Assembly (NCBI GenBank): GCA_947038745.1 | Contig: CAMQXE010000038.1 | Location: forward strand, 1-8,947 | Reading direction: 5' to 3' | DNA: 8,947 nucleotides | Origin: an uncultured Propionibacteriaceae bacterium | Lineage (GTDB): Bacteria > Actinomycetota > Actinomycetes > Propionibacteriales > Propionibacteriaceae | Shown here: in pieces, positions 1 through 8,947 of the stretch | Position numbering within the stretch: the first letter of the stretch is position 1 | Layout: every line of letters starts with the position of its first letter | Made by a program: the position numbers and the translations under genes | The notes under the pieces: model-generated | Databases searched by the model: none | Told to the model about the DNA's origin: nothing | Seen by the model: only the letters and a program-made list of their open reading frames with translations

Positions 1-1
1 A

Positions 2-697
2 GGCGAAAAGTACGCTGTTAAATTCCGAGAAGATTCTGAGGATGCTGAGAAACAGCTACAGCTAACTGTGCGTGCCGCTAACGTTGCTGATGATCCTATA
101 GTTAGTCAGACTGTTTTTAGCCAGCTTAGCTCAGCGAAAGCAAAATCTTTCATGGTCATCAAGTTAGATGACCGCAATAAAGCAATCGCTGTCATGGAAA
201 ATATCCCTAAGACATTGGCTTCCCATCACGGCATTAGCTATGGCGGTGGTGCACTGTATAAGTCGATCTTGACTGCGACTATCAATGTGTTGCTCGCAAT
301 CGTGACTGCATTGCTCGCTGTAGCGGCTTTCATCGCTCTCATTGGTGTGGGTAATACCCTAGGGCTGTCAGTCATTGAACGGACCCGAGAATCAGCTCTA
401 CTGCGGGCCTTGGGCTTGCAGGCCTCCGGGCTTCGGGTATTGCTCCTAGTAGAAGCGCTCCTGCTTGCAGGCGTTGGCACTCTGGTGGGTATTAGCATGG
501 GCCTGTTCTTCGGCTGGATCGGTTCCAAGAGTGTGCTGCGGGCCATGGGCCTGAAGGAGTACTACTTTGCCGTAGATCCGTGGTACCTCGGTGGTGCTGT
601 TGTGATCGCGACCATTGCTGCTGCATTGGCCTCAGTATTGCCAGGGCGTAAAGCTGCGAAGGCAACGCCAGTAGAGGCTCTAGCCGACGTCGGCTAA
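2..697 (+). CDS. ABC transporter permease, MacB/FtsX family, C-terminal part (5'-partial)
   Basis: The reading frame is open from base 2, so the true start lies upstream of the window; the GTG at 68 is internal. The 231 visible residues begin with a soluble extracytoplasmic stretch (about 1-85). Three hydrophobic segments follow at roughly 88-117, 144-172 and 194-213. The stretch GVGNTLGLSVIERTRESALL after the first segment, then RALGLQ, is the hallmark cytoplasmic loop of the FtsX/MacB permease domain. The end (PGRKAAKATPVEALADVG) is the usual family C-terminus. Such permeases work with an ABC ATPase, usually encoded next door, in lipoprotein or peptide export or in mechanotransmission. Neither the partner nor the substrate can be read from this fragment. 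It converges on the next gene with 2 bases between the stop codons and seems unrelated to the tad operon. Confidence 0.93.
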   Translation, partial: GEKYAVKFREDSEDAEKQLQLTVRAANVADDPIVSQTVFSQLSSAKAKSFMVIKLDDRNKAIAVMENIPKTLASHHGISYGGGALYKSILTATINVLLAIVTALLAVAAFIALIGVGNTLGLSVIERTRESALLRALGLQASGLRVLLLVEALLLAGVGTLVGISMGLFFGWIGSKSVLRAMGLKEYYFAVDPWYLGGAVVIATIAAALASVLPGRKAAKATPVEALADVG

Positions 698-699
698 AC

Positions 700-1350
700 C
701 TAAGCGGCGAGTAAGTCGGAGCGGTGCGTAGCTAGTCTGCGCACCGCTCTACTGCATGTTTGGCGTAAAGCCGCTTCGCTCATGTGGTGACGTCGTGGTG
801 CTACATCGACGCGGGAGCTGGCGTCGATGTAAATCTCTTGAAGGAGATCACGAGTGTGTGTTGAAACAATGCCAAGCTCGCCGGCACGGTCAATAATGTC
901 GCTGGCACAAGGATCAGAAGAAGGGCGGAGCTCGGAGGCTTCGATGAACTTTGCGCGTTCAGCAAAGACAATTTTGCGAGTATCAAGTGCAAGGTTTGCT
1001 GCCACTTTGTGGCAACGGTGGTGAGGATAATTCTTGACCGTGATCCAAAAAGCGGCAACATAATCGTCGATGCAGGCGCAAGGATCAGCAAGAGCTAGGT
1101 TGCAGAGCTTGGGAAGGAATGCTTGAACGATGATCTGCCCAGCTAGCTGATCCTGATCTACTTTTTGGAGTAGAGCGCTTAGCAGGGGGTCGGGATTGGT
1201 GCTTATGTGGGCAAGCACGGCACCAGCAGTGGGAGCCCCATTGAATGGGGGTTCTGGCCAATCGACCGGAGTCTTGGCAAGAATGGTCCATTCGGCTCGA
1301 AGCTTTGTAATGATCGTCATGGTTCGAGCTTGCAGCATCAGTGTTGTCAC
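700..1350 (-). CDS. Small sigma-70-like (degenerate ECF-like) putative DNA-binding protein
   Basis: The protein is 216 aa from the GTG at 1350. An ATG at 1320 (MTIITKLRAEW...) would give 206 aa and is an equally credible start, since neither has a clear Shine-Dalgarno. Residues about 68-126 resemble a sigma region 2 fold: LAGQIIVQAFLPKL, then DDYVAAFWITVKNYP, then VAANLALDTRK, which recalls the WxxxIAxNxxxDxxR pattern of ECF sigma factors. Residues about 165-207 resemble a region 4 helix-turn-helix: TRDLLQEIYIDASSRVDVA, then MSEAALRQTCSRAVRRLA. Homology to true sigma factors is my inference from these patterns; it could instead be an uncharacterised actinobacterial regulator. Two 22-bp palindromes lie just upstream of its start, which suggests regulated or self-regulated expression. 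It is not part of the tad operon, whose 3' end lies 240 bp away on the same strand. Confidence 0.6.
   Translation of the reverse strand: MTTLMLQARTMTIITKLRAEWTILAKTPVDWPEPPFNGAPTAGAVLAHISTNPDPLLSALLQKVDQDQLAGQIIVQAFLPKLCNLALADPCACIDDYVAAFWITVKNYPHHRCHKVAANLALDTRKIVFAERAKFIEASELRPSSDPCASDIIDRAGELGIVSTHTRDLLQEIYIDASSRVDVAPRRHHMSEAALRQTCSRAVRRLATHRSDLLAA
718..750. terminator. Strong hairpin at the convergent gene ends, possible bidirectional terminator
   Basis: An inverted repeat pairs GAGCGGTGCG (719-728) with CGCACCGCTC (740-749). It extends inward by a T-G wobble, A-T and G-C to leave a 5-base loop (732-736). The resulting stem is about 13 bp and GC-rich. It starts about 21 bases after the permease stop and lies inside the last codons of the opposing gene. 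No T-tract follows on either strand, so if it terminates transcription it does so without the classical U-run, as is common in actinobacteria. Terminator function is inferred from position and stability only. Confidence 0.5.
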
Positions 1351-1365
1351 AGGTGTTGTCCGAGA

Positions 1366-1371
1366 ATCTTA
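1366..1371 (-). promoter_or_regulatory. Possible -10 element for the sigma-like gene
   Basis: TAAGAT on the minus strand fits the actinobacterial TANNNT pattern. It would place transcription start near 1359, giving a leader of about 10 nt to the GTG at 1350 or about 40 nt to the ATG at 1320. It sits just downstream of the first palindrome (1376-1397), where a bound repressor would block RNA polymerase. No convincing -35 is visible, so this is tentative. Confidence 0.3.
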
Positions 1372-1375
1372 AGTT

Positions 1376-1397
1376 GTGTCCATAAAAATCGGGACAC
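1376..1397. promoter_or_regulatory. Operator-like palindrome, copy 1
   Basis: A 22-bp site of form GTGTCC-N10-GGACAC with perfect 6-bp arms and an AT-rich centre. It shares TGTCCATAAAA and GGACA, in register, with a second 22-bp site at 1429-1450. Two matching palindromes in a divergent intergenic region are the usual signature of a dimeric repressor or activator. I do not recognise the regulator. Copy 1 lies immediately upstream of the sigma-like gene's putative -10. Confidence 0.7.
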
Positions 1398-1412
1398 GCC
1401 GCCGTGAAATTT

Positions 1413-1441
1413 TTGCTTTTTTCTATTTTTGTCCATAAAAT
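1413..1441 (+). promoter_or_regulatory. Putative promoter of the small RNA
   Basis: TTGCTT (1413-1418) and TAAAAT (1436-1441) are separated by 17 bp inside a very AT-rich stretch (1408-1442). The -10 hexamer matches the TATAAT consensus at 5 of 6 positions; the -35 matches only TTG. Predicted transcription start is near 1448. The -10 lies inside the second palindrome, so binding there should repress this promoter. This is inferred from the sequence alone. Confidence 0.45.
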
Positions 1442-1450
1442 AATGGACAA
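1429..1450. promoter_or_regulatory. Operator-like palindrome, copy 2
   Basis: Perfect 8-bp arms TTGTCCAT and ATGGACAA flank a 6-bp AT spacer. It is the same length as copy 1 (1376-1397) and identical at positions 2-12 and 17-21. The start-to-start distance is 53 bp, close to five helical turns, so proteins on both sites would face the same side of the DNA and could interact by looping. It overlaps the putative -10 of the plus-strand small RNA. It is unlikely to be a terminator because no T-run follows it on either strand. Confidence 0.7.
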
Positions 1451-1580
1451 GACGATGTTTCATCGTTACGTCTGCCCCCAGACGGCCCTACGGACGCTTT
1501 GCTGTTTTATTACTCGCGTGGATGACGTGCCCACCCCCCGGCTCGCCCCGGAGTACACAGCAGAGCGTCCGTTTTATTTT
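1448..1580 (+). ncRNA. Putative structured small RNA, 6C-like
   Basis: Three hairpins follow one another. The first is ACGATG-TTT-CATCGT (1452-1466). The second is CGTCTG-CCCC-CAGACG (1469-1484), whose apex is a run of five C. The third is a long hairpin (1490-1572) with a 16-bp stem containing one G-U pair, a shorter inner stem TACTC/GAGTA (1511-1515/1551-1555), and a loop holding six C (1534-1539). TTTTATTTT follows the last stem, as in an intrinsic terminator. The 6C RNA family of Actinobacteria is defined by two hairpins with C-rich loops, the second acting as terminator, so family membership is a reasonable inference. The loop here (51 nt before inner pairing) is larger than I would expect for 6C, and one C-run is five rather than six. 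The alternative is an unrelated structured RNA or an inverted-repeat relic. 6C loops are thought to pair with G-rich ribosome-binding regions. The RNA runs convergently towards the tad operon's 3' end. Confidence 0.5.
1490..1580 (+). terminator. Long stem-loop with T-tract, terminator of the small RNA
   Basis: The arm 1490-1505 (ACGGACGCTTTGCTGT) pairs with 1557-1572, with one G-T wobble. On the plus strand the stem runs directly into TTTTATTTT (1572-1580), the form of a Rho-independent terminator with a large apical domain. On the minus strand it begins about 17 nt after the stop codon of the last tad-operon gene but has no T-run there. It could still block tad transcription as a bare hairpin. 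Confidence 0.55.
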
Positions 1581-1589
1581 GAGCAGGGA

Positions 1590-4130
1590 CTAACCGCTGA
1601 GCTCAAGGGAACGGGCGCGAGGCCGATGCTCTAGTAGTAGCTGTACGGCGGTGACCGTATCGTCAGCAAGATCAACACCAAGTAGTGCTGCGTGTTTGGT
1701 CAGGCGCAAGACTAATCGCTCAACCTCAGCGAAGTTACCCACCCGTTGCTCGCCCTGGGCGCGAAGCAAAACCAGGCGCTCATCTTCAGGAGCAGCAACC
1801 AAACCACGCGCAGTAGCCCAGCGCACAAGATCGACATCGCCTGCAGCTAAGGCTAATTGCGCAAGGTGGGCGGCAGCATCACGGATCGCTGCGACCATAT
1901 CGGAGCGTAATTCCTCAGCCCAGAACCATTGAGTTGGTGCGGCATCGGCCAATGGGCACCCGCGAACCAGCTCTAGAGCATCAACAAGGACCTCAGGACT
2001 GACTCGATTTACTCCGGGCTTAATCATCCAGCAGAACCGCTGCCAGTCTGATGTCACGGTCGGCGCCAGCGTAATTTTGCCCGAATAAGCCTCTGGAAGA
2101 TATGGACCTTCGTCAGCATCGTTGCCCAACCAAGCCCGTAATCGTGACATATTTGAGCGGCGGGTACTCTCGGCGACGAAGAGCGCAGTTGTCATTTGAG
2201 TTGCTGTTCCGCCTGGGTGATCTAGCAGCCAGGCGGCATATTCGATGCACTGTTTCTCTGCTCGTGGAGGAGGCTGCCCCTGCGCGCCAATCAAGTCGAT
2301 AGGGCCTAGGAGGCGAACTTGCGGGTGAAAAACCTGTGGGGGAGCGGTCACAACAGACTCCTTCAACACGCGACCGGGCAATAGCGGCGAGCTAAGCCGC
2401 GGAGTGAGATAGGCCAGACCGGCGACGTCTCCGTCCCACCACCAGGCGGGGGTTGTCGTCGTAGCTGATGCGTTATCGCAAAGTTCAATCAATGCTTCGC
2501 GTTCAGCGCAGTTAAGTACCGCTGCATTGCAGTCGAAAGCTTCAGCACCAAAGAGAAGGCAGTGGCGGGTAAGTGATGGCGTATGTGCAGGCAATAGTGG
2601 TCCAACAACTACTGCATTCACGCGGCGTAGCTGCTCGTACTCGGCCAAAGTAGGGGTTTCATCTAGGAATACCAGTCGAGGGGCATGCTCTTCGGCGGCA
2701 TCGGGGTTTAGGCGTTGCTCGCGATCGAAAGATATTGGTTTCCAGCAATTTCTCGTCAATACTTCATCGATTTGCCGCACGTCAAGACCTAGAGCGTGGG
2801 CTAACGGAAGAAGTGACTTGCTCGTTACAAGCGCAAGTACCCCGTGGTCGCTCATAGCCAAGGAACTCAGCAGCGCAGCGCAGATATCGATATGGTCGGC
2901 AGGTAATGACAGCGCCCCTAGCTGGGCGAGATCAACAAAGAGCCCATCGCCGTTATCTGCTCCAATGCAGACCAACGCTGGCCAGGGCGATAGCGCATTG
3001 CTTGCCGGTGGAGTAAGCATAGATAGGTTGGTACGAGCGATACTCCAGCAAGATTCTTGCGCTAGAAATCCTGTAGGTGCTGGGCCGGGGTTACAGCGGA
3101 ACTGTAGCTCAATCACATCTGCGCGGACTCTGGCGAGCAGAAGTTCAGGTAGTGCTTGTTTACGCAGGCTAGTTCCCAAAGAACGCAAGACATAGTCAAG
3201 ATCAGTAGTGGTGTAAGGCTCTTGCGTGGCATGTAAAGAATCCCGTAGCCGCCTTGCCGCTGCAGCTGGCTCTAGGTAGCGTCGTCCCAATGGGCGTACC
3301 GCATCTCGACGTCTACGGGTTCCACCCAAAGCGGTAAGTACTAAACCAGCCGTTGATGCACCCAATGCGGTAAGCCCAGAGACAGGGTCTACAGCAGAAG
3401 TAGCGGCTAGAACAGCTTGTGGTTGAGTGGCTGTGGAGCTGGGTTCCAGCGTAGCGGTGGTGTTCAGATCTTGCTCAGCAGATTTGGCAATGCCGGCGCC
3501 GATCTGAATTTGTGCAGTAGGCGCAGGCGATGGTTCAGCTAGCCCGGGCAGGATTAACGACCAGCCCGGCTCAATGTGATGGGGGTCAGTGATGCAAGGG
3601 TTTGCTTCAGCGATACTGCGCCATCGGAATCCGTCACCGTAGGTATTTTCAGCGATGGTCCAAAGATCGTCTCCTGGGGCAACGAGATGAGTACGCCACT
3701 GTGATTCAGTAGTAGCCGCTGGTAGAGGAATAGCTGGAGCAGTTTGGTCTGAAACGATTTGTTGAGCCAAGATTGGGGCCGCAGGTAGCGGCTCGGCTGC
3801 AGCATGCAAGCGTGGTCCGATGAGGATAACCGATGCCACCAGCGCGGCAGTTGCTACCTGAAGCCAGCGTAAACCCGGAAGGTGAGGCAGACGTAAGGAC
3901 GTAAGTCGTGAGCTAATGTCGAGGAGTAATGCCACGATGAAGCTGGCCCAAGCCAGCCAACCTATGATCGTGACAGCGCTGAGGAGCAAAGCGCCATCGT
4001 CGGGGCGTAACAATGCGGATGGAGTAAAAACTGTCCAGTTCAGTTGCCCCCAGAGCACCAATGTCGCGGGGGCTCCTAGCGTCAGTAGAAGTAAGAAGAT
4101 GGCGGCGAAACCGCCCCGAAGGTAGCGCAT
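1590..4130 (-). CDS. Membrane LysM protein with C-terminal winged-helix/BTAD module, tad-associated
   Basis: The protein has 846 aa. Hydrophobic segments lie at about 8-29, 47-71, 89-106 and 247-268. The RRRR and RR clusters after the fourth segment (272-284) point to the cytoplasm. A LysM domain (about 147-196: HLVAPGDDLWTIAENTYGDG...PGWSLILPG) lies between segments 3 and 4, which places it outside, where LysM binds peptidoglycan. Residues about 605-690 look like a winged helix (VRLLGPIDLIGA...STRRSNMSRLRAWLG). Residues about 693-835 match the helical bacterial transcriptional activator domain (BTAD) of SARP-type regulators. The region 300-600 is unassigned. The start is an ATG overlapping the preceding TGA (TGATG), with AGAGGGG just upstream, so the gene is coupled to the TadE-like gene. 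Related LysM/BTAD proteins occur at actinobacterial tad loci. A role in coupling wall state to pilus assembly or transcription is inference. Confidence 0.85.
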   Translation of the reverse strand: MRYLRGGFAAIFLLLLTLGAPATLVLWGQLNWTVFTPSALLRPDDGALLLSAVTIIGWLAWASFIVALLLDISSRLTSLRLPHLPGLRWLQVATAALVASVILIGPRLHAAAEPLPAAPILAQQIVSDQTAPAIPLPAATTESQWRTHLVAPGDDLWTIAENTYGDGFRWRSIAEANPCITDPHHIEPGWSLILPGLAEPSPAPTAQIQIGAGIAKSAEQDLNTTATLEPSSTATQPQAVLAATSAVDPVSGLTALGASTAGLVLTALGGTRRRRDAVRPLGRRYLEPAAAARRLRDSLHATQEPYTTTDLDYVLRSLGTSLRKQALPELLLARVRADVIELQFRCNPGPAPTGFLAQESCWSIARTNLSMLTPPASNALSPWPALVCIGADNGDGLFVDLAQLGALSLPADHIDICAALLSSLAMSDHGVLALVTSKSLLPLAHALGLDVRQIDEVLTRNCWKPISFDREQRLNPDAAEEHAPRLVFLDETPTLAEYEQLRRVNAVVVGPLLPAHTPSLTRHCLLFGAEAFDCNAAVLNCAEREALIELCDNASATTTTPAWWWDGDVAGLAYLTPRLSSPLLPGRVLKESVVTAPPQVFHPQVRLLGPIDLIGAQGQPPPRAEKQCIEYAAWLLDHPGGTATQMTTALFVAESTRRSNMSRLRAWLGNDADEGPYLPEAYSGKITLAPTVTSDWQRFCWMIKPGVNRVSPEVLVDALELVRGCPLADAAPTQWFWAEELRSDMVAAIRDAAAHLAQLALAAGDVDLVRWATARGLVAAPEDERLVLLRAQGEQRVGNFAEVERLVLRLTKHAALLGVDLADDTVTAVQLLLEHRPRARSLELSG

Positions 4131-4546
4131 CAGCCCCTCTTTCGGTAGGTATCGATAGCAGCAGTACCGCGTGATGTGACAGTGATATGTCCGGGAACAC
4201 CTGGCAAAACGAGATCGCTAAGTGAAACGGTGCAGGTAATGGTTACGCTCACTTCTCCAGTGCTTCCAGCAGAGCGAGCAAGCGCAACGGCATCGATATC
4301 GATTCGAGAGTCGAGGCACGCCAAATCAGCCAAGCCAGTTTGAGCTAGACGCGATCCTCGCCGCTGTCCTTCTGCGGGGCTACGCTCCAGTGCTACGGCA
4401 CGGGCAGCATCTTGGGCGGTGGATTCGATCCCAGAGCGGGCCCAGGCCAGCCGCCCACCGAGTACCGCCACCATCGCCATCAGGACAAAGAGCGGAACCA
4501 AAAGTACTGCTTCTAGACAGGCAGCGCCTTGCTCCTCGCGCTTCAT
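4130..4546 (-). CDS. TadE-like minor pseudopilin (second of two)
   Basis: A 138-aa protein with a prepilin-like N-terminus: KREEQG, then AACLEAVLLVPLFVLMAMVAVLGG. Glycine 7 is followed by a glutamate at +5 and a hydrophobic helix with proline at +11, the usual TadE pattern (GxxxxExxxxxP). The rest is a small extracytoplasmic domain with two cysteines (about 77 and 104) that could pair. TadE-type proteins are processed minor pilins needed for Flp pilus assembly. The ATG overlaps the upstream stop as ATGA, and the gene's own stop overlaps the LysM-BTAD start. Which of the two small proteins corresponds to TadE and which to TadF cannot be decided from sequence alone. Confidence 0.82.
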   Translation of the reverse strand: MKREEQGAACLEAVLLVPLFVLMAMVAVLGGRLAWARSGIESTAQDAARAVALERSPAEGQRRGSRLAQTGLADLACLDSRIDIDAVALARSAGSTGEVSVTITCTVSLSDLVLPGVPGHITVTSRGTAAIDTYRKRG

Positions 4547-4899
4547 TGGGGCTCCATCGCGACGATGGCTGTGGCCTTGACTGGGAACTGGATTAGGGTG
4601 CTGAAACGTGGAGCTATCGCATGGACCGTGACGCTTAGATCAGGGCCTTGCTGTTGCAGCGTGATACGGACATCGTGAAGGTCTGCGCTGTCTGCGACCC
4701 GCTGCCCGGCATGCCGCGCTTCAGCCTCGCTACGTCCAACAGCTCGCACTTGGGCTACCGCAGTTGCAGCTTCGCGTGCCCCAGTGCGGGCCTGCGCATG
4801 TAGCCCCACACTGATTGCACCGAGTAGCACCGTAATGATCAAAGGTAAGAGCAATGCGATGTGTAGCGATTCTGACAGACCAGCTTCATCTCTAGTCAT
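4543..4899 (-). CDS. TadE-like minor pseudopilin (first of two), atypical cleavage motif
   Basis: A 118-aa protein: a short charged leader (MTRDEAG), a hydrophobic helix (LSESLHIALLLPLIITVLLGAISVG), then an extracytoplasmic tail beginning LHAQARTGAREAATAVAQVRAVG. The A-rich helix after the membrane segment is typical of TadE/TadF. The cleavage region is unusual: proline is at +12 from the glycine rather than +11. The residue in the place of the conserved glutamate is histidine, while a glutamate occurs at +3. The ATG overlaps the pilin stop as ATGA. Its own ribosome-binding site is weak, so it probably depends on translation of the pilin. Confidence 0.8.
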   Translation of the reverse strand: MTRDEAGLSESLHIALLLPLIITVLLGAISVGLHAQARTGAREAATAVAQVRAVGRSEAEARHAGQRVADSADLHDVRITLQQQGPDLSVTVHAIAPRFSTLIQFPVKATAIVAMEPQ

Positions 4900-5069
4900 G
4901 CCGGCATATGCCCTTCAACATATTTCTTCACAGCAAGGATGACAGCACCAGCGATCGAAGCCGCACCTACAAGAAGCACAGCGTTTTCCGTCGATTGCGA
5001 TAAGCCATTCTCATCGCGAGGAACCGGAGCAGTAAGGGAAAACCAAAAACCAATAATGCGGTACACCAT
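4896..5069 (-). CDS. Flp-like pilin precursor, 57 aa
   Basis: This small gene begins at an ATG with AAAGGA five bases upstream and ends with a TGA overlapping the next gene's ATG. It encodes a leader MVYRIIGFWFSLTAPVPRDENG, then LSQSTENAVLLVGAASIAGA and VILAVKKYVEGHMPA. The pattern of polar leader, glycine, short polar stretch with a glutamate, one hydrophobic helix and a very short charged tail is that of actinobacterial Flp/DUF4244-type pilins. So is its place between tadC and the tadE genes. If cleaved after glycine 22, the mature peptide is 35 aa. The conserved glutamate falls at +6 instead of +5, and asparagine replaces the usual tyrosine next to it. The leader is unusually hydrophobic for a prepilin (IIGFWFSL). 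It is probably the main filament subunit, assembled by TadA/B/C after cleavage by a prepilin peptidase encoded elsewhere. Confidence 0.8.
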   Translation of the reverse strand: MVYRIIGFWFSLTAPVPRDENGLSQSTENAVLLVGAASIAGAVILAVKKYVEGHMPA

Positions 5070-5074
5070 GAGAG

Positions 5075-5080
5075 TCCTTT
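5075..5080 (-). promoter_or_regulatory. Ribosome-binding site of the pilin gene
   Basis: AAAGGA lies 5 bases before the pilin ATG at 5069. The pilin is the only operon gene in the window separated from its predecessor by a gap (48 bp), so this site supports its separate, probably stronger, translation and fixes the start codon. Confidence 0.7.
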
Positions 5081-5117
5081 CGAGACAGGTTTGTAGGGGG
5101 TGGGATAAGAGAGAGGG

Positions 5118-5954
5118 TTAGCTAAGGAGCCGAAGGATTGGCGGAACGATGAAGATCGCAGCAAAGACAAAAGTGGGTACTGCCATTGCGAAAGTCATGG
5201 ACTCGCTAATCGCATGAGCTTGCAGTGTTAGCCGGGACAAGTGCGCATGACGAAGCTCAGCGACTCGTGCTCGTAATGTTCCAGACAAAGCTGCGCCGGT
5301 GTCATCAAGACGCATGATGTCGGCGATATCGGCTAGCTCAGGAAGATCTAGCTCAGTTGCCAGTGCAGCCAGCCCAACCCAGGGCGGGCGTTGTTCTAGC
5401 TGAGCGCGATGCAAAGCTGTCCGGATCTGGCAAAATATCGGAGCTTGAGAGATCGAAGCCGCAGTTGCTAGAGCCTGGCTTGCGGACTGGTTGCCAAGCC
5501 GTTCAAGGGTGACAAGATCAAGGTAAGTCAGTAAAGCTTCGCTGGCATCGTCATGACGTTGAGCGCGGGTAGCTATAAGGCGATAGTCCGGCCAAAAGAA
5601 TCCTGCTACGCAGCCAAATAGCCCGGCTGCCACAGGCACTAGCGGGGACCAACCAAATCCGACTGCGCACAGTGAACACAAAATTGACGGGGCGAGTAGC
5701 CCTGCGAGCGCCATCAAGACTTTCTCTCGTAGATGAGCTCCTAGAGACAAACCAGCAAGAGTAATTTCACGACGAAGTGCAGGAAGATAGGTGAATTTTT
5801 CCCAGGAAGCAGACTCGCTGCTTGTAGAGCTATCGAGGCGATTTAGTGAAGCGGATAAATCAGGTACTGGGTGCTGTACCCATGCAATTACTGCCATCGA
5901 TCCACCAACCAAACAGCCACCAGCAACGGCTGCCCACAGTGTCTGGCTAATCAC
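5118..5954 (-). CDS. tadC: TadC-like inner-membrane platform protein (type II secretion F domain)
   Basis: A 278-aa protein with membrane segments at about 5-25, 78-120 (two adjacent) and 255-276. Between them is a helical cytoplasmic T2SSF (GspF) domain at about 135-245, containing LLTYLDLVTLERLGNQSASQAL and LPELADIADIMRLDDTGAALSGTLRARVAELR. The size and single F domain fit TadC, the partner of TadB in the platform that contacts the TadA ATPase. The GTG start at 5954 is chosen because AGGAGG lies 5 bases upstream. It overlaps the tadB stop by 8 bases. Confidence 0.88.
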   Translation of the reverse strand: MISQTLWAAVAGGCLVGGSMAVIAWVQHPVPDLSASLNRLDSSTSSESASWEKFTYLPALRREITLAGLSLGAHLREKVLMALAGLLAPSILCSLCAVGFGWSPLVPVAAGLFGCVAGFFWPDYRLIATRAQRHDDASEALLTYLDLVTLERLGNQSASQALATAASISQAPIFCQIRTALHRAQLEQRPPWVGLAALATELDLPELADIADIMRLDDTGAALSGTLRARVAELRHAHLSRLTLQAHAISESMTFAMAVPTFVFAAIFIVPPILRLLS

Positions 5955-6798
5955 CGGTTCCTCCTTGGAGCAAGATCCTTTGACGAGTGCGCGGGATAGT
6001 TATTCGGCGAAGCCAGATCAAGGCAAGGACATAAATAGTGAGGAGCGCAGCGAGTATGAGCTGCCCAAACCCTGTGCGATAAGCCGCGAAATATTCGCGG
6101 CCAATCGTCATCCCGATGCCAAGGACCAGTAGTGACAACCACGTCACCTGACGCACCACGACGCGAGGTTTTTCGCGTTCAGCTTCGATGGCCCGCCATG
6201 ATTTCAACTGCTCTTGTACGGAATCGGCCAGTGCGATGAGAGAAGTAGAAAGCCCAGTTCCGCCACGCTCGTGAGCGAGGATTAGCGAGGCCAGAACTGT
6301 ATCGACGTGGGGGCTAGCGAGCTGATCTGACATAGCAAATAGTGCGTCACGTACACTCCAGCGCTCGTCAATACGTTGAACCGCAAGCGTCACCGCCGGT
6401 GCTAGCAGAGTGGGTGCAGTTCGCTGCGAGACGCGGATAGCTTCCGCGACACTGCGCCCGGCTGAAACTGTCGCGGCTAGAGAACGAACCCAACGATCCA
6501 GATTCTCTAGCACGGCGATTTCGGAGTTAGGTGGTGTAGCTAGAAGCCAGCGGCCAACTGCGCAAAGTGCAGGTACTGCAATGAGTGCAACGGGAAGAGC
6601 GGTAAGCCACCAGGACACTACCCCAGCAATGACACTGAGCCCAGTCCACAGATCAATATGGGACCGCCACCGCAACGGATACCAGCCTGCTAATCGAGCA
6701 ACCTGTGGAGCCTTGTTTACGGGCCGGGCCCCGACCATGACAGCAACGACACCGCACAGTATGAGGGCAGTACACAGCCCAGCGGCTAGGGCTTTCAT
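5947..6798 (-). CDS. tadB: TadB-like inner-membrane platform protein (type II secretion F domain)
   Basis: A 283-aa protein. Hydrophobic segments lie at about 3-24, 50-85 (two adjacent), 216-233 and 246-263. The T2SSF domain spans about 97-215, with LDRWVRSLAATVSAGRSVAEAI and LILAHERGGTGLSTSLIALADSVQEQL, the glycine-containing turn typical of GspF/TadB. TadB and TadC together form the membrane base of the pilus machine, driven by TadA. The ATG overlaps the tadA stop as ATGA. The stretch EAEREKPRVVVRQ just before the fourth hydrophobic segment is a common feature of the family. Confidence 0.9.
   Translation of the reverse strand: MKALAAGLCTALILCGVVAVMVGARPVNKAPQVARLAGWYPLRWRSHIDLWTGLSVIAGVVSWWLTALPVALIAVPALCAVGRWLLATPPNSEIAVLENLDRWVRSLAATVSAGRSVAEAIRVSQRTAPTLLAPAVTLAVQRIDERWSVRDALFAMSDQLASPHVDTVLASLILAHERGGTGLSTSLIALADSVQEQLKSWRAIEAEREKPRVVVRQVTWLSLLVLGIGMTIGREYFAAYRTGFGQLILAALLTIYVLALIWLRRITIPRTRQRILLQGGTGD
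5960..5965 (-). promoter_or_regulatory. Strong Shine-Dalgarno of tadC
   Basis: A perfect AGGAGG lies 5 bases before the GTG at 5954 and inside the 3' end of tadB. It decides the tadC start and compensates for the weaker GTG initiation codon. Confidence 0.75.
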
Positions 6799-8186
6799 CG
6801 CTTTTCCCAGTCTGGAGCAAAGGGAGCCAGATCTTCTTTCAACGTTCCAGCTAGCGTCAGCGGAAGGCTGGGATCAGTGGCCCGATAAACAGGGTGCGTG
6901 ACGGGCCGGCCATTTTCTATGCCACCAGTTAATTGCAATACCTCGGTAACGTGACGACGGCGCCCACCGCCGCGCCAGGTGTCGTCATCAAGGCGGATAT
7001 GCACGATGAAGCCGATATGGAAAGCAATCTGGCGGTAAGCCTCATCGATAGTAAGTACCCGGCCCTGTGCGATGCGAGCGGCTAGTCGATCAATGGTGGA
7101 TAACGCTGAATGGGCGTGCGTCGTACCTAAACTTCCGGCTCCAGATTGCATTGCTTCGATGAGGGCACCAGCTTCACCGCCGCGCACCTCACCAACGATG
7201 ATCCGAGTGAGATTTTGGCGCAGCGCCTCAGGAATAAGATCAGCAACGCTAACCTCGCCGATGGGGCGACCATCGAGGCGTTCACCCATGCCAATGCGTG
7301 ATTGTAGGGCCACCACATTCTCGCGGCCAGGTTGCAAATGGGTCAGTAATTCATAGTCAGTCTCAACGGTTCCGAAGCGTTCCGTGTGTGGAATGGCGTC
7401 GATCAGAGCGCGCAGCAATGTCGTTTTCCCAGCTCCTTGATCCCCAGCGATCATGACTGATTGCCTGGCGCGGACGGCTGAATGGAGCAGAGCTGCGACA
7501 TCGCGAGGCAACATGTCGCGTTCTACAAGGTCGAGCAAAGTGACATCGATTAACTGGTGTTGCCGAATAGCGATTGAAGGCCGAGCAGCTAGCCCAAAGC
7601 CGATGGCATGGAGCCGGAACCGTGAACCAAGCGCGAGTGTCATCGTTGGATGAGCGTCATCAAAAGGCCGTGCTGGGGTGGCATTCTCGCCCAGAAAACG
7701 GATTGCCTCGATTAATTCTTCATCTGAATCTGCGACAGGTGCAAGGTGATGTCGTTGGCCATCGCCATCTTGTACGCAGACGTGGTCAAAGCCATTGATC
7801 TCGATATTTTCTGCGTTGGGGAGATCGAAAAGGGGTTGGAGCCGTCCATAGCCAAAGATCGCATTATCGACGGCTTGCACATAGGCTGCTTCAAGATCGA
7901 GAGGCCAGGCGCTTTTCCCACTTTGGCTTAAGTGTTCAGCATGATGGCGAACCATACGTCGCACGACGCTACGCCCGATGAGTTGTCGATCAGTTGCAGG
8001 TAATGGTCGGTGATGTTCACCCTCCCACGTAGCAACGACAGCCGAGATTTCTTCCGCAACAGCATGACGCAAAGTAACAACGACCTGCCAATCCAAGGCG
8101 GGCTTGGCGAATTGAGCGGTTTGCTCAGGGGTAAGCACGAATGGTTCTATCCCGTGTCGTGGGCTGAGATGTGCGGAGTTTGTCAT
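6795..8186 (-). CDS. tadA: TadA/CpaF-type secretion ATPase
   Basis: The protein has 463 aa from the ATG at 8186 (MTNSAHLSPRHG...). This start overlaps the tadZ stop as ATGA, like most other junctions in the operon. An in-frame start at 8264 would add 26 residues that lie wholly inside tadZ, and I consider it unlikely. The N-terminal part (about 95-210) is the CpaF-type domain (FGYGRLQPLFDLPNAENIEI...FRLHAI). The ATPase core has a Walker A GDQGAGKT (248-255), acidic residues in TVETDYELL (273-281), a Walker B RIIVGEVRG (328-336) and a His box GTTHAHS (354-360). This hexameric cytoplasmic motor powers Flp pilus extension. All catalytic motifs are intact, so it should be active. Confidence 0.93.
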   Translation of the reverse strand: MTNSAHLSPRHGIEPFVLTPEQTAQFAKPALDWQVVVTLRHAVAEEISAVVATWEGEHHRPLPATDRQLIGRSVVRRMVRHHAEHLSQSGKSAWPLDLEAAYVQAVDNAIFGYGRLQPLFDLPNAENIEINGFDHVCVQDGDGQRHHLAPVADSDEELIEAIRFLGENATPARPFDDAHPTMTLALGSRFRLHAIGFGLAARPSIAIRQHQLIDVTLLDLVERDMLPRDVAALLHSAVRARQSVMIAGDQGAGKTTLLRALIDAIPHTERFGTVETDYELLTHLQPGRENVVALQSRIGMGERLDGRPIGEVSVADLIPEALRQNLTRIIVGEVRGGEAGALIEAMQSGAGSLGTTHAHSALSTIDRLAARIAQGRVLTIDEAYRQIAFHIGFIVHIRLDDDTWRGGGRRRHVTEVLQLTGGIENGRPVTHPVYRATDPSLPLTLAGTLKEDLAPFAPDWEKR

Positions 8187-8932
8187 GATGGCAGCCGAAC
8201 TAGCTGTTTCTGTATGCCAAGACGAGCAGCCACGTTTTGTGCCCCATCTTGGTAGCTTTTCCATAGCGCCGACTTATCGCAGCGCCGCTGTGGCTCTCCG
8301 TCAGAGAAGAATCGTGCCGTCTCAGTGTCATAGGGGACGGTTAGCCATATGTCGTGGGCTAAGGCCGCAGCGATTTCTGTGCCGGAATAGGGCATTCCTG
8401 CGCCGACAAGGAGCAATCCAGATTCCCGGGCATCGGCCAGCAGCGGTGCGGCTAGTCGTGCAGCCGCGATTGAACGTAGCGAGGAGCGCAAAACCAACAA
8501 AACCACGTCGGCGATATCGAGCAGTTGGCGTGGCAAGCCAGTGCCTAGACGACCAGCGTCGATAATAACGTTATGACCTTGGGTGCTTAGCGTGGCGAGG
8601 GCAGAAGAAAACTCGGGCCAGGTGCGCTCGAAGGCAGTTGCGGCTGCTGGGGTGGCAAACCCTGGAAGAAAGATCCGATCGCCACTGGTGGTGAGAGGTA
8701 TGCCGTGTGCCTGGGGATTATCGCTACAGCGCTCGCGGTGAGCTGCTACCAGCGACACGATGCCTCTACCTTGTGATTCAATGCCGCCCAGATAACCGGC
8801 CAAGACGGCTTGCCCGCCAGAGCGATCAACGTCAATTAAGAATGCTGGTTCAGGCCAGGCCAGAGTCAGGCCGAGTGCTGTTGAAGTAACTCCAGGTGCT
8901 CCTGTTGCTGAGCAGAGAATGATGATGCTCAT
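8183..8932 (-). CDS. tadZ: TadZ/CpaE-like MinD-family localisation protein
   Basis: A 249-aa protein with a P-loop NTPase fold of the MinD/ParA type. The first strand and loop are MSIIILCSATGAPGVTSTAL, then FLIDVDRSGG (31-40), NVIIDAGRLGTGLPRQL (121-135, switch II/Walker B-like), VVLLVLRSSL, and a late GLLLVGAGM strand. The deviant Walker A (TGAPGVTST, 10-18) lacks both the signature and the catalytic lysine of KGGxGKTT. TadZ proteins are known for atypical Walker A motifs and act as polar landmarks for the Tad machine. Actinobacterial versions are often annotated as septum-site-determining proteins. No separate receiver domain is present. The start ATG overlaps the TGA of an upstream frame. 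Confidence 0.85.
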   Translation of the reverse strand: MSIIILCSATGAPGVTSTALGLTLAWPEPAFLIDVDRSGGQAVLAGYLGGIESQGRGIVSLVAAHRERCSDNPQAHGIPLTTSGDRIFLPGFATPAAATAFERTWPEFSSALATLSTQGHNVIIDAGRLGTGLPRQLLDIADVVLLVLRSSLRSIAAARLAAPLLADARESGLLLVGAGMPYSGTEIAAALAHDIWLTVPYDTETARFFSDGEPQRRCDKSALWKSYQDGAQNVAARLGIQKQLVRLPS

Positions 8933-8947
8933 TTAGCTGCCCGAACC
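8929..8947 (-). CDS. Last codons of an upstream tad-operon gene (partial)
   Basis: Reading into the window on the minus strand, one frame ends ...VRAAK then TGA, overlapping the tadZ ATG as ATGA, the junction style used repeatedly downstream. A second frame ends ...GSGS then TAA at 8933-8935 and cannot be excluded. Too little is present to name the product. An RcpC/CpaB-like SAF-domain protein often occupies this place in tad loci, but that is only expectation. Confidence 0.35.

Follow-up and report, generated by a model that had tools for sequence, protein, structure and literature searches.

A folded stretch at positions 1448 to 1580 of an 8,947-nt piece of DNA from an uncultured Propionibacteriaceae bacterium (the whole of which we call the window) is probably a small RNA gene. 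The reading that we favour, with modest confidence, takes it as a small RNA gene on the plus strand that has its own promoter and intrinsic terminator, diverges from the gene of a sigma-70 region-4-like protein (SIGL), converges with a tad pilus locus, and is a positional counterpart of a conserved RNA that is absent from Rfam.

Results

Gene organization of the window

The main genes of the tad pilus locus run from 8932 to 1590, all on the minus strand. The block from 4130 to 8932 encodes two TadE-like proteins, one of them just below the Pfam cut-off, a T2SSF-type protein and one more membrane protein, identified by position, a CpaF-type ATPase, and a CpaE/Ssd-like protein that falls below the NCBIfam cut-off. 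The locus ends with the gene of a LysM-domain protein (1590 to 4130, minus strand; stop codon 1592-1590), which is convergent with the candidate RNA. A gap of 240 nt separates this gene from SIGL (700 to 1320, minus strand; ATG at 1320, reading frame open to 1350), which is divergent from the RNA, and beyond SIGL lies the 3' end of a plus-strand FtsX-type gene. An inverted repeat at 719-749 (13 bp, 5-nt gap) is located within the SIGL 3' end, between the convergent FtsX-type gene and SIGL; this part of the window ranks second in structure, and the repeat may be a terminator without a T-tract.

The likeness of SIGL to sigma-70 region 4 is weak and confined to the C-terminal part (SigD region 4, E 0.019), and Sigma70_r4_2 was found in four of eight SIGL members. 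A SIGL profile matched 130 of the 198 family genomes at E ≤ 0.001, the weakest of these matches probably being other sigma factors. The nearest LysM and SIGL proteins (79% and 81% identity, respectively) both come from a Propionibacteriaceae metagenome-assembled genome. Searched with the whole LysM protein, the 198 family genomes gave 41-42% identity at best, indicating that the lineage of the window is isolated in the available data. A search of viral contigs for CpaF found none.

Structure of the candidate RNA

The minimum-free-energy (MFE) fold of the plus strand contains three consecutive hairpins. Hairpin 1 is located at 1451-1467, and hairpin 2 at 1469-1484 has a 6-bp stem and a CCCC loop. 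Hairpin 3 (1490-1572) is terminator-like; its outer stem of 16 bp (1490-1505/1557-1572) is an inverted repeat with 94% complementarity and 51 nt between the arms, and its inner apical loop, CACCCCCC (1532-1539), is C-rich. The T-tract TTTATTTT (1573-1580, plus strand) follows directly, the last base of the hairpin 3 stem also being a T, and resembles the tail of an intrinsic terminator. It stops 9 nt short of the LysM stop codon, and no recognised plus-strand gene ends there. This combination of a GC-rich stem and a T-tract on the coding strand is the end expected of an intrinsically terminated small RNA. Hairpin 3 was absent from a simple terminator scan, which takes loops of 3-8 nt only. The predicted RNA is approximately 130 nt long (1448 to 1580, plus strand), its putative start being placed about 7 nt past the -10-like hexamer and its putative end at the T-tract.

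The stretch 1444-1580 on the plus strand had an MFE of -57.2 and a z-score of -6.17, and none of 200 shuffled sequences was as stable. The plus strand was preferred over the minus strand both with 200 shuffles (z -6.17 vs -4.44) and with 40 shuffles (z -6.8 vs -4.6). We scanned both strands of the window in 137-nt segments on a 25-nt grid with 40 shuffles each. Among the 708 segments scored, which include the segment at 1444 that was added deliberately to the grid, this plus-strand segment had the lowest z. Among the plain grid segments alone, segment 701 on the minus strand, at the convergent end of the FtsX-type gene and SIGL, ranked first (z -6.5) and segment 1451 on the plus strand second (z -6.2).

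The two C-runs, CCCCC at 1475-1479 and CCCCCC at 1534-1539, both face apical loops in the fold, as four C in hairpin 2 and as CACCCCCC in hairpin 3. Two runs of at least five C appeared in 120 of 2000 shuffles of the segment, so that they are marginal and only mildly unusual. The three hairpins, the positions of the C-runs, and the terminal T-tract were thus all as an earlier note on this DNA had described them. A mechanical listing of open frames also contains a candidate frame of 76 amino acids with a GTG start (1404-1634, plus strand), which covers the hairpins on the RNA strand and extends beyond the T-tract into the LysM gene.

Promoter-like element, palindromes and repeats

The promoter-like pair reported in the same note, TTGCTT (1413-1418) and TAAAAT (1436-1441) with an N17 spacer, is present on the plus strand but does not stand above chance by itself. 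The hexamers match the consensus at three and five of six positions, respectively, and the pair was not listed by a stricter promoter scan. Two such promoter-like sites occur in 1351-1600 against 0.72 expected, a number reached by 17% of shuffles. TAAAAT precedes hairpin 3 by 54 nt, in agreement with the spacing in relatives; AATAAT (1439-1444), 51 nt from hairpin 3, is an equally good -10 hexamer.

The -10-like hexamer is contained in a perfect palindrome, TTGTCC-N10-GGACAA (1429-1450, no mismatch in the core), which the note had overlooked. At a distance of 53 bp lies a second palindrome, GTGTCC-N10-GGACAC (1376-1397); the core TGTCC-N10-GGACA occurs nowhere else in the window as an exact copy. 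Both palindromes share a half-site with a repeat array upstream of SIGL. The window copy of this array (1339 to 1381, minus strand) consists of GGACACAAC (from 1381), GGACAACACC (1361-1352), and GACAACACTG (1348-1339).

We compared 71 SIGL upstream regions, comprising two sets of 40 and 30 regions of relatives and the window, with one duplicate dropped. GGACAACA was present within 260 nt of SIGL in 51 of the 71 regions (86 copies vs one in control stretches of the same loci), mostly at spacings of 20-21 and 11-12 bp. Tandem GGACAACACC-type repeats of this kind lie directly upstream of SIGL in the window, in locus L041, and in most of loci L085 to L187. SIGL itself is a candidate binding factor for the GGACAACACC-type repeats. 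Judged by title, none of the papers listed in a literature search for GGACAACACC was on bacterial regulation.

A conserved structured RNA upstream of SIGL in relatives

Searches with the window sequence gave little. DNA similarity to 1360-1600 was not found in plasmids, and no convincing relative was found in the 198 family genomes; 135 of these genomes had DNA matches at E ≤ 1, those listed being 16-46 nt long with a best E of 9e-4, and the matches were taken as noise. Model R1, built from the window sequence alone, gave one weak match in 63 loci (L007, E 7.4) and one match in the 198 family genomes (E 0.08), the latter fitting with many broken pairs. In loci anchored on the LysM gene, TGTCC-N10-GGACA occurred in none of those listed, and many had C-loop hairpins with no common form by eye. 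In one of them (L016), several TTGTCGAAACCCCGGG-type hairpins lie within 700 nt past the LysM stop codon and represent a repeat element of that genome.

Anchoring on SIGL led to a conserved structured RNA. Thirty of the 70 upstream regions of relatives carry, in the orientation divergent from SIGL, a structured RNA that is absent from Rfam. The shared hairpin is GCCCAGGGGG...CCCCCUGGUGCC in 22 regions and a GCCCGGGGGG variant in seven, to which L111 is added; the first-type loci also carry a smaller hairpin and a TACNAT hexamer upstream. The family hairpin was not found by pattern in the other 40 regions, among them L041, which was found by model R2 (33.6 bits). When the 71 regions were scanned for folding, several loci were strongly structured on the SIGL-divergent strand, and the window ranked seventh by best z. 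Eight of the other 11 regions in the top twelve were family members; the remaining three (L184, L092, and L094) were not, and L184 was thus also strongly folded upstream of SIGL.

The structure is supported by covariation. In the terminal hairpin, nine of 14 pairs were changed on both sides (52 aligned sequences, 51 distinct, collected with a regular expression that missed eight loci), and none of 500 shuffles did as well. Among 22 aligned sequences, 10 of 20 pairs, including all four in hairpin A, were changed on both sides (0/500 shuffles). Most measures gave 0/500 in the shuffled controls, and slid controls collapsed. With further pair types as the measure, one of 500 shuffles reached the observed value for the 52 sequences, and 459 of 500 did so for the 22 sequences. 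Scanning 20 SIGL loci with Rfam 15 at E ≤ 1 returned no relevant match, only two microRNA matches far under the cut-off.

Model R3 detected the RNA in 75 of the 198 family genomes, which include those of its training sequences, at one place per genome; three of the 75 also matched on the opposite strand at the same place. In 293 sampled genomes of the order, 38 were positive, all of them from the family set. Micropruina glycogenica (L022/G008) is a named carrier. A TTT within 9 nt past the hairpin was present on the RNA strand in 21 of 52 relatives and on the other strand in three of 52, which mildly favours an RNA that is read away from SIGL and ends at the hairpin; the mean T content of these 9 nt differed little (2.96 vs 2.5).

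Genomic context of the conserved RNA

We picked by hand the rows that describe the SIGL and LysM context in the 75 genomes. The RNA is divergent from SIGL in at least 38, with a gap of 163-579 nt. It lies on the same strand just downstream of SIGL in at least six others and at 2-3 kb from SIGL in at least four, and in 27 there is no SIGL on the contig of the RNA among the matches listed. In 16 of the 75, the RNA is convergent with the tad LysM gene, 1.5-5.1 kb from its matched part; in G064 the two are co-directional, and in several other genomes they are tens of kilobases apart or on different contigs. The SIGL-divergent and tad-convergent settings coincide in the window.

Near the RNA, 24 of 48 loci carry a gene for a protein of approximately 145-160 residues. 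In 23 of these it converges on the RNA (for example, L192 1054-1497 and L225 683-1174, both plus strand), with a gap of -38 to 111 nt, and in L232 it is co-directional. Two copies of the protein were tested and gave no Pfam match, and in L229 and L231 its coding sequence passes through the RNA hairpin. This convergent gene, which ends at most 111 nt from the hairpin, parallels the LysM gene of the window. In at least four loci (L174, L175, L181, and L182), the RNA heads toward the start of a co-directional gene, which in L204, from the same genome as L182, belongs to the LytR-CpsA-Psr (LCP) family. The conserved RNA could be a 5' leader in these loci.

Relationship of the window RNA to the conserved RNA

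Neither model recognises the window RNA by sequence. R2 scored 3.0 bits (E 0.45) on the window, and R3 found nothing in 1448-1580 at E ≤ 10; the best R3 match in the window (11.3 bits, E 0.12) was at 1738-1792, inside the LysM gene. The position agrees better. The window RNA diverges from SIGL within a few hundred nucleotides (SIGL ATG at 1320, RNA start at about 1448). In 19 of 22 relatives, the -10-like hexamer precedes the terminal hairpin by 53-60 nt (median 54.5, ties broken towards 56); the window value, taken from the hexamer of the earlier note, is 54 nt, and 68 of 2000 shuffles did as well.

The window RNA resembles the SIGL-divergent RNA in several ways: both diverge from SIGL, converge with the next gene, have a -10-like hexamer that precedes a long terminal hairpin by about 54 nt, and are single copy. 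In contrast, its C-rich loops and strong T-tract are not shared by the relatives; under a strict rule, the window was the only one of the 71 SIGL upstream regions with a stem followed by a T-tract. Furthermore, the arms of hairpin 3 are 51 nt apart in the window and 16 columns apart in the alignment of the relatives. As R2 and R3 fail to recognise it, we regard the window RNA as a positional counterpart, diverged or replaced, rather than as a proven member. The suggestion that this could be a new RNA is supported by the fold, the strand, the terminator-like end, and the presence at this place, in many Propionibacteriaceae, of a covarying RNA outside Rfam; the support does not extend to membership of that family by sequence.

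Comparison with 6C RNA

The earlier note had proposed a divergent member of the 6C RNA family. This proposal fails, as the Rfam 6C covariance model (RF01066) gave no match at E ≤ 10 in either the whole window or 1400-1620. Elsewhere the model works: of 296 class genomes, 141 matched at E ≤ 0.001 and 111 exceeded the cut-off. None of the 198 Propionibacteriaceae genomes had a match over the Rfam cut-off, and 14 had sub-threshold matches at E ≤ 0.1; this search scored 22 candidates per genome under strict filters, so that weak members may be lost. Seven Propionibacteriaceae tad loci had no Rfam match at gathering scores.

The Rfam 6C consensus spans 75 positions and comprises two hairpins side by side, with stems of 12 and 13 pairs and six C in each loop. 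The window RNA has instead one short C-loop hairpin (6 bp, four unpaired C) and one long, bulged, C-bearing hairpin, and it lacks two neighbouring stem-loops of 12-13 pairs with about six C each. PMC6582537 presents a manual fold of a mycobacterial 6C with three helices and two C-rich loops, closer to the outline in the earlier note than the two hairpins of Rfam, and gives the position of 6C relative to Ms1 as conserved.

The location of 6C near a tadZ-like gene, as given in the earlier note, was confirmed in L115, the one locus in which we read this context, where the order is Ms1, a HAD-type gene, 6C, and an Ssd/TadZ-like gene (gene names read from the sequence). There, 6C precedes the ssd/tadZ-like gene and occupies the 5' end of tad, whereas the window RNA occupies the 3' end; the tadZ upstream region of this genome falls outside the window. 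6C (mycobacterial B11) and the window RNA are thus alike as small actinobacterial RNAs with C-runs in hairpin loops near tad-type genes, and unlike in the tad end that they occupy and in the long bulged terminal hairpin. Ms1 (RF02566) is likewise an actinobacterial small RNA and shares its neighbourhood with 6C in L115, but it is about 300 nt long and has no match in the window.

Discussion

Several explanations other than a separate plus-strand RNA gene have to be weighed. The hairpins could be the 3' end, a terminator plus stabilising hairpins, of the minus-strand tad messenger. They start 17 nt past the LysM stop codon (1592-1590), the minus strand also folds well (z -4.44, or -4.6 with 40 shuffles), and some GC-rich terminators have no U-tract. 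On the minus strand, however, hairpin 3 has an A-tract before it and AGGGCC after it, with no U-tract; the plus strand is preferred by z, a TTT follows the hairpin of relatives mainly on the RNA strand (21/52 vs 3/52), and the relatives have a second covarying hairpin and a -10-like hexamer upstream on that strand. We therefore consider a tad messenger end unlikely, though it deserves attention. That the structure is incidental, consisting of DNA palindromes for a DNA-binding protein and a chance fold, is in our opinion improbable. Two perfect palindromes do adjoin the fold, and the repeats upstream of SIGL resemble DNA elements, but the fold itself (1451-1572) lies outside the palindromes and has the lowest z of the 708 segments, counting the deliberately added one.

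A divergent 6C RNA can hardly be maintained. Two C-runs in apical loops, the proximity to tad seen for 6C in L115, and the hand-drawn fold with three helices and two C-rich loops in PMC6582537 speak for it. Against these stand the lack of any match at E ≤ 10, which refutes membership by sequence and structure, the location at the opposite end of tad, the different stems, spacing, and loop sequences, and a family in which no genome of 198 exceeds the 6C cut-off. It is, on the other hand, quite possible, if short of probable, that the window RNA is a very diverged true homologue of the SIGL-divergent family, the same gene by descent. It amounts to our favoured explanation in a stronger version, and is not an alternative to it. 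Place, orientation, approximate size, the long terminal hairpin, and the -10 distance all agree with descent; the failure of R2 and R3 to recognise the sequence and the 51 nt between the arms of hairpin 3, compared with 16 alignment columns in relatives, disagree.

Returning to a plus-strand RNA gene as the preferred reading, we infer its transcription, regulator, targets, and function as follows. The RNA and SIGL would be transcribed outward from a common control region. The divergent layout and the shared repeats suggest one regulator for both: a factor binding the GGACAAC repeats would control SIGL and, via the palindrome over the -10 hexamer, the RNA too. The location of this palindrome fits repression or exclusion of RNA polymerase. 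The RNA may work in trans by base pairing between its exposed C-rich loops and G-rich translation starts, and its likely targets would be the tad or SIGL messages. Small RNAs with C-rich loops, such as the Rsa RNAs of Staphylococcus aureus and mycobacterial B11, target Shine-Dalgarno regions. The window RNA has exposed apical C-runs as these do, which suggests pairing with G-rich ribosome-binding sites, the analogy being one of mechanism only. Hairpin 3 may also keep the RNA apart from the converging tad transcription.

For the family as a whole, we tentatively propose a head-to-head module of a small RNA and a sigma-region-4-like gene under a GGACAACACC array, distributed across much of Propionibacteriaceae and partly beside tad. 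The window RNA would be a fast-evolving form of it, in which the sequence has been replaced and the position, promoter spacing, and terminator have been kept.

A doubtful 6C call is replaced by a testable module, in which a conserved structured RNA and a sigma-like gene would share one control region. The conserved RNA is new to Rfam 15 (20 loci scanned) and occurs in a family with 6C above the cut-off in none of 198 genomes. Either tad pili or the sigma-like protein could be under its control, and the named species M. glycogenica, which carries it, opens it to direct testing.
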